A DNA stretch of 64,000 nucleotides, from the NCBI RefSeq assembly GCF_900218015.1, contig NZ_UFQQ01000008.1, forward strand, positions 1-64,000, given 5' to 3'. The notes below the pieces were generated by a model. That model ran no database searches. It was given only the letters and a program-made list of their open reading frames with translations, and was not told where the DNA came from. Shown piece after piece: positions 1 through 64,000 of this stretch. Within the stretch, counting starts at the first letter, position 1. Each line of letters begins with the position of its first letter. The position numbers and the translations under genes were made by a program. The DNA is from Rhodopseudomonas pentothenatexigens. Its GTDB lineage: Bacteria; Pseudomonadota; Alphaproteobacteria; Rhizobiales; Xanthobacteraceae.

Positions 1-743
1 GCTCCCTCAAAATCGAGACCCGCAAGGACTTCGCCGTCCACGTTTCTCTTTCTTCTTCTTCACTTGTCAAACAGCCCGAGATCCGAAGACCTCACGAAGC
101 CCGGATCGTGGCGATCCAAGACTTCATCTCCTACACTTAATAGGAGTTTGGAATTCCTCAACCGACAGCAATTCGCAACCGACAACGATCGGCTGCTTGA
201 TCACTCATCGAGGTCGATGGATGTTCCAGAGGCACGGAAACTCGCTGGGGCCCGTGGGGCTCAGCGGCGCCGCGCTCAGTGGCCGTCTTATAGGCCGGCC
301 CCCTCGAAGCTGTCAACGGCCTCGTCAGAAAAATGTCGTGTGATTACGGGGACGCATTTTCTGTAGTTTTCCCAAAGCGTTCTGATGCCGGACGCCGCAC
401 TCAGGCCACATTCCGGGGGCGTTCTCCCCATCGGATCAAGAAAACTATTCGGCTCCGATGGGGCGCTGGACGGGTTCATTCGACCTCCGATCAGGTCCTC
501 GGGGGCGATGCGCCCGCTCGAGAATCGCGACGGCCACGGAGGCCGCTTTCGATTGACGCCGGCAGCGGCCGCCAGCAATTTGGCCGCCCGTCGGCGACGG
601 AGGGACAGTTGCGGCTGATGGCGTACGCCTTCCGAGGCGGACAAGACGGCGGCAATCAGGTAGAAGGCTCCGGTCCGCGACGCGGAGCGGGCAGGTTTGA
701 TCGGCCGACGGCCTGATCGTTCAGACTAGCCGACCGGTCGCGG
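1..743. other. 5' edge region without a convincing gene
   Basis: No convincing gene was found in this 743-base stretch. A frame on the plus strand is open from base 3 to a TAA at 138-140, so the 3' end of a gene entering from outside the window is possible, but its translation resembles nothing I recognise. The short open frames further on overlap each other on both strands, have no good ribosome binding site and look like chance frames of GC-rich DNA. A pyrimidine-rich tract lies at about 45-60. Confidence 0.4.
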
Positions 744-776
744 ATGCGGCCGATTGCGAAATCGGGGGACGACGGA

Positions 777-2822
777 TTGAGCCAAAGGGTGTCACGCGGG
801 CGCAGCTCAGGGCGAGAGGTCGGCTATATCGACCTCGGCCACGAGCCGCCGCTTTCCGTCGACGGCTCCGAGGCCGCAGTGATCGATCGCCGGCGCGTCT
901 CGGTGCAATGGTTCAGCGGCACGATTCTGACGGGCCTGTGCGGTGCGGCGCTGATCGGCGGCGCGGTGTTCGCCTCGCTCGACGGCGAGACCACCTTTGC
1001 CAAGGCACCCGAACTGGTGCAGGCCGCGCTGCGTGGCGCGTTCGGGGCCGACAAGAACGTCGCCCTGCACAAGAGCGACCGGCTGCCGCCCCCGAGTGAA
1101 GCCGCACTGGCCCGCAGCGTGATTCGGGTCTCGACGGTGTCGCGGGTCGGCCATCGCGACGTCGTCCGGGTCCGCCCCTTCATCAGGATTTCCGGCAACC
1201 TGTCGCTGACGACCAGCGACCTGTCGGCCAAGATCCCCGCCTTCAATGCCCAGCGGATGCTGAGCGACGTCGGCGCCCCGACGCCGACCGCCGAGGACGC
1301 GCAGAATCCCGACGCGGTCGAACCCGACGCCGAAGTCTCGTTCGTCACCCGCGATCTCGGCACCGTGCTGCCGCGCGCCAAAATCTCCGGCCAGATCCCG
1401 CCCGACGAAATCCTGATGCGGGTCCGCGACGCCGCGAACTGGAAGGGCAACAGCGGCGTCCGCTACGCCAGCGCCACCGCCGGCGATTTCGGCGGCGACG
1501 TCAAACTCGCTTATGCGCCCGAAGGTCCCTCGGCCGATCCCTATGCCGGCTTCGAGACCCGAATCGTGCCGGAGAACGTCACGCTGCTGCCGAAGACCAA
1601 GGAGCAGGTGACCGGCGGCAACCCGACCGGCGAACGCACCCATATCGTCAAGAAAGGCGACAGCATCGTCTCGGTGCTGCGCGATCAGGGCGCCACCGAG
1701 GAAGACGCCCGCGCAGTCGCCGCCGCGCTCGGCGCCCGCGGCCGCGACGGCGGCCTGAAGGAAGGCCAGAAACTGCGGATCCTGATGGAGCCGTCCGGCC
1801 CCGGCAAACCGCCGCAGCCTTTCCGGGTGATCGTGGCGGGCGATTCGGTCGTCGAGGCGGTCGCGGCGCTGTCCGATCTCGGCCGCTATGTCGCGGTCGA
1901 CGTCCAGAGCCTCAACACCGTCAGCGACACCGCCGATAACAGCGACGACGACGAGGACGACGGCAGCGGCGTCCGGCTGTATCAATCGATCTACGAGACC
2001 GCGCTCCGCAACAAGGTGCCGCAGACCGTGATCGACGACATGATCCGGATCTACTCCTACGACGTCGACTTCCAGCGCCGGGTACAGGCCGGCGATTCGT
2101 TCGAAGTGTTCTACGCCGGCGACGACGAGACCACGACCGCAGTCGAGAAGAACGACGTGCTGTTTGCCTCGCTCACCGTCGGCGGCGAAACCAAGAAATA
2201 CTATCGGTTCCAGACCCCGGACGACGCGGCGGTCGATTTCTACGACGAGACCGGCAAGAGCGCGAAGAAGTTCCTGGTGCGCAAGCCGGTCAACCAGGCG
2301 ATCATGCGCTCCGGCTTCGGCGCCCGCCGCCACCCGATCCTCGGCTACGTCAAGATGCACACCGGCGTCGACTGGTCGACGCCCTACGGCACGCCGATCT
2401 TCGCCTCCGGCAACGGCGTGATCGAGAAGGCCGGCTGGGAAGGCGGCTACGGCAAATACATCCGCATCAAACACGCCAACGGCTACGAGACCGCCTACGG
2501 CCACATGTCGGCCTACGCCAAGGGCATGGAGCCCGGCAAACGCGTCCGCCAGGGCCAGGTGATCGGCTTCGTCGGCTCGACCGGCCTGTCGACCGGCGCC
2601 CATGTCCACTACGAAATCATCGTCAATGGCCGGTTCGTAGATCCGATGCGCGTCCGCCTGCCGCGCGGCCGCTCGCTCGACGGCCAGATGCTGGCGGCAT
2701 TCGAGAAAGAGCGCGACCGGCTCGATACGATGATGGCCGGCCGCGGCGGTGGACGGCTCGCCGAAGACCTGACCTCCTCGGCTCCGGTGCGCACCTCGTC
2801 GACCTCACAGGCGCGACGCTGA
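777..2822 (+). CDS. M23 family metallopeptidase with LysM/OapA-like region
   Basis: Probable cell-envelope peptidoglycan endopeptidase, anchored by one N-terminal membrane segment (about residues 45-65) and facing the periplasm. The middle holds a LysM/OapA-like stretch (THIVKKGDSIVSVL). The C-terminal third is a lysostaphin-type M23 domain with the zinc ligands in KMHTGVDW and the HVHYE motif near the end. A GGGGGA ribosome binding site lies 7 bases before the TTG at 777, so I chose that start. An in-frame ATG at 744 would add 11 residues. The tail after the catalytic domain is Ser/Arg-rich. The domain order (membrane anchor, LysM-like, M23) is common in alphaproteobacterial proteins involved in cell separation. 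The substrate bond cleaved cannot be read from the sequence. Confidence 0.88.
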   Translation: MSQRVSRGRSSGREVGYIDLGHEPPLSVDGSEAAVIDRRRVSVQWFSGTILTGLCGAALIGGAVFASLDGETTFAKAPELVQAALRGAFGADKNVALHKSDRLPPPSEAALARSVIRVSTVSRVGHRDVVRVRPFIRISGNLSLTTSDLSAKIPAFNAQRMLSDVGAPTPTAEDAQNPDAVEPDAEVSFVTRDLGTVLPRAKISGQIPPDEILMRVRDAANWKGNSGVRYASATAGDFGGDVKLAYAPEGPSADPYAGFETRIVPENVTLLPKTKEQVTGGNPTGERTHIVKKGDSIVSVLRDQGATEEDARAVAAALGARGRDGGLKEGQKLRILMEPSGPGKPPQPFRVIVAGDSVVEAVAALSDLGRYVAVDVQSLNTVSDTADNSDDDEDDGSGVRLYQSIYETALRNKVPQTVIDDMIRIYSYDVDFQRRVQAGDSFEVFYAGDDETTTAVEKNDVLFASLTVGGETKKYYRFQTPDDAAVDFYDETGKSAKKFLVRKPVNQAIMRSGFGARRHPILGYVKMHTGVDWSTPYGTPIFASGNGVIEKAGWEGGYGKYIRIKHANGYETAYGHMSAYAKGMEPGKRVRQGQVIGFVGSTGLSTGAHVHYEIIVNGRFVDPMRVRLPRGRSLDGQMLAAFEKERDRLDTMMAGRGGGRLAEDLTSSAPVRTSSTSQARR

Positions 2823-2969
2823 ACTTCGATTAGTCCGAAGGTGATCGCTCCCGCGCGTGCATTCCGCGGCGAGGAATCTGCTGCAGCGCGGCTTCGATTC
2901 CATTTGCCAACCTCCGCCCCCCGCCGAATACTCTCGCCATAACAACGAGAAGATCTCGGAGGGAATGCA

Positions 2970-4598
2970 ATGAAGGGCAAACTTGCGCGCGGCGCGAGCG
3001 CGTTGACGATCGGCCTGCTGATGCTGTCCGCCGCACACGCGGACGGCTATCGGGTCACCAAGCTGGTCCAGGGCTCGGCGTTTCACGGCGTCCACGGCCT
3101 CGCGGTCGACAAGGCCGGCAAACTGTTCGCCGGCAGCGTCGCAGGCGCGGCGCTGTACGAGGTCGATCGTGACAAGGGGACGGCGAAGATTGCGGTGCCG
3201 ACGCCGGAAGGCATGGCCGACGACATCGCGATCGCGCCGGACGGCACAATGGCCTGGACGGCGTTTCTCACCGGAGATCTCTATGCCCGCAAGGGCGATG
3301 GCCCGATCAGGAAGCTTGCCTCGGGCCTGCCCGGCATCAACTCGCTCGCCTTCCGCAAGGACGGGCGGCTCTACGCCACCCAGGTGTTTCTCGGCGATGC
3401 GCTGTACGAAATCGATGTCGCGGGCGAAAAGCCGCCGCGCAAGATCATGGAGAAGATGGGCGGCCTGAACGGATTCGAATTCGGCCCCGACGACAGACTG
3501 TACGGCCCGTTGTGGTTCAAGGGCCAGATCGTGAAGGTCGACGTCGACAAGGGCGAGCTCAGCGTCGTCGCCGACGGCTTCAAGATTCCGGCGGCGGCGA
3601 ATTTCGACTCCAAGGGCAATCTGTGGGCGCTCGACACCGCGCTCGGCCAACTCGTCAAAATCGATCCGAAGACCGGCGCCAAGCAGGTCGCGGCGCAGCT
3701 GAAACCGTCGCTCGACAATCTCGCGATCGATGCGAACGACCGCATCTTCGTCTCCAACATGGCCGACAACGGCATCCAGGAAATCGACCCGGCGACCGGC
3801 GCGGCCAAGCAGGTGATCATCGGCAAGCTTGCGTTCCCCGGCGGCATCGGCGTCGTCTCCGACGGCGGCAAGGACACCATCTACGTCGCCGACGTGTTCG
3901 CCTATCGCACCGTCGACGGCGGCAGCGGCGAGGTGCGCGAAGTGGCCCGGATGCATGCCGACGGCACCACGCTCGAATACCCGATGAGCGCCACCGCCAA
4001 GGGCGACGAGGTGATCCTGTCGAGCTGGTTCACCGGCACAGTGCAGACGATCGACCGCAAGACCGGCAAGAGTCGCGACATGCTGCACGGCTTCAAGGCG
4101 CCCTACGATGCGATCAGGCTCGGCGACAGCAGGCTGCTGGTCGCCGAGCTCGGCACCAAGTCGCTGGTCGAAGTCTCGGGCGAGCACGGCAAGGACCGCA
4201 AGGCGATCGCGACCGATCTCGCTGGTCCCGTCGGCCTTGTGCTCGGCAGCGACAACGCGGTGTATGTCAGCGAAGCGTTCGCCGGCCAGATCAGCAAGAT
4301 CGATCCGGCGACCGGCGCCAAATCCATCGTGGCCAAGGACCTGAAGATGCCCGAGGGCCTCGCGCTGGCGCCGACCGGCAAACTGATCGTCGCCGAAGCC
4401 GGCGCCAAGCGCGTGATCGAAATCGATCCGGCCAGCGGCAAGGTCACCGAACTCGCCGGCAATCTGCCGATCGGCCTCGTCCCCGCCCCCGGCCTGCCGC
4501 CGACCAACATGCCGACCGGCGTCGGTGTCGGCGCCGGCGGCACGATCTACGTGTCGTCCGATATCGAGAACGCGATTTACAAGATCGAGAAGAAGTAG
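2970..4598 (+). CDS. secreted NHL/SMP-30-like beta-propeller protein
   Basis: A 542-residue protein with a signal peptide cleaved around AHA-DGY (residues 24-25). The rest is a run of about 40-residue beta-propeller repeats, recognisable by recurring patterns such as DNLAIDANDRIFVSN, GLVLGSDNAVYVSE and GVGVGAGGTIYVSS. Such propellers occur in SMP-30/gluconolactonase, virginiamycin B lyase and NHL proteins. The substrate here is unknown and catalysis is not assured. A strong GGAGGG site sits 6 bases before the ATG. The gene stands alone between the M23 peptidase and a palindromic repeat that separates it from convergent clpB. Confidence 0.75.
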   Translation: MKGKLARGASALTIGLLMLSAAHADGYRVTKLVQGSAFHGVHGLAVDKAGKLFAGSVAGAALYEVDRDKGTAKIAVPTPEGMADDIAIAPDGTMAWTAFLTGDLYARKGDGPIRKLASGLPGINSLAFRKDGRLYATQVFLGDALYEIDVAGEKPPRKIMEKMGGLNGFEFGPDDRLYGPLWFKGQIVKVDVDKGELSVVADGFKIPAAANFDSKGNLWALDTALGQLVKIDPKTGAKQVAAQLKPSLDNLAIDANDRIFVSNMADNGIQEIDPATGAAKQVIIGKLAFPGGIGVVSDGGKDTIYVADVFAYRTVDGGSGEVREVARMHADGTTLEYPMSATAKGDEVILSSWFTGTVQTIDRKTGKSRDMLHGFKAPYDAIRLGDSRLLVAELGTKSLVEVSGEHGKDRKAIATDLAGPVGLVLGSDNAVYVSEAFAGQISKIDPATGAKSIVAKDLKMPEGLALAPTGKLIVAEAGAKRVIEIDPASGKVTELAGNLPIGLVPAPGLPPTNMPTGVGVGAGGTIYVSSDIENAIYKIEKK

Positions 4599-4681
4599 CT
4601 GCGCCTCTCCGCCCTGAACGGCCTGCCTCGACGCTGCGCTGCGCACTGCCTTGCGGCGGTGCGCAGCGGCTCAAAGCTCTG

Positions 4682-4801
4682 CCGTCATCGCCCGGCTCCG
4701 ACCGGGCGATCCAGTACTTTGGACTGCTCGTATCTTGGGCCGCAGTGCCGCAACATCAACGCTCTGGAATACTGGATCGCCCGCCTGCGCGGGCGATGAC
4801 C
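4682..4801. repeat. palindromic intergenic repeat, family C
   Basis: Two inverted arms, GTCATCGCCCGG...CCGGGCGATCCAGTA and ACTGGATCGCCCG...CGGGCGATGAC, flank a short centre between two convergent genes. Similar elements occur at about 8593-8722 and 15058-15166. It can fold into long hairpins and may act as a bidirectional terminator or simply be a dispersed repeat. Confidence 0.7.
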
Positions 4802-4874
4802 GGGGCTTGTGTGGCAGCGATCGCGATTCGCGCTACGGCATGAGCATGCCGCAGCGCGTCCGGGACACCGGATA

Positions 4875-7514
<2,640 letters not shown>

Positions 7515-7740
7515 TGGTTTCGGTCCCTCAGCCTGCCCTCGGCGCCTTGAAAAAGCACGCGCGACGGCATCTTCATTGGGGTTCCGCCGGCCGCGCTGAC
7601 ATTCCTCAGCCGGCGGCGGTCGTCACCGTGCGGAGCGCATCGGCTTGACGCAAATGTGGGCATCTGTTCCGGCAAACGGAAGGCCCCGGCTCACATTTTC
7701 GTGGGCTGCCGAAGCCGGCGCGATCCCCTAAACACCCGCC

Positions 7741-8529
7741 ATGACAGACTCAGCCCTTGCCTCCGTCGCTTCGATCTATCGCTATCCGGTCAAGGGCCTG
7801 TCGCCCGAGCCGTTGCCGACCGTCGCTCTGGACAGCGGCCAGACCCTGCCCGGCGACCGGGCATTCGCGATCGAGAACGGACCGATCGGGTTCGACCCGG
7901 CCCATCCCCGCTACTTCCCCAAGATCAGGTTTCTGATGCTGATGCGCAACGAGCGGCTCGCCGCCTTGCGCAGCCGCTATGATGCCGCGACCGGCGAGCT
8001 CAGCATCGCCCGCGACGGCGCCGAAGCCGTCCGCGGCGATCTTCGGAGCGAAACCGGCCGCGCTGCGATCGAACAGTTCTTCGCCGGCTATTGCGCCGAC
8101 GAACTGCGCGGACCGCCGAAGCTGCTGGCCGGTCAGGGCCACAGCTTCTCGGACGTCGCCCGCAAGGTGGTGTCGATCATCAACCTAGCAAGCGTCGCCG
8201 CGCTGGAAACCATGATCGGCCGCCCGGTCGATCCGCTGCGCTTCCGCGGCAACCTCTACGTCGAAGGCTGGCCGGCCTGGCACGAATTCGACCTGATGGA
8301 CCGGGTGCTGACGATCGGCAGCGCCCGGCTGAAAGTCGTCAAGCGCATCGTCCGCTGCGCCGCCACCAATGTCGATCCGCAGACCGCCGCCCGCGACATG
8401 GCGATCCCCGAGACGCTGCAGCAGAACCTCGGCCACGCCGATTGCGGGGTCTATGCCGAAGTGATCGAAGCCGGCGACATCGCGCAAGGCGATGCGATAC
8501 AGGTCGAGCAGGCGGAGCTGTTCGCGTAG
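7741..8529 (+). CDS. MOSC domain protein (molybdenum cofactor sulfurase-like)
   Basis: A 262-residue cytosolic protein with an N-terminal MOSC_N beta-barrel (starting SIYRYPVKGLSPEPL) and a C-terminal MOSC domain containing GRPVDPLRFRGN and VKRIVRCAATNVDP, where Cys is the conserved MOSC cysteine. MOSC proteins carry sulfur or reduce N-hydroxylated compounds using the molybdenum cofactor (YcbX/mARC-like). The exact substrate is unknown. There is no strong ribosome binding site, but the start fits the domain border. It is a single gene divergent from clpB. Confidence 0.85.
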   Translation: MTDSALASVASIYRYPVKGLSPEPLPTVALDSGQTLPGDRAFAIENGPIGFDPAHPRYFPKIRFLMLMRNERLAALRSRYDAATGELSIARDGAEAVRGDLRSETGRAAIEQFFAGYCADELRGPPKLLAGQGHSFSDVARKVVSIINLASVAALETMIGRPVDPLRFRGNLYVEGWPAWHEFDLMDRVLTIGSARLKVVKRIVRCAATNVDPQTAARDMAIPETLQQNLGHADCGVYAEVIEAGDIAQGDAIQVEQAELFA

Positions 8530-8592
8530 CACCGCCCGCGCGGAACGTGAGTGGCCGAACGTCGATAACTCAGCGGCATCGCCGCTCTCGGA

Positions 8593-8722
8593 TCGTCATC
8601 GCCGGGCTCGACCCGGCGATCCATCTGTTGAAAAGCTCACGCTTCGCGCGCGATGGATCCGCGGGCCTTCGCCGCGCCGAAGCGGCTTCGGCCGCGCAGG
8701 CGGGTCGAGCCCGCGGATGACG
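8593..8722. repeat. palindromic intergenic repeat, family C
   Basis: The element starts GTCATCGCCGGGCTCGACCCGGCGATCC and ends GGCGGGTCGAGCCCGCGGATGAC, with a further GC-rich hairpin between. It lies between two convergent genes, as at 4682-4801. Confidence 0.65.
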
Positions 8723-8749
8723 TTGTGCCTTGGGCGACACGTCGAGCAA

Positions 8750-9499
8750 TCAGCTCGACGGCATCACGTAGGCGTAGACTCGGCTCTTCGAATACACCGC
8801 CTCGGCGACGCGGCGACCGTGATTGCCGGACACCACGATCGGGTTGCCGTTCGGATCGATGCCGCTGACGACGCCGACATGGCCGCCGCGCTTGCCGCGC
8901 GACATCACCGCGATCGCGCCGACTTGCGGACCGGAGATGCGCTGGCCGTAGCGCGCGAACGAACTCGCCATGTCAGAACCTGTGCCCTGATGGCCGGTCC
9001 GCTGCAACACCATGTTCATGAACCGCGCACACCACAGCGCGCGCCGGCCGGTCGGATTGCCGCTGCCGATGTAGCTCCGCGCGGCGGCCACCAGACTCGA
9101 CCCGCCGCCGCCGTTCCACGACTGCCACTGCGAATTCTGCATCTGCTGCTGCGCGGCGACGCGATGACGACGACCGTGGCGCTTCTGCGTGACTGGCTGC
9201 AACTGCGGCTGCGCCATTGCGGCCGAGACGTTCATCGCAGGATCGTGGCCGGAGAAACCGAAAGCCGACGGCGCAACCTCCGCCTGCTGCTGCGCGATGC
9301 GGCCGTGACGGCGCCAGGCGTGCGAGCGGCGATGATGGTGCGCGTGACGAGACGCGGTGTGGTGCGAGTATTTTGACGCGTGAGCGTGATGACGATGCAG
9401 CGGCTTGGCCGATGCGGGAGCGGCAATCGCCGCGAGCACCACGAGCGACAGCGCGGCAGCGACGAAGCGGAACAATCCAAACGCAGAAAACACAACCAT
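8750..9499 (-). CDS. secreted CHAP-like (TIGR02594 family) protein
   Basis: A 249-residue exported protein. An N-terminal hydrophobic signal (FVAAALSLVVLAAIAAPASA) precedes a His-rich linker of about 80 residues and a C-terminal CHAP-like domain. The domain starts YIGSGNPTG, has the presumed nucleophile Cys in RALWCARFMN, and a catalytic-type His in RGGHVGVV. TIGR02594/CHAP proteins usually hydrolyse peptidoglycan amide bonds. This one is probably periplasmic or envelope-associated. The His-rich linker (repeated HH, SHH and HHRR) is unusual and might bind metal. A GGAGAG site lies upstream of the ATG. Confidence 0.8.
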   Translation of the reverse strand: MVVFSAFGLFRFVAAALSLVVLAAIAAPASAKPLHRHHAHASKYSHHTASRHAHHHRRSHAWRRHGRIAQQQAEVAPSAFGFSGHDPAMNVSAAMAQPQLQPVTQKRHGRRHRVAAQQQMQNSQWQSWNGGGGSSLVAAARSYIGSGNPTGRRALWCARFMNMVLQRTGHQGTGSDMASSFARYGQRISGPQVGAIAVMSRGKRGGHVGVVSGIDPNGNPIVVSGNHGRRVAEAVYSKSRVYAYVMPSS

Positions 9500-9719
9500 A
9501 CAGACTCTCTCTCCGGAACTCCTCGAACGCGCCGACCCGCACGGGCCGACATCGGGGTCGACGCGTTAATCGATCGGGGATGGCGAGAGGATGGCTTTGA
9601 GAAAGCGAGAGTCGGAATTTAGGGGAAATTTCGAGGAAATTTCATGATACGCAACATTTCTGCACGTATCGCGTGCTGCAAGCTGATCACCGCACGCATT
9701 AACTACTTATTAACCTAGG

Positions 9720-10415
9720 CTAAGGCGCGATGCAGCCCGCCGCCTGCAGCGGCGGTTTCTTCTGCGCACGGCTGAGCAGGAACACGCCCTGCTCGCCGAA
9801 CATGTTCCAGAACCACCACGGCGCGTTCAGCCGTAGCGGCCGACCGTAACGGTCGAGCGCAACTGCGCGTTCCATCTTCACACCGATCGCATCGCACAGC
9901 CCGACGAAGTCCTTGATGGTGCAGAAGTGGATGTTCGGCGTATCGTACCAGGTCGCCGGCAGGTTCTCGGTGCGTGGCATCTGACCGTGAATCAACAACT
10001 GCAGCCGCATGTTGATGTAGCCGAAATTCGGAAACGACACGATCGCGCGCCGTCCGATCCGCAGCAGATTCTCCAGCACTTCTTTGGGCTGCCGCGTCGC
10101 CTGCAGCGTCTGCGACAGGATCACGTAGTCGAACGCATCGTCGACATAGTGATCGAGGTCGGTGTCGGCGTCACCCTGGACCACGGCGAGGCCGCGCGAA
10201 ACGCAGCGGTTGACGCCCTCGCGCGACAGCTCGATGCCGCGGCAATCGACGCCGCGGGATTCGAGGAGCTGCATCAGATCGCCTTCGCCGCAGCCGACGT
10301 CGAGCACCTTCGAACCGGTCTCGACCATGTCGGCGACCAAGAGATGATCGGCGCGATGCACGCGCAGTTGCGGACGCGCGTGATCTTCCAGCGGCAAGCC
10401 TTCCTGCACCGACAT
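9720..10415 (-). CDS. metW: MetW methyltransferase-like protein
   Basis: Class I SAM-dependent methyltransferase fold with motif VLDVGCGEGDLMQLL. It matches the MetW family that partners MetX in methionine synthesis in bacteria using homoserine O-acyltransferase. It is thought to be needed for MetX activity in some species. The 231-residue length is normal. The start lies 2 bases after the metX stop, so the two are co-transcribed and under the same SAM-II riboswitch. Confidence 0.95.
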   Translation of the reverse strand: MSVQEGLPLEDHARPQLRVHRADHLLVADMVETGSKVLDVGCGEGDLMQLLESRGVDCRGIELSREGVNRCVSRGLAVVQGDADTDLDHYVDDAFDYVILSQTLQATRQPKEVLENLLRIGRRAIVSFPNFGYINMRLQLLIHGQMPRTENLPATWYDTPNIHFCTIKDFVGLCDAIGVKMERAVALDRYGRPLRLNAPWWFWNMFGEQGVFLLSRAQKKPPLQAAGCIAP

Positions 10416-10417
10416 GA

Positions 10418-11620
10418 TCAGTGCTCCGCCTTGCCGAGGCCGCGGGCGGTGCCCGCTGACTGAAGGAAAGCGCGCGCGATATCGATGAATTCCGGCTCGT
10501 CGAGCAGGAACGCGTCGTGTCCCTTGTCGGTGACGATCTCGGCGAACGACACCCGTGCGCCGCCTGCGTTGAGCGCATGCACGATGGCGCGCGACTCCGA
10601 GGTCGGGAACAGCCAGTCGGAGGTGAACGACACCACGCAGAACCGCGTCTGGGTGCCGCGAAACGCCGCCGCCAGCACGCCGTCGTGATCGGCCGCGACA
10701 TCGAAGTAATCCATCGCGCGCGTCAGATACAGATACGAGTTGGCGTCGAACCGCTCGACGAACGACGAGCCTTGATAGCGCAAGTAACTCTCGACCTGGA
10801 AATCGGCGTCGAACGAGAACGTCGGCAGATCGCGATCCTGCATCTTGCGGCCGAACTTACGATGCAGCGCCGCGTCAGACAGGTAAGTGATGTGCGCGGC
10901 CATCCGCGCCACCGCGAGGCCGCGATGCGGGAAGCAGCCGTTCTCGAAGTAACGGCCGTGCTGCCAATCCGGATCGGCCATCACCGCCTGGCGGCCGAGC
11001 TCGTGGAAGGCGATGTTCTGCGCCGAGTGCCGGGTCGCGCAGGCGATCGCCAGCGCCGAGAACACCCGCTCCGGGAACGCCACCGACCATTGCAGCACCT
11101 GCATGCCGCCCATCGAGCCGCCGACGACGCAGAACAGCTTGTCGATGCCGAGCCGGTCGATCAGCATCGCCTGGGCGCGGACCATGTCGGGGATGGTGAT
11201 GACCGGAAAATCCAGCCCCCAGGGCTTGCCGGTGGCGGGGTTGGTGGAGGCGGGGCCGGTGGAGCCCATGCAGCCGCCGATCACGTTCGAACAGATCACG
11301 AAATAGCGGTCGGTATCGATCGGCTTGCCGGGGCCCACCAGGGTCAGCCAGCCGCCGGGCTTGCCGGTGATCGGATGCACGTTGGCAATGTGCTGATCCA
11401 TGGTCAGGGCATGGCAGACCAGGATGGCGTTGCTCTTGTCGGCGTTCAGCGTGCCGTAAGTCTGGTAGGCGATCTGGAACGGACTGAGCTCGATGCCGCA
11501 ATCCAGCGGCAGCGGCTGGTCGGGGCCGAACTGGGCCACCAGGGAGTGGGGGTGGTCGGCCTCCTGGGCCCGCTCGCCGGCGGCGATCTTCTGCCCCTTC
11601 ACCGAATGGATCTTCATCAT
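10418..11620 (-). CDS. metX: homoserine O-acyltransferase MetX
   Basis: Alpha/beta-hydrolase that acylates L-homoserine, the committed step of methionine synthesis. At 400 residues it has the nucleophile elbow [12 protein letters not shown] and a C-terminal acid/His pair in the [12 protein letters not shown] region. Acetyl versus succinyl donor cannot be told safely from sequence, since MetX enzymes are known to vary. The start is ATG-ATG at 11620. The 5' leader holds a SAM-II riboswitch followed by terminator and antiterminator hairpins, so transcription is probably shut down when SAM is plentiful. It is first in an operon with metW. Confidence 0.96.
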
Positions 11621-11687
11621 ACGCCTGCCAACGGCCTCGACACCCCGGGACGCCCGGTTCGACCTCAGATAAGAACGGCAGGGCGAA

Positions 11688-11740
11688 TAAAAAACCCGGC
11701 CTGAACATCGGTTCGGCCGGGATCGGAACTGTCCCCGGCC
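11688..11740 (-). terminator. rho-independent terminator and competing antiterminator in the metX leader
   Basis: In transcript sense, CCCGGCC (11721-11715) can pair with GGCCGGG (11701-11695) across a 13-base loop, followed directly by six U (11694-11689). The same CCCGGCC can instead pair with the upstream GGCCGGG at 11740-11733, giving a mutually exclusive antiterminator. This is a classic attenuation layout just downstream of the SAM-II aptamer. Confidence 0.85.
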
Positions 11741-11793
11741 TGTTTAGCGAGTTGTTTAACGTGGCTGCAAGCCGGCCGGCTCAAATGACCACG
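11741..11793 (-). promoter_or_regulatory. SAM-II riboswitch (metA-type) aptamer
   Basis: The minus strand carries the hallmark SAM-II segments: GTGGTCATTTGA, then GGCTTGCAGCCACGTTAAAC, then AACTCGCTAAACAG. The GTGG/CCAC stem and the conserved GCUUGCAGCCACGUUAAACAA block are intact. SAM-II elements sit upstream of metA/metX in Alphaproteobacteria. Here the aptamer is followed by a terminator within about 20 bases, so control of metXW by S-adenosylmethionine is expected. Confidence 0.93.
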
Positions 11794-11867
11794 GGATCGG
11801 GTGGACTGTAGTCATGAAGGGCCGGGCCGTCAATATTTGGGATAGCGCGTGCGCCGAGCGCAGCGCA

Positions 11868-11994
11868 CCTCTCCCGCCTGCGGGAGAGGTCGGATCGCGC
11901 AGCGATCCGGGTGAGGGCACTCCGCTCCGCGAGTCGCAGGCTCATTGCCTGTGGCGCCCTCACCCCAGCCCTCTCCCGCAGGCGGGAGAGGGAG
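11868..11994. repeat. palindromic intergenic repeat, family A
   Basis: Two inverted copies of CCTCTCCCGC...GCGGGAGAGG joined by GGGTGAGGGC...GCCCTCACCC arms. The same family recurs at 18250-18395, 21271-21608 and, decayed, at 31992-32047. It fills most of the gap between the divergent metX leader and the chorismate mutase gene. Confidence 0.8.
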
Positions 11995-12108
11995 CCTGCT
12001 GCGGTTCGCGGTCGCGCCCTGCCCCAAAATCCAAATTCCTTTGCGTTCAATCGTCTGGTTTCCTAAGCAGAAGGTCGCATCGCGTTTCGCCTGAAGGTTC
12101 TAAAAGCA

Positions 12109-12954
12109 ATGACCAAGCCGCCCTCGCCGCCGTCGCTCGCCGACCTGCGCCAGGAGATCGACAGCATCGACGCGCAGGTGCACCAGCTGTTGATGCAGCG
12201 CGGCGAGATTATCGACCGGCTGATCGCTGTGAAGCAGACCCAGGAGGTCGGCTCGGCGTTCCGCCCGGCGCGCGAGGCCGACATGATGCGGCGGCTGGTG
12301 CAGCGGCACCACGGCATCCTGCCGCTCGACACCGTCGAGAGCATTTGGCGGGTGATCATCGCGACTTTTACCTATGTGCAGGCGCCGTTCTCGGTGCACG
12401 CCGACCAGTCGCTGGGCGAGTCGGCGATGCGGGATTCCGCCCGCTTCCATTTCGGCTTCACGGTGCCCTACGTCGCGCACTTCTCCGCCTCCGCGGCAGT
12501 CGAAGCCGTGGCGAAGTCCAAGGGCGACCTGGCGCTGGTATCGGCGACTTCGGGCAACACTCCGTGGTGGCTGGCGCTGGAAGCCGACGGCGCACCGAAA
12601 ATCATCGCCCGCCTGCCCTTCATCGAGCGCGCCGACCACCCGGCCGCGCTGCCGGTGTTCGTGGTGTCCAGGGTCGCCGACAGCGCCATGGTCACCGAGG
12701 TCGAGACCTGGAGCATCCGGGTCTCGGGCTGGAACGCCGATACCGCCCGGGCGCTGTCGCCGCTGGCCGATGTCGTGGCGGTGCCGGATACCGCTTTTGA
12801 CGGCGCCGCGCTGCTGGTGTCGATCCCGGCGCCCGGTGGCCTCGATCAGATCAAGGCTGCCCTGATCGCAGCGGGGGCCTCCCTCCGTTCGTCGGCCCTC
12901 GTCGGCAGCCACGCAAGGCGCTATACGGTGCCCCCGAGCGGCAAGTCCGCGTAA
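12109..12954 (+). CDS. chorismate mutase (AroQ-type) with C-terminal extension
   Basis: Residues 1-95 form an AroQ-class all-helical chorismate mutase: LADLRQEIDSIDAQVHQLL, ERGEII-like QRGEIIDRL, and LPLDTVESIWRVII. It converts chorismate to prephenate for Tyr and Phe. The remaining 180 residues have the feel of a periplasmic-binding-like prephenate dehydratase domain (SASAAVEAVAKSKGDLALVS) but lack the TRF catalytic motif, so dehydratase activity is doubtful. It sits 42 bases before hisC and tyrA in the same direction, a common alphaproteobacterial aromatic amino-acid cluster. Confidence 0.88.
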   Translation: MTKPPSPPSLADLRQEIDSIDAQVHQLLMQRGEIIDRLIAVKQTQEVGSAFRPAREADMMRRLVQRHHGILPLDTVESIWRVIIATFTYVQAPFSVHADQSLGESAMRDSARFHFGFTVPYVAHFSASAAVEAVAKSKGDLALVSATSGNTPWWLALEADGAPKIIARLPFIERADHPAALPVFVVSRVADSAMVTEVETWSIRVSGWNADTARALSPLADVVAVPDTAFDGAALLVSIPAPGGLDQIKAALIAAGASLRSSALVGSHARRYTVPPSGKSA

Positions 12955-12996
12955 TTACCGGCCTTCAGCCGCCCGACGATTTTTCCGGAGTTGACG

Positions 12997-14094
12997 ATGT
13001 CACGTCCCGTGCCGAATCCCGGCATCCTCGATATTGCGCCCTACACCCCCGGCAAGAGCCCGGTGCCCGAGCCGGGCCGCAAGGTGTTCAAGCTCTCGGC
13101 CAACGAGACCCCGTTCGGCCCGTCGCCGCACGCGATCGCGGCCTACAAGAGCGCGGCGGATCATCTCGAGGACTATCCGGAAGGCACTTCGCGGGTGCTG
13201 CGCGAGGCGATCGGCAAGGCCTACGGGCTCGATCCCGACCGCATCATCTGCGGCGCCGGCTCCGACGAAATCCTCAATTTGCTGGCGCACACTTATCTGG
13301 CGCCCGGCGACGAGGCGATCTCCAGCCAGCACGGCTTCCTGGTGTATCCGATCGCCACGCTGGCGAACGGCGCCAAAAACGTGGTCGCGCCCGAGAAGAA
13401 TCTGACCACCGACGTCGACGCCATGCTGGCCGCGGTGACGCCGAACACCAAGCTGGTGTGGCTCGCCAACCCGAACAACCCGACCGGCACCTACATCCCG
13501 TTCGACGAGGTCAAGCGGCTGCGCGCCGGCCTGCCCGGCCATGTCGTGCTGGTGCTCGACGCCGCCTATGCCGACTACGTGATGAAGAACGACTACGAGC
13601 TCGGCATCGAGCTGGTGTCGACCACCGAGAACACCGTGCTGACCCACACCTTCTCCAAGGTGCATGGCCTCGCCGCGCTGCGGATCGGCTGGATGTTCGG
13701 CCCGGCCAACATTGTCGACGCGGTCAACCGCATCCGCGGGCCGTTCAACGTCTCGGTGCCGGCACAGCTCGCGGCGGTCGCGGCGATCCAGGACACCGGC
13801 CATGTCGAGCGCTCGCGCGCCCACACCGACAAATGGCGCAACCAGCTCGCCGAAGAGCTGCCGAAGCTCGGGCTGACGGTGACGCCGAGCGTGTGCAACT
13901 TCGTGCTGATCCACTTCCCGACCACCAGGGGCAAGACCGCGGCGGACGCCGACGCGTTCCTGACCAAGCGTGGCCTGGTGCTGCGCGCGCTGAACAATTA
14001 CGGCCTGCCGCATGCGCTGCGCATGACCATCGGCACCGACGAAGCCAACGCGCTGGTGCTGGAAAACTTGCGCGAGTTCATGGGCCAGCCATGA
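12997..14094 (+). CDS. hisC: histidinol-phosphate / aromatic aminotransferase
   Basis: Fold-type I PLP aminotransferase of the HisC family, 365 residues. Visible motifs are [11 protein letters not shown] (substrate/PLP binding), LDAAYADYV (PLP Asp and Tyr) and the Schiff-base lysine in [17 protein letters not shown]. Given neighbours chorismate mutase and tyrA, it may serve mainly in Tyr/Phe synthesis as well as, or instead of, histidine synthesis. The ATG at 12997 has CCGGAG 6 bases before it. The TTG six bases upstream is not needed. The stop overlaps the tyrA start (ATGA). Confidence 0.94.
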
Positions 14095-15032
14095 ATGCTG
14101 CGCCGATGTTCCGCAAAGTCGCGCTGATCGGCTTCGGCCTGATCGGCGGCTCGATCGCGCGCGGCGCGAAAGCGCTCGGCCTCGCCGGCGAGATCGTCAC
14201 CACCGCGCGCTCGGCAGAGACCCGGGCGCGGGTGCGCGAACTCGGCATCGTCGACGGTGTGGTCGAGAGCAACGCCGAAGCCGCCGACGGCGCCGATCTC
14301 GTCATTCTGTGCATTCCGGTCGGTGCCTGCGGCGATGTCGCTCAGGAGATCGCACCGCATCTGAAGCACGGCGCGATCGTCTCCGACGTCGGCTCGGTCA
14401 AGGGCGCCGTGGTGAAGGCGATGGCGCCGCATCTGCCGGAGGACATCCACTTCGTGCCGGCGCATCCGGTCGCCGGCACCGAGAATTCCGGCCCGGACTC
14501 CGGCTTCGCCGAGCTGTTCATCAATCGCTGGTGCATTCTCACGCCGCCCGAGGGCACCAACGCCGAGGCGACCGAAAAGCTCGCCGCGTTCTGGCGCGCG
14601 CTCGGCGCCAATGTCGAGATCATGACGCCGGAGCACCACGACCTGGTGCTGGCGGTGACCAGCCATCTGCCGCATCTGATCGCCTATACGATCGTGTCGA
14701 CCGCCGAAGAACTCGAAGGCGTGACGCAGTCGGAAGTGCTGAAATTCTCCGCCGGCGGCTTCCGCGACTTCACCCGCATCGCCGCCTCCGATCCGACGAT
14801 GTGGCGCGACGTGTTCCTGACCAATAAGGACGCGGTGCTGGAGATGCTCGGCGAATTCCAGGAAGATCTGTCGAAACTGACCCGCGCCATCCGCCGCGGC
14901 GACGGCGACGCGCTGTTCGATCACTTCACCCGCACCCGCGCGATCCGCCGCGGCATCGTGCAGATCGGCCAGGACGAAGCCGCCCCGGACTTCGGCCGCC
15001 GCCACAAGCAGCTCGGCAAGGCGCCGGAGTAA
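14091..15032 (+). CDS. tyrA: prephenate/arogenate dehydrogenase TyrA
   Basis: NAD(P)-dependent oxidative decarboxylation of prephenate or arogenate in tyrosine synthesis. A 313-residue protein with Rossmann motif [12 protein letters not shown] near the N-terminus and the family segments [13 protein letters not shown] (catalytic His and substrate loop) and [11 protein letters not shown]. The ATG overlaps the hisC stop by ATGA, which implies translational coupling. Prephenate versus arogenate preference cannot be called from sequence. Confidence 0.95.
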
Positions 15033-15057
15033 GCGGGCAACTTCACCATCTCTCTGT

Positions 15058-15360
15058 CGTCGTCCCCCGCGCAGGCGGGGGACCCAGTATTGCAGAGAGC
15101 TGGTAGCGGGCGCACAGCGGATCAACCAGCGCTCTGGAATACTGGGTCGCCCGGACAAGCCGGGCGATGACGGTGGAGCGTGGAGCGCGCGCTCTGCGCC
15201 GTATCGTCTCTCTATTCAAACATCAAACAACCGCACCCTTACGTTCTCGCGGCGCCGTAGGACAGGACGACACGGACGATAGTCCTTATAGAAATAGTGT
15301 CGCGGCTCCTTTGCACGCCCTCGCGTCGTCGCCGGGCTTGACCCGGCGACCTATCACTCT
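15058..15360. repeat. palindromic intergenic repeats, family C (one full, one partial)
   Basis: A full element (15058-15166) starts GTCGTCCCCCGCGCAGGCGGG and ends GGGTCGCCCGGACAAGCCGGG plus CGATGAC. A half element lies at 15325-15353 (GTCGTCGCCGGGCTTGACCC). They fill the 430-base gap between tyrA and brnT. No gene was seen between them. Confidence 0.7.
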
Positions 15361-15416
15361 GACGATGGCGAAGATTGCGACGCGCCGACAGCGCGGGCGG
15401 ACCGAACGCCGAGCCC

Positions 15417-15444
15417 TTGTAAATTTATTTTTTGTATCTACAAT
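15417..15444 (+). promoter_or_regulatory. brnTA promoter with overlapping operator-like inverted repeat
   Basis: A TTGTAA (-35) and TACAAT (-10) are separated by 16 bases, ending 19 bases before the brnT ATG, in a locally AT-rich patch. The perfect inverted repeat TTGTA-TC-TACAA (15432-15443) overlaps the -10. It is a likely site for autoregulation by the BrnA antitoxin. Confidence 0.65.
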
Positions 15445-15462
15445 AATTAGGCGTTGATTGCC

Positions 15463-15741
15463 ATGAGGATCACGTTCGATCCGGCCAAACGCGAAGAGAC
15501 GATTCGGTCGCGAGGTATCGATTTCATCGAAGCCGAGGCGGTGTTTGCCGGTGACACGTTCGACTATCCCGACCTCCGCAAGGACTATGGTGAAGTCCGT
15601 ATGATCACGATCGGACGGCTCCGCAGGCGGATGGTTGTCGTCGCATGGACACCGCGCGGCGATGCGCGGCACATTATATCAATGAGGAAAGCCAATGCCC
15701 GGGAGCAAGCGCGTTTCGCGGACCAACTTGGCGAAGCTTGA
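15463..15741 (+). CDS. brnT: BrnT family ribonuclease toxin
   Basis: Type II toxin with a RelE-like fold, expected to cleave RNA and stop translation when BrnA is lost. The family pattern starts MRITFDPAKREET, continues GIDFIEAEAVFAGDT and DLRKDYGEVR, and ends RRRMVVVAWTPRGDARHIISMRKANAREQ, all typical of DUF497/BrnT. The ATG at 15463 is preferred; an in-frame TTG lies 9 bases upstream. It overlaps the antitoxin gene by 47 bases. Confidence 0.92.
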   Translation: MRITFDPAKREETIRSRGIDFIEAEAVFAGDTFDYPDLRKDYGEVRMITIGRLRRRMVVVAWTPRGDARHIISMRKANAREQARFADQLGEA

Positions 15742-16006
15742 TCGTCATGTCATCACGCCGGAAGAGTACGAGGAAATTCCCGAACTCACCGACGAGTGGT
15801 TCGCCGCAGCCGATCACCATCGTGACGGCAAGCTCATCAAGCGCGGCCGCCCGAAAGCGGAGGCGCCGAAGCAACTGGTATCGCTAAGATTGGACCCCGA
15901 CGTACTGCACTGGTTCAAAAGCACCGGCCCTGGTTATCAAGCCCGGATGGGTGAGGTACTGAAGCAGCACATGAGCCGGAAGAAGGCAGCAGGCAAGAAA
16001 GCGTAG
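15695..16006 (+). CDS. brnA: BrnA family antitoxin
   Basis: Antitoxin and probable DNA-binding autorepressor for BrnT. At 103 residues, its N-terminal half wraps the toxin (EYEEIPELTDEWFAAADHH) and the C-terminal half has the BrnA ribbon-helix-helix signature (QLVSLRLDPDVLHWFKSTGPGYQ). It ends in a Lys-rich tail. It begins inside brnT (47-base overlap), as is typical for brnTA operons. Confidence 0.9.
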   Translation: MPGSKRVSRTNLAKLDRHVITPEEYEEIPELTDEWFAAADHHRDGKLIKRGRPKAEAPKQLVSLRLDPDVLHWFKSTGPGYQARMGEVLKQHMSRKKAAGKKA

Positions 16007-16007
16007 C

Positions 16008-16077
16008 GTGGGTTGAGCGCAGCGAAACCCACAGACGTGGTACGATGGGTTTCGCCTTCGGCTCAACCCATCCTACG
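16008..16077. repeat. hairpin repeat between convergent genes
   Basis: GTGGGTTGAGCGCAGCGAAAC is followed by GTTTCGCCTTCGGCTCAACC and CATCCTACG. The arms pair to form a long stem between brnA and the convergent CorA gene. It probably acts as a bidirectional terminator or dispersed repeat. Confidence 0.6.
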
Positions 16078-16087
16078 GCTGCTAAGC

Positions 16088-17068
16088 TCACAACCACTTC
16101 TTCCACTTGAAGAACATGTACGGCCCGATCGCGGCGCAGAGCATCATCAGCAGGGCCATCGGGTAGCCGTGCTCCCAGTTCAGCTCGGGCATGATCCGGA
16201 AGTTCATGCCGTACACCGAGGCGATCAGGGTCGGCGGCATCAGCACGACGGCCATCACCGAGAACAGCTTGATGATGTTGTTCTGCTCGAGATTGACGAC
16301 GCCGAGCATGGCGTCGAGCGTGAAGGTGATCTTGTTCGACAGATAGCTGGCGTGGTCGGTCAGTGACAGCACGTCGCGCTGCATGGTCTTGAGCTGGGTG
16401 CGCAGCTCCTTGGTGCGCTTGACGCCGTCGCCCTCGACCGACAGGAACGCCACCACCCGGCCGATCGACACCAGGCTCTCACGGACCTTCGACACCAGGT
16501 CGCCCTTGCGGCCGATCGCGATCAGGATGTCGGAATAGCGCTTGGGGTGGCCGGTGCGGGCCGCGCCCTCCGGCTCGAAGATCTGGCGGCTGACGTCGTC
16601 GACGTCGGCACCGGCGCGCTCCAGGATGTCGGCGCAGCGGTCGATCACCGCGTCGAGCAGTTCGAACAGCACGCTCTCGCCGCTGGCGCCTGAACCCGGA
16701 GCCCGCGCCAGCCGGCTCTCCACCACCGCGAACGGCCGCGGCTCGTCGTAGCGCACCGTCACCAGCCGGCGGCCGGCCAGGATGAAGGTGACCGGCGACA
16801 GCCGCGGCGAGGTGGTGTCGGCGCCGCACATCAAGCTGGCGGTCATGTAGCGGGCGCCGTTCTCGATATAGAGACGGCTGGAGATCTCGATCTCCTGCAT
16901 GTCTTCCCGGGTCGGCACCTCGATCCGCGCCAGCCGTTCCACCGCCTTGTCCTCGTCCGGGGTCGGCCGGTCGAGATCGACCCACACCGTATCTTCCGGC
17001 AGCGCCGCCAGATCCTCCGCGGTGGCGCGTTTCAGGATGGCTTCGGCGGGGGCGAAGAATGCAAGCAT
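16088..17068 (-). CDS. corA: CorA family magnesium/divalent cation transporter
   Basis: A 326-residue protein with a long cytoplasmic N-terminal domain and two C-terminal membrane helices. The CorA signature YGMNF follows the first helix, and the second ends in the basic tail FFKWKKWL. CorA channels import Mg2+ (also Co2+/Ni2+) as pentamers. I set the start at the ATG at 17068 (MLAFFAPAEAI), which has CTGGAG 5 bases upstream. The longer open frame to 17200 has no such site and adds Arg/Pro-rich residues unlike the family. Confidence 0.93.
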   Translation of the reverse strand: MLAFFAPAEAILKRATAEDLAALPEDTVWVDLDRPTPDEDKAVERLARIEVPTREDMQEIEISSRLYIENGARYMTASLMCGADTTSPRLSPVTFILAGRRLVTVRYDEPRPFAVVESRLARAPGSGASGESVLFELLDAVIDRCADILERAGADVDDVSRQIFEPEGAARTGHPKRYSDILIAIGRKGDLVSKVRESLVSIGRVVAFLSVEGDGVKRTKELRTQLKTMQRDVLSLTDHASYLSNKITFTLDAMLGVVNLEQNNIIKLFSVMAVVLMPPTLIASVYGMNFRIMPELNWEHGYPMALLMMLCAAIGPYMFFKWKKWL

Positions 17069-17417
17069 GGCGACTCCAGGCTGGGGCAGGCGATCGGGGC
17101 GGAGGGGGACGAGGCGCTGGTCAGAGCCCGCCGATGGGAGTGTGGCACAGGGACGGCACAGAACCCGACGCATTTTGTGGCTCGGGCGTGGCAGCGCCAT
17201 GACAATGCCGCCCCAGGCGCCGCAACCGTTGCCGGAAAATTAATCGGAGGCCGTATTCTATGCGGCAGAAATGCAACAACACCGGCGCCTCGTTACGAGC
17301 TGCTCGCTGTAGTGCTGGCAAACGGAACGGTTTGCGAGATACTAACAAGCAGAATCGTCGAGTTTTGCGATGCCTCCCGGCGCGTGGTTGCGCGCCAGAT
17401 CGTGATTGGAATTCAGA

Positions 17418-18104
17418 ATGGCGTTGAACGGAACCAAGCTGGGAATGCTGGCCATCGCCGGCCTGCTGCTGTCGGGTTGCATGCAGACCACCTATCAGGC
17501 CGCCCCCGAAGCCAACCTCAAACCCAACGACAAGGCCCAGCTCGCCAAGGCGCGCTACGCCAAGGTGTCGGTGCCGGAGCCGTTCCGCCGCGCGATCGTG
17601 GATTATCATCGCAAGGAAGCTCCCGGTACCATCGTGGTCGATTCGGACAACCACTTTCTGTATTACGTGCTCGATAACGGCAAGGCGATCCGATACGGCG
17701 TGACCGTGGGCGAAGAGGCGCTGGCGTTCTCCGGCATCGCCCGGGTCGGCAACATGGCCGAATGGCCGAAATGGACCCCGACCGCCGACATCCACAAGCG
17801 GATCGAAGGCCTGCCGTCCTCGGTGCCCGGCGGCATCGACAACCCGCTCGGCGCCCGCGCGCTGTATCTGTACCAGGGCAACAAGGACACCCTGTTCCGG
17901 ATCCACGGCACCAACCAGCCGGAATATATTGGCGCCTCGATCTCCTCGGGCTGCATCCGCATGACCAACGAGGACGTCATCGACCTGTACAACCGGGCCA
18001 AGATGGGCACCATCGTGGTGGTGCTGGAGCCGAAGCACGGCGACTCGCCGTTCAACTCGAAGATGGCCCTGCAGGGCGGCAGCAGCGGCACCGCGACCCA
18101 ATAA
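17418..18104 (+). CDS. L,D-transpeptidase lipoprotein (ErfK/YbiS family)
   Basis: A 228-residue outer-envelope protein with a lipobox LLLSGC at residues 18-23, so it is likely a lipoprotein. The YkuD domain follows, with the active-site region YIGASISSGCIRMTNED (His/Ser-x-Gly-Cys-x-Arg type) and upstream His in FRIHGTNQ. Such enzymes form 3-3 peptidoglycan cross-links or attach proteins to peptidoglycan. ATG 17418 is preferred over the TTG at 17406. A strong terminator follows 30 bases after the stop. Confidence 0.92.
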   Translation: MALNGTKLGMLAIAGLLLSGCMQTTYQAAPEANLKPNDKAQLAKARYAKVSVPEPFRRAIVDYHRKEAPGTIVVDSDNHFLYYVLDNGKAIRYGVTVGEEALAFSGIARVGNMAEWPKWTPTADIHKRIEGLPSSVPGGIDNPLGARALYLYQGNKDTLFRIHGTNQPEYIGASISSGCIRMTNEDVIDLYNRAKMGTIVVVLEPKHGDSPFNSKMALQGGSSGTATQ

Positions 18105-18135
18105 CCGCGACGCGCCTCACCCCGCCACAATTTCG

Positions 18136-18163
18136 AAAAGCGCCGGTTCGCCGGCGCTTTTTT
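18136..18163 (+). terminator. rho-independent terminator after the L,D-transpeptidase gene
   Basis: AAGCGCCGG-TTCG-CCGGCGCTT forms a near-perfect stem with a stable UUCG tetraloop followed by a run of T. It is the clearest intrinsic terminator on the plus strand of the window. Confidence 0.9.
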
Positions 18164-18249
18164 GTTCTGCGGGGATCTGGCGCTGGCGCCTGTATCGGTG
18201 CTGCGCGTTGATCTACTGCCGAGCTCGGCAGCGCATCGGGCACTGAGCG

Positions 18250-18395
18250 CTCCCTCGCCCCGCTCGTCGCGGGGAGAGGGTTGGGGTGAGGGGCGGACGC
18301 AAGCACAATGGCTCGACGTTGCGGACGCGCCCCCTCACCCGACCGGCTTCGCTTCGCTCACCCGGTCGACCTCTCCCCGCGCGCGGGGAGAGGTG
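18250..18395. repeat. palindromic intergenic repeat, family A
   Basis: Inverted copies of CCCCGC...GCGGGGAGAGG with GGGTGAGGGG / CCCCTCACCC inner arms lie between convergent genes. Apart from this repeat, nothing was seen in 18164-18415. Confidence 0.75.
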
Positions 18396-18415
18396 AGCCT
18401 CACGCCTGAGAGATG

Positions 18416-19483
18416 TCAGGTCGGTGGTTGCGCCGGCTTGCTGCGAGCCGGCGGCTTTGTGGCCGGCGAAGTCGAGGGTGTGAGGTCGATCGGTTTGTTG
18501 GCGGCCGGCTTCGCGGCGGCCTTGGGCTTGGCGCGTATGGCCGGCTTCGGCGGCGGAAGCGGCGCGGGCTCGGCCTGCTCCGTTTCGGCCGCCTCGGCCG
18601 GCGCCGGCTCGGCGGCCTCGGGCCGGGACGGCGCCACCGTCTGCGGCGCGCGGTCGTCGTCGGCCGCGACCTCGCGCGGCGGCGCTTCGTCCGGGCGCGG
18701 CAGCGGCATCGCCGGGGCGATCGGCGGCAGCCCCTCGTACAGCGCCCATTGGCACATCCGGTAGCCGCCGCGACGCTCGGCGAGATCGAGATGGATGTGG
18801 TCCTCGTGATAGCCGTCCGAGCCGGGGCCGAGCACGGTGGTGAAGCGCCCGCACACCGACTGCATCACGGTCTCGCGCACCTGCCGCGGCGCCTCGCGAT
18901 CGGTCAGCGAGATCATCCGGCCGTCCGCCAGCTTGAAGCCGCGCAGGTCGATCGCGTTGGCGCGGCCGTGCTCGCTGAGCTTGGCGCCGCGCTGCCGGTT
19001 GCGGCCGCGGCACTCATAGGCGTCGAAATTGTCCAGGGCGGCGGCCCGGCTGCCGAGCGAGGCGGCGAGCGGCGCGATGTCGGCCCGCACCCAGTCGGCG
19101 AGCGCCCGCGCCATGCCACAGCGCACGGTGGCGGCCGGCGACACCGCGACACGCGCGCCGTCCGGCAGCACCACCGCTTCGAGCCGCACCAGATCGGTGC
19201 CGCCGCAGCCGCCCGGCCCGGTGATGTCGGGAATGCTCGGCGCGATCGCGATCGCCTCGGTCAGGGCGGCACGGCAGGCCGATGGCGGCTTGGCGGCGGG
19301 CGCTTCAGCCGCGGCCGCGGGTGCAGCTTCCGGCGACTCGGCATCCGGCGCGGACTCGTCCTCGGCCGGCGTCGCGGCGCGCTCGACCGGTCCCGGCGCC
19401 GCCGACGGACGCGGCTTCGGCAGCGGTACGATGTCCCGCGCGGCGGCGGACACCGTCCCGGCTGCAACCAGCGCGATCAGCAC
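18416..19483 (-). CDS. extensin-like C-terminal domain protein (start uncertain)
   Basis: An exported protein whose central region matches the Extensin-like_C family: AALDNFDAYECRGRNRQ, LSEHGRANAIDLRGFKLADG and TVLGPGSDGYHEDHIHLDLA. The HxD and HxxHxHLD-type residues resemble the DD-peptidase-like fold suggested for this family. The ends are Pro/Ala-rich. No ATG exists near the signal-like stretch LIALVAAGTVSAAA. The GTG at 19483 is the only in-frame usual start close to it and its ribosome binding site is poor. The true start may lie slightly upstream with a rare codon, or a frameshift may hide it. It is divergent from the acyl-CoA ligase. Confidence 0.75.
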   Translation of the reverse strand: MLIALVAAGTVSAAARDIVPLPKPRPSAAPGPVERAATPAEDESAPDAESPEAAPAAAAEAPAAKPPSACRAALTEAIAIAPSIPDITGPGGCGGTDLVRLEAVVLPDGARVAVSPAATVRCGMARALADWVRADIAPLAASLGSRAAALDNFDAYECRGRNRQRGAKLSEHGRANAIDLRGFKLADGRMISLTDREAPRQVRETVMQSVCGRFTTVLGPGSDGYHEDHIHLDLAERRGGYRMCQWALYEGLPPIAPAMPLPRPDEAPPREVAADDDRAPQTVAPSRPEAAEPAPAEAAETEQAEPAPLPPPKPAIRAKPKAAAKPAANKPIDLTPSTSPATKPPARSKPAQPPT

Positions 19484-19600
19484 CGTCCAGAATGGCGCTT
19501 TGCCGCGGAGCGCCTGAAAACAAGACCGTTTTCCGCAAAGCGGGTAAGCGCTAAAGTCGGCACCAATCCCAAGGGGATAACGAACAGGAGGAAATTTCGA

Positions 19601-21229
19601 ATGCTTGGACTGATGCAAGACTGGCCTTTGCTGTGTCATCGGATCATCGAGCACGCGGCCCGGATCCACGGCAACCAGGAGGTGGTCACCCGGTCGGTCG
19701 AGGGTCCGATCGTCCGCACCACCTATGCGCAGATCCATCAACGGGCGCTGAAGGTGAGCCAGATGCTGGACCGCGCCGGCATCAAGCTCGGCGACCGCGT
19801 CGCGACGATCGCCTGGAACACCGCCCGGCATCTGGAATGCTGGTACGGCATCATGGGAATCGGCGCGATCTGCCATACGGTCAATCCGCGGCTTTTTCCG
19901 GACCAGATCGCCTGGATCGTGAACCACGCCCAGGACCGGGTGATGATCACCGATCTCACCTTCGTGCCGATCCTGGAGAAGATCGCCGACCAGATCCCGA
20001 GCGTCGAGCGCTTCATCGTGCTCACCGACAAGGAGCACATGCCGCCGACCACGCTGAAGAACGCGGTCGCGTATGAGGAGTGGCTGAAGGAAGCCGACGG
20101 CGACTTCGAATGGAAGACCTTCGACGAGAACACCGCGGCGGCGATGTGCTACACCTCGGGCACCACCGGCGATCCGAAGGGCGTGCTGTATTCGCACCGC
20201 TCCAACGTGCTGCACGCGCTGATGGCCAACAACCCGGACGCGCTCGGCACCCGCGCCGCCGACACCATGCTGCCGGTGGTTCCGCTGTTCCACGCCAACA
20301 GCTGGGGCATCGCGTTCTCGGCGCCGTCGATGGGCACCAAGCTGGTGATGCCCGGCGCCAAGCTCGACGGCGCGTCCGTCTATGAGCTGCTGTCGACCGA
20401 GAAGGTGACGCACACCGCCGGCGTGCCGACGGTGTGGCTGATGCTGCTGCAATACATGCAGAAGGAGAAGCTGACGCTGCCGCATCTGAAGATGGTGGTG
20501 TGCGGCGGCTCGGCGATGCCGCGCTCGATGATCAAGGCGTTCGTCGACATGGGCGCCGAGGCGCGCCATGCCTGGGGCATGACCGAGATGAGCCCGCTCG
20601 GCACGCTCGCCACGCTGAAGCCGCCGTTCGACCAGACCACCGGCGACGCGCGGCTCGACGTGCTGGCGACCCAGGGCTATCCGCCGTTCGGCGTGCAGAT
20701 GAAGATCACCGACGACGCCGGCAAGGAAGTCCCGTGGGACGGCAAGACCTTCGGCCGGCTGAAAGTGTCGGGTCCGGCGATCGCCAAGAACTACTACCGG
20801 GTCGACAGCGAGATCCTCGACGATGCCGGTTTCTTCGACACCGGCGACGTCGCCACCATCGACCAGGACGGCTACATGCGGATCACCGACCGCTCCAAGG
20901 ACGTGATCAAGTCCGGCGGCGAGTGGATCTCCTCGATCGATCTGGAGAATCTCGCGGTCGGCCACCCCAAGGTGGCGGAAGCCGCGGTGATCGGCGTGTA
21001 TCACCCGAAATGGGACGAGCGCCCGCTGCTGATCTGCCAGCTCAAGCCGGACGTCACCTGCACCCGCGACGAGATCCTGCAGTACATGGACGGCAAGATC
21101 GCCAAATGGTGGATGCCCGACGACATCGTGTTCGTCGAAGCGATCCCGCACACCGCGACCGGCAAGATCCTGAAAACCGCACTGCGCGATCAGTTCAAGA
21201 CCTACACGCTGCCCGGCGCGGCGGCGTAA
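19601..21229 (+). CDS. medium/long-chain acyl-CoA ligase
   Basis: ANL-superfamily adenylating enzyme activating fatty or related carboxylic acids with CoA, 542 residues. Motifs in order are the P-loop [20 protein letters not shown], the acyl-adenylate motif [12 protein letters not shown], the hinge region [21 protein letters not shown] and the C-terminal catalytic lysine in [12 protein letters not shown]. The N-terminus resembles AlkK-type medium-chain ligases, but chain length cannot be settled. A CAGGAGGAA site precedes the ATG by 9 bases. Confidence 0.92.
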
Positions 21230-21270
21230 GAACTGGCTGCCAAGCACGTCGTCTCGCCGTGCACGGCGCA

Positions 21271-21608
21271 ACCTCTCCCCGCCCTGTGCGGGGAGAGGTC
21301 GACACGGCGTAGCGCAGCGCAGCCGGGTCGGGTGAGGGGCTTGGCACGAAGCCGCAACGCACCCGACCTATCGAGTTTCGCCTTCCCATCCTACGATCAC
21401 CGCAAAACTGGCCGCGGCCTGCCCGGCCCCTCACCCCAGCCCTCTCCCCGCCAAGAGCGGGGAGAGGGAGCGCGCTGTGCGCTTGGTAACGATTACCTCC
21501 ACTCGCCGACGTCTGCGTATTGAATGAGCTTCTCGGCTCTCCTAACCTCTCCCCGCTCTTCGCGGGGAGAGGAAGGATCGCATCGTCAGATGCGAGCCGG
21601 GTGAGGGG
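21271..21608. repeat. three palindromic repeats, family A
   Basis: Copies lie at 21271-21340, 21428-21469 and 21546-21608, each built from CCTCTCCCCGC / GCGGGGAGAGG with GGGTGAGGGG or CCCCTCACCCC. They occupy the 386-base gap between the acyl-CoA ligase and the DUF559 gene. The last copy ends in GGGTGAGGGG just ahead of the DUF559 start codon and supplies its purine-rich ribosome binding site. Confidence 0.8.
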
Positions 21609-21615
21609 CATGGCG

Positions 21616-21984
21616 ATGCGCGGGCCCAGCCGGAAGACTATCGGATTTGCACGGCGGCTGCGCGGCAATCAGACCGACGCCGAGACCATGCTGTGGAATC
21701 GGCTGCGCAACCGACAGATCGCCAGGCACAAATTCGTCCGGCAATGTCCGATAGGTCCGTACATCTGCGATTTCGTCTGCCGCGAACGGATGCTGGTGAT
21801 CGAGGTCGACGGCGGCCAACATGCGGAGTCGTCCAAGGACGCGGTGCGCGACGACTTCCTGCGCACGCTGGGTTATCGCGTGCTGCGGTTCTGGAACAAC
21901 GACGTGCTCGGCAATGTCGCAGGCGTCCTCGACGTCATTGCGGCCGCGCTACAGGATGAGATCGCTCCGGACGCCCCGAGCTGA
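21616..21984 (+). CDS. DUF559 domain protein (PD-(D/E)xK-like, endonuclease-related)
   Basis: A 122-residue protein with the DUF559 pattern: RRLRGNQTDAETMLWNRLR, then FVRQCPIGPYICDFVC and LVIEVDGGQH, and YRVLRFWNNDVL near the end. The D and E-x-D residues fit a restriction-endonuclease-like (Vsr-related) fold, but no function is established. ATG 21616 has GAGGGG 7 bases upstream; ATG 21610 is too close to it. That binding site belongs to the adjoining family A repeat. The longer open frame through the repeat to 21520 is not believed. Confidence 0.82.
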   Translation: MRGPSRKTIGFARRLRGNQTDAETMLWNRLRNRQIARHKFVRQCPIGPYICDFVCRERMLVIEVDGGQHAESSKDAVRDDFLRTLGYRVLRFWNNDVLGNVAGVLDVIAAALQDEIAPDAPS

Positions 21985-22176
21985 GCGCGCATCTGGATCG
22001 ATGCCCTGCCCGGCCGTCACCCCCGGGCGAAAGGTTACCGGATTCACAAGTCGACCAGCGCGTTCGCAAGGCAGCCTGCCGCGTCGTTCTCCGGCCTTGA
22101 ATTCGGCAGCCGGCCGTGATCTCAACGACGGGCTGCGGCGCGATCTCGGCCGCGATCGAACGGCGAAATCGAGGCC

Positions 22177-23016
22177 ATGGCGCGCAGATATTACGCTCCC
22201 TATCAGAAGGAGCCCGTCTCCGGACTCGCCACCTGGGCGCGCAATCTTGCGGTGTTCTCGGCAGTGGCGACGCTGAGCTCGATCGCCGTGGTGCGATTCG
22301 GCTTCCTCGAAATGCGCCCGGCGATGGCGACCTGGTTCGGCGCGCTGACGCTCGCCGGGCTGTCGATCCTGCTGGCGCTCGCCGGCTTTGCGGCGATCTG
22401 GCAGAACGGCTCGCGCGGAATCCCGCGGATCCTGCTGGCGCTGCTGATCGACGCGCTGATCCTGGCCTACCCGGGCTACCTCGCCTGGCAGTATCGCACC
22501 CTGCCGGCGATCCACGACATCACCACCGATTCGATCGACCCGCCGAAATTCGAGACCCTGGCGCGGCTCCGGGTCGGCGACGACGTCAACACCGCGGTCT
22601 ATGCCGGGCTGTACTCCGCCGAGCAGCAGCGCGCCGCCTATCCGAACATCGAGACCGTGCAGGTCGACCTGCCGGTGCAGCGCGCCTACGACATCGTGCT
22701 GCAACTGGTGAACCGGCGGAAATGGCGGGTGGTCGACGAACGCCCGCCGCAACCGCCGAAGCGGGAGGGCCACATCGAGGCGGTGGCGCGCACCACCATC
22801 CTGAGCCTGCCGGAGGACGTGGTGATCCGGCTGCTGCCGGACGGCGACGGCGCGCGAATCGATATCCGTTCGTCGTCGCGCTATTTCGAAAGCGACCTCG
22901 GCAGCAACGCGGCGCGGATCGCCAAGCTGAGCGAGGACATCACCACCGCGGCCGAGAACGCGCCGACGCCGAAGCCCGAGCCGGCGCCGAAGCCGCCGGC
23001 CAAGGCCAGGAAATAA
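22177..23016 (+). CDS. DUF1499 membrane protein
   Basis: A 279-residue inner-membrane protein. Three hydrophobic helices (about residues 22-110) precede a soluble DUF1499 domain (YPNIETVQVDLPVQRAYDI through RSSSRYFESDLGSNAARI). A Pro/Lys-rich tail follows. The function is unknown. The domain may sit in the periplasm. It has no clear operon partner. Confidence 0.82.
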   Translation: MARRYYAPYQKEPVSGLATWARNLAVFSAVATLSSIAVVRFGFLEMRPAMATWFGALTLAGLSILLALAGFAAIWQNGSRGIPRILLALLIDALILAYPGYLAWQYRTLPAIHDITTDSIDPPKFETLARLRVGDDVNTAVYAGLYSAEQQRAAYPNIETVQVDLPVQRAYDIVLQLVNRRKWRVVDERPPQPPKREGHIEAVARTTILSLPEDVVIRLLPDGDGARIDIRSSSRYFESDLGSNAARIAKLSEDITTAAENAPTPKPEPAPKPPAKARK

Positions 23017-23055
23017 CCGGGCGGTGGAAGCCGTCCACGGCCCGCCCGCATTGAG

Positions 23056-23355
23056 TCACTTGTCGGCGGCGCCGATCGCCTGCTTGCACGGCTCCGACAG
23101 CGCGCTGAAATTGTCGTTCAGGCACTTCTTGATGCGACCGCCGCCCGGCGTCACGCCGTTGCAGAATTTCTGATAGTCGGCCTTGCAGGCTTCGCGCGCC
23201 GCGCCCCTGTCCTGGGCGCTCGCCGCCGACAGGGTCAGCATCAGGCCCGCGACCACACAGGCGGCGGCGAGCGTCGCCCGCACCAGCACGTCGGGCGTGC
23301 GAAACAGCGGGCCCGGCCGGGCGGAGGGCTTGGAGGCGGTCATTCGTTGCACCAT
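23056..23355 (-). CDS. small secreted cysteine-rich repeat protein
   Basis: A 99-residue protein with a signal peptide ending ASA-Q (about residue 48) and a mature part of about 50 residues. The mature part has four cysteines in the pattern CKADYQKFCNGVTPGGGRIKKCL...LSEPCKQ, matching the cysteine-rich (GLG1-like) repeat found in small alphaproteobacterial periplasmic proteins. No function is known. It is separated by 84 bases from the ECF operon end. Confidence 0.75.
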   Translation of the reverse strand: MVQRMTASKPSARPGPLFRTPDVLVRATLAAACVVAGLMLTLSAASAQDRGAAREACKADYQKFCNGVTPGGGRIKKCLNDNFSALSEPCKQAIGAADK

Positions 23356-23439
23356 GGCGTGTCCTTGGGTTGGAGATGGGCGCCGTCGAGGCGAATGTAG
23401 CTGATACGTTCGAGCCGGTTCGATCCCTCGCTGCGCCGC

Positions 23440-23883
23440 TCAGCGAAACAGCCCGCCGGCGAGGCGCCGGCGTCCCTCCGGCGAGATCTGCTCCAGCGTT
23501 TCGACGAAGGTGTCGATCACCACGTCGCCGACCTTGATCCGCTTGTCGCGGGCGTTCTCGACCGCGGCGCGCAGCGCCGGCTTGTCGAGCTCCGGCTGCG
23601 ACGCCAGCTTCAGGGTGGCCATCAGCGCCGCGATGTAGTCGCGCTGCAGCGGCCGCATCGTCGCCTCCTTGGCGCGGTAGTTGCGCCACAGGATGTCCGC
23701 GTCGGCTTGCGGCAGCCGCGCGGCGACCCGCTCGATCAGCCGGATCGGAACGCCGGAGGGCTGCGGCAGCGACGGCGGCTCGAGCCATTGCGCGCCGACA
23801 TAGGCGCCGAACCCGACGTTGAGACAGAGCGACGCCAGCAGCAGCAGGCGTCCCGCTGTCATGCGGCCGAACCGGACGGTCAT
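23440..23883 (-). CDS. CnrX/CpxP-like periplasmic protein (heavy-metal resistance fold)
   Basis: A 147-residue protein with an N-terminal membrane anchor (LLLLASLCLNVGFGAYVGA) and a helical periplasmic part resembling the metal-resistance / heavy-metal sensor family (ARLPQADADILWRNY, RPLQRDYIAALMATL). It overlaps the anti-sigma gene by ATGA and is third of the sigma operon. It contains no histidine and its only cysteine is in the membrane helix, so metal sensing as in CnrX looks unlikely. A role in envelope-stress sensing is inferred. Confidence 0.75.
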   Translation of the reverse strand: MTVRFGRMTAGRLLLLASLCLNVGFGAYVGAQWLEPPSLPQPSGVPIRLIERVAARLPQADADILWRNYRAKEATMRPLQRDYIAALMATLKLASQPELDKPALRAAVENARDKRIKVGDVVIDTFVETLEQISPEGRRRLAGGLFR

Positions 23884-24299
23884 GGCGACTCCCACAGCGT
23901 GACCGCAGAGGCGTCGAACACCGCGTCGACCGCGGCGAGCGCCTGCTGCGAAGGATGATAGGGCAGCGCCACCGCCAGCCACAGCCCGACCAGGGCCGAG
24001 CAGGCGAGGCTGCCGGCCGGTAGCAGCGAAGCCGGCTGCAGCAGCCGCCGATACCAGGGCGGCCGCGCCTCGTCGGCGGCGATCCGCTGCAGCACCGCCA
24101 GAGCCGCCCTCCCCGAACGCGCCGGCGCGACCTCGGGCGGTGCGGCCAGCAGCGCGTCGAACTCCGACGCGGTACGCAGAATCGCCGCGCCCTGTTCGGT
24201 GGCGGCGACCGCTCGTGCGGCACGTTGCGTCGGCGCCGGCCAGCGCGCGATGTCGCCGCCCCAGGTCTCCGCCAATCGCCTGAACTCATCGAGCGTCAT
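23880..24299 (-). CDS. putative membrane anti-sigma factor
   Basis: A 139-residue protein with a soluble N-terminal helix region (MTLDEFRRLAETWGGDIARWP) and one membrane helix at about residues 92-112, ending in a short periplasmic tail. Size, topology and the ATGA overlap with the upstream ECF sigma gene fit an anti-sigma factor. There is no zinc HxxxCxxC motif. The assignment rests mainly on context. Confidence 0.65.
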   Translation of the reverse strand: MTLDEFRRLAETWGGDIARWPAPTQRAARAVAATEQGAAILRTASEFDALLAAPPEVAPARSGRAALAVLQRIAADEARPPWYRRLLQPASLLPAGSLACSALVGLWLAVALPYHPSQQALAAVDAVFDASAVTLWESP

Positions 24300-24922
24300 G
24301 CCCGCCTCCTGTCGTGTTGTCGTTTCTCGACTTCTTTTTTCAACGTCTGCCGTGCCCGTCCGAGCAGCGACTCGAACGCCTTGGGACTGAGATTCATCGC
24401 CCGAGCGGCGTCCTCGCCGGACAGGCCTTCCATATGAAACAGCGCGATCGCGCCGCGCTGCCGCTCCGGCAGCTCCGCCAGGGCCGCTTCCAACAACCGG
24501 CGCTGCTGCGCGGCGATCAGCGTCTCGACCGGCGGCGGATCGGCCGACGCCACCTCGGCGGCATCCTCGATCGGCGCGTGCCGCGGCTTGCGGGTGCGGT
24601 CGAAGGCGAGGTTGAGCACGATCCGGTACAGCCAGGTGGTGAACCGGGCGATGGCCGGATCGAACGACGACGCCTTGTTCCAGACCCGCAGGAACGCTTC
24701 CTGGCCGATATCGTCGGCTTCGGCGGGATCACGGACGATGCGCTGGGCGAGGCGGATGGCGCGCGGCATGTGCCGGGTCATCAACTCCCGGAACGCCTGC
24801 TGGCGGCGCGCCGCCACCGCCGCCATCAGCGCCTCGTCGCTGTCGTCCGCGACGCTCACCGATTCCGATCCGCCGGGCGACGCCGCCGGGCGGCGGTCCG
24901 GCCCGGCAAGCCCCGCCGGCAT
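24296..24922 (-). CDS. ECF-type RNA polymerase sigma factor
   Basis: Region 2 is visible as RELMTRHMPRAIRLAQRIV with DIGQEAFLRVWNKA and the DNA-melting RFTTWLYRIVLNLAFD. Region 4 is LAELPERQRGAIALFHMEGL followed by GEDAARAMNLSPKAFESLLGRAR. It directs an unknown extracytoplasmic-stress regulon. The start is uncertain: ATG 24922 lies 4 bases after the preceding gene's stop, while GTG 24859 would drop 21 residues. Downstream it overlaps the presumed anti-sigma gene (ATGA). Confidence 0.88.
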   Translation of the reverse strand: MPAGLAGPDRRPAASPGGSESVSVADDSDEALMAAVAARRQQAFRELMTRHMPRAIRLAQRIVRDPAEADDIGQEAFLRVWNKASSFDPAIARFTTWLYRIVLNLAFDRTRKPRHAPIEDAAEVASADPPPVETLIAAQQRRLLEAALAELPERQRGAIALFHMEGLSGEDAARAMNLSPKAFESLLGRARQTLKKEVEKRQHDRRRA

Positions 24923-24926
24923 CCGA

Positions 24927-25277
24927 TCAGCACGGCCGCCAGGCGCCGGCGACCCAGCAGCGCCGCGGCGCCGGCACCACCGCCGGCCCGGCGACCACCA
25001 CCGGCGGCGCGACATAGACCGGCGGCACCCGATAAGGCCGCGCCACGTAGTACGGATACGGCCGATAGTAATACGGCCGGCGATAATAGCCGCAGCCCGG
25101 ATAGACCCCGACGCCGCGCCAGCCGCCGCGGACGCAGGCGACGGTCTCGACCGGCAGCGCCGCCGCGGCGGTCGCATTCAAAGCCGCCGGAGCCAGCGGC
25201 GCCGCGCCTGCGGAGGAACCGATGGGGGCCAGCGAAGCGACGGCAAGCGACGCGGCGATCATCCATTTGCGCATCAC
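24927..25277 (-). CDS. small secreted Tyr/Pro-rich protein
   Basis: A 116-residue protein with an ATG-ATG start, a signal peptide to about residue 25 (SSAGAAP) and a mature part of low complexity rich in Tyr, Pro, Arg and Val (CGYYRRPYYYRPYPYYVARP). It contains four cysteines. Similar small proteins are common in Bradyrhizobiaceae but have no known role. It is immediately upstream of the ECF sigma gene and may be co-transcribed with it, so it is a candidate envelope-stress target. Confidence 0.65.
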   Translation of the reverse strand: MMRKWMIAASLAVASLAPIGSSAGAAPLAPAALNATAAAALPVETVACVRGGWRGVGVYPGCGYYRRPYYYRPYPYYVARPYRVPPVYVAPPVVVAGPAVVPAPRRCWVAGAWRPC

Positions 25278-25816
25278 GACATCCTTTCCTGTTCGGAGCG
25301 TGGCCCGTCCTGGCGGGCCGATGTCGGGAATACGGAGGCACGACGGATTTCCTTCGCGGGGCGGGCAAGGCTGCGGCCAATGGTATCACTTAGTAGAATG
25401 CCCAGGTATCTTGCTGCTGCCCGGTATTCTTGTGCTGGATTTGCTATCGCTGTCAGGCGGGAATGAGCAACGCCTCTCGCAGGTTGTAAGCCGTCTTTAC
25501 TAAAACGATAGTTTTGGAACGCATGGTTCCATGCAGATGACGGCGACTGCGACGCGGATGCGGAGCAGTAGCCGACCTGCTGGCACCCATGGGTGGCGCG
25601 GGTGAGTCCTCGACTACATCGGCCGGGCAGAGCGCAGGGCGCGGTCGGTGCAGGCGGATCGGATCAGCACCACGAGGTCGGTGCGTCCGGACAGAGGACG
25701 ACAGGCAAAACGCTGGCCGTCCGTTGCGGCCCGCGACACCACCCATCGGAAATCGACGCGAAGGCGTGGACGGGGCTCGCCCCTGCGCGACCGCGATTGT
25801 CTGGAGACGTGAACAC
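25278..25816. other. intergenic region with a small inverted repeat
   Basis: This 539-base gap lies between the divergent secreted protein and chemoreceptor genes. It holds GGAAC-GCATG-GTTCC at 25516-25530, flanked by an AT-richer patch (TAAAACGATAGTTTT), possibly a regulator site. The open frame running into the chemoreceptor from 25589 has no ribosome binding site and is not believed. Nothing else was recognised. Confidence 0.4.
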
Positions 25817-27508
25817 ATGCTGTCCAAATTTCGTATGACCATCGGCCGCCGCATCTACTTGCTGATCGGCCTCGGCTTCGCCGGTCTTCTGGGCATCTCG
25901 CTGCTCGATTCGCGCGAATTGGCGAACGGTCTGAAGCAACAGAAGCAGATCGAACTGCAGCACCTCACCGAGCTGGCGATCAGCTTCATCAAGGACGAGT
26001 ACGATGCCGCGCAGCGCGGCGAGATCAGCACCGAGGAGGCGCAGAAGCGCGCCCAGGCGCGGATCTCGAAGCTGCGGTACGGGGGCAACGATTACTTCTT
26101 CATCACCGACATGCAGAGCCGGATGTTGATGCATCCGATCGCCAAGCAGTTGATCGGCCAGGATCAATCGAACGCCAAGGACCCCAACGGCAAGATGCTG
26201 TTCGCCGAAATGGTCGACACCGTTCGCCGCAACGGCAGCGGTTTCGTCGACTACGTCTGGGCCAAGCCGGGCTCCGACCAGCCGTATCCGAAGCTGACCT
26301 ATGTGGCCGGGTTCGGCCCCTGGAACTGGATCGTCGGCACCGGTGTCTATATCGACGACCTCGACGCGCAGACCTGGACTTCGATGCAGCGCTCGTTGAT
26401 CGCGGCGTCACTGGTTCTGCTGATCACCATCATCGCCTCGGTGGTGATGGCGCGGCTGATCACCAAACCGATCCACGCCATGACGCTGACGATGAAGCAT
26501 CTCGCCGGCGGCCGTCTCGACGTCGAGGTGCCCGGCATCGGCCGCCACGACGAGATCGGCGAGATGGCGGGCGCCGTCGAGGTCTTCAAGCTCAACGCGC
26601 TGGAGCGGCAGCGGCTCGAAGCCGAGCAGAAGGAAGCCGAGGCGCGCCTCGCCGCCGAGCGCAAGGCCCATGCGAGCCACCTCGCCGACAGCTTCGAACG
26701 CGCGATCGGTGAGATCGTCGAGACGGTGTCGTCGGCCTCCAACGAGCTGGAAGCCTCGGCCACCACCCTGACGCGGACCGCCGAACAATCGCAGGAATTG
26801 GCGACGGCGGTGGCCGCCGCGTCGGAGGAAGCCTCCACCAACGTCCAGTCGGTGGCGTCGGCGACCGAAGAGATGAGCTCGTCGGTCAACGAGATCAGCC
26901 GCCAGGTCCAAGAATCCGCCCGGATCGCCCACGAGGCGGTCGATCAGGCGCGGCAGACCAACGGCCGGGTCGAAGAACTCGCCAAGGCGGCGTCGCGGAT
27001 CGGCGACGTGGTCGAGCTGATCAGCAACATTGCCGGCCAGACCAACCTGCTGGCGCTCAACGCCACCATCGAGGCGGCTCGTGCCGGAGAAGCCGGCCGC
27101 GGCTTCGCGGTGGTCGCCAGCGAGGTCAAGGCGCTGGCCGAGCAGACCGCCAAGGCCACCGGCGAGATCACCCAGCAGATCAACGGCATTCAGGCGGCCA
27201 CCGACCAGTCGGTGGCGGCCATCAAGGAGATCGGCGAGACCATCGCCAAGATGTCGGAAATCTCCTCGACGATCGCCTCGGCGGTCGAAGAACAGGGCGC
27301 GGCGACCCAAGAGATCTCCCGCAACGTCCAACAGGCCTCGCTCGGCACCCAGCAGGTGTCGTCCAACATCACCGACGTGCAGCGCGGCGCCACGGAGACC
27401 GGCGCGGCCTCGGCCCAGGTGCTGGCGGCGGCGCAGTCGCTGTCCGGCGATTCCACCCGGCTGAAGGTCGAAGTCTCGAACTTCCTGGAGTCGGTCCGCG
27501 CCGCGTAA
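25817..27508 (+). CDS. methyl-accepting chemotaxis protein with single Cache domain
   Basis: A 563-residue transmembrane chemoreceptor. Membrane helix 1 ([16 protein letters not shown]) is followed by a periplasmic sCache_2 domain ([20 protein letters not shown], and [19 protein letters not shown]). Membrane helix 2, a HAMP domain and a cytoplasmic signalling domain follow, with the conserved hairpin tip [20 protein letters not shown]. It signals to CheA/CheW. sCache_2 receptors often bind small carboxylates, but the ligand is unknown here. ATG 25817 has CTGGAG about 10 bases upstream. Confidence 0.93.
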
Positions 27509-27527
27509 CCGTCTCCGATCCAGTTGC

Positions 27528-27561
27528 AATGGCCGGCGTCCTCCAAGGGCGCCGGCCATTT
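27528..27561 (+). terminator. probable hairpin terminator after the chemoreceptor gene
   Basis: ATGGCCGGCG and CGCCGGCCAT form a perfect 10-bp stem with an 11-base loop about 20 bases after the stop. The T tract is short, so termination strength is uncertain. Confidence 0.55.
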
Positions 27562-27709
27562 GCGTCCGAGGGGGCCGGCGCCTCGCACCCGTAGCCGCAC
27601 GAGGTCTTGGTAAAGCCGGCATTAACCAAGTCCGTTTACAGATTGGTCAGATTCCCCCGTCGGCCTCAGCGCAGGACGGCGGACCAGCGCCGGGCGAGGT
27701 AAGCGAGCG

Positions 27710-29305
27710 ATGGCCCATCCCGGAAGTCTCATCCGCCCGGCGGACGACCGCCGGCCCGCGATCGACCCGGCCCAGCGGCCGCAATCGCCGCTGCGCGAAT
27801 TGTTCGCCCCGCTCGACCAACTGCTCGCCTGCGGCGGCGACGCCCGGATCGACCTCGATCCCCTGACCGGCCGCAACGCCTATGGCTGCGGCCCCTGTCC
27901 CGCGCCGGAGCTGCCGAGCTTCTCGTCCTGCACCGCCAGCACGATCTCACCGCGCGGCTACGAGGCCGCCGGCCGCGCCCGCGACGCGCTGATGTCGTCG
28001 GCAATGCTGCACGGCCTGATCGAATGCTTCGACGACCGCGTCGAGGCGATGCGCGACGAACTGAAGACGTTGCTCGGAACGGAGCCGACCGGCGCCGAGA
28101 TCGTGTTCGCCTCGTCGGGCACCGATGCGCAACTCGCGGCGCTGGCGATCAGCCGCGCCCTGCTCGGCGACGACCTCGTCACCGTCGTCATGGCCGCCGA
28201 CCAGACCGGCACCGGTACCGCCTTCACGGCGCACGGCCAGCATTTCGGCGCGCGCAGTGCCGGCGGCATCGCGGCCACGCGCGGCGCGCCGATCGCCGGG
28301 CTCGGCCCGGTGCGCAGCGTCGGGCTGCGGCTGCGCGAAACAGAGGGACGGCTCCGCTCGCCCTCGGCGCTCGACGCCGAGACGCTGGACGTGGTCGAGT
28401 CGCTGGTGGCGCAAGGCGCGCGGGTGATGCTGGAAGCGATGGACTGCTCCAAGCTCGGCCATGCTGCGCCGAGCGACCGCTGCCTCGCCGAGATCGCGGC
28501 GCGCTGGCCCGGCCGGGTGCAGATCGTGATCGACGCCTGTCAGGCGCGGCTCGGCAGCCGCCGTCTCACCGGCTATCTCGACCGCGGCTTCATGGTGCTG
28601 CTGACCGGCTCGAAATATTTCGCCGGCCCGGCGTTCAGCGGTGCGGTGCTGCTGCCGCGGCAGATCGCCGAAGCGGTGGGCACGCTGCGGCGAGTGGCGC
28701 CCGGGCTCGCCGACTATCTGGGCCGCAGCGATTGGCCGCAGCGATGGCGGAGCTTGCGCGAGCAATTCCCCGCGCAGCCGAATTTCGGCCAGTGGCTGCG
28801 CTGGGAAGCAGCGCTCGAGGAAATCCGCGCCTATACGGCGGTGCCGGCGAAAGTCCGCCGCGACGTGGTCCGAAAGCTCGGCGCCGGCCTCGCCGAGCTG
28901 ATCGCCGGCTCGCCGTCGGCACGGCTGCTGCCACCGCAGTCACGCGCCGCCAATGCCGACGAATTCGCGCTGCCGACGATCTTCGCCTTCACGCTGCAGC
29001 GCGGTGATCGCGCCCTGTCGCTCGCCGAATGCCGCGTGCTGCACCGCGCCCTCGCCGACGGCGCCGCGGACCGGCCGCCGTGCCTGCTCGGCCAGCCGGT
29101 CGGCTGGCGCGGCCGCGCCGACGATGCGGTGGCGGCGCTGCGGCTGTGCATCAGCGCCCGCCATGTTGTCGACGTTCACACCGATGCCGGTGCGCGCGAC
29201 CGCATTCTCACCGAGGCCGCAGCCGCGATGGCTACGCTGGAAGCGTTGCTGCTGCAGCCCTCCGTTTCCACCGACAACGCCGCCAAGGAACACCATGTCC
29301 ACTGA
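27710..29305 (+). CDS. unrecognised PLP-dependent (class V aminotransferase-like) enzyme
   Basis: A 531-residue protein of fold-type I appearance. FASSGTDAQLAALAIS resembles the phosphate-binding loop, D275 in VIDACQAR is the expected PLP-ring aspartate, and K302 in LLTGSKYFAGPAFSG is the expected Schiff-base lysine. An unusual CxxC (GCGPCPAP, C60/C63) lies near the N-terminus. I do not recognise a named family. It is the first gene of a three-gene operon, overlapping the ATP-grasp gene by 11 bases, so it probably makes or modifies an amine or amino-acid substrate for the next two enzymes. Confidence 0.78.
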   Translation: MAHPGSLIRPADDRRPAIDPAQRPQSPLRELFAPLDQLLACGGDARIDLDPLTGRNAYGCGPCPAPELPSFSSCTASTISPRGYEAAGRARDALMSSAMLHGLIECFDDRVEAMRDELKTLLGTEPTGAEIVFASSGTDAQLAALAISRALLGDDLVTVVMAADQTGTGTAFTAHGQHFGARSAGGIAATRGAPIAGLGPVRSVGLRLRETEGRLRSPSALDAETLDVVESLVAQGARVMLEAMDCSKLGHAAPSDRCLAEIAARWPGRVQIVIDACQARLGSRRLTGYLDRGFMVLLTGSKYFAGPAFSGAVLLPRQIAEAVGTLRRVAPGLADYLGRSDWPQRWRSLREQFPAQPNFGQWLRWEAALEEIRAYTAVPAKVRRDVVRKLGAGLAELIAGSPSARLLPPQSRAANADEFALPTIFAFTLQRGDRALSLAECRVLHRALADGAADRPPCLLGQPVGWRGRADDAVAALRLCISARHVVDVHTDAGARDRILTEAAAAMATLEALLLQPSVSTDNAAKEHHVH

Positions 29306-30530
29306 TAATTCCGCGCTCGTCGCCGCCGACCGGATCGGCTTCGCCAGCCTGACCAAGCGCGCCTTCGACGGCGAGAACCTGTATCCGCTGTGGCAGGCGC
29401 TGATGGCCAAGGTCGACGCCGGCACCGCGAGCGCCGGCGAACAGCTCGACCTCGCGCTGATCACCCAATTGTTCGGCCACAAGCAGGCCGGCCTGTCGAT
29501 CCAGACCGAGACGCTGAAGCAGCAGCAGTTGTTCCGCTCGCCCTGCGCCAGCGATCAGCCGCGGCTGCGGGTGCTGGCGCTCGCCGCCGACATCGACATG
29601 GGCGGCAACACCCCGATCGAATTCCTGCTGCAGGAGTCCGGCATCGAACTGTCGACGCTGTACGTGGTCGACGGCGTGCCGCTGCCCGATCCGCTGCCGG
29701 CGCACGACGTCGCGATCGTGATCGCCTCGGATTCCGACGAATGCCGCGCGGCGCTGGCGGCGATCGAGGCGCGCGCCGCCGACTGGCCGGCGCCGCTGCT
29801 GAATCCGCCGCATCTGATCCGCCATCTCGACCGCGACAAGCTGTACCGGCTGATCGGCGACGTCGAGGGGCTGGTGATCCCAGCCACGGTTCCGGTCGGC
29901 CGCGACGCGCTGATGGCCGCCGCCAACGGCTCGGCGGCGCTGCCCGAGGTCGCCGGCGGCCTCGACTTCCCGATCATCGTCCGGCCGCGCGGCTCGCACG
30001 CCGGCTTCGGCCTCGCCCGGGTCGCCGACAGCGTCGCGCTGCTCGATTATCTGCGCGACCGCCAGGAGAGCGACTACTTCATCGCCCGCTATGTCGACTA
30101 TGCCAGCGACGACAGCCAGTTCCGCAAATATCGCGTGGTGGTGGTCGACGGCAGACCCTACGCCTGCCACATGGCGATCGCCGACCGTTGGGACATCTGG
30201 TACCTCAACGCCGGCATGGCCGAGGACGAGGTCAAGCGGCTGGAGGAAGCGGCGTTCTTCCACACCTTCGATTTCGGTTTCGCACTGCGCCACAAGACCG
30301 CGCTCGACGGCATGATCGCGCGGATCGGTCTCGATTACTTCACCATCGATTGCGCCCAGATGCCGAGCGGCGACCTGTTGGTGTTCGAGATCGACAACAC
30401 CTCTGTGGTGCACGACATGGACAGCCCGCAGCTCTATCCCTACAAGCCGCCGCAGATGCACAAGATCTTCGACGCCTTCGCGTCGATGCTGGAGCGGCGC
30501 GTCGGATCCCGCCTGACGAGCGTGGCGTGA
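29295..30530 (+). CDS. ATP-grasp domain protein (RimK-like)
   Basis: A 411-residue cytosolic protein. An N-terminal helical, TPR-like part (about 1-80) precedes a Rossmann-like pre-ATP-grasp part (LRVLALAADIDMGGNTPIEF) and a C-terminal ATP-grasp domain. The ATP-grasp domain has DFPIIVRPRGSHAGFGL, KYRVVVVDGRPYACHMAI and a metal-binding LLVFEIDNTSVVHDMDS. ATP-grasp ligases join a carboxylate to an amine. The partners are unknown. The start overlaps the end of the PLP gene, and the stop overlaps the decarboxylase GTG start by 4 bases. Confidence 0.82.
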   Translation: MSTDNSALVAADRIGFASLTKRAFDGENLYPLWQALMAKVDAGTASAGEQLDLALITQLFGHKQAGLSIQTETLKQQQLFRSPCASDQPRLRVLALAADIDMGGNTPIEFLLQESGIELSTLYVVDGVPLPDPLPAHDVAIVIASDSDECRAALAAIEARAADWPAPLLNPPHLIRHLDRDKLYRLIGDVEGLVIPATVPVGRDALMAAANGSAALPEVAGGLDFPIIVRPRGSHAGFGLARVADSVALLDYLRDRQESDYFIARYVDYASDDSQFRKYRVVVVDGRPYACHMAIADRWDIWYLNAGMAEDEVKRLEEAAFFHTFDFGFALRHKTALDGMIARIGLDYFTIDCAQMPSGDLLVFEIDNTSVVHDMDSPQLYPYKPPQMHKIFDAFASMLERRVGSRLTSVA

Positions 30531-31987
30531 GCGACGCGGTCCGCGCCGGCGCGAATGCCGGCGCAACCAGCCTCGATCCCGACGATTGGGACGCGCTGCG
30601 CGCCGACGCGCACCACATGCTCGACGACATGCTGGACTACCTCGCCGGCGTGCGCGACCGCCCGGTGTGGCAGCCGATCCCGCCGAAGGTCCGCGCCGGC
30701 TTCGCCGAACCGCTGCCGCGCGGCGGCACGCCGCTGCCCGACGTCTATCGCCGCTTCACCGAGGACATCGCGCCCTACGCCACCGGCAACGTCCACCCCG
30801 GCTTCATGGGCTGGGTGCATGGCGGCGGCACCGCGGTCGGCATGCTGGCCGAGATGCTGGCAGCGGGGCTCAACGCCAATTGCGGCGGCCGCGATCACAT
30901 CGGCATCGAAGTCGAACGCCAGATCGTGCGCTGGCTGCGTGAACTGTTCGGCTTTCCGCAAACAGCCAGCGGCGTGTTCGTCACCGGCTCGTCGATGGCC
31001 AACTTCATGGCGCTGCTGGTGGCGCGCACCGCGGCGGTCGGTCCGCAGGTGCGCGAGGGCGGCCTGCCGGGCGAACGGCTCACGGCTTACGCGTCCGCAG
31101 CCGCGCACGGCTGCGTGGTGCAGGCCGCCGATCTCGCCGGCCTCGGCCGCGGCGCGCTGCGGCGGATTCCGTTCGGCAAGGATCACCGCATCGATCTGGC
31201 GGCGCTGAAGCGGCGGATCGCCGAGGATCGCGCCGCCGGGTGCCTGCCGTTCCTGGTGACCGGATCGGCCGGCACCGTCGATGTCGGCGCGATCGACGAT
31301 CTGGCGGCGCTCGCCGCGCTGTGCCGCGACGAAGGGCTGTGGTTTCACGTCGACGGCGCCTACGGCGCTCTCGGCATGCTGTCCGACGAGATCGCGCCGA
31401 AGCTGAAGGGACTGTCGGAGGCGAATTCGATCGCGCTCGATTTCCACAAATGGGGCCAGGTCAATTACGACGCCGGCTTCCTGATCGTGCGCGACGGCGA
31501 GCAGCATCGCGACACGTTTGCGGCGCCGGCCGCTTACTTACGGCGCGAAACCCGCGGGCTGGCCGGCGGCTCGCCGTGGCCGTGCGACTACGGCCCCGAT
31601 CTGTCGCGCGGCTTCCGCGCGCTGAAGACCTGGTTCACGCTGAAGACCTTCGGCGCCGACCGCATGGGGGCGATGATCGCCCACACCTGCAAGGTGGCGC
31701 GCCATCTCGAAGCCCGCGTCGCGCGTGAGCCGGAGCTCGAGGTGCTGGCACCGGTGACGCTGAACATCGTCTGCTTCCGCTATCGCGCCGCACCGGACGT
31801 GGTCGACGCGCTCAACGCCGAGATCGTCGCCGACCTCCACGAATCCGGGATCGCCGCGCCGTCCTCGACCACGATCGACGGCGCCTTGGCGATCCGCGCC
31901 GCGATCGTCAACCACCGCACGACGTTTGCGGATGTCGACCGGATGGTCGATGCGGCGATGAAATTCGGAGCGGAGCGGGTAGGCTGA
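30527..31987 (+). CDS. PLP-dependent group II decarboxylase
   Basis: A 486-residue enzyme of the aromatic-L-amino-acid/glutamate decarboxylase family. Motifs are FVTGSSMANFMALLVAR, the PLP-ring Asp in HVDGAYGALG (D276) and the Schiff-base lysine K308 in ALDFHKWGQVNYDAGF. It should remove the alpha-carboxyl of an amino acid to give an amine. The substrate is not evident. It starts at GTG 30527, overlapping the ATP-grasp stop (GTGA), and is last in the three-gene operon. A decayed family A repeat follows. Confidence 0.9.
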   Translation: MSDAVRAGANAGATSLDPDDWDALRADAHHMLDDMLDYLAGVRDRPVWQPIPPKVRAGFAEPLPRGGTPLPDVYRRFTEDIAPYATGNVHPGFMGWVHGGGTAVGMLAEMLAAGLNANCGGRDHIGIEVERQIVRWLRELFGFPQTASGVFVTGSSMANFMALLVARTAAVGPQVREGGLPGERLTAYASAAAHGCVVQAADLAGLGRGALRRIPFGKDHRIDLAALKRRIAEDRAAGCLPFLVTGSAGTVDVGAIDDLAALAALCRDEGLWFHVDGAYGALGMLSDEIAPKLKGLSEANSIALDFHKWGQVNYDAGFLIVRDGEQHRDTFAAPAAYLRRETRGLAGGSPWPCDYGPDLSRGFRALKTWFTLKTFGADRMGAMIAHTCKVARHLEARVAREPELEVLAPVTLNIVCFRYRAAPDVVDALNAEIVADLHESGIAAPSSTTIDGALAIRAAIVNHRTTFADVDRMVDAAMKFGAERVG

Positions 31988-31991
31988 TCAC

Positions 31992-32047
31992 CCCGCCGCG
32001 CCCGCGTGCGGGAGAGGTCGACGCGCGAAGCGCGGCGGGTGAGGGCC
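31992..32047. repeat. decayed family A repeat
   Basis: GCGGGAGAGGTCGACGCGCG...GGCGGGTGAGGGC matches the right arm and inner part of the family A elements elsewhere, while the left CCTCTCCC arm is degenerate. Confidence 0.55.
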
Positions 32048-32213
32048 CTCCTCTCCGTGGTTGCTGAGTCAGTGCCCGCGCTGCCCTCCGCGGCCAGTGC
32101 TGCACACTCCGGAACACGGACCTGAACGCGCCAAATCATCGCACCTCGGTGCCCGTCATACGCGTGACAAACACGCGGCGGCATTTTCCGACGGCCCCAT
32201 TCTGGAGACATCG

Positions 32214-33197
32214 ATGCCCCGCAAGCCCGCGCCCAAGCCCGTCAAGAAGGTCGTTCGCAAGGCCAAAAAGCGCACCTCCCGCACCGCCGGTGACGACCTC
32301 ACGATGAAGCAGCGGATCGCCGCAGAAATGCTCGACAGTTTCGACGAGGAACTGGAACTCGAAATCGACGACGATCGCATCGATGCGATGACCAATGAAT
32401 TCGCCGGCCACTCGCCGGCCGAGACCCTGGACCGCCGCCTGTATTTCAAGGAACTGTTCCGCCTGCAAGGCGAGCTGGTCAAGCTGCAAAGCTGGGTGCA
32501 GCATCAGGGCCTCAAGGTGGTGGTGATCTTCGAGGGCCGCGACTCCGCCGGCAAGGGCGGCGTCATCAAGCGCATCACCCAGCGGCTCAATCCGCGGATC
32601 TGCCGGGTCGCGGCGCTGCCGGCGCCGAGCGTGCGCGAGCGCAGCCAATGGTACTTCCAACGCTACGTGTCGCATCTGCCGGCCGCGGGCGAGATCGTGC
32701 TGTTCGACCGGAGCTGGTACAACCGCGCCGGCGTCGAGCGGGTGATGGGGTTCTGCACCGAGGCCGAGGTCGAAGAGTTCTTTCGCTCGGTGCCGGAGTT
32801 CGAGCGGATGCTGGTACGTTCGGGCATCGTGCTGATCAAGTACTGGTTCTCGATCACGGACGACGAGCAGCAGTTGCGCTTCATGATGCGCATCAACGAC
32901 CCTCTCAAGCAGTGGAAGCTGAGCCCGATGGACGTGCAGTCGCGGGCGCGCTGGGAGCACTACACCAAGGCCAAGGAAGAGATGCTGGAGCGCACCAGTA
33001 TCGCCGAGGCGCCGTGGCACGTCGTCCAGGCCGTCGACAAGAAGAAGGCGCGGCTCAACTGCATCGCGCACCTGCTCGATCAAATTCCCTACGAGGAAGT
33101 GCCCTACAGCCCGGTGGTGCTACCGCCGCGGATCCATCACCCCGACTATCACCGCACGCCGATCCCGGCGGAGATGTACGTGCCGGAAAGGTATTGA
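32214..33197 (+). CDS. ppk2: polyphosphate kinase 2 family protein
   Basis: P-loop kinase using polyphosphate to phosphorylate nucleotides (or the reverse), 327 residues. Walker A is FEGRDSAGKGGVIKR and the lid/Walker B region is VLFDRSWYNRAGVERVMGF, both PPK2 signatures. The N-terminus is a Lys/Arg-rich extension of about 35 residues. The ATG at 32214 has CTGGAG 7 bases upstream. The longer open frame from 32061 crosses intergenic sequence. Nucleotide preference (AMP, ADP, GDP) cannot be read from sequence. Confidence 0.94.
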   Translation: MPRKPAPKPVKKVVRKAKKRTSRTAGDDLTMKQRIAAEMLDSFDEELELEIDDDRIDAMTNEFAGHSPAETLDRRLYFKELFRLQGELVKLQSWVQHQGLKVVVIFEGRDSAGKGGVIKRITQRLNPRICRVAALPAPSVRERSQWYFQRYVSHLPAAGEIVLFDRSWYNRAGVERVMGFCTEAEVEEFFRSVPEFERMLVRSGIVLIKYWFSITDDEQQLRFMMRINDPLKQWKLSPMDVQSRARWEHYTKAKEEMLERTSIAEAPWHVVQAVDKKKARLNCIAHLLDQIPYEEVPYSPVVLPPRIHHPDYHRTPIPAEMYVPERY

Positions 33198-33202
33198 GCT
33201 TC

Positions 33203-33395
33203 TGTCGTCATTCCGGGGCGCCGCGCAGCGACGAGCCCGGATTCCATAATCACCGCGCTGGCGGTGAGGCACGGCGCCTGACGCGCGGCGCTTTACGGCG
33301 AGTCCGGCGAGTATGGATTCCGGACTTGGAGAAGAACTTTATAGGATCGAGATTCCGGGTTCGCTCACTTGCGTGAGCGCCCCGGAATGACTTCG
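33203..33395. repeat. palindromic intergenic repeat, family B
   Basis: It begins GTCATTCCGGGGCGCC and ends GCGCCCCGGAATGAC, with CCCGGATTCC / GGATTCCGGG inner arms. The same family lies at 49812-49928 and 53952-54056. It sits between convergent genes and may terminate both. Confidence 0.75.
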
Positions 33396-33418
33396 GAAAT
33401 GGCTGGCGACCGAAGTTA

Positions 33419-34246
33419 TTAGTTCGCCGTCCAGAACGCCGGCTTGGCGGGCTCCAGCCTGCCGCCGATGCGGACCGGGGCGATCTTGACGGCGAGGCCG
33501 GTGCTGTCGTCGGTCTCGACCGCGACGCCGCTGAGCGTGGCGTCGCCATTGGCCGGTTCGAACCGGCCCTGCGGGATGCCGGTGAGGAAGCGGTGCACCG
33601 GCTCGTCCTTGTGCATGCCGATCACCGAATCATAGTCGCCGGTCATGCCGGCGTCGGTCATGTAGCCGGTGCCGTTCGGCAGGATCTGATGATCGGCGGT
33701 CGGCACATGCGTATGGGTGCCGACCACCAGGCTGACGCGGCCGTCGCAGAAATGGCCCATGCCCTGCTTCTCGCTCGACGCCTCGCCGTGGAAATCGACC
33801 ACGATGGCGTCCGCCGCGTCGCGCAACGGACAGGCTTCGAGTTCGCGTCCGATCGCCGCGAACGGATCGTTCAGCGGCTCCATGAACACCCGGCCCATCG
33901 CGTTGATCACCAGCACGCGGGCGCCGCTGCGGGTCTCGACCAGCGCGGCGCCGCGCCCGGGCGTGTGGCGCGGAAAGTTGATCGGGCGGACCAGACGCGG
34001 CGCGCGCTCGATGAACACCAGCGCCTCCTTCTGATTCCAGGCGTGGTTGCCGAGCGTCACCGCATCGGCGCCGGCGTCGATGAAATCGTTGTAGATCGCC
34101 TCGGTGATACCAAAACCGCCGGCGGCATTCTCGCCGTTGACGATGGTGCAATCGAGCTGCCAGTCGCGGATCAGACCCGGCAGATGCTCGGCGATTGCGG
34201 TGCGGCCGGATTTTCCGACCACGTCGCCGATGAACAGAATGCGCAA
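33419..34246 (-). CDS. YmdB family metallophosphoesterase (TIGR00282)
   Basis: A 275-residue calcineurin-like phosphoesterase with metal-binding residues in FIGDVVGKSGR, NGENAAGGFG, LGNHAWNQKE, VDFHGEASSEK and GTHTHVPTADHQILPNGTGY. YmdB hydrolyses 2',3'-cyclic nucleotides in Bacillus; the role here is inferred from family. The start is a TTG at 34246 with CGGAG 8 bases upstream. It begins one base after the 5-formyl-THF cyclo-ligase stop, so the two are in one operon. Confidence 0.93.
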   Translation of the reverse strand: MRILFIGDVVGKSGRTAIAEHLPGLIRDWQLDCTIVNGENAAGGFGITEAIYNDFIDAGADAVTLGNHAWNQKEALVFIERAPRLVRPINFPRHTPGRGAALVETRSGARVLVINAMGRVFMEPLNDPFAAIGRELEACPLRDAADAIVVDFHGEASSEKQGMGHFCDGRVSLVVGTHTHVPTADHQILPNGTGYMTDAGMTGDYDSVIGMHKDEPVHRFLTGIPQGRFEPANGDATLSGVAVETDDSTGLAVKIAPVRIGGRLEPAKPAFWTAN

Positions 34247-34247
34247 A

Positions 34248-34841
34248 CTATCGACTCCGGAAGGTGAGCAGGCCCTGCTCGGTTAGCACATAATCCAGCA
34301 CCACGTCGTGGGCCGCGGCCGGAACAACGGGGATTTGCTGCATTGCGAAGGCAAGCCCGATCGCCACCACCGGCCCCTGCGCGCGCAAATATTCCAGCGT
34401 GCAGTCGTAGTGCCCGGCGCCGTAGCCGATGCGGTGACCGTTCGCGTCGAATGCGGCGAGCGGCACCAGCACGATATCGGGCGTCAGCTCCGACGCATCC
34501 GGGGACGGCTCAGGAATGCCGAGCGCACTGCGCGGCAAGGCATCGCCATCGCGCCAGGCGCGGAAGGTGAGCGGCGTGCCCTGCCGCACCACCACCGGCA
34601 GCGCCAGCCGGGCGCCGCGCGCGGCGAGCGCCTGCATCAGCGGAAACGGATCGAGCTCGCCGCGGATCGGCGCGTAGCCGGCGACCACCGCGCCCTCCGG
34701 CAATGGCACAGGCAGGCCGTGAGAGGCGACCGCCGCCGCAGCGGCGCTCCTATCGTCCTCGCTCAAGCTGGAGCGGCGCGCCAAAGCGGCAGCGCGCAGC
34801 GTGGTCTTGGTCTCGCTGGAGGATTCGGACAGCTCGGACAT
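34248..34841 (-). CDS. 5-formyltetrahydrofolate cyclo-ligase
   Basis: Converts 5-formyl-THF to 5,10-methenyl-THF using ATP, recycling a folate store. A 197-residue protein with family landmarks VVAGYAPIRGELDPFPLM, ALGIPEPSPD, DIVLVPLAAFDANGHRIGYGAGHYD and GLAFAMQQ. It is the first gene after the 6S RNA, the same synteny as ssrS-ygfA in many Proteobacteria, and is coupled to the phosphoesterase downstream. Confidence 0.96.
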   Translation of the reverse strand: MSELSESSSETKTTLRAAALARRSSLSEDDRSAAAAAVASHGLPVPLPEGAVVAGYAPIRGELDPFPLMQALAARGARLALPVVVRQGTPLTFRAWRDGDALPRSALGIPEPSPDASELTPDIVLVPLAAFDANGHRIGYGAGHYDCTLEYLRAQGPVVAIGLAFAMQQIPVVPAAAHDVVLDYVLTEQGLLTFRSR

Positions 34842-34921
34842 CGGCGGGTTATAGGCGGCCGGAGCCGGCGCATGAAGCTCGGGCGACCGTCAGGCAGCAA
34901 TCCGCCGGACAAAACGGGAAA

Positions 34922-35092
34922 GTGCGAGGCCGCGGCGACCGTTGAAGCACTCGATCCCGGAGTTCCCTACGAAAGTAGGTGGGCACCATATGTCCGGGTC
35001 CACGGACCCGGCCAGGGACAGTTCCCGAAAGGATCGATAAGGCCCCGGGGATATATGGCTCCTGACGCGTCCCGCAGCTTCGCCCAGCCAAT
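34922..35092 (-). ncRNA. ssrS: 6S RNA
   Basis: A long imperfect rod structure is visible. The closing stem GCGAAGCTGCGG (35083-35072) pairs with CCGCGGCCTCGC (34935-34924) with one mismatch and one wobble. An inner stem TCGATCC pairs with GGATCGA. Inner hairpins CCGGGTC/GACCCGG and CCTAC/GTAGG flank a GC-rich single-strand bubble. Length (about 170 nt), shape and position upstream of the 5-formyl-THF cyclo-ligase gene fit 6S RNA, the promoter mimic that binds housekeeping RNA polymerase. The ends are estimates. Confidence 0.85.
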
Positions 35093-35104
35093 GTAGCGAT
35101 CATA
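35093..35104 (-). promoter_or_regulatory. -10 element of the 6S RNA promoter
   Basis: TATGAT at 35104-35099 on the minus strand lies 7 bases before the inferred 6S 5' end. No clear -35 hexamer was seen at the right distance. Confidence 0.5.
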
Positions 35105-35248
35105 CCGCCGGTTCGCCAGCCCGCATGGCTGGAATTCGCCGGCCCGACGAACCACCTGACGTGGACAACCGTTTCGGCTATCAAGAGCAGTCCCACGATC
35201 GCCGTCACATTCAGCGCTTCCCCAGCAGGACGCTCAACCCGGATCGCC

Positions 35249-35713
35249 ATGGCCTCGAAGTCCAGTACCAGCATCGCCCGCAGGGCCCGCACCCGGGCCG
35301 AAGCCGATTTCGCGACCTGGCTGATGATGGCCAAGCTCGGCAGCTTCGACACCCTGCCGGAGAACGCCCAGAAGGTGCTGAACGGCTATCGCGAACGGCT
35401 CGACCGGATGAGCGAGATCGAATCCAAGGCGATCGCTGTGCGCGAAACCTATCAGGCCTATTACAGCGACATGGGCGGCACCGGCGATGCGCCGGAGCCG
35501 GAGCCGCGCTCGCCGGCGCCTGCCGACCGCAGCGAGGGAGCGGTCGACAACGTAGTGCGGTTCAAGAAGCCGCAGAAGCCGAAGGTGACCCGGACCGCCG
35601 ACCGCGGCGCCCGCCCGGTGTCGCCGAGCGGCGCCCGCCGTCCGGTGCCGGCGCTGCTGATCTTCGCCGCGCTGTGCGCGATCGTGGTGGCGTGGAAGTT
35701 TCTGACCAAGTAA
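35249..35713 (+). CDS. hypothetical protein with C-terminal membrane helix
   Basis: A 154-residue protein not assigned to a family. The first 75 residues are helical (TRAEADFATWLMMAKLG and NAQKVLNGYRERLDRMSEIES). A Pro/Lys/Arg-rich linker follows, and a single C-terminal membrane helix ends in KFLTK (ALLIFAALCAIVVAWKF), so it is tail-anchored with the bulk in the cytoplasm. It is divergent from the 6S RNA gene. Confidence 0.6.
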   Translation: MASKSSTSIARRARTRAEADFATWLMMAKLGSFDTLPENAQKVLNGYRERLDRMSEIESKAIAVRETYQAYYSDMGGTGDAPEPEPRSPAPADRSEGAVDNVVRFKKPQKPKVTRTADRGARPVSPSGARRPVPALLIFAALCAIVVAWKFLTK

Positions 35714-35729
35714 CGCCGCCGGCGACCGC

Positions 35730-36065
35730 TCAGCGGATCGCATCGATTCCCTTGCGCTCGATCAGATTGAGCAGCGCCAACGCTGCGCCGGTCGGCTGCT
35801 TGGCCCCGCGCTCGAGCTGCGACACGTAGCCGACAGTCAAATTCAGATAGCGCGCGAACACCGCCTGACTGAGCCGCGCGCGCTCGCGCATCGCCTTGAT
35901 CTGCGCGCCGCTGATCGGCTGAAGCGCCGGTAGATCGGTCTCTCCGAGGTGGCGCACGGTGATCTTGTCGTAGCTGGCCTCGTCCATCAGCCCCGATCCC
36001 CGCATGTCGCCGGCGGTTTCCAGCAGCACCTTGGTGAGGGGACTAACCTTCTTCTTCGTGGTCAA
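35730..36065 (-). CDS. HTH antitoxin / NadS-like transcriptional regulator
   Basis: A 111-residue protein with a C-terminal Cro/CI-type helix-turn-helix (ISGAQIKAMRERARLSQAVF then LNLTVGYVSQLERGAKQPTG), typical of the antitoxin partner of RelE/HigB-type toxins. It is the second gene of the pair and starts with a TTG at 36065, preceded by GGAG 7 bases upstream and overlapping the toxin gene end by 23 bases. The longer frame to 36200 is not needed. It probably binds the 28-bp palindrome upstream of the toxin. Confidence 0.87.
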   Translation of the reverse strand: MTTKKKVSPLTKVLLETAGDMRGSGLMDEASYDKITVRHLGETDLPALQPISGAQIKAMRERARLSQAVFARYLNLTVGYVSQLERGAKQPTGAALALLNLIERKGIDAIR

Positions 36066-36429
36066 TGTCGATCTCCACAATGATCCCATCCGCAAGGGCC
36101 TTGGCGATCGCCCGTGGATCAGCGTCGAGCCAGATCTGAGCGATCTCCTGAGCGGTCGCAAGTTCGTCGTCGTCGATATTGCTGCGCGTACTCTTGGCAA
36201 AGCCGAACAAGAACACCGCTCGCGCCGTCCGTCGCCAAGCAGCCAAGACGCGGAGCCCGCCGGACCGTCCTTCCCCCGGCCGAGCGATCCTCTGCTTGAT
36301 CACGCCGCATCCGAGATCGGCATCGATCAGCCCTCGCTCGGCGCGCTGTACGGCATCCAGCAAGCGCGGATCGGAAATCCGCTCCCGGCGAGCAAACCGG
36401 GCGAACGCCTTGGTCTTGAAGACGCGCAC
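36043..36429 (-). CDS. RelE/ParE-family toxin
   Basis: A 128-residue protein of the RelE superfamily: MRVFKTKAFARFARRERIS, then GVIKQRIARPGEGRSGGLRVL, then RAVFLFGFAKS. Loss of the antitoxin should free an mRNA interferase. It is the first gene of a toxin-first operon with the HTH antitoxin. It starts at GTG 36429, about 10 bases downstream of the predicted transcription start, with the ribosome binding site GTGGAGCG lying in the arm of the operator palindrome. Confidence 0.87.
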   Translation of the reverse strand: MRVFKTKAFARFARRERISDPRLLDAVQRAERGLIDADLGCGVIKQRIARPGEGRSGGLRVLAAWRRTARAVFLFGFAKSTRSNIDDDELATAQEIAQIWLDADPRAIAKALADGIIVEIDIDHEEEG

Positions 36430-36435
36430 GGATAT

Positions 36436-36474
36436 CGCTCCACGAACTATAGTTCGTGGAGCGACAACTTACAA
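36436..36474 (-). promoter_or_regulatory. toxin-antitoxin promoter with 28-bp perfect palindrome operator
   Basis: CGCTCCACGAACTA and its exact inverted copy form a 28-bp palindrome (36436-36463). On the minus strand, TTGTAA (36474-36469) and TATAGT (36451-36446) are 17 bases apart, so the -10 sits in the palindrome centre. This is the expected layout for antitoxin autorepression. Confidence 0.8.
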
Positions 36475-36502
36475 CAGACATCATATTTTGCAATTCGGGA
36501 CG

Positions 36503-36685
36503 TCAATCCCGCTGCCGCACCAGGGCGCGATATTTACGCAGGCGCACCACGCGCGGGCCGCGGCGGAAGAGGCCGGCGACCCGGCCGAGCAGCCGGACGC
36601 CGACGATCGCCGCATAGGCGAACAGCGCCGCGAGGAACAAAACGCGGACCGCGATCTGGAACCAATTCAGCTCTTCGCCCGTCAT
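36503..36685 (-). CDS. small membrane protein, hypothetical
   Basis: A 60-residue protein: a short hydrophilic start (MTGEELNWFQ), one or two hydrophobic helices (VRVLFLAALFAYAAIVGVRLL) and a strongly basic tail (FRRGPRVVRLRKYRALVRQRD). The ATG at 36685 has AGGTG about 7 bases upstream. No family was recognised. The hydrophobic-then-basic pattern supports a real membrane peptide, but it could be chance. Confidence 0.5.
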   Translation of the reverse strand: MTGEELNWFQIAVRVLFLAALFAYAAIVGVRLLGRVAGLFRRGPRVVRLRKYRALVRQRD

Positions 36686-36765
36686 CTGCCGACACCTTTG
36701 CAATCCAGGTCAAAGGCAGGTCGACTGAAACGTTCCTAGCCGGGCCGAGCGCGGGAGACAGCAAC

Positions 36766-37311
36766 GTGGACGACAGCGTGAGCGACGACAGCAGGCGTGA
36801 TCAGGCGCCGAACCAGGACAAGGCCGCGGCGGCGCCGCGCAAATCCTCCGACAAGCGCGTGCCGCTGGTCGACAATCTGATCGACATGGTGGTGGACGGC
36901 GCGGTCGAGATCACCAAGGTCGCCGCCAAGCGCGCGGTGCGCCGGCTGGTGGCGGGCCCGGTCAAAGCCACCGTGACCAAAGCCGCAGCGCGCGCCGGTC
37001 TGGCCGAATTCACCAAGCCTCTGGCCAAGCCGGCACGGGGCAAGGGCAGGACAGCTGCGAAGGCCGGCGCGACGTCGGGTGCGAAGAAGGCTGCAAGCAC
37101 CGCAGGGAAGTCGGCGGCCGGCAAGACCAAGGCTGCAAAGGCGAAGACTTCAAAGACTAAGACTTCAAAGGCCAAGGCTGCAAAGGCCAAAGCTCCGAAG
37201 CCAAAGACGCCGACGAAAAAGACGGCGAAGGCTAAGAGCGCGACGTCAAAAACGACGACGTCCGTGGCGACGAAATCAAAAGCGAAGACCGCAAAAACGA
37301 AGAAGCGGTGA
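36766..37311 (+). CDS. histone H1-like Lys/Ala-rich protein
   Basis: A 181-residue protein. The first 45 residues are acidic to mixed (DDSVSDDSRRDQAPNQDK). A central amphipathic region (VPLVDNLIDMVVDGAVEITK) follows. The last 85 residues are almost only Lys, Ala, Thr and Ser (AKAKTSKTKTSKAKAAKAKA), like eukaryotic H1 tails and bacterial nucleoid proteins such as HC1 or AlgP. DNA binding is inferred. It starts at GTG 36766 with GGGAG 8 bases upstream. The repeat tract is prone to length change. Confidence 0.7.
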   Translation: MDDSVSDDSRRDQAPNQDKAAAAPRKSSDKRVPLVDNLIDMVVDGAVEITKVAAKRAVRRLVAGPVKATVTKAAARAGLAEFTKPLAKPARGKGRTAAKAGATSGAKKAASTAGKSAAGKTKAAKAKTSKTKTSKAKAAKAKAPKPKTPTKKTAKAKSATSKTTTSVATKSKAKTAKTKKR

Positions 37312-37332
37312 GAGGCCGGCGCCTCAAGCTCA

Positions 37333-37412
37333 GCGTCATTGCGAGCGAAGCGAAGCAGTCCAGCGTGCTGCACTGAGCTGGATTGCTTCGCTTCGCTCCT
37401 CGCAACGACGGA
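37333..37412. repeat. hairpin repeat between convergent genes
   Basis: CGTCATTGCGAGCGAAGCGA ... TCGCTTCGCTCCTCGCAACG forms a long inverted repeat between the H1-like gene and the rhodanese gene, likely acting as a bidirectional terminator. Confidence 0.65.
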
Positions 37413-37457
37413 GTTGTCGCCGACCTGCCCAGCCTTCTGCGCAGGCGCGATCCCCGC

Positions 37458-37847
37458 CTACATGCCGCGTTCGATCGGCTGTTCGACGGCGCCGCCGGCT
37501 TCGGCCCAGTCCTTGAAGGCGCCGAGGTTGAACACCTTTTCGTAGCCGAGATCCTTCAGCACCTTGCCGGCCAGCGCCGAACGGCCGCCGGAGGCGCAGT
37601 ACACGATCACCGTGCGGTCCTTGGCGAGGTGCTTGTCGTGGAACGGCGAGTCCGGATCGGCGCGGAATTCCAGCATGCCGCGCGAGATGTTGAGCGAGCC
37701 GGCGACCTTGCCGGTGTTGCCGACCTCCGGCGCGTCGCGAACGTCGACCACCAGCGCGCCCTGCTCGATCAGCCGGCGCGCGTCGTCGACGCTCACCCGC
37801 GGCACCGCGGCGTTGGCGGCTTCCATCATCTGCTTCAACGTCGTCAT
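37458..37847 (-). CDS. single-domain rhodanese sulfurtransferase
   Basis: A 129-residue protein with one rhodanese domain: LVVDVRDAPEVGNTGKVAGS and the active-site loop YCASGGRSALAG, whose Cys carries a persulfide. It has no signal peptide, so it acts in the cytosol. As the last gene of the long leftward sulfur-oxidation operon, it probably handles sulfane sulfur that reaches the cytoplasm. GAGGGAGAG precedes the ATG. Confidence 0.92.
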   Translation of the reverse strand: MTTLKQMMEAANAAVPRVSVDDARRLIEQGALVVDVRDAPEVGNTGKVAGSLNISRGMLEFRADPDSPFHDKHLAKDRTVIVYCASGGRSALAGKVLKDLGYEKVFNLGAFKDWAEAGGAVEQPIERGM

Positions 37848-37869
37848 TCAACTCTCCCTCGGTGATGGC

Positions 37870-38346
37870 TCAGCGGATCAGCCAGCGCGGCGTCGCCGCC
37901 GCATATTCGATCCAGGCGTTTCCGAATTTGATCGCAAGATGGCGTTCCTCGCGGCGGATCGCCAGCCGGTCGACCAGCACCGCCGTCAGCAGCGCCAGCG
38001 GCACGAACCAGCCGTTGCCGAAGGCGAGGCCGATGCCGAGCAGCAGCAGCGTATTGGCGAGATAGATCGGATTGCGGCTGACCCGGAACGGTCCCCAGGT
38101 CACCAGCCGGTCGGCGGCGCGGTGCGGCAGCACGTTGGTGCGGGCGGCGCGCATCGTCAGGATCGCCCAGCCGTCGATCGACAGGCCCAGCGCGGCGACC
38201 AGATAACCGGCCCACACCACCGAATCGTGCCGCGGCAGCGGCAACGGCAGCACCACGCCGAGCCCGACCGCGGCCATCGCCGCGATCGCCAGCAGCATCG
38301 GCGGCCACGGCAGTCTGTTCGGGCGGGCGCCCTCGGAACCGGTCAT
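37870..38346 (-). CDS. ICMT/PEMT-like membrane methyltransferase
   Basis: A 158-residue integral membrane protein with about four helices and the isoprenylcysteine methyltransferase-like signature GPFRVSRNPIYLANTLLLLG, plus the C-terminal RREERHLAIKFGNAWIEYAA. Methyl acceptor unknown. It lies between an FccB-like gene and the rhodanese gene, as small methyltransferase-like proteins sometimes do in sox clusters. The link to sulfur metabolism is only positional. Confidence 0.82.
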   Translation of the reverse strand: MTGSEGARPNRLPWPPMLLAIAAMAAVGLGVVLPLPLPRHDSVVWAGYLVAALGLSIDGWAILTMRAARTNVLPHRAADRLVTWGPFRVSRNPIYLANTLLLLGIGLAFGNGWFVPLALLTAVLVDRLAIRREERHLAIKFGNAWIEYAAATPRWLIR

Positions 38347-38370
38347 TGCAACTCGTCGGCGGACATTCGG

Positions 38371-39642
38371 TCAGCCGAATATATCGGTGGTCATGCCGAT
38401 ATACCAGCCGGCCGCCTCCCGCGCCTGCTTGGCGCGAAGCTGCGGGCTTTCGTCGAGCTGCGAGGTATAGGGGTCCGACATGACGATCTTGCCGTCCTGC
38501 GGCGTGTAGCGGGCGCCGTTCTTGATCGCGTCGTCGGGCGCGAGATCGCTCCAGCAGTGGTTGGTGAAGCGCACCGGCATCCGGCGGTCGCCGACCAGAT
38601 CGGCGCGGATGATCATCGCGGCGATCTTGCCTTCATTGTTGGCGGCGAAGCCGGATTTCGGAAACTCGCCACCGGTGGCGGAATCGCCGATGACGTGGAT
38701 CGCCGGATCGATCAACGACGCCATGGTGCCGGCGTCGACTGGACAAAACCCGCTGTCATCGGCCAGACCGGCGTCACGGCCGAGCCTGCCGGCGATCTGC
38801 GGCGGGATGACGTTGACCAGCGCCGCCTTGTGGGTCTCGAAATCGGTGGTAACGGTCATCGCCTTCGGATCGACCGCCTTGATGCCGCCGTGGATGGTCG
38901 GGTCCTGCCATTCGATCATGCCGGGATAGTGTCGCTCCCAGCCGTCGATGAACAAGGTCTGCATCGCGAAGTGATCCTTGGCGTCGAGGATCACGATGCG
39001 GGCGTTCTTCACGCCGCGGCTCTTCAGGGCATGCGCCATCATCGAGGCGCGCTCGTAGGGCGCCGGCGGGCAGCGATACGGATTGGGCGGCGCGATGATC
39101 ACGATCAGCGCGCCGTCGCCGAGCGCATCGAGCTGGCTCTTCAGCAGTTGAAACTGCGCGCCGCCGCGATAGCCGTGCGGCATCCGTTCGGCGGCGGCTT
39201 CGGAATAGCCGGGGACCGCGTCCCAGCGGAAATCGATGCCCGGCGACAGCACCAGCCGGTCGTAACCCAGCCGAGCGCCGCCGGCGGTACGCACCTCTTT
39301 GTTGGCGCGATCGATCGCCGCGACCTGATCGAACACCAGGCCGACGCCGTGGGCAGCGACGCCTTCGTAGCCGAACGACAGGGTCTCGAACGGCTTCAGC
39401 CCGCCGAGATACAGGTTCGAAGTGAACGGCGTGACGTAGCGGCGATTGGCCTCGATCAGCGTCACGTCGATCGCATCGCTGCCGTGACGCAGATACTTCG
39501 CCGCTGTCGCGCCGCCGGCGCCGCCGCCGACCACCACAACCCGCGGCTTGGCCTTGGCGATCACCGGACAGGCGAACATCGCCGTTGCCGCCGCGGCGGC
39601 GCGGATCACGCCGCGGCGGCTGATCAGGTTCGGCTTGGACAC
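38371..39642 (-). CDS. FccB-like flavoprotein lacking the covalent-FAD cysteine
   Basis: A 423-residue Tat-exported (ISRRGVIRAAAAA) flavoprotein paralogous to its neighbour. The FAD motif VVVGGGAGGATAAKY and the two redox cysteines in NPYRCPPAPYER and GFCPVDAGT are kept. However, the position holding the flavin-linking cysteine in flavocytochrome c (TC in VTCFHSN) reads VTPFTSN here, so FAD should bind non-covalently. It may oxidise sulfide or another sulfur compound. The start is GTG 39642 with GGAG 7 bases upstream; it is in the sox operon. Confidence 0.85.
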   Translation of the reverse strand: MSKPNLISRRGVIRAAAAATAMFACPVIAKAKPRVVVVGGGAGGATAAKYLRHGSDAIDVTLIEANRRYVTPFTSNLYLGGLKPFETLSFGYEGVAAHGVGLVFDQVAAIDRANKEVRTAGGARLGYDRLVLSPGIDFRWDAVPGYSEAAAERMPHGYRGGAQFQLLKSQLDALGDGALIVIIAPPNPYRCPPAPYERASMMAHALKSRGVKNARIVILDAKDHFAMQTLFIDGWERHYPGMIEWQDPTIHGGIKAVDPKAMTVTTDFETHKAALVNVIPPQIAGRLGRDAGLADDSGFCPVDAGTMASLIDPAIHVIGDSATGGEFPKSGFAANNEGKIAAMIIRADLVGDRRMPVRFTNHCWSDLAPDDAIKNGARYTPQDGKIVMSDPYTSQLDESPQLRAKQAREAAGWYIGMTTDIFG

Positions 39643-39698
39643 GTCATCGCTCCGCAATTGGCAGCGGGCCGACGCCGAGGCGCCGGCCCGCGAGGGCG

Positions 39699-40964
39699 TC
39701 AGGAGAAGATGTCGGCGGTGATGCCGGCATACCATCCCAGGTTCTCTTCCGAGGTCTGCAGCCGGATGCCGGCGTCTTCGCCGGTCTTCGACACGAAACC
39801 TTCGATCTCGGCGATCTTGCCGTCCTTCGGTTCGTAGCGACCGCCGATCTTCACCGTATCGTCCTGCGCCACCACCGACCAGCAGGTGTTGGCATAACGC
39901 GCCGGGAAGGTGCGCGATCCGGTCAGTTCGCCGCGCACCGCATTGGCCACCACCTTGGCCTGGCTGTTGGCCGCGAACGCCGATTTCGGCATCGCGCCGG
40001 CGATCGAGGCGTCGCCGAGCACGTAGATATTGGCATCGATCGACGACTTCATGTTGGTGGCGTCGATCGGGCAATAACCGGTTTCGTTGACCAGGCCGGC
40101 CTCGCGCGCGATCTTGCCGGCCATCTGCGCCGGGATGACGTTGACCATGTCGGCCTTGATGGTCTCGAAATCGGTGGTGACGGTCATCGCCTTCGGATCG
40201 ACGCCCTTGATGCCGCCGTGCATCTTCGGGTCCATCCATTCGACCATGCCGGGATAGTGCTTCTGCCAGCCCTCCTGGAACAGCGCCATCTTGGAGAACT
40301 TGTCCTTGGGATCGAGCACGATGATCTTGGACTTGCTGTGGCCCTTGGCCTTCAGCACCTTGGCCATCACAGAGACGCGCTCGTACGGGCCCGGCGGGCA
40401 GCGATACGGATTCGGCGGCGCCACCATCACGATGGTCGCGCCGTCCTGCAGCGCGTCGAGCTGTTTCTTGACCAGCTTGGTCTGGGCGCCGGGCTTCCAG
40501 CCGTGCGGCATGATCTCGGCGGCTTCTTCCGAATAGCCGGGCACCGAGTCGAACTTGATGTCGATGCCGGGGGCCACCACCAGCCGGTCGTACGGCACGG
40601 TGGAGCCGTCCGCGAGCTTGACCTCCTTCTTGTCGCGATCGATCGCCGCAGCGAACTGGCGGACGTGCTTCACGCCGTAGCCGCCGAGCTTGTAGCCGTG
40701 GCTGATCGACTCGAACGAGCGCATGTCGCCGAGATACAGGTTGGAGTGGAAGCAGGTGACGAAGGTCTCCAGCGGCTCGATCATGGTGACCTCGACCGCG
40801 CCTTGCGAATCCCGCGCGACGTATTTCGCCACGGTGGCGCCGCCGGGACCGCCGCCGATCACCACCACGCGCGGCTTGGCCTGCGCGCGCAGCACGCCGG
40901 GCATCGCGACCACGCCGGCCGCCGCCAAAAAGCCAGCCGAGAACTGGCGTCGATTGATCCTCAT
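39699..40964 (-). CDS. fccB: flavocytochrome c sulfide dehydrogenase flavoprotein subunit
   Basis: A 421-residue periplasmic protein (SoxF-like) oxidising sulfide to sulfane sulfur or polysulfide. The Tat signal is NRRQFSAGFLAAAG. FAD motif VVVIGGGPGGATVAKYVA, the likely covalent-FAD cysteine in FVTCFHSNLYLG, and the active disulfide cysteines in NPYRCPPGPYER and TGYCPIDATN are all present. A strong GGAGGGG site precedes ATG 40964. The cytochrome subunit gene is 34 bases upstream. Confidence 0.94.
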   Translation of the reverse strand: MRINRRQFSAGFLAAAGVVAMPGVLRAQAKPRVVVIGGGPGGATVAKYVARDSQGAVEVTMIEPLETFVTCFHSNLYLGDMRSFESISHGYKLGGYGVKHVRQFAAAIDRDKKEVKLADGSTVPYDRLVVAPGIDIKFDSVPGYSEEAAEIMPHGWKPGAQTKLVKKQLDALQDGATIVMVAPPNPYRCPPGPYERVSVMAKVLKAKGHSKSKIIVLDPKDKFSKMALFQEGWQKHYPGMVEWMDPKMHGGIKGVDPKAMTVTTDFETIKADMVNVIPAQMAGKIAREAGLVNETGYCPIDATNMKSSIDANIYVLGDASIAGAMPKSAFAANSQAKVVANAVRGELTGSRTFPARYANTCWSVVAQDDTVKIGGRYEPKDGKIAEIEGFVSKTGEDAGIRLQTSEENLGWYAGITADIFS

Positions 40965-40998
40965 GTCGTCCCCTCCAAAACGGGTTGTGTGTCGTCGA

Positions 40999-41418
40999 CT
41001 ACCGGATGTCTCCACTCCGGTCCGCGGTGCGCTCGATTTGTTGTTTTTCGATACTGGCGAAGTAGCTCGCGAGCGCGGCGATCTCTTCGTCATTGAATTT
41101 GGCGGCGATCGCCCGCATCACCTGATTGTCGCGGACCTTGTCGCGATATTCGGTGAGCGCGGCGACCAGCTCCGGCTCGTCGCGGCCGACGATCGACGGG
41201 ATGCCGTCGAACCGGCCGCTGATCTGATGGCAGGTGACGCATTCGCTCGACAGATATTCGCCGAGCTCGCGGTCGCCGCCGGCGACCGCCGAGCCCGCGG
41301 CCGCGCAGCCGAGCAGCATCGCCGCGGCGCCCAGCACGGCGCGCCACGCGACAGCAGCCTGCCGCGCCGGAAACCGGGCACAATCCGAACGGTCGAAATA
41401 TCGGCCGGGCACGGCCAT
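40999..41418 (-). CDS. fccA: monoheme c-type cytochrome, flavocytochrome c subunit
   Basis: A 139-residue exported protein with an unusually long N-terminal signal (about 48 residues to SAVA-GG) and a single heme site CVTCH. A possible distal Met lies in NQVMRAIA. It should accept electrons from FccB. Chromatium-type FccA is diheme, while single-heme partners as in SoxE also occur. The ATG at 41418 has CGGGAGG 6 bases upstream, better placed than the ATG at 41424. Confidence 0.88.
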   Translation of the reverse strand: MAVPGRYFDRSDCARFPARQAAVAWRAVLGAAAMLLGCAAAGSAVAGGDRELGEYLSSECVTCHQISGRFDGIPSIVGRDEPELVAALTEYRDKVRDNQVMRAIAAKFNDEEIAALASYFASIEKQQIERTADRSGDIR

Positions 41419-41462
41419 CGTCATCCTCCCGAGACATCTTCAGTCGTTATCGGCGTGCCGGC

Positions 41463-42575
41463 TTAATTGCCGGTCTGTTTCGCCGAAAGAGCCGGCTCGA
41501 TCGCCGGGGCCGTCTTCACCTCGAGTTCCGCTTTGGCGTCGAGCAGCATGTGCGTCGCCAGCGCGCCGAGCCACATCGACCCCAACGCCAGCCAGGCGGT
41601 CACCGCGAAGATCGCGCCGCCGGTGACGCCGGCGCCGACCGCGCAGCCGCCCGCCAGCATGCCGCCGAACCCCATCAGGAACGCACCCGATGCGTAGCGC
41701 CCCATGCTGAGCCCGTCGTGAAATCCTTGCAACTTCCAATCTCGGCCGATCAGCGCCGCCAGCAGCGAACCGGCGAACACGCCGGGCACCAGCCCGATGT
41801 CGAAGCCGAGCGGCACCGAGGGCGAGTTGATCAGCCCCATCAGCGTGTCGGCCGACGGCCCGGTGAAGCTGACGCTCTTGATCTGGGTCGGCTCGAACGA
41901 ATGCTGCGCCAGGATGTAGGTGACCAGCCAGCCGCCGGTGACCGCGACGCCGACACCGATCGCCGCGATTCCCGTAACGATGCCGATCCGGTTGCGCCAG
42001 CCGAGCCACACCGCCCACACCAGCACGGCGACGCCGAAGCCGGCGCCGATCACCGGGCCGGCATGCACCACGGTGAGCAGGTTACGCGATGCACCGCCCG
42101 GCAGCGTCCACAGCGAGGTGAGGAATTCGCGCGCCGGCGACAGCACGCCGCGCAGCGACGCCTGCGCCACGATGGTGAGGATCAGCCCGGTGACCAGCGC
42201 GCGCAAGTTCCCGGTGCCGGACAGCACCAGCAGCCGGCTGGCGCAGCCGCGCGACAGGATCATGCCGGCCCCGAACATCAGGCCGCCGATGATCGCGCCC
42301 GACAGGCTGCCGGTGGCGGCGAGCTGGCGCGCTTCGGAGACGTCCAGCACCCCGGAGGTGATCGCGATCTGGGTCGCCGCGACCGCGGCCGAGAAGGTCA
42401 GCAGCCAGACCGCGAGCTTGGGACCGAACGAGCTTTCGGAGAACTCGATCACCGCCGAGCGCAGGCAGAACCTGCTGCGTTCGGCGGCGGCGCCGAACGC
42501 CAGCCCCACCAACAGACCGCCCGCGGTCAGCAGCGTGGTTTCGCCGAAACGCTCGATGAGCAGGTCGAGATCCAA
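41463..42575 (-). CDS. YeeE/YedE family sulfur transporter
   Basis: A 370-residue polytopic membrane protein of the thiosulfate-uptake (TsuA/YeeE) family with its conserved cysteines: RSRFCLRSAV, SRGCASRLLVL and GGCAVGAGVTGG. These line the transport path in characterised TsuA. It probably imports thiosulfate or another sulfur compound for assimilation or signalling. The TTG start at 42575 has GAGGAA 8 bases upstream. It lies between soxD and fccA. Confidence 0.9.
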   Translation of the reverse strand: MDLDLLIERFGETTLLTAGGLLVGLAFGAAAERSRFCLRSAVIEFSESSFGPKLAVWLLTFSAAVAATQIAITSGVLDVSEARQLAATGSLSGAIIGGLMFGAGMILSRGCASRLLVLSGTGNLRALVTGLILTIVAQASLRGVLSPAREFLTSLWTLPGGASRNLLTVVHAGPVIGAGFGVAVLVWAVWLGWRNRIGIVTGIAAIGVGVAVTGGWLVTYILAQHSFEPTQIKSVSFTGPSADTLMGLINSPSVPLGFDIGLVPGVFAGSLLAALIGRDWKLQGFHDGLSMGRYASGAFLMGFGGMLAGGCAVGAGVTGGAIFAVTAWLALGSMWLGALATHMLLDAKAELEVKTAPAIEPALSAKQTGN

Positions 42576-42785
42576 AAGAAGCGTTCCTCGTCATTGCGGC
42601 GCGCTCGACTGCAACCCGTCGTCGGTTCGTCCTCGATCTTCCATAGGGGCCGCGGAACGGCGGATTGTCGTTCCGCACGCGCCGATCGACATTGATCTGG
42701 CGCAACCGAACTAATCGACCAGCCTTCTCCGCTGGTATGATTACTTGGCGGGCGCCGCGACAACCGCGGCGTCCGCTTCCGCGCG

Positions 42786-43523
42786 TCAATCCACCTTCGG
42801 GCCGGCCTTGTCGTCGGGCGTGACGTCGATCGCGATCGCGCGGCCGATCACCTTCGGCGCCGGACCGCAGTTCTTCATGCACGGGTCCTTCTTCCAGAAC
42901 GACTTCTCCGCGACGTCGCGGTCGTCTTCGTAGAAGCCGTCGGCGTTCGGCATCTTCACCTTGGCGAGGTTGTCCTGGTTCAGTTCGAAGTCCTGATCCT
43001 TGATGACGTCGTTCATGTTCAGCAGATACGCCGTCAGCGCGTAGATCTCGTCGTTGCTGAGCGAGCGCGCGTTGCCGAACGGCATCGCGTGGCGGACGTA
43101 GTCGTACACCGTGGTGGCGTCCGGCCAGTACGATCCGATGGTCTTGTCGGGCCGGTCCGCCTTCAGCGTGCCGTGGCCGCCGGACAGCACCGGATAGCGG
43201 CCGACGCCTTCGCCGAACTCGCCGTGGCATGTCGAGCACTTCTCCTGGAACAGCGCATCGCCTTCGCGGGCGGTGCCCCGGCCCGGCGGCAGCCCCTGCC
43301 CGTCGGGGCGCACGTCGATGTCCCAGGCGGCGATTTCCTCCGGCAGCGCCGGGCGGCCGAGACCGAGCTTGACCGGCGCCGCGGGCGCTTTCGCCTTGGC
43401 CTCCTTGGCCGCCTCCTTGGCGGCCTTGTGCCCCGGCTTGTGCTCGGCGCCGGCCTGCGCCAGCGGCAGAGTCATCGCGGCGACGACGGCGAGGCCAGCG
43501 AGAGCCTTAAGCGATTTCGACAT
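42786..43523 (-). CDS. soxD: SoxD, cytochrome subunit of sulfane dehydrogenase
   Basis: A 245-residue periplasmic c-type cytochrome pairing with SoxC, passing electrons from the protein-bound sulfane oxidation. After the signal peptide and a Lys/Ala-rich stretch comes a heme site [18 protein letters not shown] with a Met ligand likely in HAMPFGN. The C-terminal KDPCMKNCG has CxxxC with no His, so only one heme is expected, unlike the diheme SoxD of Paracoccus. The start overlaps the soxC stop by 17 bases. Confidence 0.94.
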
Positions 43524-44799
43524 TTTCCGTCACTCCGTCGGGATGCACGAGCCAGGTCTGGATGCCGTTGTTGTGGTAGACCGAGTTGACGCCGCGGATC
43601 TTGCGCAGCTCGGCCTTGGTCGGCTGCACGTAGCCGGTCTCGTCGATCGCGCGCGACTGCAGCATCAGTTCCTCGCCGTTCCAGTCGAAATCGACGTAGA
43701 ACCGCACGATCGACTTGTTCAGCACCGGGCCGTCGATCCGCGCCTCGACCCAGTTGCGGCCACCGTCCATCGACACGTCGACGCGCTTGACGGTGCCGCG
43801 TCCGGACCAGGCGATGCCGGTCAGCACGTTGCGGCCCTTGTGCTTCAGCGGCGCCTGCGGCGACGGCGAGGTGATCACGCTCTTGGCGTCCATCACGAAG
43901 GTGTACTTGCGGGCGCGGCCGTCCGGCATCAGGTCGGTGTACTTGGATGTCTCCTCGCGGGTCTGCCACGGCATGTCGCCGACCTCGATGCGGCGCAGCC
44001 ATTTCACCCAGAGATTGCCCTGCCAGCCGGGAATCACCGCGCGCAGCGGATAGCCGTTCTCCGGGCGCAGCGCCTCGCCGTTCATCGCATAGGCGATCAT
44101 CACGTCGTCGAGCGCTTTCTCCAGCGGCAGCGAGCGGTCCATCCCGGCGCTGTCGGCGCCTTCGAGCAGCAGCCATTTGGCGTTCGACTTCACGCCGGCC
44201 TGCTCCAGCAGCGTCTTCAACGTGACGCCGGTGTACATCACGTTGTGGATCATGCCGTGGGTGAACTGGCAGCCGTTGAGCTGCGCGCCGCGCCACTCCA
44301 TGCCGGAATTTGCCGCGCACTCCAGGAAGTAGATCTTGTTGATGCGCGGCATCCGCTTGATGTCGTCCATGGTGAACACCAGCGGGGTGTCGACCAGCCC
44401 GTGGATCATCAGCCGGTGCTGCGCCGGATCGATCTCGGCGATGCCGCCGTGATGCCGCTCGAAGCAGACGCCGGACGGGGTGATGATGCCGTCGAGCGCA
44501 TGCAGCGGCGTGAAGTTCACCGAGGATTCCGGCGAGGCAGTGAGCCACGACACGTCGCGGCGGATCACGTCCTTTTCGAATTTCGACGGCACGCCGTAAG
44601 GTCGCCGGTCGACGCCGTCACCGAGATAGCGATTCCAGTCCTGGATCTCGGTGATCGCCGGATCCGGCGTCGGGGCCGGGCCGGCCTTGGCCAGCGACGG
44701 CAGCATCGCCCCGGCGCCGGCGAGGCCGGCTGCACCAAGTCCGGCCGCGCCAAGAAACCGCCGGCGATCGAGGACGTCGGATTTGGGCTTCTCACTCAT
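43507..44799 (-). CDS. soxC: SoxC, sulfane dehydrogenase molybdoprotein
   Basis: Molybdenum-cofactor subunit of Sox(CD)2, which oxidises SoxY-bound sulfane sulfur with six electrons. A sulfite-oxidase-family protein of 430 residues with Tat signal [13 protein letters not shown], Mo-ligand Cys in [10 protein letters not shown], and the family features [32 protein letters not shown] and [17 protein letters not shown] 44799 is preferred, with GAGG 8 bases upstream; the frame extends to 44844 without need. SoxCD presence predicts thiosulfate oxidation straight to sulfate without sulfur globules. Confidence 0.97.
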
Positions 44800-44868
44800 G
44801 CCGCTTGCCTCTTTTCTATCGAGATACGTGAATATGTGGAACACGGCTGTGCGCCGTCGCGGCGCGGG

Positions 44869-46566
44869 TTACGCGCCGGAGACTTTGACCGCGCTGTTGG
44901 GTTCGATCTTCACCGCGCCGGCGCCGGCGACGTGCTTCTCCAGCACCTCCCAGATCGGCGGACCTTCGGTGCCCTGGTTGACGCTGGCCCAGCCCGACAC
45001 CGTGTACTTCCGCGACGCCTCGATCGGCTTGCCGGTCGCCAGATGCGTCATGCTGGAGATGCGCGAGCCCATCTCCTTGGAGACGTCGATCGCGTAGCCC
45101 ATGCCGCCGGTGCGCACCATGTCGCCGCCGCCCTGATAGTACGGGTCGGGATGGAAGATGTTGTCGGCGATGTCCTCGAGCACGTTCTTGAGCTGCTCGC
45201 CGGTCATCTCGGTGCGGTAGCAGTTCGGGTAGGTGATCGCGGTGGCGTTGGTGATCGCCTCCCAGCTGATGCCCTCGTCCGGCAGCAGCGTGCCGCCCCA
45301 GCGGAAGCCGGGCGACAGCGCGATTTCGGTGTCGCGCTGCTTCAGCATCGCATCGCAGATCAGGTCGTCGAAGGTGCCGTTGAAATTGCCGCGGCGGTAC
45401 AGCAGCGAGTCGGTCTTGCCGACGATTCGGGCGAGATCCTTGGCGTAAGGCGCGCGCAGCTTCTCGACCAGCTTTGCCATCTCGGGGTCCGGAGCGATCG
45501 CGTCGGCGAACACCGGCATCAGCTTGAAGCGGATGTCGGCGACCTTGCCGCCCTCGGCCTTGATGTCGAGCCGCGACACGAATTTGCCGTGTGAGCCCGA
45601 CGCCACCAGCACGGTGTCGCCGACCTTGATCACGCCGGGCATCGCGTCGTGGGTGTGGCCGGTGAGGATGACGTCGAGGCCCTTCACCCGGCCGGCGAGC
45701 TTGCGGTCGACGTCGAACCCGTTGTGCGACAGCAGCACCACGACCGCGGCGCCGTCGGCGCGGGCCTCGTCGACCTGCTTCTGGATGTCCTCCTCGCGGA
45801 TGCCGAACTCCCAGTTCGGGAACATCCAGCGCGGATTGGCGACGGCGGTGCGCGGCAGCGCCTGCCCGATCACCGCGACCTTGACGCCGCCGCGTTCGAA
45901 GGTCTTGCGCGCCTCGAACACCGGCTCCTGCCATTCGACGTCGCGGACGTTCTGCGCCAGAAACGCGAACGGCGCCTTCTCGGCGATCTCCTTGACGCGA
46001 TCGGCGCCGTAGGTGAACTCCCAATGCGCCGTCATCGCGTCGATCTTCAGCCCGGCGAGCGCATCCACCATGTCCTGGCCGTTGCTCTTCAGCGAGCTCC
46101 AGCTGCCCTGCAGCGCGTCGCCGCCGTCGAGCAGCAGCACCTTGTCGTCGCCGCGTTCGGCGCGCACCGCCTTGACCAGGGTCGCGATCCGGTCGAAGCC
46201 GCCCATCTTGCCGTAGTTGCGGGCGAGCGCGGTGAAATCGTCGGCGGTCAGCGCGAACGCCTCCGGCGTGCCGGTGGCGATGTGGAAGTAGTTACGGAAT
46301 TCCGCGTCGGTGAGATGTGGTGGCTTACCCTTGACCTCGCCGACCCCGAGATTGACCGAGGGCTCGCGGAAATGCAGCGGCACCAGCTGGGCATGGGTGT
46401 CGGTGATGTGCAGCAGCGTCACCGTGCCGAGCGGATCGAATTTGAGGATGTCGCTCTGGGTCAGCCGCTGCTGTGCCGCCACCCGCCCGATCGGCCCCAG
46501 GCCGCCGGCGACCGTCAGCGCCGATGCCGCCGCCGTCGCCTGCAGGAATTCCCGCCTCGAGATCAT
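44869..46566 (-). CDS. soxB: SoxB thiosulfohydrolase
   Basis: Periplasmic di-manganese hydrolase releasing sulfate from SoxY-cysteine-S-sulfonate, 565 residues. The Tat signal ISRREFLQATAAA is followed by metallophosphoesterase motifs LLHITDTHAQ, LLDGGDALQGS, LLSHNGFDVD and LTGHTHDAMPG. The 5'-nucleotidase C-terminal domain includes SPGFRWGG and NTIF-like DNIFHPDPYYQGG. The ATG at 46566 marks the Tat peptide start. Confidence 0.97.
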   Translation of the reverse strand: MISRREFLQATAAASALTVAGGLGPIGRVAAQQRLTQSDILKFDPLGTVTLLHITDTHAQLVPLHFREPSVNLGVGEVKGKPPHLTDAEFRNYFHIATGTPEAFALTADDFTALARNYGKMGGFDRIATLVKAVRAERGDDKVLLLDGGDALQGSWSSLKSNGQDMVDALAGLKIDAMTAHWEFTYGADRVKEIAEKAPFAFLAQNVRDVEWQEPVFEARKTFERGGVKVAVIGQALPRTAVANPRWMFPNWEFGIREEDIQKQVDEARADGAAVVVLLSHNGFDVDRKLAGRVKGLDVILTGHTHDAMPGVIKVGDTVLVASGSHGKFVSRLDIKAEGGKVADIRFKLMPVFADAIAPDPEMAKLVEKLRAPYAKDLARIVGKTDSLLYRRGNFNGTFDDLICDAMLKQRDTEIALSPGFRWGGTLLPDEGISWEAITNATAITYPNCYRTEMTGEQLKNVLEDIADNIFHPDPYYQGGGDMVRTGGMGYAIDVSKEMGSRISSMTHLATGKPIEASRKYTVSGWASVNQGTEGPPIWEVLEKHVAGAGAVKIEPNSAVKVSGA

Positions 46567-46712
46567 CGTTTCATCCCTTGCTTCGCGCCGCGTCGGGCAC
46601 CGCCGCGATGATGCGCGGCCGTTGGTTCGGGTCGCAGGTCCGCGTTCCGGGAGCCGAACCGGCTCCCGGTGGTCTGCGACCAACTAACAGAACGTCGCCA
46701 GGCTCGCCGCGA

Positions 46713-47042
46713 TCAGGCGACGGTCAGCTTGTGCTTGGATTCGTACACCGAGCCGTCGTCGTCCTTCCACAGGAAGGCGAACTCGCCGCTCTCCGACGCC
46801 TTGTAGAAGAACGACTGATACGGATTGGCGGAAATCGCCGGATTCCACTCGGCCTCGAACACGGTCTTGCCGTTGAACTGCGCCGTGAAGGTGTTGATGA
46901 TCTTACGCGGCACGATCTTGCCGGAGGCGTCCTTGCGCTGACCGGATTCCATTTCGTGCGAGATCAGCGTCTTGATTTCGATCAGTTCGCCCGGCTTGGC
47001 CTGGGTCGGGACGCGGACGCGCGGGGTCGGTTTGACGGACAT
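46713..47042 (-). CDS. soxZ: SoxZ, sulfur carrier partner
   Basis: A 109-residue protein of the SoxZ fold (PRVRVPTQAKPGELIEIKTL, HEMESGQRKD, SGEFAFLWKDDDGSVYES). It forms the SoxYZ heterodimer that carries sulfur intermediates. It has no signal peptide of its own and travels with SoxY by the Tat path. It lies 37 bases after soxY. Confidence 0.97.
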   Translation of the reverse strand: MSVKPTPRVRVPTQAKPGELIEIKTLISHEMESGQRKDASGKIVPRKIINTFTAQFNGKTVFEAEWNPAISANPYQSFFYKASESGEFAFLWKDDDGSVYESKHKLTVA

Positions 47043-47079
47043 TGGAATTTCCTCGCCTGGTTTTGTTGCCGTTGCCGGA

Positions 47080-47544
47080 TTAGCCGCCGCAGCCGCCGAT
47101 GGTGACCTTCACGCTCGACTTGGTCGAGTACAGCTTGCCGTCCGACATCTCGGCGATGCAGATGATGTTCTGGGTCTGCGCCAGCCGCATCCGGGTCGAG
47201 GCCGAGGCCTTGCCGCAGGCCGGGGTGAACTTGTAGCTGACGATGCCGGGCAGCGGGTTGCCGTCGGCGAACACGTGCACCGCCTTGACGTAGTCCGCAT
47301 CGGTCATCGGGCTTTCGACGTCGACGGTGATCGGCACCACCAGGCCGTTCTCGGCGATCTCCGGCACGTCGAGCTTGATCTTGCCGCTGTCGAATTTCTT
47401 GTCGCCGTACAGCTTCTTGATCTCGGCATCGACCATCGCCGCGTCGGCGAACGACATCCGCGGCGCGAGCAGTGCGGCAAGGCCGGCGATGCCCGCCAGC
47501 GCCAACGCCTCGCGACGGCTCGTCTCGGTCTTCATGAACACCAT
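47080..47544 (-). CDS. soxY: SoxY, covalent sulfur carrier
   Basis: A 154-residue periplasmic carrier with Tat signal (SRREALALAGIAGLAALLA) and the hallmark C-terminal GGCGG, whose Cys carries the sulfur chain during the Sox cycle. It is the first gene of the leftward operon, divergent from soxA. The ATG at 47544 has GGAGGAAG 4 bases upstream. A second ATG nine bases on is possible. Confidence 0.97.
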   Translation of the reverse strand: MVFMKTETSRREALALAGIAGLAALLAPRMSFADAAMVDAEIKKLYGDKKFDSGKIKLDVPEIAENGLVVPITVDVESPMTDADYVKAVHVFADGNPLPGIVSYKFTPACGKASASTRMRLAQTQNIICIAEMSDGKLYSTKSSVKVTIGGCGG

Positions 47545-47729
47545 TGGACTTCCTCCATCTGGGAGTCTTTCGCTTCCCTTGCCATAGTAACGCTTGACGA
47601 TTGCAAGCGCGATCGGTCATGATCCGCAAACATCATTATATTGTTTTTCTTGAATGTAAAGATGCCAGGCCCGCGCCGAGGTATCACCGACCGCAACTCA
47701 CAAGACGGTCATCGGAGGAGGGAGGAACC
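47545..47729. promoter_or_regulatory. soxY-soxA divergent promoter region
   Basis: Contains the AT-rich stretch ACATCATTATATTG...CTTGAATGTAA (about 47630-47660), which resembles an imperfect inverted repeat (ACATCA / TGAATGT) of the type bound by ArsR-family SoxR. It is therefore the likely control region for both sox arms. The exact promoters were not resolved. Confidence 0.45.
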
Positions 47730-48551
47730 ATGAGACCCATCACCGCTGTATCGGCGGTGATCGCCATTGTGCTCTGCACAATGCCGATCGTCGCCAAAGC
47801 GCAGGACGCCAGCGAAAAGGAGATCGAGCGCTATCGCGAGATGATCTCCGATCCGATGTCGAACCCCGGGTTCCTCGCGGTCGACCGCGGTGAACAGCTC
47901 TGGGCGGAGAAGCGCGGCACCAACAACGTCTCGCTGGAAAGCTGCGATCTCGGCCTCGGCGCCGGCAAGCTGGACGGCGCGTTCGCGCAACTGCCGCGCT
48001 ACTTCAAGGACGCCGACCGGGTGATGGATCTCGAGCAGCGCCTGCTGTGGTGCATGCAGAACATCCAGGGACTCGACACCAAGGACGTGGTGGCGCGCCG
48101 CTTCTCCGGTCCCGGCAAGACCTCCGACATGGAGGATCTGGTGGCGTTCATTGCCAACAAATCCAGCGGCATGAAGATCCAGCCGCAGCTCAGCCATCCC
48201 AAGGAGCAGGAGATGGCGGCGGTCGGTGAGGAACTGTTCCACCGCCGCGGCGGCGTGATGGATTTCTCCTGCTCGACCTGCCACGGCGCCGAAGGCAAGC
48301 GCATCCGCCTGCAGGGGCTGCCCTACCTTGCGGGCCCCGGCAAGGACGCGCAACTGACGATGGCGAGCTGGCCGACTTACCGCGTGTCGCAGAGCGCGCT
48401 GCGGACCTTCCAGCACCGGATCTGGGACTGCTATCGCCAGCAGCGCTGGCCGGCGCCGGACTACGGCTCCGACGGCATCACCGCGCTGACGCTTTATCTC
48501 AACAAGATCGCGGCCGGCGGCGAGCTCGCCGTGCCGTCGATCAAGCGCTGA
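47730..48551 (+). CDS. soxA: SoxA, cytochrome subunit of L-cysteine S-thiosulfotransferase
   Basis: A 273-residue periplasmic cytochrome that, with SoxX, couples thiosulfate to SoxY. One heme site CSTCHG is present in the C-terminal domain. The N-terminal domain keeps two cysteines (ESCDLG, LWCMQN) without CxxCH, so it is a monoheme SoxA. The catalytic Cys lies in [10 protein letters not shown]. The ATG at 47730 has GGAGGAA just upstream. It lies 13 bases ahead of soxX. Confidence 0.96.
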
Positions 48552-48564
48552 GGGAGGACGAAGC

Positions 48565-49272
48565 ATGACGAGGATGAAAGTCTCGGTGCTGGCGCTCGCG
48601 CTCGGCGCGCTGGCCGGCGGTTCGATCGCGGCCCATGCGGCCGACAAGGCGGTCCCGCAGAAGCCGGACGCGATGAGCAAGGCTGCGGCGCAGACCGCCG
48701 ATGCCGCCAAGCCGACGCCGGCCCACAAGGTCTCCACCGAAACCGTCGACGCCTACATCAAAGCGACGTTCGGCAAGGCGCCGGAAGACTGGCAGAAGCG
48801 GATCGTCCCCGACGAGACGATGCGGGCCTGCAACCAATATCGCAACGAGGTGCCGACCGACGTCGCCGATGCGATCATGAAGCGCGAGATCACCAAGGTG
48901 GTGTATCCGGCCGACGGCAAATTCCTCGGCGACTGGAAGGCCGGCGCCAAGATCGCCAACAACGGCCGCGGCGGCCAGTTCTCCGACAAGCCCGACACCA
49001 TCAACGGCGGCAATTGCTACGCCTGCCACCAGATGGCGAAATCGGAAGTGTCGTTCGGCACGCTGGGGCCGAGCCTCACCCACTACGGCAAGGACCGCAA
49101 CTACACCGAAGCCGAGATCAAGCAGGCCTACACCAAGATCTACAATTCGCAGGCGGTGGTGCCGTGCTCGAACATGCCGCGGTTCGGCAGCAACGGCTTC
49201 CTCAGCGAACAGCAGATCAAGGACGTGATGGCGTTCCTGTTCGATCCGGAATCCCCGGTGAACAAGGAATAG
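48565..49272 (+). CDS. soxX: SoxX, cytochrome subunit of L-cysteine S-thiosulfotransferase
   Basis: A 235-residue exported monoheme cytochrome c with heme site NGGNCYACHQM and Met ligand likely in SNMPRFGSNGFL. It is longer than Paracoccus SoxX owing to an Ala/Lys/Pro-rich N-terminal insert and the region DETMRACNQYRNE, as seen in other type-II-like SoxX. It forms SoxAX with SoxA, 13 bases upstream. Confidence 0.95.
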   Translation: MTRMKVSVLALALGALAGGSIAAHAADKAVPQKPDAMSKAAAQTADAAKPTPAHKVSTETVDAYIKATFGKAPEDWQKRIVPDETMRACNQYRNEVPTDVADAIMKREITKVVYPADGKFLGDWKAGAKIANNGRGGQFSDKPDTINGGNCYACHQMAKSEVSFGTLGPSLTHYGKDRNYTEAEIKQAYTKIYNSQAVVPCSNMPRFGSNGFLSEQQIKDVMAFLFDPESPVNKE

Positions 49273-49294
49273 CGGACAGTAAGGGCTCGATCCG

Positions 49295-49798
49295 ATGACC
49301 AGATACATGCTCCCGGCGATCGCACTGATCGTCGGCGTATCGCTCGCCACCCTCGCCCGCGCCGACGACGCGCTGGTGACCACCAAGTCGCTCAGCCCGG
49401 AGCTGGCGCTCGACGCCGCAAAGGCGGCGCTCGGCGAATGCCGCAAGCAGGGCTTCCAGGTCGCGGTCGCGGTGGTCGACCGCAGCGGCCTGCCGCAGGC
49501 GATGCTGCGCGACCGCTTCGCCGGCGCGCACACGCCCAGCACCGCGACCGGCAAGGCGTGGACCGCGGTGTCGTTCAAGACGGCCACCGGCGAACTGGCC
49601 AACATGACCAAGCCCGGTATGCCGCAATCCGGCCTGCGCGACCTGCCCGGCGTCGTCGTGCTCGGCGGCGGCCTGATCATCGAAGCCGCCGGCTCGCTGG
49701 TCGCCGGCATCGGCGTCTCCGGCGCCCCCGGCGGCGAAGCCGACGAAGCCTGCGCCAAGGCCGGCGTCGAGGCGATCAAGGACAAGTTGGATTTCTAA
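49295..49798 (+). CDS. GlcG/DUF336 heme-binding-like protein in the sox operon
   Basis: A 167-residue exported protein (signal to about ARA-DD) with the GlcG/HbpS fold: ALDAAKAALGECRKQGFQVA, VVDRSGLPQAMLR and GIGVSGAPGGEADEACAKAG. Some GlcG-like proteins bind heme or cobalamin. The role here is unknown, but its place 22 bases after soxX suggests a periplasmic helper for Sox cytochromes. Confidence 0.85.
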   Translation: MTRYMLPAIALIVGVSLATLARADDALVTTKSLSPELALDAAKAALGECRKQGFQVAVAVVDRSGLPQAMLRDRFAGAHTPSTATGKAWTAVSFKTATGELANMTKPGMPQSGLRDLPGVVVLGGGLIIEAAGSLVAGIGVSGAPGGEADEACAKAGVEAIKDKLDF

Positions 49799-49811
49799 AC
49801 GCCACACCGAG

Positions 49812-49928
49812 TCATTCCGGGGCGCGCCGTCAGGCGCGAACCAGGAATCTCGAGGTTCGTGTGCGGGGCGGCGGCCAAGCCGTGCCCGCATCAGATTCCG
49901 GGCTCGCGCTTCGCGCGCCCCGGAATGA
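49812..49928. repeat. palindromic intergenic repeat, family B
   Basis: GAGTCATTCCGGGGCGCGCC at the left pairs with GCGCGCCCCGGAATGACGAG at the right, with GGAATC / GATTCCGGG inside. It lies between the convergent GlcG-like and soxW genes. Confidence 0.75.
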
Positions 49929-49935
49929 CGAGTTG

Positions 49936-50529
49936 CTACACCGGCTTCTTCAGCCAGTCGGTGAACGGCATCGACTGATAGCCCTTCTGCCGGACGTATT
50001 TGAACATCGCCAGGAATTCCGGCGGCTCGAGCAGGCCGGGCATCCGGGCGACTTCGCGGTCCTGCGGCTTCCTGGCGGCGAGGCCGGCGGAGCTTTCGGG
50101 GAAGAACTGCAGCGTCGGGGTGAAGCGGATGCCGTAGGCCTGCGCGAACGCCTTCTCGCGCAGCTTGTTGCCGTCGAGATCGGTGACGTCGCGGGCGCCG
50201 ATGTGATTGAGGTGCAGCACCTCGAAATTGTCGCGGATGTAGCTCTCGATCTCCGGATCGCGCATGTGCACCTCGTGCAGCTTCTTGCACGCCGGGCAGC
50301 CCTTGAGGCCCCATAGAATCGCGAAGCGCTTGCCCTTGGCGGTGGCGGCTTCGAGATCTTCCTTCACGTCGAGAAAGCTCTGCAGATACCAGTCGAGCTG
50401 ATACAGCCCGTCGTCGCCGAGCACCGGCGCTGCTGCGGCCGCCGGCGCGGTGCGCAGCGACAGCGCGCCGAGCGAACCAAGGCCGAGCGCGATGGCGCCG
50501 CGGCGCGACAACCAAGCCTTCGTCATCAC
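49936..50529 (-). CDS. soxW: SoxW-type periplasmic thioredoxin
   Basis: A 197-residue exported protein (twin-arginine-like LSRRGAIALGLGSLGALS) with a thioredoxin fold and active site GLKGCPACKKLH. The cis-Pro is probably in RFTPTLQFF. It probably keeps SoxY or other periplasmic thiols reduced, receiving electrons from SoxV 25 bases downstream. Confidence 0.92.
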   Translation of the reverse strand: MMTKAWLSRRGAIALGLGSLGALSLRTAPAAAAAPVLGDDGLYQLDWYLQSFLDVKEDLEAATAKGKRFAILWGLKGCPACKKLHEVHMRDPEIESYIRDNFEVLHLNHIGARDVTDLDGNKLREKAFAQAYGIRFTPTLQFFPESSAGLAARKPQDREVARMPGLLEPPEFLAMFKYVRQKGYQSMPFTDWLKKPV

Positions 50530-50554
50530 CTGTCCTCCCTGTTGCCGGGCGCCG

Positions 50555-51298
50555 TCAGCCGATCTCGCCGATCGCGGGAAAGGTCTGCAGCAGCCATCCT
50601 GAGATTCTCGGCATCGCGCCGGTGAGAAACAATACGCCGGTCAGCACCAGCGCCCCGCCCATCACCTTCTCGACCGTCGCCATCTGCGTCCGCAGCCGCG
50701 CCATCAGCCGGATGAACGCGCCGGAGAACAGCGAGGCCAGCAGGAACGGCAGCCCGATCCCCAGCGAATAGGCGCCGAGCAGCACCGCGCCGTGCGCCGC
50801 CGAGCCCTCGACCCCGGCGACCAGCAGGATCGTCGCCAGCACCGGGCCGACGCACGGCGTCCAGCCGAATGCGAACGCCAGCCCGACCACATAGGCGCCG
50901 ACAAAGCCGACGCCGCGGCGGACGTTGTGAAACCGGGCCTCGCGATACAGCAGGCCGATCCGGAACACACCGAGAAAGTGCAGTCCGAGCACGATGATGA
51001 CGACGCCGGCGACGATGCCGAGGGTGTCGAAATGATCGGTCACCGCCTTGCCGATCGCCGACGCCGAGGCGCCGAGCGCGACGAACACGGTGGAAAAGCC
51101 GAGCACGAAGGCGGCCGACGACGCCACCACCCGCCAATCGATCGCCTTGACCGGCTGGTCGCCACCGCGGGTCAGTTGGTCCAGGCTGACGCCGGCCAGA
51201 AAGCACAGATACGGCGGCACCAGCGGCAGCACGCAGGGCGACAGGAACGACAGCACCCCGGCCCCGAAGGCGCCGACCATCGAGATATTGGAGACCAC
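50555..51298 (-). CDS. soxV: SoxV, CcdA-like transmembrane electron carrier
   Basis: A 247-residue inner-membrane protein with six helices and the CcdA/DsbD-beta cysteines in FLSPCVLPLVPPYLC and GWTPCVGPVLATIL. It moves reductant from cytosolic thioredoxin to SoxW in the periplasm. It is co-directional with soxW and divergent from soxS across a palindromic operator-like site. Confidence 0.95.
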   Translation of the reverse strand: MVSNISMVGAFGAGVLSFLSPCVLPLVPPYLCFLAGVSLDQLTRGGDQPVKAIDWRVVASSAAFVLGFSTVFVALGASASAIGKAVTDHFDTLGIVAGVVIIVLGLHFLGVFRIGLLYREARFHNVRRGVGFVGAYVVGLAFAFGWTPCVGPVLATILLVAGVEGSAAHGAVLLGAYSLGIGLPFLLASLFSGAFIRLMARLRTQMATVEKVMGGALVLTGVLFLTGAMPRISGWLLQTFPAIGEIG

Positions 51299-51350
51299 CG
51301 CGTTTCCGCCCCTAGAAGATACATGCGAATTCGTCTATATGTATCACATC
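51299..51350. promoter_or_regulatory. soxV-soxS intergenic operator-like inverted repeat
   Basis: ATACAT (51319-51324) and ATGTAT (51339-51344) form an inverted repeat around a GCGAATTCGT core. In Paracoccus pantotrophus SoxR binds the soxS-soxV intergenic region, so this is a good candidate SoxR site controlling both directions. Confidence 0.65.
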
Positions 51351-51743
51351 ATGGGCCAGAAGATGCTGAAATCGACTCTCATCGGCGCGATTCTGTTGTG
51401 TGCAGCGCAGCTATCGGCTGCGGCGGCGCACGCGGCCGAGCTGGTGATGTTCGAACGCGACGGCTGCGTCTGGTGCGCGCGCTGGGACCGTGACGTCGGC
51501 CAGATCTATCCCAAGACCGACGAAGCCAGGCTGCTGCCGCTGCGGCGCATCAATATGGACCACGCCAAGGAGCCTGGCCTCGGCCTTGCGAGCCCGGTGC
51601 GGTTCACCCCGACCTTCGTGGTGATCGACCAAGGCCGCGAGGTCGGCCGCATCACCGGCTATATCAACGACGATTCGTTCTGGGGCCTGCTCGGCGCGCT
51701 GGCCGCCAAGGTGACGCCGCCGCCGCGGCGCGGCCACACCTGA
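51351..51743 (+). CDS. soxS: SoxS-like periplasmic thioredoxin
   Basis: A 130-residue exported thioredoxin-like protein. Its signal is followed by FERDGCVWCARWDRDVG (CxxC active site) and cis-Pro in VRFTPTFVVIDQG. SoxS proteins reactivate or regulate SoxY in Paracoccus. Start choice is uncertain among ATG 51339, 51351 and 51363; none has a strong ribosome binding site. It is followed by soxR in 60 bases. Confidence 0.88.
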   Translation: MGQKMLKSTLIGAILLCAAQLSAAAAHAAELVMFERDGCVWCARWDRDVGQIYPKTDEARLLPLRRINMDHAKEPGLGLASPVRFTPTFVVIDQGREVGRITGYINDDSFWGLLGALAAKVTPPPRRGHT

Positions 51744-51803
51744 TATCGTGCATATGCCGCAGATGACATGTTGCAACGCCAACTGAAACGATAGCTGATC
51801 GCC

Positions 51804-52178
51804 ATGACCTCGATCCTCGAACCCGACATCGAGAACGAACTCCGCGACGGCGCGGAGTACTCGCCCGAGCTCGATATGCTGATGCGCCGGGCGCGCAAGG
51901 CCAGCAACTTCCTGAAAGCGGTGTCGCACGAGAACCGGCTACTGCTGCTGTGCCTGCTCGCCGAACGCGAACGCTCGGTCAGCGAACTGGAGAACATCCT
52001 GTCGCTGCGGCAGTCGGCGGTGTCGCAGCAGCTCGCCCGGCTGCGCTACGACGGCATGGTCGACACCAGGCGGGACGGTAAGACTATTTACTACAGCCTC
52101 GCCAACGACGACGTCCGTCGCGTGATCTCGGTGATCTATGATATCTTCTGTTCGTCCGCGCGGGACGGCCAGAAGTAA
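51804..52178 (+). CDS. soxR: SoxR, ArsR-family sulfur-responsive repressor
   Basis: A 124-residue winged-helix repressor (RSVSELENILSLRQSAVSQQ then DTRRDGKTIYYSL). Two cysteines, C50 (LLLLCLLAE) and C116 (YDIFCSSA), match the persulfide/polysulfide-sensing cysteine pair of SqrR/BigR/SoxR proteins. It should repress sox genes until reactive sulfur oxidises the thiols. It lies between soxS and soxT in one direction. Confidence 0.95.
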   Translation: MTSILEPDIENELRDGAEYSPELDMLMRRARKASNFLKAVSHENRLLLLCLLAERERSVSELENILSLRQSAVSQQLARLRYDGMVDTRRDGKTIYYSLANDDVRRVISVIYDIFCSSARDGQK

Positions 52179-52259
52179 GCGATCCCTCGCGGCGCGCCGA
52201 TAAGACAATAAGCTGACGCAAGCGGCTGTCGCACGCCTGCGCGCCAACGAGGAAACTCC

Positions 52260-53462
52260 ATGCAGGACGCATCCGCCTGGATGCTCGCGCTGGCCGGCCT
52301 GTGCGTCGGCGTCGTCGCCGGTTTCTTCGTGCGGCTGGCGCGGCTGTGCTCGTTCGGCGCGGTCGAGGACGCGCTGATGGGCGGCGACACCCGCCGCCTG
52401 CGCATTTTCGGCCTGGCGCTCGGCATCGCGCTGCTCGGCACCCAGGCGCTGGTGATCGCCGGCCAGCTCGACCCCGACCAGTCCAACTACACGGCGCCGG
52501 CGCTGCCGCTGGTCTCGATCGCGATCGGCAGCGTGCTGTTCGGCGTCGGCATGGCGTTCGTCGGCACCTGCGGGTTCGGCTCGCTGGTGCGGCTCGGCAC
52601 CGGCGATCTCCGCAGCTTCGTGGTGATCCTGGTGCTCGGCGGCGCCGCCTATGCGACGCTGCGCGGGATGTTGTCCGGCTTCCGCATCACCGTGCTGGAA
52701 CGGTTCGCCGTGACGATGCCGGACGGCGTCAGTACCGACTTCGCCGCGTTGACCCGGTACTATACCGGGATCGACCTGCGGGCGCTGATCGCCGCGCTCG
52801 GCGGCGGCGTGCTGTGCCTGATCGCGCTCGGCGACAAACGGCTGCGGCGGACGCCGCGGCTGCTCGCCGCCGGGGTCGCGCTCGGCGTGCTGACGGTGGT
52901 CGGCTGGCTCGCCACCACCCGGCTCGCCGATCCGTTCGCCGGGCCGGTGCATCCGCAGAGCCTGACCTTCGTCTCGACCATCGGCAAGGCGGTGTATGCG
53001 GGGCTGCTGAACGCCGGCAATTTCGCCGATTTCGGCGTCGGCACGGTGTTCGGCGTGGTCGCCGGCTCGTTCCTCGCCGCCTGGCGCGCCGACGAGCTGC
53101 GCTGGGAGGCGTTCGACGACGATCACGAGATGCGCCGCCACGTCGCCGGCGCGGCGCTGATGGGGTTCGGCGGCATTCTGACCGGCGGCTGCACCATCGG
53201 CCAGGGCATCACCGCAGGCTCGATGCTGGCGCTGTCGTGGCCGATCGCGATTCTCGGCATGATGCTCGGCGCCCGGATCGGCATCGCGGTGCTGGTCGAC
53301 GGCTCGCCGCGCGAATTGCTGCGGCGCCGGTTCGACGCCTGGCGCGAATGGCTGCAGCGGCGGCCGCAGCCGGCGGTTACGGCCGCAAATAAGCCCAGCC
53401 GTCCCCCTGCAGCTCCATCAGACGCACCGCACCGGACGGCACCGCGCTCGCTTGCGGAATGA
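52260..53462 (+). CDS. soxT: SoxT, YeeE/YedE family transporter
   Basis: A 400-residue membrane protein of the YeeE/YedE family. It has the conserved cysteines RLARLCSFGAVED, AFVGTCGFGSLVRLGTGDLRS and LTGGCTIGQGITAG. It starts at ATG 52260 with GAGGAA 5 bases upstream. It probably moves a sulfur compound for SoxR signalling or oxidation. The last 30 residues are a Pro/Ala-rich tail that overlaps, on the opposite strand, the conserved C-terminus of the DsrE-like gene by 86 bases. Confidence 0.9.
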   Translation: MQDASAWMLALAGLCVGVVAGFFVRLARLCSFGAVEDALMGGDTRRLRIFGLALGIALLGTQALVIAGQLDPDQSNYTAPALPLVSIAIGSVLFGVGMAFVGTCGFGSLVRLGTGDLRSFVVILVLGGAAYATLRGMLSGFRITVLERFAVTMPDGVSTDFAALTRYYTGIDLRALIAALGGGVLCLIALGDKRLRRTPRLLAAGVALGVLTVVGWLATTRLADPFAGPVHPQSLTFVSTIGKAVYAGLLNAGNFADFGVGTVFGVVAGSFLAAWRADELRWEAFDDDHEMRRHVAGAALMGFGGILTGGCTIGQGITAGSMLALSWPIAILGMMLGARIGIAVLVDGSPRELLRRRFDAWREWLQRRPQPAVTAANKPSRPPAAPSDAPHRTAPRSLAE

Positions 53463-53829
53463 GATTGACGGCGTGGCCCTCGCGCTTCTCCATCCCGGTC
53501 TTGGTGTTCTCGCAGGCGGCGAAGGCGATGCTGGAGGGGAACGCGCCCTCGGCGATCTGCTTGATGCGGTCCTTCACCGGCGATGAATCGGCGCGCAGCA
53601 TGTGCAGGCCGGGGCCGAAGGTGACGACCTCGACCTGAACGTCCTCGTTCTTGGCCTTGTAGTACTCGATGATGTTGGCGGCGTTGTTCAGCGCCAGGTT
53701 CATCACCGCCGGATCGTTCTGATCGACCTGGATCGCGACCCGGTGCGCCTTGGCGTCGGCAGCGAAACCCGGCACCGCGGTGACCGTCAGCAACGCCACA
53801 GCGACGGCGGCCTTGAACAGCGACTTCAT
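53377..53829 (-). CDS. exported DsrE-family protein
   Basis: A 150-residue protein with a signal peptide (LLTVTAVPGFA) and a DsrE-like fold: HRVAIQVDQNDPAVMNLALNN, then FAACENTKTGMEK. Periplasmic DsrE proteins of this type are common in sulfur-oxidation clusters, where the Cys may accept sulfur. ATG 53829 has GGGGAGG 8 bases upstream. Its 3' end overlaps the end of soxT on the other strand. Confidence 0.88.
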   Translation of the reverse strand: MKSLFKAAVAVALLTVTAVPGFAADAKAHRVAIQVDQNDPAVMNLALNNAANIIEYYKAKNEDVQVEVVTFGPGLHMLRADSSPVKDRIKQIAEGAFPSSIAFAACENTKTGMEKREGHAVNLIPQASAVPSGAVRLMELQGDGWAYLRP

Positions 53830-53951
53830 CGTGATCCTCCCCGGTTGTTGTTTGACGTGCAAACTAACCACCGCGATCGCCGCTGTCACCAAAGGATCAG
53901 CGGGACCAAGTGATCACGTTGCCGTCAGGTCGAAAGGGAAACTCAGGCTCG

Positions 53952-54056
53952 TCATTCCGGGGCACGCGTGAAACGCGTGAACCCGGAATCCCGAGATGGC
54001 TCGAAGAGAGATTCCGGGTTCGCGAGCTGCGCTCGCGCCCCGGAATGACTCTGGCG
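53952..54056. repeat. palindromic intergenic repeat, family B
   Basis: CGTCATTCCGGGGCACGCG / CGCGCCCCGGAATGACTC with GAACCCGGAATC / GATTCCGGGTTC inner arms. It lies between two leftward genes of the sulfur cluster. Confidence 0.75.
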
Positions 54057-54064
54057 TGAGACAC

Positions 54065-55120
54065 TCAGCGCGTCGCCAGCGCCGCGACCGGTGCGAAGCG
54101 GCGGATGCCGAGTGCGGCGCCGCCGACGATGCCGGCGACCGCGATGAACGACGGCAGCGCCAGCGTCGACAGGCCGGTGAGGCCCTGCCCGACCGAGCAG
54201 CCATAGGCCATCGCGCCGCCCGAGCCCATCAGCACGGCGCCGACCGTCGAGCGCAGCATATGCGGCGCCGAGGTGAAGCCCTCCAGCGCGAAGCGGCCGG
54301 TGAGCAGCGCGGTGGTGGCGCTGCCGGCGAGCACGCCGACGGCGAGCGCGACGCCGAAGCTCAGTGTCAGGCCGGTGGAGAACATCACGTATTGCAGCGT
54401 ATCAGCCAGCGGCGCCACGAAGCTCAGCGAGGTCGCCGGGATCGGGTTGAAGTCGTCGGCGCCGAAGTAACCGGTGGTGAGCCAGCCGGCGACGACCAGC
54501 AGGCCGATCACCACGCCGGCCGCAATCTGGCCGGGAGCGCGACGGAACGAGCGGTCGGAAAATGCGAATGCGAGCAGCGCGCCGGACGCGATCAGCACCG
54601 CGGCGATCTGCGCGACCGCTTCGCCGAGGCCGGCGGCGCCGAGCAGTGACGGCACCGAGACGTGCGGCGGCGACACCTGGGTCCATTGCAGGAAGGCGAG
54701 CCGCGCCGGCGCGAACAGGCCCTTCAGCGTGATCTGCGCCGCGACCGCGATCAGGCCGACCACCAGCAGCGAGCGCAGATTGCCCTTGCCGAGCAGCACC
54801 AGCGCGCGCGAGGCGCAGCCGTTCGCTAGCACCATGCCGAGGCCGAACATCAGGCCGCCAAGGAAGATCAGCGGCGCCGAGAACGACGGCTGCAGATACA
54901 GCGACTTGCCGATGTCGACGGTGCCGAGCCCGGCGATCAGCTGGGTGCCGGCGATCGCCACCGCGAGCGCCACCGCGTAGCTGCGCAGCTTGCGGCCGTC
55001 GTCCTTGGTCCAGTAGTCGCGCAAGCCGCTCATCAGGCAGAAGCCGCTCAGCAGCCCGGCGACGCCGAACGCGGCGCCGATCGCGAAGCTCAGCACGATC
55101 ACCAGTTCCGGCATCTGCAT
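54065..55120 (-). CDS. YeeE/YedE family transporter (third paralog)
   Basis: A 351-residue polytopic membrane protein. Family cysteines are in GLLSGFCLMSGL, LANGCASRALVLLGKGNLRS and AYGCSVGQGLTGLS. The ATG at 55120 has GGAGGATC about 9 bases upstream. It is the third member of this family within 14 kb of sulfur-oxidation genes. Its substrate may differ from those of the other two. Confidence 0.88.
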   Translation of the reverse strand: MQMPELVIVLSFAIGAAFGVAGLLSGFCLMSGLRDYWTKDDGRKLRSYAVALAVAIAGTQLIAGLGTVDIGKSLYLQPSFSAPLIFLGGLMFGLGMVLANGCASRALVLLGKGNLRSLLVVGLIAVAAQITLKGLFAPARLAFLQWTQVSPPHVSVPSLLGAAGLGEAVAQIAAVLIASGALLAFAFSDRSFRRAPGQIAAGVVIGLLVVAGWLTTGYFGADDFNPIPATSLSFVAPLADTLQYVMFSTGLTLSFGVALAVGVLAGSATTALLTGRFALEGFTSAPHMLRSTVGAVLMGSGGAMAYGCSVGQGLTGLSTLALPSFIAVAGIVGGAALGIRRFAPVAALATR

Positions 55121-55394
55121 CGATCGATCCTCCAGCCGGCGCGCCAAAAGGCCGCGCCTCCGACCGACGATGTACGCATCGCCGCAAAACCGGTAAATAC
55201 GTGAGGAAAATTAAGCAGGAAGTTGCAGCACCTGTGGACTGCGCAGAGTTTTGTCCTTTGTGCGCCGCGCCGGGGATGAAATTATTCTCCGGCCGATGGC
55301 GACGGTTCCGCATGTTGCGCGTTGAAGACCGCGCCGTTCCACCGCAAGTTCCACTCCCCGCCTCCTCTCACCTTTCGAGACTGCGATTCCCTTC

Positions 55395-57218
55395 ATGACG
55401 CTCGACCAGATTCTGCTGTTCGTCCTGTTCGCCGCCATCCTGGCGATGCTGGTGTGGGGCCGGTTCCGCCACGATCTGGTCGCGGCGGCCGGACTATTCA
55501 TCGCGGTGGCGCTCGGGCTGGTGCCGCAGGATGCGGCGTTCTCCGGCTTCTCCAATCCGGCGGTGGTGGTGGTCGCGCTGGTGCTGATCGCCTCGCGCGC
55601 ATTCGAAAATTCCGGCGCGCTCGGCCTGGTCGCGCAATGGGCGGTCGACGACAAACGGCCGATCGGCACCCACATCGCGCTGGTCGGCGGCATCGCCGCT
55701 GCGCTGTCGGCGGTGATCAACAACGTCGCAGCGCTCGCGCTGCTGATGCCGATGGACATCCAGGCGGCGCGCAAAGCGGGCCGCCCGCCTGGCATGACGC
55801 TGATGGCACTGTCGTTCGCCACCATCCTGGGCGGCATGACCACACTGATCGGCACGCCGCCGAACATCATCGCCTCCTCGATCCGCGCCGAACAGCTCGG
55901 CCAACCCTACCGGATGTTCGACTTCGCGCCGGTCGGCGTCGCGGTCGCGGTTGCCGGCGTGATCTTCGTCGCGCTGATCGGCTGGCGGCTGGTGCCGCGC
56001 CGTCACGACAGCGCCGCCGAGCTCGCCTCGGAATCCTCGTTCGAAGCCGAACTCGAAGTCGGCAAGGACTCGCCCGCGGTCGGCAGGCTGGTCGCCGAGT
56101 TCGAGGACGACGCCGAGAACGCCGACGTGCTGATCACCGGCCTGATCCGCGACGGCACACTGCGGCGGAGCGGTGCGCGGCTCTACACCATCGAGCCGGA
56201 CGACCTCTTGGTGGTGAAAGGCTCGGGCGACGCGATCGCCGCCTTCATCAAGGCGACCAATCTGCAGGAGGCGTCGTCGTCCGACAGCGAGGAGCGGGAT
56301 GCGCCGGCGCGCAAGCGCGACGACACCGGCAAGGACGACGGCGACGCCAAGGAGCGCAACGGCGGCTCGGCGATCGTCGAGGTGGTGGTCCGCGCCGATT
56401 CCTATCTGGTCGGCCAGTCCGCGGCGGCGCTACGGCTGCGCAAGCGCTTCGCGCTGACCCTGCTCGGCATCTCTCATGCCGGCAAGCTGGCGCGCGAAAA
56501 GGTCGGCGACCGCATCATCGAGGCCGGCGACGTGCTGCTGCTGACCGGCCCCGGCGCGGCCTCGACCGCGACGCTGAATTCGATGCGGCTGCTGCCGGTG
56601 AACACCATCAACGTCGCGCCGTATCGCGCCTGGAAGGTCGCGCTCACCGTCGGGCTGTTCGTCGCGGCGATCGCGGCGGCCTCGTTCGGGCTGCTGTCGT
56701 TCACGGTGGCGATCGCGATGGCGGTGGTGGCCTATGCGGCATTCGGCCTGGTGCCGGCGCGCGACTTCTACTCGACGATCGAGTGGCCGGTGGTGGTGAT
56801 GCTGGCCTGTCTGCTGCCGATCGGCGCCGCCTTCGACAAGGTCGGCGGCACCGCGCTGGTCGCCGGATGGATCGGCGAGATCACCCAGGGCTATTCGCCG
56901 GTGGTGGCATTGGTGGCGCTGATGGTCGCGACCATGATGCTGTCCGACGTGCTCAACAACGTCGCCACCATCGTGGTCGCCGGACCGATCGCAATCGATC
57001 TCGCCCACCGCGTCGGCGGCAATCCCGACACCTTCCTGATGGCGGTGACGATCGCGGCGTCCTGCGCCTTCCTCACCCCGATCGGTCACAAGAACAACAC
57101 GCTGATCATGGGCCCGGGCGGCTTCCGCTTCGCCGATTACTGGCGGATGGGGCTGCCGCTCGAACTGGTGGTGCTCGTGGTGGCGGTGCCGATGCTGCTG
57201 ATCGTGTGGCCGATCTGA
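55395..57218 (+). CDS. SLC13-type anion transporter with RCK_C/TrkA_C domains
   Basis: A 607-residue membrane protein. Two halves of the SLC13/DASS fold carry LGGMTTLIGTPPNIIAS and LTPIGHKNNTLIMGPGG. They are split by a large cytosolic insert with two TrkA_C regions and a charged Asp/Lys linker (DSEERDAPARKRDDTGKDD). Homologs transport sulfate or dicarboxylates. Next to sox genes it may export sulfate, which is inference. It starts at ATG 55395 with no strong site. Confidence 0.85.
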   Translation: MTLDQILLFVLFAAILAMLVWGRFRHDLVAAAGLFIAVALGLVPQDAAFSGFSNPAVVVVALVLIASRAFENSGALGLVAQWAVDDKRPIGTHIALVGGIAAALSAVINNVAALALLMPMDIQAARKAGRPPGMTLMALSFATILGGMTTLIGTPPNIIASSIRAEQLGQPYRMFDFAPVGVAVAVAGVIFVALIGWRLVPRRHDSAAELASESSFEAELEVGKDSPAVGRLVAEFEDDAENADVLITGLIRDGTLRRSGARLYTIEPDDLLVVKGSGDAIAAFIKATNLQEASSSDSEERDAPARKRDDTGKDDGDAKERNGGSAIVEVVVRADSYLVGQSAAALRLRKRFALTLLGISHAGKLAREKVGDRIIEAGDVLLLTGPGAASTATLNSMRLLPVNTINVAPYRAWKVALTVGLFVAAIAAASFGLLSFTVAIAMAVVAYAAFGLVPARDFYSTIEWPVVVMLACLLPIGAAFDKVGGTALVAGWIGEITQGYSPVVALVALMVATMMLSDVLNNVATIVVAGPIAIDLAHRVGGNPDTFLMAVTIAASCAFLTPIGHKNNTLIMGPGGFRFADYWRMGLPLELVVLVVAVPMLLIVWPI

Positions 57219-57221
57219 TCG

Positions 57222-57524
57222 TTACAACGACCCGACCGTCGCCGCGACCATCCGCCAGCGCACACCGCGGCCGCCGAATTCGTCGCCGAGCGTATCGAGC
57301 AGCGCACGCAGCTCGGCCGCTTCGGCGGTGACGACGATCTCGACCGACAGCGTGTGACCGCGGACTTGTTCGACCACGCTGTCGTAGTCGACGTCGCGGC
57401 CGTAGCCTTCGACCTCGCGGGCGGTGAAGCCGACGCGCGCGGTCGGCTCGTGCGCCAGCATCGCGGCGATCACCTCGTCCTTCAGCGCCACCGGCACCAG
57501 CAGCGTCAGCACCATCGCGCTCAT
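57222..57524 (-). CDS. DUF3240 family protein next to metal efflux
   Basis: A 100-residue cytosolic protein (LTLLVPVALKDEVIAAMLAHE, GFTAREVEGYGRDVDYDSVVEQVRG) of the DUF3240 family, a PII-like small protein usually found with RND metal efflux pumps. It overlaps the cusA/czcA stop by ATGA. The role is unknown; it might regulate the pump. Confidence 0.82.
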   Translation of the reverse strand: MSAMVLTLLVPVALKDEVIAAMLAHEPTARVGFTAREVEGYGRDVDYDSVVEQVRGHTLSVEIVVTAEAAELRALLDTLGDEFGGRGVRWRMVAATVGSL

Positions 57525-60500
57525 CGCGGGGCCTCCTGCGTCTTCGGAGCAGGCGGAATCCCGAAGCGGCGATACAGCACCGGCAGGATCACCAACGTCA
57601 GCAGCGTCGAGGTGACGAGACCGCCGATCACCACCACCGCCAGCGGCCGCTGCACGTCGGCGCCCGGACCGGTGGCGTAGAGCAGCGGCACCAGGCCGAA
57701 CGCGGTGATGCTGGCGGTCAGCAGGATCGGCCGCAGCCGGCGCTGCGCGCCGAGCTCGACGATCTGATCCGGCGGCAGCCCCTGGCTGCGCAGCAGGTTG
57801 AAATACGACACCAGCACCAGGCCGTTCAGCACCGCGATGCCGAGCAGCGCGATGAAGCCGACCGAGGCCGGCACCGACAGATATTCGCCGGTGATCAGCA
57901 GGCTGAACACGCCGCCGATCAGCGCGAATGGGATGTTGATGAACACCAAGAGCGACTGTCGCAGCGACGAGAAGGTGACGAACAGCAGCAGGAACACCAG
58001 CGCGAGCGCGATCGGCACCACGATGCCGAGCCGCGCCGCGGCGCGCTGCTGGTTCTCGAACTGGCCGCCCCAGACGATACTGGTGCCTTCCGGCAGCTTG
58101 ACCTTGGCGGCGACCGCGGCCTTGGCCTCGTCGACGAAACCGACGAGGTCGCGGCCCGAGACGTTGCTCATCACCAGCGCCAGCCGGCGGCCGTTCTCGC
58201 GGTCGATCTTCACCGGCCCGTCGATCCGCTCCAGCCGGGCGACGTTGGCGAGCGGCACCGACTTGCCGTCGGCCAGTACCAGATTGATGCCGGCGAGCCG
58301 CGCCGGGGATTCGCGCAGCGACTCGGTGCCGCGGATCAGCACCGGCGTGCGGCGGCCTTGTTCGACCACGATGCCGGCCTGACGGCCTTCGATCTGGGTG
58401 CGCAGCGCTTCGGTGAGCGCATCGACGTCGAGCCCGAGCCGGCCGGCCTGCAGCCGGTCGATCGCGACATTGTAGTACTCGAAGCCTTCGTTCAGCGTGG
58501 TGCGGACGTCTTCGGCGCCCTTCAGCGTCTTCAGCGTCGCGGTGATCTGTTCGGCCAGCCTGTTCAACGTCGGGATATCGGTGCCGAAGATCTTTGCCAC
58601 CACGTCGCCGCGGGCGCCGATGATCATCTCCTGCACCCGCATCTCGATCGGCTGGGTGAACGAGAAGCCGATGCCGGGGAAGCCGGCGAGCGCCTTGCGC
58701 AGCTCGCCCATCAGCCAGTCCTTGTCGTGCGGCCGGCGCCACTCCGCCTCGGGCTTGAGGATGACGTAGGTATCGGTCTGGTTGAGGCCCATCGGATCGA
58801 GGCCGAGTTCGTCGGAGCCGACGCGAGCCACGATGCTCTTCACTTCGGGCACTGCGTCCATCACCGCCCGCTGGATCTTGAGGTCGAGATTGACGCTCTC
58901 TTCGAGCCCGATCGACGGCAGCTTTTCGACGCTGATGATCGGGGTGCCCTCTTCCATCGTCGGCATGAAGATCTTGCCGAGCTGGCCATAGGCGAACACG
59001 GTCGCGACCAGCGCCAGCGCCGACACCGCCAGCACCGCCTTTTCGTGATGCAGCGCGAACCGCAGCACCGGCGTGTAGCCGGCGCCGATCTTGCGCACCA
59101 GCCAGGTATCACCGTGACCGGCGGTCTTCAGCAGCAGCGACGCCAGCACCGGGATCACGGTGAGCGCGAGCAGCAGCGACGAGCCGAGCGCGAACACGAT
59201 CGCCAGCGCCACCGGGATGAACAGCTTGCCTTCAAGCCCCTGCAGCGTCAGCAGCGGCAGGAACACGATGACGATGATGCCGATGCCGGAGGTCACCGGC
59301 ACCACCACCTCGCGCAGCGCCTGATAGATCCGGTGCAGCAGCGGCACCTGCGCGGCGTGGCGGTCGTGGGCGAGATGCGACACCACGTTTTCGACCACCA
59401 CCACCGAGGCGTCGATCAGCATGCCGATCGCGACGGCGAGGCCGCCGAGGCTCATCAGATTAGCCGACATTCCGGCCCAGCGCATCAGCACGAAGGTGGC
59501 GAGCGCCGACAGCGGCAGCGTCAGCGCCACCACCAGCGCGGCGCGCCAGTCGCCAAGGAACAGGATCAGCAGCACGATCACCAGCACCACGGCTTCGAGC
59601 AGCGACTTCGACACCGTGCCGACGGCGCGGCCGACCAGATCGCCGCGATCGTAGAACACGTTCAGCGTCACGCCCTTCGGCAGCGTCGGCTCCAGCTCCT
59701 TGAACTTGGCGCGAACGCCGTCGACGACGTCGCGCGCGTTGGCGCCGCGCAGGCCGAGCACCAGGCCCTGCACCGCTTCGCCCTGGCCGTCGCGCGTCAC
59801 CGCGCCATAGCGGGTGATGCTGCCGATCCGCACTTCGGCGACGTCGCGCACCCGCACCATGCCGCCGTCGCGCGAGGCCAGCACGATGTCGCGCAGATCG
59901 TCGAGATTGCGGACCTGGCCGTCGACGCGGACCAGCAGCACTTCCTCGCCGGCCGACAGCCGCCCGGCGCCGCCGTTGCGGTTGTTCTTCTCGATCGCCT
60001 TCTCCAGCGTGTCGATGGTGATGCCATGCGAGGCCATCGCCAGATTGTCGGGGACGATCTCGAAGCTGCGCACGAAGCCGCCGAGCGAATTGACGTCGGC
60101 CACCCCGGGCAGCGTGCGCAGCGCCGGACGGATGGTCCAGTCGAGCAATGTCCGCCGCTCCGCCATCGTCAGGTCGCCGCCCTCGATGGTGAACATGAAC
60201 ATCTCGCCGAGCGGCGTGGTGATCGGCGCCAGACCTCCGGTGAGGCCGTCGGGCATGTCCTTCATCGCCGAGGCGAGCCGTTCGGCGACCTGGTTGCGGG
60301 CCCAATAGATGTCGACGCCGTCGGCAAAATCGATGGTGACGTCGGCGAGGCCGTATTTGGTGGTCGAGCGCAGGATCGTCTTGTTGGGGATGCCGAGCAT
60401 TTCCAGCTCGAGCGGCATCGTCACCCGGGTCTCGACCTCCTCGGGCGTCATGCCCGGGGCCTTCATGATGATCTTGACCTGGACCGGCGAGACGTCGGGG

Positions 60501-60616
60501 AAGGCGTCGATCGGCAGATGCCGGAACGCCAGCACGCCGGCGCCGATCAGCAGCAGCGTCGCCAGCACCACCAGCAGGCGATGCGACAGCGAGAACTCGA
60601 CGAGACGGGTCAACAT
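57521..60616 (-). CDS. heavy-metal efflux RND transporter (CusA/CzcA family)
   Basis: A 1031-residue inner-membrane proton antiporter exporting metal cations through the periplasm. The N-terminus LVEFSLSHRLLVVLATLLL and the RND motifs PGMTPEEVETRVTMPLE and GGLAVAIGMLIDASVVVVENV fit the HME-RND class. Charged residues in the central helix (DAS) support proton coupling. The metal (Cu/Ag versus Co/Zn/Cd) is not safely told. It begins directly after the adaptor gene's stop. Confidence 0.95.
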   Translation of the reverse strand: MLTRLVEFSLSHRLLVVLATLLLIGAGVLAFRHLPIDAFPDVSPVQVKIIMKAPGMTPEEVETRVTMPLELEMLGIPNKTILRSTTKYGLADVTIDFADGVDIYWARNQVAERLASAMKDMPDGLTGGLAPITTPLGEMFMFTIEGGDLTMAERRTLLDWTIRPALRTLPGVADVNSLGGFVRSFEIVPDNLAMASHGITIDTLEKAIEKNNRNGGAGRLSAGEEVLLVRVDGQVRNLDDLRDIVLASRDGGMVRVRDVAEVRIGSITRYGAVTRDGQGEAVQGLVLGLRGANARDVVDGVRAKFKELEPTLPKGVTLNVFYDRGDLVGRAVGTVSKSLLEAVVLVIVLLILFLGDWRAALVVALTLPLSALATFVLMRWAGMSANLMSLGGLAVAIGMLIDASVVVVENVVSHLAHDRHAAQVPLLHRIYQALREVVVPVTSGIGIIVIVFLPLLTLQGLEGKLFIPVALAIVFALGSSLLLALTVIPVLASLLLKTAGHGDTWLVRKIGAGYTPVLRFALHHEKAVLAVSALALVATVFAYGQLGKIFMPTMEEGTPIISVEKLPSIGLEESVNLDLKIQRAVMDAVPEVKSIVARVGSDELGLDPMGLNQTDTYVILKPEAEWRRPHDKDWLMGELRKALAGFPGIGFSFTQPIEMRVQEMIIGARGDVVAKIFGTDIPTLNRLAEQITATLKTLKGAEDVRTTLNEGFEYYNVAIDRLQAGRLGLDVDALTEALRTQIEGRQAGIVVEQGRRTPVLIRGTESLRESPARLAGINLVLADGKSVPLANVARLERIDGPVKIDRENGRRLALVMSNVSGRDLVGFVDEAKAAVAAKVKLPEGTSIVWGGQFENQQRAAARLGIVVPIALALVFLLLFVTFSSLRQSLLVFINIPFALIGGVFSLLITGEYLSVPASVGFIALLGIAVLNGLVLVSYFNLLRSQGLPPDQIVELGAQRRLRPILLTASITAFGLVPLLYATGPGADVQRPLAVVVIGGLVTSTLLTLVILPVLYRRFGIPPAPKTQEAPR

Positions 60617-61720
60617 CTACTCGACCCCGCCGAGTCCCTGCCAGGCGCCCTTCAGCGCAGCGATGCCGCGCACCGCGATCCGCTCGTCGCCGCGGAAGCT
60701 GCCGCTCACCACCGCGAACTGCGGCAGCTCCTCGCGTATCTTCACCGGCGTGGCGACGAAGCCGCCGTCGGTCTGCACGAACACGAAGGCGTCCTTGCCC
60801 CGCCGCACCATCGCGCCGCTGTGCACCCGCCATTCGGCCGAGCCGCTGGTGAGGGGCGCGATCTGCGCCTCGACGATCTGGCCGGGCCGCAGGTCGGGAT
60901 CGGGCTCGTCGAATTCGGCGCGGACGATCACGGTCTGCGAGGTCGGCTCGACGCTGGAGCCGATCGACACCACCTTGCCGACGCAGTCATGGCCGCGCAG
61001 CGTGACCCGGGCGCCGACTGCGAACTCGTCGGCGCGCAGCGCCGGCACCTGGATTTCGACCCACAGCGGCGCGAGCTGCGCCAGCTTGAACACCAGCGCC
61101 AGCGCCTCGACGGTCTGGCCGGGCGTCGTCGGGCTTTCCAGCACCACGCCGTCGATCGGTGCGATCAGCGTCAGCCGGGGATCGAGCTTCTGAGTCGCCG
61201 CCAGTTTCTCGACCGCATCCTCGGTCATGCCGACATGCAGCAGCGCCTGGCGCCGCTCGGCGGCGGTGGCCTTGGCCTGTTCGTATTCGCTCTGGGTGAC
61301 GATGACCTGCTTCCTGGTCACCGCACCGTAGGGCGCGAGCTGCGTCTCGCGGTCGAGATTGGTCTTGAGCAGCCGCTCTTTGTTGTAGGCGACCAGATAT
61401 TCGGCTTGGGCGTTGGCGAGCGCCGGGCTCTGAATCTCGGCGAGCAGATCGCCGGCCTTCACCACCGTGTCGATCCGCACCAGCAGCCGCTCGATCCGGC
61501 CGCCGAGCGGCGCATTCATCAATCGGCTGCGATCCGGCGGTACCGCGATTTTGCCGGGGAAGCTGAGGCCGGCCGCGGCCGGCTGCTTCTCCAGCGGCGA
61601 GGTCTCGATCCCGACGCGTTCGGCCTGCTGTTTTGAGATCGGCAGTTCGTCCCCGGCGCGCGCGGTCCCGCACGACAGCGCGGCGGCAAGCAAAAGCCAA
61701 ATGGTCGAAAAGCGGAGCAT
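60617..61720 (-). CDS. RND periplasmic adaptor protein (CusB/CzcB-like)
   Basis: A 367-residue membrane-fusion protein with signal peptide (LLAAALSCGTARA), barrel-sandwich part (GGRIERLLVRIDTVVKAGDLLAEIQSPALAN), helical hairpin, and beta-barrel domain (IDGVVLESPTTPGQTVEAL, RPGQIVEAQIAPL). It links the RND pump to an outer-membrane channel. No channel gene lies beside it, so TolC or another outer-membrane factor elsewhere is probably shared. The ATG at 61720 lacks a strong ribosome binding site. Confidence 0.92.
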   Translation of the reverse strand: MLRFSTIWLLLAAALSCGTARAGDELPISKQQAERVGIETSPLEKQPAAAGLSFPGKIAVPPDRSRLMNAPLGGRIERLLVRIDTVVKAGDLLAEIQSPALANAQAEYLVAYNKERLLKTNLDRETQLAPYGAVTRKQVIVTQSEYEQAKATAAERRQALLHVGMTEDAVEKLAATQKLDPRLTLIAPIDGVVLESPTTPGQTVEALALVFKLAQLAPLWVEIQVPALRADEFAVGARVTLRGHDCVGKVVSIGSSVEPTSQTVIVRAEFDEPDPDLRPGQIVEAQIAPLTSGSAEWRVHSGAMVRRGKDAFVFVQTDGGFVATPVKIREELPQFAVVSGSFRGDERIAVRGIAALKGAWQGLGGVE

Positions 61721-61917
61721 GGATCTGTCACTGGCACCTGTGCCGGCCCGAAGGCGCCGGACGCGCCGGCTCCCCGCAGCCGCCGCAACGAGCCACTTGC
61801 CTAAGCTAGCGCGGCTGACAGGACGCTGACAGAGGCGAACGCAGTCGGCGTCAACCGCTGCTGCACAACGACCGCAGCTACTTGCCAGCGATTCGCAGCA
61901 AAGCTCCGTGCGGTCCT

Positions 61918-63240
61918 TCAGGCCGCGCGCTGGGCCAGCATGTCGGCGCGGACCCGGCCGAGATAGTCGCGAATCCGGTGCGCCAGCGTCTCCGACTGCG
62001 ACGACAGATGGGTCGAGGCGGTCATCGTCGAGGCGGCGGATTGCTCGGTGTCGCGGGCACTGGCGGTCACCGCCTGGATGCTGCCGGCGATGTCGCTGAC
62101 CACGTCGTAGGCCTGCTCGATGTTCTTGGCGATGTCGGCGGTGGCGGCGGTTTGCGCTTCGGCGGCGCCAGCGACCGCCGCGGTGATGTCGTCGACCTCG
62201 GACATCACCGTGCCGATCTCGCCGATCGACCGGCTGACGAGATCGGCGGCGCTGTGGACGTGCTCGACCTGATCCTCGATCTCGCCGGTGAATTTGGCGG
62301 TCTGTTCGGCCAGCGCCTTCACCTCGGCGGCGACCACCGCGAAACCGCGACCGGCCTCGCCGGCGCGCGCCGCCTCGATGGTGGCGTTGAGCGCCAGCAG
62401 ATTGGTTTGGCCGGCGATCACTTCGATCGACTTCACCACCTCGGCGATCCGCTCGGCGACGCTGCGCAGGCTGGCGACGTTGGCGGAGGCGTCCGACACC
62501 CGGCTCACCGCGCGGCCGACCACTTCGGCGGAGCGGCCGATCTCGGCGCCGACCTCGCGGGCGCTGGCCGACAATTCGGTGGTGGCGGCGGCGACGCTGC
62601 GCATGTTGTTGCTGGCCTGCTCCGCGGCTGCCGCGACGCTGGTGAGGCGTTCGCGGGTGAGCGAGGCGCCGCTGGTCAGGCTGCCGGCGGTGTCGCGCAT
62701 GCCGCGGGAATCCTCGTCGAGCGACGACACCACGTCGGTCACCGCGGATTCGAGCTGCGCCGCCTGCTGGGCGAAACTGTCGATCCGCGATTCGATGCTG
62801 TCGGTGGCGGCATTGATGGTCTTGGCACCGCGTAGCAGCGCGCCGTGCAGGCCCCCGGGCAAAATGCGGCGGAAGTAACGCCGGTGCTGCACCGCGTCCA
62901 TGGCGGCGGTGGCCTCGCGCACGAAGGCATCGCAGCCGTCGATCACGTCGTTGACGGCGCGCAGCATGTCGCCGGTGCGGCCGTTGTCGGGGATATGCAG
63001 AATGCGCGCCTCGAAGTCGCCGGCGGCGATCCTCTGGCAGACGTCGCGCGCCTGGCCGATCAGCCGGGTGGTCTGCACCATCCTGTACAGCGCGACGCAC
63101 GTCGCCAGGATCGCGAAGGCCTGGATCGTCATTGCCGCGGCGCGATAGTCCAGCGCTTCCAACGCGAGCGCGATCGACGACGCCACGATGATGACGGCGA
63201 TGTTAAGCTGCGCTTTGGAGAGCGAACATAAGTTCGTCAT
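61918..63240 (-). CDS. methyl-accepting chemotaxis protein without periplasmic domain
   Basis: A 440-residue signalling protein. Two closely spaced membrane helices ([39 protein letters not shown]) are joined by a very short loop, then HAMP-like and cytoplasmic signalling domains with [20 protein letters not shown]. No sensing domain lies outside the membrane. It overlaps the upstream PAS gene by 38 bases, so the pair probably forms a split Aer-like receptor for redox or energy state. Start ATG 63240; the open frame to 63552 is not needed. Confidence 0.9.
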
Positions 63241-63739
63241 AGCTGACCTTCTTCGAGGCGACGAAATCGGTGAGCGCCTTGAGGCCGGCCTCGACCGCCT
63301 GCTTGCCGTTGGCGCAGCTCTGCTCGACCCGCAGCACCTCGGCATAGAGCGGCGCGATCGCGCCCGCGACCACGCTCGGATCCGGGGTGCGGCGATTGGA
63401 GTGATAGGCGACGATGTTGCCGTTTGCGTCGAACGACGGCGTGATGTGGGCGAACACCCAATAATGGTCGCCGCTGCGCGCCATGTTCTTGACGTAGCCG
63501 AAGATCTCGCGGCCCGCCGCGATCGTGTCCCACACCAGACGGAACACTGCACGCGGCATGTCGGGATGGCGGATGATGCTGTGCGGCTGACCGAGCAGTT
63601 CCGCCTCGCTGTAGCCGGCGATGTGACAGAAGGTGCGGTTGGCGTAGGTGATGCGGCCTTTCAGATCGGTCTTGGACACGATCAGTTCGCCTGCCGGGAA
63701 GAAGACTTCCTTGCCGGTCGGGCGGATTTGGACAACCAT
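63203..63739 (-). CDS. PAS-domain sensor protein (Aer N-terminal half-like)
   Basis: A 178-residue cytosolic protein. The PAS core runs [65 protein letters not shown] and [15 protein letters not shown], the Aer/TIGR00229 pattern with the flavin-pocket Trp. A helical C-terminus follows. FAD binding is inferred from the Aer likeness. It overlaps the chemoreceptor gene by 38 bases. An ATG start at 63739 has AAGGAG upstream. Confidence 0.9.
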
Positions 63740-63904
63740 CGCCTTTCTCCTTGGAGGGCACGCCTCTGTTTTTGGTAGGATCAGGGGTTTGAATTTGTCT
63801 TAAGACTCAGGTCCGACGCTGTATCGCTGCTGCAAACACGTATTCGTACGAAGCCTCGTTGGAGCTGCGCAAGACCGGCGATCACTCGCCGGCCGCAGTG
63901 CGGC

Positions 63905-64000
63905 TCATGTAGCTCGCTGTTCGACCAGTTCCTTGCGCACCAGGCCGAGATAGCCGTTGATCTGCTGCGCCAGTTGCTCGGATTGCAGGGATAGCTGCGC
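63905..64000 (-). CDS. C-terminal end of another chemoreceptor (truncated by window edge)
   Basis: The minus strand reads QLSLQSEQLAQQINGYLGLV and ends with a short tail EQRAT before the stop at 63907-63905. This closely mirrors the end of the chemoreceptor at 61918 ([18 protein letters not shown]), so a second chemoreceptor gene begins outside the window. Its N-terminal domain is unseen. Confidence 0.75.
   Translation of the reverse strand, partial: AQLSLQSEQLAQQINGYLGLVRKELVEQRAT

Follow-up and report, generated by a model that had tools for sequence, protein, structure and literature searches.

The window, a stretch of 64,000 nucleotides from Rhodopseudomonas pentothenatexigens (contig NZ_UFQQ01000008.1), carries at 27710-31987 three plus-strand genes, here called g1, g2 and g3 (Table 1), which overlap by 11 bp (g1/g2) and 4 bp (g2/g3); the coordinates, strand and overlaps given in the original prediction were all exact. 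A chemoreceptor (MCP) gene and a PPK2 gene flank the trio, and no promoter or terminator signal around the operon rose above that of shuffled sequences. The closest named loci, in a search from which records of the window's own genome were possibly excluded, are those of R. palustris XCP and Rhodopseudomonas sp. BR0M22, with g2 94% identical. Within Rhodopseudomonas, purifying selection acts on all three genes, with dN/dS values of 0.11-0.25 against one genome of the genus and 0.24-0.49 against another. Of the 8 Rhodopseudomonas loci among the best 80 of 124 g2 matches, 7 retain the MCP neighbour. A role in chemotaxis, suggested by this adjoining gene, was considered and dropped: two genomes of the same genus (G001 and G003) carry the trio elsewhere, with no MCP gene beside it.

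Table 1. Genes of the three-gene locus, with positions counted from the first letter of the window
Gene	Position	Strand	Length and assignment
g1	27710..29305	+	531 aa; fold-type-I (class V-like) PLP enzyme by modelled fold, family without a name
g2	29295..30530	+	411 aa, ATG start; ATP-grasp ligase by modelled fold, probably carboxylate-amine; four-helix N-terminal part
g3	30527..31987	+	486 aa, GTG start; group II PLP-dependent amino-acid decarboxylase

The product of g3 matches PF00282 (202.9 bits against a cut-off of 27, E 8.6e-60), and its nearest PDB chains are 4obu, 7xin, 2qma and 5o5c. Across 20 diverse g3 rows K308, D276, H194, Y337 and Arg122 are conserved, the first four of which we take to be the PLP lysine, the PLP aspartate, the stacking histidine and the tyrosine of the catalytic loop, respectively; since g3 keeps all four, it should be a catalytically true decarboxylase. 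The group II PLP decarboxylase with a Schiff base at K308 that had been predicted here is thus borne out by the profile score and by the conservation of that lysine. Arg122 sits in a conserved GGR(D/N)(H/Q) motif and, as judged from alignment and from recall, presumably lies close to where the substrate loop at the dimer interface would be, a placement that weakly hints at an acidic substrate. All five NCBIfam equivalogs that g3 touches score far under their cut-offs, among them diaminobutyrate decarboxylase (182.9 of 900 bits), PanP (108.8 of 606.1) and MfnA (79.5 of 299.4).

For g2, neither Pfam nor NCBIfam gave a match at E 0.001, and the best that a sequence search of the PDB returned was no better than E 0.12. 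An AlphaFold2 model built from a 39-row alignment (pLDDT 91.4, pTM 0.89) opens with four helices, and Foldseek relates it at probability 1.00 to RimK, ArgX, LysX, the D-Ala ligases (Ddl) and the inositol-phosphate kinase ITPK1. By this modelled fold alone g2 is an ATP-grasp enzyme, and probably a carboxylate-amine ligase; an ATP-grasp ligase with a helical N-terminal part is what had been called from the letters of the gene. Among candidate residues of the metal and ATP site, D352 and E365 are invariant in the 39 rows, D367 and N368 are kept in 90% or more of them, and D367 is missing from some distant g2 proteins. The idea that the g2 of the window contains a TPR domain was entertained and dropped, there being no Pfam TPR match even at E 1; longer relatives of g2 at two other loci (L045 and L136) do carry TPRs.

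Gene g1 also went without a Pfam or NCBIfam match at E 0.001, the class V aminotransferase profile PF00266 included, as did two distant relatives in Pfam, and nothing in the PDB was found by sequence at better than E 0.12. Its AlphaFold2 model, built from a 32-row alignment (pLDDT 86.0, pTM 0.88), is placed by Foldseek, at E values of about 1e-12, among fold-type-I PLP enzymes of the class V type; the nearest folds are the carbon sulfoxide lyase 8iry (presumably of the EgtE type), PvdN and the cysteine desulfurases (SufS), and aromatic decarboxylases are also among the matches. The PLP residues D275 and K302 are invariant in both the 24-row and the 32-row alignment, and the SGT, D-x-x-Q and TGSK motifs are retained. 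On the modelled fold g1 is a class V-like PLP enzyme of fold type I, and to this extent fold and invariant residues agree with the original prediction; its description as a transaminase-type enzyme is left unproven, the nearest folds being the lyase, PvdN and the desulfurases. The odd N-terminal CxxC pair that had drawn attention in g1 (C60-x-x-C63) does not hold up as a pair: C60 is invariant in 24 near relatives, C63 varies among them, and C60 is itself lost in some distant ones. A metal-binding role for it was set aside because C63 is not kept.

How widely these genes travel, and in what company, was followed through g1. Within the genus, 15 of 16 genomes carry it; in the wider samples it is present in 14 of 297 genomes (order), 7 of 387 (class) and 24 of 397 (phylum), the window's own genome being counted each time. 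Its surroundings were read over stretches of 3.7 to 26 kb in 38 g1-bearing genomes across the phylum. At 25 of these 38 loci the whole trio fits within 4 kb; at a 26th, that of G566, the g2-like gene is about 5 kb away. The genes stand in four different orders (g1-g2-g3, g3-g2-g1, g2-g1-g3 and g2-g3-g1), and they have been fused in two ways, g1 with g2 as a single ORF of 953 aa in R. rhenobacensis (L019), and g3 with g2 as a single ORF of 884 aa in G078 (L128). Taken together, the dN/dS values and the recurrence of the genes side by side across the phylum make the trio more than a chance arrangement, and the shifting gene orders and two fusions speak for a real functional unit with g2 as its hub, and so for a pathway that forms an amide. 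The trio had been singled out in the original prediction as matching no known cluster, and in this it was sound: family searches left g1 and g2 without a described family, the neighbour analysis found the three genes conserved as a unit, and no description of the trio turned up in the literature searched, which comprised open PMC papers.

Members of the trio are also met apart. g1 occurs with g3 and without g2 in G364 and G718, with g2 only in G1037 and G1016, and alone at its locus in G652, G987 and G297, and g2 and g3 occur together without g1 in G027, G142 and G315. At 6 of the 10 g1 loci that lack g2, g1 stands beside another ATP-grasp family; a Ddl-like ATP-grasp adjoins it in four loci of one family, an ATPgrasp_ST ("sugar-transfer associated") protein in G610, and a GARS/RimK plus acylphosphatase protein in G718. 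These neighbours, with the fusions, support the small amide pathway that had been thought plausible from the enzyme classes. In Sinorhizobium medicae g1 closes an NRPS operon with an overlap of 4 bp, in Neorhizobium it adjoins genes for a D-aminopeptidase and a D-alanine aminotransferase, and in Cupriavidus a relative of g2 is found among metal-resistance genes with neither g1 nor g3. g1 evidently has further partners besides g2 and g3, and from the NRPS, D-amino-acid and metal-resistance settings it follows that the chemistry serves other products too.

Of particular bearing on the product are the loci reached through g2, for which the best 80 of 124 matches were resolved into 78 loci. Flagellar genes are present in 70 of these, mostly from Bradyrhizobium and essentially of one clade; the remaining 8 are those of Rhodopseudomonas. 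In 51 of the 70 the genes for FlgE, FlgK, an FlgL-like protein, a protein that we call GTx, and then g1, g2 and g3 lie on one strand in this order, in 4 further loci the order is the same with GTx not in between, and FlbT and flagellin usually come after the trio. In one locus of this type the FlgE-type, FlgK, flagellin and FlbT proteins were confirmed by Pfam; its FlgL-like protein did not reach the cut-off of any profile and owes its name to its position and N-terminal sequence. GTx looks, from its sequence, like a glycosyltransferase, a putative assignment with no Pfam, NCBIfam or PDB match behind it. In 11 of the 70 loci the stretch read contains g2 but lacks g1, g3 or both; in some of these the contig ends. 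At L045 two ATP-grasp genes of the g2 family and an FkbH-domain gene lie between flagellin and flbT.

Two lineages far from Bradyrhizobium have the trio among flagellar filament genes as well, making three lineages in all. In G755, of the same phylum, the genes fliC-flaG-fliD-fliS-g3-g2-g1 run on one strand (flagellin, FlaG, FliD and FliS by Pfam), and in G064, of the same class, flagellin, FlbT and FlaF-like genes lie between g1 and g2-g3. With three from the genus Bradyrhizobium, these make up the five g1 contexts that contain flagellar genes. Within the family of G064, g1 is present in 7 of 39 genomes, and the six other contexts that were read are non-flagellar; G064 itself, with its flagellins beside the trio, gave no FlhA match. 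In G610 flhA is 10 kb from g1. The flagellar filament loci of relatives are the most informative clue to the use of the product, and one that lies beyond what the original prediction had in view.

A wider association of the trio with FlhA is weak. FlhA is found in 23 of 25 hand-chosen carriers, against 228 of 387 class genomes. Set against the same background, it is present in 11 of 12 strong g2 carriers (p = 0.018, with a threshold that was chosen afterwards), in 18 of 25 of all g2 matches (p = 0.21) and in 6 of 7 g1 carriers (p = 0.25), and these p values take no account of shared ancestry.

We tentatively read the trio, with a little less than even confidence, as a module that forms an amide, the product being used to decorate flagellar filaments in several lineages and, to judge by orthology, probably in Rhodopseudomonas too. 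In such a scheme g3 would convert an amino acid to an amine by decarboxylation, the PLP enzyme g1 would prepare or modify a partner amino acid, and g2 would join carboxylate and amine, at the expense of ATP, into a small amide or peptide-like group. The product would then cap the filament, attached either to a flagellin glycan or directly to flagellin, in those lineages where the genes are wired into the filament locus. What the data show is the enzyme classes, the conserved linkage, the fusions and the filament-gene neighbourhoods of three lineages; the substrates, the order of the steps and the attachment to the filament are inferred, as is the same use in Rhodopseudomonas, where the trio adjoins a chemoreceptor gene.

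The strongest competitor, which we regard as a real possibility though a somewhat doubtful one, is that the product of the trio is a small metabolite, amide- or dipeptide-like, that remains free (a signal, chelator or antimetabolite), and that the placement of the trio among flagellar genes reflects the chance of insertion followed by descent. Most contexts are indeed non-flagellar and differ between neighbours, no flagellar gene being found, with the references used, in 33 of the 38 g1 contexts, the window included. Major facilitator (MFS) genes precede g1 in G1012 and G1013 and g2 in G027, and an EamA gene precedes g3 in G752, all identified by Pfam and all on the same strand as the gene they precede; such same-strand transporters, beside the genes in three lineages, would suit a diffusible product. 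A TetR gene adjoins in G779. Plasmid carriage points the same way: the trio lies on named plasmids in Rhizobium tumorigenes and R. rhododendri, and other Rhizobium plasmids have g1 with no recognised ATP-grasp alongside, in addition to the g1 that ends the NRPS operon of S. medicae. Among plasmid records g1 was found in 33 and g2 in 7; of the 20 g1 records listed, 3 have g2 next to g1. However, the transporters vary by lineage and none was recognised beside the trio either in the window or at the Bradyrhizobium locus L152, and an accident of insertion sits poorly with a same-strand run with late flagellar genes in two lineages plus a third locus with flagellin. The rough chance of finding 3 flagellar contexts in 21 is 0.001-0.008, where both the 21 and the 1-2% of flagellar DNA per genome are estimates.

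A second alternative would have the trio act on surface glycans generally, adding an amino-acid group through an amide bond to LPS, capsule or flagellin glycan; flagellin would then be one target of several. The putative glycosyltransferase gene between the FlgL-like gene and g1 in the 51 loci described above would fit this, as would g1 near sugar-nucleotide genes in G297, the "sugar-transfer associated" ATP-grasp beside it in G610, and an NTP-transferase gene near it in G291. Against it, the neighbours of the window's trio include no recognised glycan gene and few were recognised in other contexts, where most neighbours are without annotation, and we consider it unlikely. More improbable again, to our minds, is a bolder form of the filament reading, in which the amine-derived amide is put directly on flagellin without a sugar, g2 being a protein-modifying ligase that recognises flagellin and its TPR-bearing relatives acting likewise; if true, Pseudomonadota would have a new class of flagellar filament modification. 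Finally, the methanofuran pathway uses a tyrosine decarboxylase, MfnA, and an ATP-grasp enzyme, MfnD, but a cofactor-type pathway resembling it is very improbable here: the two chemistries are the same, and a tyrosyl-tRNA synthetase gene adjoins the trio in L166 (by Pfam) and L168 (by N-terminal sequence), yet the MfnA model, with a cut-off of 299.4 bits, gives g3 a score of 79.5, and a gene as patchily distributed as g1 (7 of 387 class genomes) fits a cofactor pathway poorly.

Should the trio indeed make an amide that decorates the filament, amide-capped flagellin like that of Clostridium difficile would extend to soil and phototrophic Pseudomonadota, and genes of the Bradyrhizobium flagellar filament locus would acquire a function. 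For g1 and g2, two families with no Pfam or NCBIfam match, there is now a role to test, in genera open to cultivation and manipulation. If the flagellar reading is wrong, the trio would still be a widespread amide pathway.

Set beside known enzymes, g3 is a member of the group II decarboxylases (4obu, DOPA decarboxylase, diaminobutyrate decarboxylase and the desferrioxamine-type 5o5c) with their catalytic residues retained. The other two are more remote. g2 has its fold in common with the ligases RimK, LysX, ArgX and Ddl, at 9-20% identity among the 50 matches listed and with no Pfam profile matched above cut-off, and g1 shares fold and PLP motifs with 8iry, PvdN and SufS at 14-18% identity in the Foldseek alignments.

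Of the flagellin-modification systems that have been described, one of the closest is that of C. difficile, where, according to the portions of the papers available to us, an amino sugar on type B flagellin is capped with taurine, alanine and glycine (PMC5207245), and mutants in the ATP-grasp gene CDR20291_0245 have flagellin glycans that stop at the trisaccharide, which led to the prediction that this gene contributes to making the peptidylamido part (PMC5207246). There, as in several of our loci, the ATP-grasp gene lies with flagellin, downstream of fliC in the cluster CDR20291_0244-0247, with a predicted role in the amide-linked taurine-Ala-Gly cap (PMC5207245, PMC5207246). In those same portions, however, its companions are given as FemAB-like, cyclodeaminase and FdtB-like, with neither a PLP decarboxylase nor a relative of g1 named, and the ATP-grasp is assigned to Pfam 13535, a family for which g2 gave no match. 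In Shewanella, as far as the available part of the report goes, the last gene of the flagellin modification operon sfmABCDE, sfmE, has an ATP-grasp domain and its deletion shifts the mass of flagellin, a precedent for g2; the companions named there are NeuB-like, TPP-enzyme, reductase and methyltransferase genes, with no PLP enzyme among them (PMC3765264). ATP-grasp genes in flagellin loci are, then, already known; what is new, set against the papers found, is the trio of two PLP enzymes with an ATP-grasp ligase, and, if we read its neighbourhoods correctly, the use of such a trio on the flagellar filament.

The flagellin locus of the window's own genome contains genes for FlgE-type and FlgK proteins, very long flagellins, a flbT-like gene and FlaF, together with sugar-nucleotide genes and one for an FkbM-type methyltransferase; the trio (g1, class V-like PLP enzyme; g2, ATP-grasp ligase; g3, group II PLP decarboxylase) is absent from this stretch of contig C42. 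At the flagellin locus L045 of a relative, the flagellin gene is directly followed by a TPR and ATP-grasp gene and an FkbH-domain gene, and then by a copy of g2 and flbT, with g1 and g3 both missing from the stretch. The small contig G068:C51 (L138) carries three consecutive TPR-like ORFs, two of which are matched by the g2 profile. Genome G064 has flagellin, flbT and flaF-like genes (L123, G064:C50), and a search of this genome, whose completeness is reported as 100%, gave no match for the flagellar marker FlhA.

Features of the window and of related loci (L, loci examined; G, genomes; C, contig; G000, the window's own genome)
Feature	Location	Strand	Basis
Cache-domain chemoreceptor, adjoins trio	window 26000-27508	plus	
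Second MCP-like ORF	window 61918-63552	minus	reading of sequence
Flagellin locus, own genome	L139/L140, G000:C42:212000-246000		
TPR + GT41 protein, G000 flagellin locus	L140:2257-4404	minus	
g1 relative, Sinorhizobium medicae pWSM1115_3	L185/L188		
g1 split into two frames, Rhodopseudomonas	L009:6445-8055		
g1 split into two frames, second Rhodopseudomonas record	G007:C22:36432-37995		
g2 relative, Rhizobium tumorigenes plasmid	L184:7950-9662		
g2 relative, Paraburkholderia plasmid	L183:7941-10306		
TPR/ATP-grasp gene, FkbH-domain gene and g2 copy, flagellin locus	L045:2694-6553		

On pWSM1115_3 a large NRPS cluster ends with the g1 relative, and genes for a nitroreductase and a phosphopantetheinyl transferase lie farther along, beyond it. 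In L009, g2 and g3 are uninterrupted. The Paraburkholderia g2 relative shares a 4-bp overlap with a gene annotated as serC, another class V PLP enzyme, which stands where g1 would be. The R. tumorigenes g2 relative carries an additional C-terminal part of about 150 aa, for which a Pfam search returned no match and which we take to resemble a cysteine peptidase; such a peptidase-like part would fit a ligase/amidase pair.
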